Shown: piece after piece, positions 1 through 5,114 of the stretch
How the letters are laid out: the number at the start of each line of letters is the position of its first letter
Numbering within the stretch: position 1 is the first letter of the stretch
Source: Desulfocapsa sp.
Lineage (GTDB): Bacteria; Desulfobacterota; Desulfobulbia; Desulfobulbales; Desulfocapsaceae
Assembly (NCBI GenBank): GCA_030635405.1
Contig: DAOVZA010000193.1
Coordinates: forward strand, 1 to 5,114
Direction of reading: 5' to 3'
DNA length: 5,114 bases
Program-made: the position numbers and the translations under genes
The notes under the pieces: model-generated
What the model was told of the DNA's origin: nothing
What the model saw: the letters and a program-made list of their open reading frames with translations, nothing else
Databases searched by the model: none

Positions 1-1270
1 CACTCTGTACAAGTGCTGATTCCATACTCTGACGATCTTCTAGCATCTTGTTTGCATTTTCTGCAAGTTGCTGGAATTCGGTGGAATTAATTTTTTCTAA
101 AGAGATTTTTTCTGATTCACTGGCTGCTTTATTAAAGAAACTATGGAATATTGCCAGTTCTGCGTTTAGTTTACCGACGACCAGCTTTATGATAAGGCTG
201 CTTATTATAAAAATTAGAATAGAAAAGATGCCTATTTTTAAAAAGAAGCTTTGAATTTGATCCTGTAATATATCGTTATTAGCATCTATTGTTTGTTGTA
301 AGTCATCCAGATAAAATCCAGTTCCGATTGCCCATTCCCAATCATCATAGCCCTTTACATAGCTGATTTTATCTATCAACAGTCCAGTCTTGTATCTATC
401 CCATACGTAGTTTGTAAAACCGCCACCACTCTGGCATGTCTTGACAATATCTCTGTTTATTTTAACGCCATTGGGATCAGTAATATCAATTAAATTCTGC
501 CCAATATATTTGGGAACAGGGTGACTGAGATAGAGGCCATCATATTGAAAGGCAAAAAGATACCCTTCACCTTTATCACCATATCGTGTGTTGTTTATTC
601 TCTCGATTGTTGCTGCTTTGGCCTCAGCAACCACATCTTTTAAATAAAAACCTGCGCCAATGATCAGGTTCATTGGTTTAAAAAATTTTACAAAAATAAT
701 ATTGTCCGTTTGTATTTCTGATGGGGTATCTTGGACTTTCCATGAAGAATATGCCTCACCCTTGCCCTTGATGATGTCAGTTATTTCTCTAAAAGATGCA
801 ATGGCCGTAGAGCTGTTACTGGCAGGTGAAGACTGGTTTTTGGAGAAGAGGATTTCACCTGATATATTTCCAATTATGAACAGTTTTTTTGTGTCAGTGG
901 TCAGCAGAGGAATAACTGCATCACTAATCATCTTCTGAATAGCATGATGATCCTTCTTTCCACTATTTTTGTTATAAATATTTAAGGCAACGGCATGTGC
1001 GGTATTTACACGCTTTTTTATTTCTTTTTTAAGACGGCGCGCTGATTTTTTCTGGATGGAGTCAATAGAATCGAGAAGATGATCCACTTCGTGTTTGATT
1101 ATCCCTTTATGGGACTGGATGTACTGCTGCTTGCTCTGCTCCTTTTGAATCGAATTAGTATCATATATATTTGACACCCAGAGAACACTCTGAATAAAAA
1201 GGCTAAAGAAGATAACTATAAGAAAAGAAATAAGAAGAGTGCCACTGATGCTTCTTTTGCTACTTCCCAT
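1..1270 (-). CDS. Tandem-Cache membrane sensor protein, N-terminal part (output domain beyond left edge)
   Basis: Open from ATG at 1270 to the window edge without a stop; 423 codons are visible and the C-terminus is missing. Residues 12-33 form a first membrane segment. About 35-340 form a large extracytoplasmic region, and 341-364 a second membrane segment. The outer region carries two copies of the same Cache signature, IGAGFYLKDV at 204-213 and IGTGFYLDDL at 315-324, the second preceded by a DDWEW stretch. This indicates two consecutive sCache_2-like ligand-binding domains. Residues 365-423 form a HAMP-like or coiled-coil linker (FHSFFNKAA, then EFQQLAENANKMLEDR). In related proteins this linker leads into PAS plus histidine kinase, or into GGDEF, so the output type cannot be decided here. 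The start is supported by a TAAGGA Shine-Dalgarno six bases upstream. It is transcribed away from the disulfide operon. It could be a sensor for the NtrC-type regulator at the right end, but nothing visible proves that. Confidence 0.85.
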   Translation of the reverse strand, partial: MGSSKRSISGTLLISFLIVIFFSLFIQSVLWVSNIYDTNSIQKEQSKQQYIQSHKGIIKHEVDHLLDSIDSIQKKSARRLKKEIKKRVNTAHAVALNIYNKNSGKKDHHAIQKMISDAVIPLLTTDTKKLFIIGNISGEILFSKNQSSPASNSSTAIASFREITDIIKGKGEAYSSWKVQDTPSEIQTDNIIFVKFFKPMNLIIGAGFYLKDVVAEAKAATIERINNTRYGDKGEGYLFAFQYDGLYLSHPVPKYIGQNLIDITDPNGVKINRDIVKTCQSGGGFTNYVWDRYKTGLLIDKISYVKGYDDWEWAIGTGFYLDDLQQTIDANNDILQDQIQSFFLKIGIFSILIFIISSLIIKLVVGKLNAELAIFHSFFNKAASESEKISLEKINSTEFQQLAENANKMLEDRQSMESALVQS

Positions 1271-1276
1271 GGGATT

Positions 1277-1282
1277 TCCTTA
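1277..1282 (-). promoter_or_regulatory. Shine-Dalgarno of the Cache sensor gene
   Basis: TAAGGA on the minus strand lies six bases before the ATG at 1270. It fixes that codon as the start, and the hydrophobic segment follows at the usual distance from the N-terminus. Confidence 0.7.
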
Positions 1283-1352
1283 AGAGAATTCATAAGCGCA
1301 TAAACACTTAGTTCAGACCAGCAATATGCAAAATATCAACATGTGTACTTTC

Positions 1353-1381
1353 AGTCTATGATATTAGTGTTGATGAGTCAA
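1353..1381 (-). promoter_or_regulatory. Candidate sigma-70 promoter for the Cache sensor gene
   Basis: On the minus strand, a -35-like TTGACT (1376-1381) is followed after 17 bases by a -10-like TAGACT (1353-1358). The -35 box matches 5 of 6 consensus bases and the -10 box 4 of 6. The predicted transcript start is near 1346, leaving a leader of about 75 bases. Such matches are common by chance in AT-rich DNA, so this is only a candidate. Confidence 0.3.
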
Positions 1382-1387
1382 ATTGGA

Positions 1388-1400
1388 TTGCTGATAGCAA
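1388..1400. repeat. Perfect 13-bp inverted repeat TTGCT-GAT-AGCAA
   Basis: Five-base arms are separated by three bases. It sits just upstream of the -35 box of the leftward promoter candidate, at about -42 to -54 relative to that start, where an activator could bind. It is short enough to occur by chance; no regulator can be named. Confidence 0.3.
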
Positions 1401-1426
1401 GGAGATCTTTTTTCTAAAATCATGCT

Positions 1427-1445
1427 GTGCGTCGTTTTGTCGCAC
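1427..1445. promoter_or_regulatory. Inverted repeat GTGCG-N9-CGCAC, candidate activator site
   Basis: Perfect five-base arms (1427-1431 and 1441-1445) are separated by nine bases, a 19-bp dyad of the size bound by dimeric regulators. Its centre is about 150 bases upstream of the start predicted from the sigma-54 promoter. Enhancer sites of NtrC-family activators typically lie at about that distance. The function is inferred from position and symmetry only. Confidence 0.35.
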
Positions 1446-1509
1446 CGTGTCCCTTTTTGACCCTGTTTGTTTTGGGTTGTTATCTTCACAAAATCATATC
1501 TGAACGTGC

Positions 1510-1527
1510 CAGCATAGGCCATTGCTG
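1510..1527. promoter_or_regulatory. Imperfect 18-bp palindrome CAGCA-N8-TGCTG
   Basis: The arms at 1510-1514 and 1523-1527 are perfect, and the centre contains GGCC, so 14 of 18 bases are symmetric. It lies about 68 bases upstream of the predicted operon start, somewhat close for a sigma-54 enhancer but possible for an operator or second activator site. It is unlike the repeat at 1427-1445, so the two need not bind the same protein. Confidence 0.3.
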
Positions 1528-1558
1528 AGTTTCCCTATATTGTGCATTGTTTTTTTTC

Positions 1559-1575
1559 CTGGCATATCCTTTGCT
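1559..1575 (+). promoter_or_regulatory. Sigma-54 (-24/-12) promoter of the disulfide operon
   Basis: The sequence CTGGCATATCCTTTGCT matches the known consensus YTGGCACG-N4-TTGCW except at two positions: T for C and A for G at the end of the -24 block. The invariant GG (1561-1562) and GC (1573-1574) are exactly ten bases apart, as this class requires. The predicted start is near 1586, about 46 bases before the first ATG. The operon itself encodes an NtrC-family activator, which strengthens the call. It remains a sequence match without experimental support. Confidence 0.6.
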
Positions 1576-1631
1576 TTGCATAAGCGATCTGATCTTTTTT
1601 TCTATCACTTACTTGTGGAGTTCCCTTTATC

Positions 1632-2069
1632 ATGCCAAAACTTGAATCAAAATCTGATGCGAATTGGACAGTTCTCTTTCTCTGCTGGCTTCTTGTCAGT
1701 CTTTCGACAGCAGGAAGTATATTTTTCAGTTCTGTAATGGAATTTGCGCCCTGTGTTTTATGTTGGTATCAGAGGATATGTTTATTCCCCTTAGTTCTAA
1801 TTCTAGGTGTCGGGCTCATTTCCTTTGAAAAAAGTGTTGTGAAATATTCTTTACCTTTGGCTGCAGCAGGCTGGCTGGTTGCTCTCTATCACACTCTGCT
1901 CTATTCCGGCATAATTCCCGAAAGTATAAAACCCTGTTCTCAAGGTGTTTCCTGTACTGAAGAATATATCGATCTGTTTGGTTTTATCACCATTCCGATG
2001 CTCTCTTTATTTTCATTTTCAATAATAATTGCGCTGTTACTTATCTTACAAAGGAGAATCACTAAATGA
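1632..2069 (+). CDS. dsbB: DsbB/BdbC-family quinone-linked disulfide bond formation protein
   Basis: Membrane thiol oxidase that re-oxidises a DsbA-type protein and passes the electrons to quinone. The 145 residues fit the short BdbC-like branch. Four membrane segments are visible, roughly 12-34, 45-64, 72-91 and 117-140. The first essential pair is C41 and C44 in CVLCWYQR, the hallmark of the family, with the usual arginine at 48. The second pair is C102 and C108, in the loop between segments three and four (KPCSQGVSC). The start at ATG 1632 is preceded by GGAG, eleven bases away, which is slightly long; stops at 1581 and 1590 in the same frame exclude a much longer protein. Its stop overlaps the start of the DsbA-type gene by four bases (ATGA), so the two partners are probably made together. 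It is first in the operon, behind the sigma-54-type promoter. Confidence 0.93.
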   Translation: MPKLESKSDANWTVLFLCWLLVSLSTAGSIFFSSVMEFAPCVLCWYQRICLFPLVLILGVGLISFEKSVVKYSLPLAAAGWLVALYHTLLYSGIIPESIKPCSQGVSCTEEYIDLFGFITIPMLSLFSFSIIIALLLILQRRITK

Positions 2070-2719
2070 AAAAAAATGCACTGTTAGTTGTGGCGAGTTT
2101 TGCTTTAATATTTGGGTTTATGTTTGCAAGTACCTGGTACAAGGACATGCAGGCTGAAAAATCGAGTTTTATGGCTCAGGAAAATGCAGAAATTTTTGTC
2201 CGAGAACACTCTCAGACACTTGGCAGTGATGATGCGAAGGTGTATATTGTCGAGTTTATGGATCCTGCGTGTGAAACCTGTGCAGCCTTTGCCCCTTTTG
2301 TGAGGCAGATGATGGATAAGAATCCCGGCAAAATTAAACTTGTGCTTCGTTATGCGCCATTCCATGATGGGGCCGATACATTTGTTGCAATTGTAGAAGC
2401 TGCTAAAAAACAGGGCAAATACTGGGAAACTTTAGATGCAATGTTTCAATCACAATCTCAGTGGGCCAGTCATAGCAATCCACAACCTCAAAGAGTATGG
2501 GAGTTTCTTCCTCAGGTTGGGCTTGATATGGAGCAACTTAAAAAGGATATGAATGATCCTGCAATTGCAAAAATTATTGCTCAGGATGTTGCTGACGCCA
2601 AGACCTTAAATGTTCATAAAACTCCTGGCTATTTCGTTAATGGCAGGCCTTTGCAGGAGTTTGGGTATCAGCAGTTGTATGACCTGGTTCAATCTGAACT
2701 TCAGGCTGTTTATAAGTAG
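2066..2719 (+). CDS. DsbA/BdbD-family periplasmic thiol oxidoreductase with CETC active site
   Basis: Thioredoxin-fold protein expected to insert disulfides into exported proteins and to be re-oxidised by the DsbB-type protein encoded just before it. Residues 5-22 are hydrophobic with no clear AxA cleavage site, so it may stay anchored in the membrane. The catalytic motif is C69-E-T-C72 in FMDPACETC. The cis-proline loop is T186-P187 (KTPGYFVNG). Between them lies the helical insert typical of DsbA-like proteins, including LRYAPFHDGAD and GKYWETLDAMF. The length, 217 residues, is normal for the family. Its CETC dipeptide differs from CPHC of classical DsbA, so its redox potential cannot be assumed to be equally oxidising. 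AAGGAG lies nine bases before the ATG. A role as isomerase or as a dedicated partner for one substrate is an alternative. Confidence 0.92.
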   Translation: MKKNALLVVASFALIFGFMFASTWYKDMQAEKSSFMAQENAEIFVREHSQTLGSDDAKVYIVEFMDPACETCAAFAPFVRQMMDKNPGKIKLVLRYAPFHDGADTFVAIVEAAKKQGKYWETLDAMFQSQSQWASHSNPQPQRVWEFLPQVGLDMEQLKKDMNDPAIAKIIAQDVADAKTLNVHKTPGYFVNGRPLQEFGYQQLYDLVQSELQAVYK

Positions 2720-2743
2720 AGTAGAGTAAACGTACGGAGTATT

Positions 2744-3250
2744 ATGAAAAAATTATCTTTAATCGTGTTGTTATGTTGTTCTTTTGTATTTCTTGCCGGC
2801 TGTGGTCCTGAACTCAAGGTTGCAACTGTTGGAAAACCAGCTCCTGATTTTACGCTTGTGGACAGGCAAGGTAAAAGTTGGACACTTTCTGAGCTAAAAG
2901 GACAAGTGGTCTTTGTTAATTTTTGGGCCACCTGGTGTGCACCATGCCGTGAGGAGATGCCTGCCATGCAGGAACTTCACGAAAAATTTCCTAAGGATAA
3001 ATTCAAGATGCTGGCCATACTCAATAAAGATGACCCGGCTCTGGCTGACAGTTTTGCAGCAAAGGTTGGAATCACCATGCCAATTCTTGATGATCAGGAC
3101 AATACGGTTGGGGCGCAATATGGCCTGACCGGTTTACCTGAAACGTTTATAATCAGTAAGAAAGGACTGGTTGTGAGAAAATTCATTGGGCCCATGCAGT
3201 GGAATGCCACTCGTTACACACAAATGCTGCAACAATTTATTGATAAGTGA
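2744..3250 (+). CDS. TlpA/ResA-family thioredoxin-like lipoprotein
   Basis: Extracytoplasmic thiol-disulfide exchange protein of the TlpA/ResA/DsbE type, a family that usually reduces disulfides, for instance on apocytochrome c. A signal sequence (1-19) ends in a lipobox LAGC with C20 as the lipidated residue. The mature domain starts with the family signature GKPAPDFTLVD (30-40) and contains the active site W64-C-A-P-C68 in FWATWCAPCREEMP. The cis-proline is P132 in GLPETFIISKKG. The length of 168 residues is typical. GGAG stands four bases before the ATG; the gap to the DsbA-type gene is 24 bases, the only real spacer in the operon. It may pass electrons to a substrate after being reduced by the two downstream membrane proteins, since no CcdA or DsbD is visible. 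Residue +2 after the lipid cysteine is glycine; under E. coli rules that would not retain the protein in the inner membrane, but such rules are uncertain here. Confidence 0.92.
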   Translation: MKKLSLIVLLCCSFVFLAGCGPELKVATVGKPAPDFTLVDRQGKSWTLSELKGQVVFVNFWATWCAPCREEMPAMQELHEKFPKDKFKMLAILNKDDPALADSFAAKVGITMPILDDQDNTVGAQYGLTGLPETFIISKKGLVVRKFIGPMQWNATRYTQMLQQFIDK

Positions 3251-3414
3251 TGAAGAAAAAAAGACAATCTGAGAAAGTAAAAATTCGTAAAGCACCCTTT
3301 GTGGCAATATTCATCTTTCTTGTACTTGGCGCAGTGGGGATCAGTCTTGGTGAGCCTTCACGAGTCCTTGAACAGGCAACACAGATCTGTCTTGCCTGCA
3401 TAGGAATTGGCTAG
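3250..3414 (+). CDS. Small CxxC membrane protein (CD1871A-family-like), 54 residues
   Basis: A mini-protein that is easy to miss. Residues 1-14 are strongly basic (MKKKRQSEKVKIRK) and 15-34 form a single membrane helix. The tail EPSRVLEQATQICLACIGIG places C47 and C50 at the extreme C-terminus. By the positive-inside rule the N-terminus is cytoplasmic and the CxxC lies on the periplasmic side. From memory, short proteins ending in an ICxxCIGIG-like motif are annotated as the CD1871A-type CXXC family, with no established function, and they occur beside thioredoxin-like and 4Fe-4S membrane proteins; I could not check this. The ATG overlaps the stop of the lipoprotein gene by one base (TGATG) and has no good Shine-Dalgarno, so translation is probably coupled. 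Its stop overlaps the next start by one base (TAGTG). I infer a thiol relay between the iron-sulfur protein and a periplasmic thioredoxin. Confidence 0.85.
   Translation: MKKKRQSEKVKIRKAPFVAIFIFLVLGAVGISLGEPSRVLEQATQICLACIGIG
3401..3406 (+). promoter_or_regulatory. Shine-Dalgarno that decides the GTG start of the polyferredoxin gene
   Basis: TAGGAA lies seven bases before the GTG at 3414. It sits within the codons for the terminal IGIG of the upstream mini-protein. It supports GTG as the start; the next in-frame ATG is residue 62, which would remove the first cysteine cluster. Confidence 0.6.
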
Positions 3415-4310
3415 TGGAATTCGTACGTAAATGGGTTCAGGCCCTGTTCTTCCTTATCACCAACGGCTACTGGAATTTTCCCGTGACCAGAGGGATATAC
3501 CAGGGACCTCTCAAGGTGATCTGTTCGCCGGGACTGAACTGTTATTCCTGTCCTGCCGCCACAAGCTATTGTCCCCTTGGCGCTCTTCAGCAGCTTATGG
3601 GTGGGATTCGACTGGCTCTTGAAAATGGTCAAATCTATGTCGGATTTTATGTTATTGGCGCGATGGGCGCAATCGGTAGCTTCGTTGGACGTATGATTTG
3701 CGGCTGGGCCTGTCCCTTTGGTCTTTTTCAGGAGCTTCTCCATAAAATACCTTCTCCTAAATATGGTATTTGGCGACCATTACGATTCATTAAATATGGA
3801 CTCCTGCTTTTTATGGTTATTCTTCTGCCTCTCTTTGCAGTCGATGCTTTTGGATTTGGTCAGACGTGGTTTTGTAAGTATATCTGTCCTGCAGGTACCT
3901 TGGAAGCTGGATTACCCCTGATTATCATGCAGCCTGCGCTTCGGGAAAGCTTAGGTCTTCTTTTTCTGAACAAGCTTATAATCCTTCTCTTTTTTATGGC
4001 TTGGGCGGTTATGGCCAGTCGGCCTTTTTGCCGGACAGCCTGTCCTCTTGGAGCTTTTTACGCCCTGTTCAGCAAAATAAAGATGGTTAAGCTTCGCCTC
4101 GATGCTCAAAAGTGTACCAATTGTGAGGCTTGCCATCCTGTTTGCCCAATGGGCGTACATTTTAATGAGTCTCCAGATGATATGGAATGCATCACCTGTC
4201 TTGCTTGTAGTAAGGTTTGTAAGGTGGGTGCAATTTCCCTTGAAATTGGAGGTGTTCCCTTAGGTAATCAAGCCTCTTATCGTCCGAAAAAAGCTCAATT
4301 GGAACCGTGA
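3414..4310 (+). CDS. NapH/YccM-like membrane polyferredoxin (4Fe-4S binding protein)
   Basis: Integral membrane iron-sulfur protein that should pass single electrons between a cytoplasmic donor and a membrane or periplasmic acceptor. Membrane segments are visible around 73-92, 125-146 and 183-201, with a further hydrophobic stretch near 8-20. It has 18 cysteines. An N-terminal cluster has C37, C43, C46 and C53 (NCYSCPAAT, then CPLGALQ). Three CxxxCP pairs at the membrane edges follow: C96/C100, C154/C158 and C206/C210, as in the Fer4_5 domain of NapH, NosR and CcoG. Two ferredoxin-type clusters come last: C234/237/240/244 and C259/262/265/269. Length is 298 residues, starting at GTG. Despite the likeness to NapH there are no nitrate reductase genes here. 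The placement after a TlpA-type protein and a CxxC mini-protein points to disulfide reduction. Its stop overlaps the regulator start by one base. Confidence 0.9.
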
Positions 4311-5114
4311 TGAAGCAGAACAAAATACAAGTTCTTGTTGTCGAAGATGATCAGGACATGCGCGATTTCATCCAGGAGATTCTGCTCGAGAAAGGCTACG
4401 CTGTAACCACGGCAGCAAACGGTCAGGAAGCGCTCGAGAGACTTGACGAATTTCCTTTCCCTATCGTCGTTTCTGATTTAAAAATGCCGGTGATGGACGG
4501 CATTACTCTTCTTGATAAAATCAATAGCAGAAAAGTCCTAAAACCCTTTGTCATCTTGATCACGGCATTTGGAGACATTGATGATGCAATCCAACTGATT
4601 AATCGTGGTGCCTATGATTACATCATTAAGCCATTTAAGCTGGAACAGCTCCTCATAGTAGTCAAAAAAGCGGCTAATGAACTTACGATGCGCCTGAAAA
4701 TAGAGGAATTGGAACAGGTAACAAAAAGTCGCAATAGCCTTCATAAGCTGATTGGCAAGAGTTCCTCAATGCGTGATCTTTTTGGCTTTATAGATAAAAT
4801 TGCCAACTCATCGGGTAACGTCTTACTTGAAGGAGATACCGGAACTGGTAAAGAACTTATCGCAAGAGCCATCCATCATACATCCACAAGAAAGGATAAT
4901 CCTTTTATAGCTGTTAATTGTGCGGCTCTTCCTGAAGGGCTCCTTGAGAGCGAGTTATTTGGCCATGTTAAGGGTGCTTTTACCGATGCTCATGCTGATA
5001 AAAAAGGTCTGTTTGCAGAAGCCGCAGGTGGTACTTTACTGCTCGATGAAATTGGCGAAATGCCCCTTGCCATTCAGGTCAAGATATTACGTGCCCTACA
5101 GGAAAGGCAGATAA
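4310..5114 (+). CDS. NtrC-family sigma-54-dependent response regulator, N-terminal part
   Basis: Transcriptional activator of a two-component system; 268 codons are visible and the gene runs off the right edge. Residues 5-120 form a receiver domain with acidic residues E12, D13 and D14, phosphorylation site D56 (SDLKMP), T85 and K107 (KPF). After a linker of about 25 residues, the AAA+ sigma-54 interaction domain starts near 145 ([11 protein letters not shown]). It shows a Walker A motif, GDTGTGKE (175-182), the sigma-54 contact loop as GAFTDA (222-227) instead of the commonest GAFTGA, and a Walker B motif, [10 protein letters not shown] (241-250). The remainder of the AAA+ domain and the expected Fis-type DNA-binding domain lie outside. 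The start overlaps the polyferredoxin stop by one base (TGATG), with a weak GGAA five bases upstream. It probably activates the sigma-54-type promoter in front of this operon. A cognate kinase may follow beyond the edge, or be the divergent sensor. Confidence 0.94.

What the first reader, a model, noticed from the sequence alone, without database searches (positions are those of the whole stretch)
2744..4310. Possible iron-sulfur-driven periplasmic disulfide reductase replacing CcdA/DsbD
A TlpA-type lipoprotein, a 54-residue membrane protein with a periplasmic CxxC tail, and a NapH-like membrane polyferredoxin are joined by 1-base overlaps. TlpA-type reductants normally get electrons from CcdA or DsbD, which are not visible. 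The polyferredoxin could take low-potential electrons in the cytoplasm and hand them through the mini-protein to TlpA. I know of no characterised pathway of this design, so this is the best candidate here for an undescribed system.
Basis: partly seen in the sequence, partly recalled or inferred. Interest (0 to 1): 0.8.

Follow-up and report, generated by a model that had tools for sequence, protein, structure and literature searches.

The report
Iron-sulfur module for periplasmic thiol reduction
The window holds a two-protein membrane unit, a tiny cysteine-tailed protein and a multi-cluster iron-sulfur protein, that probably carries electrons out of the cell to reduce disulfides, and that most sampled relatives lacking the usual machinery for that job possess.

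Summary
In detail: TlpA-type lipoprotein, 54-residue CxxC mini-protein and NapH-like polyferredoxin overlap by one base each, behind a DsbB/DsbA pair and ahead of a sigma-54 regulator. The conserved unit is the PAIR mini-protein + polyferredoxin; TlpA joins it repeatedly, in several gene orders. The mini-protein belongs to the unexplained NCBIfam family CD1871A. The polyferredoxin is not NapH: it carries six extra, predicted periplasmic cysteines. In 27 of 209 loci the first Cys of the CxxC is an in-frame TGA, mostly followed by a SECIS-like hairpin: the family switches between Cys and selenocysteine, which favours a redox-active thiol. Of 57 Desulfobacterota genomes lacking both CcdA/DsbD families, 46 have the mini-protein; of 337 with at least one, 83 (not corrected for kinship). 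In the sampled genomes with the window's gene order, PF02683 proteins are present (4 of 4), so 'replacing' fails there. Best reading: an Fe-S wire across the membrane that reduces periplasmic disulfides through a mini-protein dithiol/selenol, with TlpA as one client. No biochemistry was found; direction and electron donor are inferred.

The parts
1632..2069 (+). DsbB/BdbC-like thiol oxidase (PF02600), four Cys in two predicted periplasmic loops; oxidising arm
2066..2719 (+). DsbA/BdbD-like thioredoxin-fold protein (PF13462), CETC; oxidising arm
2744..3250 (+). TlpA/ResA-like thioredoxin-fold lipoprotein (PF08534/PF00578), WCAPC; likely client
3250..3414 (+). 54-aa membrane mini-protein with C-terminal CLACIGIG, CD1871A family (NF040920, 34.6 bits, cut-off 32)
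3414..4310 (+). NapH-like membrane polyferredoxin with 18 conserved Cys, six of them in predicted periplasmic loops (37, 43, 46, 53, 154, 158)
4310..5114 (+). sigma-54-type response regulator (receiver + AAA), cut by the window end; 1-base overlap with the polyferredoxin

Best explanation
The mini-protein and the polyferredoxin form a transmembrane reductase. Cytoplasmic low-potential electrons enter the two ferredoxin-type clusters, pass a membrane centre made by the two cytoplasm-side CX3CP motifs, and reach a second centre on the periplasmic face made by the extra cysteines. From there they reduce the CxxC (or UxxC) tail of the mini-protein, which passes them as thiol/selenol to thioredoxin-fold acceptors such as TlpA. 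In the window's lineage a dedicated TlpA lipoprotein and a DsbA/DsbB pair lie in the same gene string, so it carries an oxidising and a reducing arm. In many genomes without CcdA/DsbD the pair stands apart from TlpA and may serve unlinked TlpA/ResA-type proteins, for example for cytochrome c maturation. Shown by sequence: the pair, the cysteines, Cys/TGA switching, linkage, anti-correlation. Inferred: cluster assignment, electron direction, donor, contact with TlpA.
For: Mini and polyferredoxin go together: 79 of 80 loci plus L079 in the other order; 83 of 84 mini loci; all 81 NF040920-positive genomes of 394 are polyferredoxin-positive. Eighteen Cys invariant in an alignment of 135 chosen sequences of Desulfobacterota and Clostridia; one annotated NapH lacks exactly the six predicted periplasmic ones and keeps the other twelve. 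TGA at the first Cys of the CxxC in 27 of 209 loci, in at least two separate parts of the tree, at least 4 changes; a search that reads through any stop found 4 TGA and no TAA/TAG in 83 places; a hairpin at fixed offset pairs 6.0 of 7 positions in the TGA forms, 3.7 of 7 in 180 Cys forms; SelB over cut-off in 4 of 4 TGA genomes tested. TlpA hits 5.2 per 100 kb within 1.5 kb of the mini, none in 230 kb at 5-8 kb; at least 10 changes of linkage on the tree; also near the pair in Peptoclostridium. Both CcdA/DsbD families absent in 46 of 129 mini+ against 11 of 265 mini- genomes. All 34 mini+ genomes then known to lack PF02683 over its cut-off have cytochrome c assembly and Redoxin-family genes.
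Against: TlpA is unlinked in most loci (24 of 134 have a hit nearby). 77 of 129 mini+ genomes keep PF02683, among them 4 of 4 with the window's order. The association with CcdA/DsbD loss is not corrected for species phylogeny or completeness. Cys154 is Ser in six of 83 polyferredoxins, five of them one clade, and also in L165 and L167, gapped there, so a C154/C158 dithiol is not universal. Sec is also listed in metal and Fe-S proteins. Six polyferredoxins of a distant subfamily have no mini-protein. No solved structure of the membrane part was found; my model gave secondary structure only, no distances and no complex.
Confidence: 0.57

Rival explanations
1. The pair passes electrons to some other periplasmic acceptor; TlpA (and DsbA/DsbB) are neighbours because they mature the Cys-rich polyferredoxin or that acceptor, keeping its cysteines reduced for cluster insertion, much as MauD accompanies MauM/MauN (recalled).
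For: TlpA is linked in a minority of loci; other neighbours vary: PilZ, MTH1187-type, TatC, FdhE-like genes (names by eye).
Against: Does not explain the Cys/TGA switch in the mini-protein or the association with loss of CcdA/DsbD.
Confidence: 0.15
2. The mini-protein CxxC supplies two ligands to an Fe-S cluster shared with the polyferredoxin; the unit is an electron-transfer complex without thiol exchange.
For: 18 + 2 cysteines would make exactly five four-Cys clusters; no NF040920 hit occurs in a genome without the polyferredoxin. The selenoproteome review lists Sec also in hydrogenase subunits, a CopZ-type (2Fe-2S)-binding protein, an Fe-S cluster domain protein (UxxC) and HgcB (passages), so Sec does not exclude a metal site. 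I raised this rival from 0.12 to 0.15 for that reason.
Against: Cys154 can be Ser, which breaks the simplest ligand count; the same review passages say most uncharacterised UxxC/CxxU families are probably redox proteins.
Confidence: 0.15
3. The unit runs the other way, as an anaerobic thiol oxidase: periplasmic dithiols give electrons to the polyferredoxin and on to ferredoxin or quinone.
For: It lies in one gene string with DsbA/DsbB in 22 of 80 loci.
Against: A separate DsbB with its four cysteines is in the same string; thiol to ferredoxin is uphill by usual potentials (general knowledge); the association is with loss of a reductant, CcdA/DsbD.
Confidence: 0.06
4. Ordinary co-location: CcdA/DsbD reduces TlpA, and the pair has an unrelated task.
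For: 4 of 4 sampled genomes with the window's gene order have PF02683 proteins.
Against: Linkages in several orders and the enrichment of TlpA near the pair; six TlpA-linked loci lie in genomes without PF02683.
Confidence: 0.07

Closest known systems
CcdA / DsbD / ScsB pathway
   Same: Carries reducing equivalents from the cytoplasm to periplasmic thioredoxin-fold proteins such as TlpA, ResA, CcmG (general knowledge)
   Different: Those move electrons by a transmembrane dithiol from thioredoxin (general knowledge); here a membrane protein without a DsbD profile match, with Fe-S motifs, plus a tiny dithiol/selenol protein.
NapH of NapGH (TIGR02163)
   Same: Membrane protein with two CX3CP motifs and two ferredoxin motifs; 28% identity to one annotated NapH, of Sulfuricurvum
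   Different: Below the NapH cut-off (69.9 against 213.05 bits); six extra predicted periplasmic Cys; partner is a CxxC mini-protein, no napG in the window.
CD1871A family CXXC motif-containing protein (NF040920)
   Same: The window mini-protein is a member (34.6 bits, cut-off 32)
   Different: Known to me only as a named family; no paper with 'CD1871A', and neither its name nor NF040920 in the main text of the 2026 selenoproteome review. I found no description of the TGA forms or of the fixed partner.
Ferredoxin-thioredoxin reductase
   Same: Would reduce a protein disulfide with electrons from an Fe-S cluster (recalled)
   Different: Soluble; no sequence relation tested here.

Membership tests
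CD1871A family (NF040920) | Profile score over the curated cut-off of 32 bits | tested here: met
   34.6 bits
CD1871A family (NF040920) | Short membrane protein ending in CxxC-[IM]-G-x-G (feature read from my alignments) | tested here: met
NapH (TIGR02163) | Profile score over 213.05 bits | tested here: not met
   69.9 bits
NapH (TIGR02163) | Two CX3CP motifs plus two 4Fe-4S ferredoxin motifs | tested here: met
   twelve shared Cys with one annotated NapH
NapH (TIGR02163) | napG and other nap genes alongside | tested here: not met
   none in this 5-kb window
TlpA/ResA thioredoxin-fold lipoproteins | Redoxin/AhpC-TSA domain with WCxxC behind a lipobox | tested here: met
   PF08534 98 bits, PF00578 104.8 bits; sequence
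ResA subfamily (NF002854) | Score over 170 bits | tested here: not met
   122.8 bits
CcdA/DsbD (PF02683) | DsbD transmembrane domain | tested here: not met
   no hit in seven window proteins
Bacterial selenoproteins (the TGA forms) | In-frame TGA aligned with Cys of homologues | tested here: met
   27 of 209 loci; 4 of 83 places
Bacterial selenoproteins (the TGA forms) | SECIS-like hairpin after the TGA | tested here: met
   6.0 of 7 pairs on average; L216, L234, L246, L264 fit poorly by eye
Bacterial selenoproteins (the TGA forms) | Sec machinery in the genome | tested here: inconclusive
   SelB in 4 of 4 tested; the other 23 TGA genomes were not tested
Bacterial selenoproteins (the TGA forms) | Selenium incorporation | not testable with these tools
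   needs 75Se labelling or mass spectrometry

The most novel reading that the evidence does not exclude
An undescribed transmembrane reductase, present in about a third of sampled Desulfobacterota and in Clostridia, that uses an iron-sulfur wire and a dithiol or selenol protein of roughly 45-70 residues to export electrons to periplasmic disulfides, and that stands in for CcdA/DsbD in about one in nine of the genomes sampled; the CD1871A family is at the same time an unrecognised selenoprotein family.
Probability: 0.48. Interest if true: 0.9.

Novelty: categorically new. Interest (0 to 1): 0.8.

Why it matters
All characterised ways known to me of sending reducing power into the periplasm for thioredoxin-fold proteins use the DsbD/CcdA superfamily. 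An Fe-S route would tie thiol homeostasis outside the cell to ferredoxin-level electrons in anaerobes. It would give a candidate reductant for cytochrome c maturation in genomes that have the assembly genes but no CcdA/DsbD, give a function to the CD1871A family and add a selenoprotein family. It is directly testable.

Tried and rejected
First structure model (79 close sequences, pLDDT 59) was discarded. The second (135 sequences, pLDDT 80.6, pTM 0.78) gave secondary structure only; no coordinates lie in the box, so cysteine distances could not be measured. Foldseek gave no match at E <= 0.001, the best weak ones being ferredoxin parts; the PDB sequence search matched only profile positions of about 205-280, the ferredoxin part. 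No natural mini-polyferredoxin fusion was seen among 240 proteins over 200 aa that I held; the longest, P0240 (350 aa), is a duplicated membrane module. A viral-contig scan found no relative.

My first count of the anti-correlation used NF040920 alone: 30 of 81 against 35 of 313. It undercounted because TGA forms mostly fall below threshold. One search supersedes it: PF02683 absent in 52 of 129 against 13 of 265. Only genomes with a polyferredoxin hit got the more sensitive mini-protein search, so a TGA-form mini-protein in a polyferredoxin-less genome would have been missed. The size control used the old count (genomes up to 3.0 Mb: 29 of 57 against at most 34 of 140, since not all sizes were listed; p = 4e-4). 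An early note that all TlpA-linked loci lie in CcdA+ genomes was wrong after (six do not). Handle lists were copied by hand from the outputs. min_completeness 90 was asked for, but the tool told no completeness for these genomes, so missing genes in incomplete MAGs cannot be excluded. The mini-protein of L230 was counted by motif only (no profile hit). In six later loci (L217, L219, L235, L240, L255, L260) the mini ends 364-1,053 bases before the matched polyferredoxin stretch rather than beside it. From the tree these were left out: L221 (too few columns), L127 (truncated), L142 (Firmicute, no CcdA state), L270 (contig start) and L163 (no adjacent polyferredoxin; its genome has one on another contig). 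The hairpin control that shuffles 3' tails among TGA forms is modest: observed 6.04 against a mean of 5.67, none of 2000 reached it.

Papers: PMC13188914 was read only by term search (passages); all other papers were seen as search listings only. 'CD1871A' is in 0 papers; 'CD1871' is in one listed paper, on C. difficile vancomycin resistance, not opened. Searches showed in their listings no description of this pathway.

Full report
What is there. The window (nearest named mini-protein: Desulfocapsa sp. MAG, 98% identity) carries, on the plus strand, dsbB-like 1632-2069, dsbA-like 2066-2719, tlpA-type lipoprotein 2744-3250, a 54-aa mini-protein 3250-3414, a NapH-like polyferredoxin 3414-4310 and the start of a sigma-54 response regulator from 4310; upstream on the minus strand lies part of a dCache sensor. 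The three junctions from tlpA to the regulator are 1-base overlaps.

The conserved unit is the pair. Among 80 genome-contig loci found with the polyferredoxin (the best 80 of 467 confirmed matches), the mini-protein lies directly upstream in 79 and directly downstream in the last (L079: polyferredoxin, mini, TlpA). TlpA is directly upstream in 25 of 80, and the full five-gene order is in 22 of 80. In 84 mini-protein loci from whole genomes of one phylum (Desulfobacterota, inferred) plus one Peptoclostridium plasmid, the polyferredoxin is within 1.5 kb in 83. In 394 genomes of that phylum the polyferredoxin profile (E <= 1e-40) finds 136 genomes and includes all 81 with an NF040920 hit. In the other 55, the mini-protein was found near the polyferredoxin in 48 (47 by profile, L230 by motif), in most of them directly upstream; the seven without are six members of a distant polyferredoxin subfamily and one locus at a contig start.

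TlpA is a recurrent but not constant partner. A TlpA profile hits 5.2 ORFs per 100 kb within 1.5 kb of the mini-protein, 2.9 at 1.5-3 kb, 0.67 at 3-5 kb and 0 at 5-8 kb (84 loci). In the 80 genome-contig loci the figures are 13.0, 0, 0 and 0.34. Orders differ: TlpA-mini-polyferredoxin (window type), mini-polyferredoxin-TlpA (L097, L123, L126, L127), polyferredoxin-mini-TlpA (L079), convergent TlpA (L119, L202, L208, L204), TlpA upstream of TGA forms (L141, L165, L167) and TlpA separated by an MFS gene in Peptoclostridium acidaminophilum, a Firmicute. On a polyferredoxin tree of 134 loci, 24 have a TlpA hit nearby, and linkage changes at least 10 times (quick tree, 37 of 131 inner branches under 80% support, a few long or fragmentary rows).

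The polyferredoxin is not NapH. It scores 69.9 bits against the NapH cut-off of 213.05. All 18 cysteines are invariant in an alignment of 135 chosen sequences from Desulfobacterota and Clostridia. Aligned with one annotated NapH, of Sulfuricurvum, twelve are shared (two CX3CP pairs and eight ferredoxin ligands) and six are missing in NapH: 37, 43, 46, 53, 154 and 158. Hydropathy and charge place those six in outward loops and the twelve on the cytoplasmic side (inference, assuming cytoplasmic ferredoxin domains). Outside that alignment, one clade and L206 have Ser at 154. I found no solved relative of the membrane part.

The mini-protein CxxC is probably a thiol/selenol redox site. A search of 394 genomes that reads through any stop listed 83 places: four carry one in-frame TGA and none a TAA or TAG. 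My broader profile over 209 loci finds the first Cys codon to be TGC/TGT in 180, TGA in 27 and Ser in 2; the second was Cys in all 209 (the motif pattern asked for Cys or TGA there, and TAA/TAG frames were not read through). The TGA forms lie in at least two separate parts of the tree, with at least 4 changes and some Cys members inside the larger group. Read as Cys, the two tested match NF040920 just under its cut-off. A hairpin at a fixed distance after the TGA, whose 3' arm starts in the stop codon and runs beyond it, pairs 6.0 of 7 positions in the 27 TGA forms, 3.7 of 7 in 180 Cys forms and 3.7 of 7 in 33 Cys forms with the same C-terminal residues. Its z-score against shuffles is -1.04, and -0.17 in 40 sampled Cys forms. 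SelB over cut-off is in 4 of 4 TGA genomes tested; of five other genomes tested four also have it. Sec in place of one Cys of a CxxC points to thiol-disulfide chemistry: passages of PMC13188914 say most uncharacterised families with such motifs are likely redox proteins. The same passages list Sec in hydrogenases and some Fe-S proteins, so a metal site is made less likely, not excluded.

Anti-correlation with CcdA/DsbD. PF02683 (DsbD_TM) is missing in 52 of 129 mini+ genomes and 13 of 265 mini- genomes (odds ratio 13). PF02683 and PF13386 are both missing in 46 of 129 and 11 of 265 (odds ratio 12.8); put the other way, 46 of 57 genomes lacking both have the pair's mini-protein, and 83 of 337 with at least one. 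Absence changes at least 21 times on the polyferredoxin tree, so it is not one lineage, but the test is not corrected for kinship and genome completeness was not told. Of 34 mini+ genomes known at that point to lack a PF02683 hit over the cut-off, all 34 have a PF01578 cytochrome c assembly protein and a Redoxin-family protein, so a reductant is presumably needed; 9 of those 34 have PF13386. In that lineage the module is an addition, not a replacement.

Mechanism. I favour outward electron flow: ferredoxin-type clusters, cytoplasm-side CX3CP centre, periplasmic centre, mini-protein CxxC/UxxC, TlpA or another thioredoxin-fold acceptor. The anatomy and the comparative results are shown; cluster assignment, direction, donor and contact are inferred. 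Because DsbB and DsbA precede TlpA in the same string, the window lineage would have an oxidising and a reducing arm together (inference; transcription not tested). Four rivals are listed; the strongest are that TlpA matures the polyferredoxin or an unknown acceptor, and that the CxxC helps hold a shared cluster.

Known or new. The mini-protein family has a name (CD1871A) and no paper under that name in the library searched. None of the literature listings I obtained shows this pathway, and the main text of the 2026 selenoproteome review does not contain NF040920 or CD1871A. The library covers open-licence papers only, and I opened one paper, by term search.

Noticed in passing
L252, L254, L259, L267, L268, L269: A distant polyferredoxin subfamily (180-191 bits) has no CxxC mini-protein; all six have just upstream an ORF ending ...NYPDL..LKGR.PCPT, perhaps a different partner.
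   Followed up: no
P0240: A 350-aa polyferredoxin with an extra copy of the FCK.ICP-containing membrane module.
   Followed up: no
L028-L080, many loci: In other Desulfobulbales the pair sits in a recurrent order PilZ proteins, an MTH1187-like small protein, mini, polyferredoxin, SH3-type protein, without TlpA (names by eye).
   Followed up: partly
L114, L128, L138: TatC-like gene directly upstream of mini and polyferredoxin in three genomes without PF02683 (name by eye).
   Followed up: no
L204, 2.0-3.8 kb downstream of the mini-protein: Three TlpA-like ORFs on the opposite strand near one pair.
   Followed up: no
Redoxin hits: A number of Redoxin-family genes in these genomes also carry one in-frame TGA, so selenoprotein use looks common in the group.
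   Followed up: no
window 2-1270 (-) and 4310-5114 (+): A dCache sensor fragment diverges from the gene string, and a sigma-54 response regulator overlaps its last gene; a regulator is directly next to the pair also in L001, L006, L007 and L010.
   Followed up: partly
G231 and G320: Two copies of the pair in one genome; in G320 only one copy is TlpA-linked.
   Followed up: no
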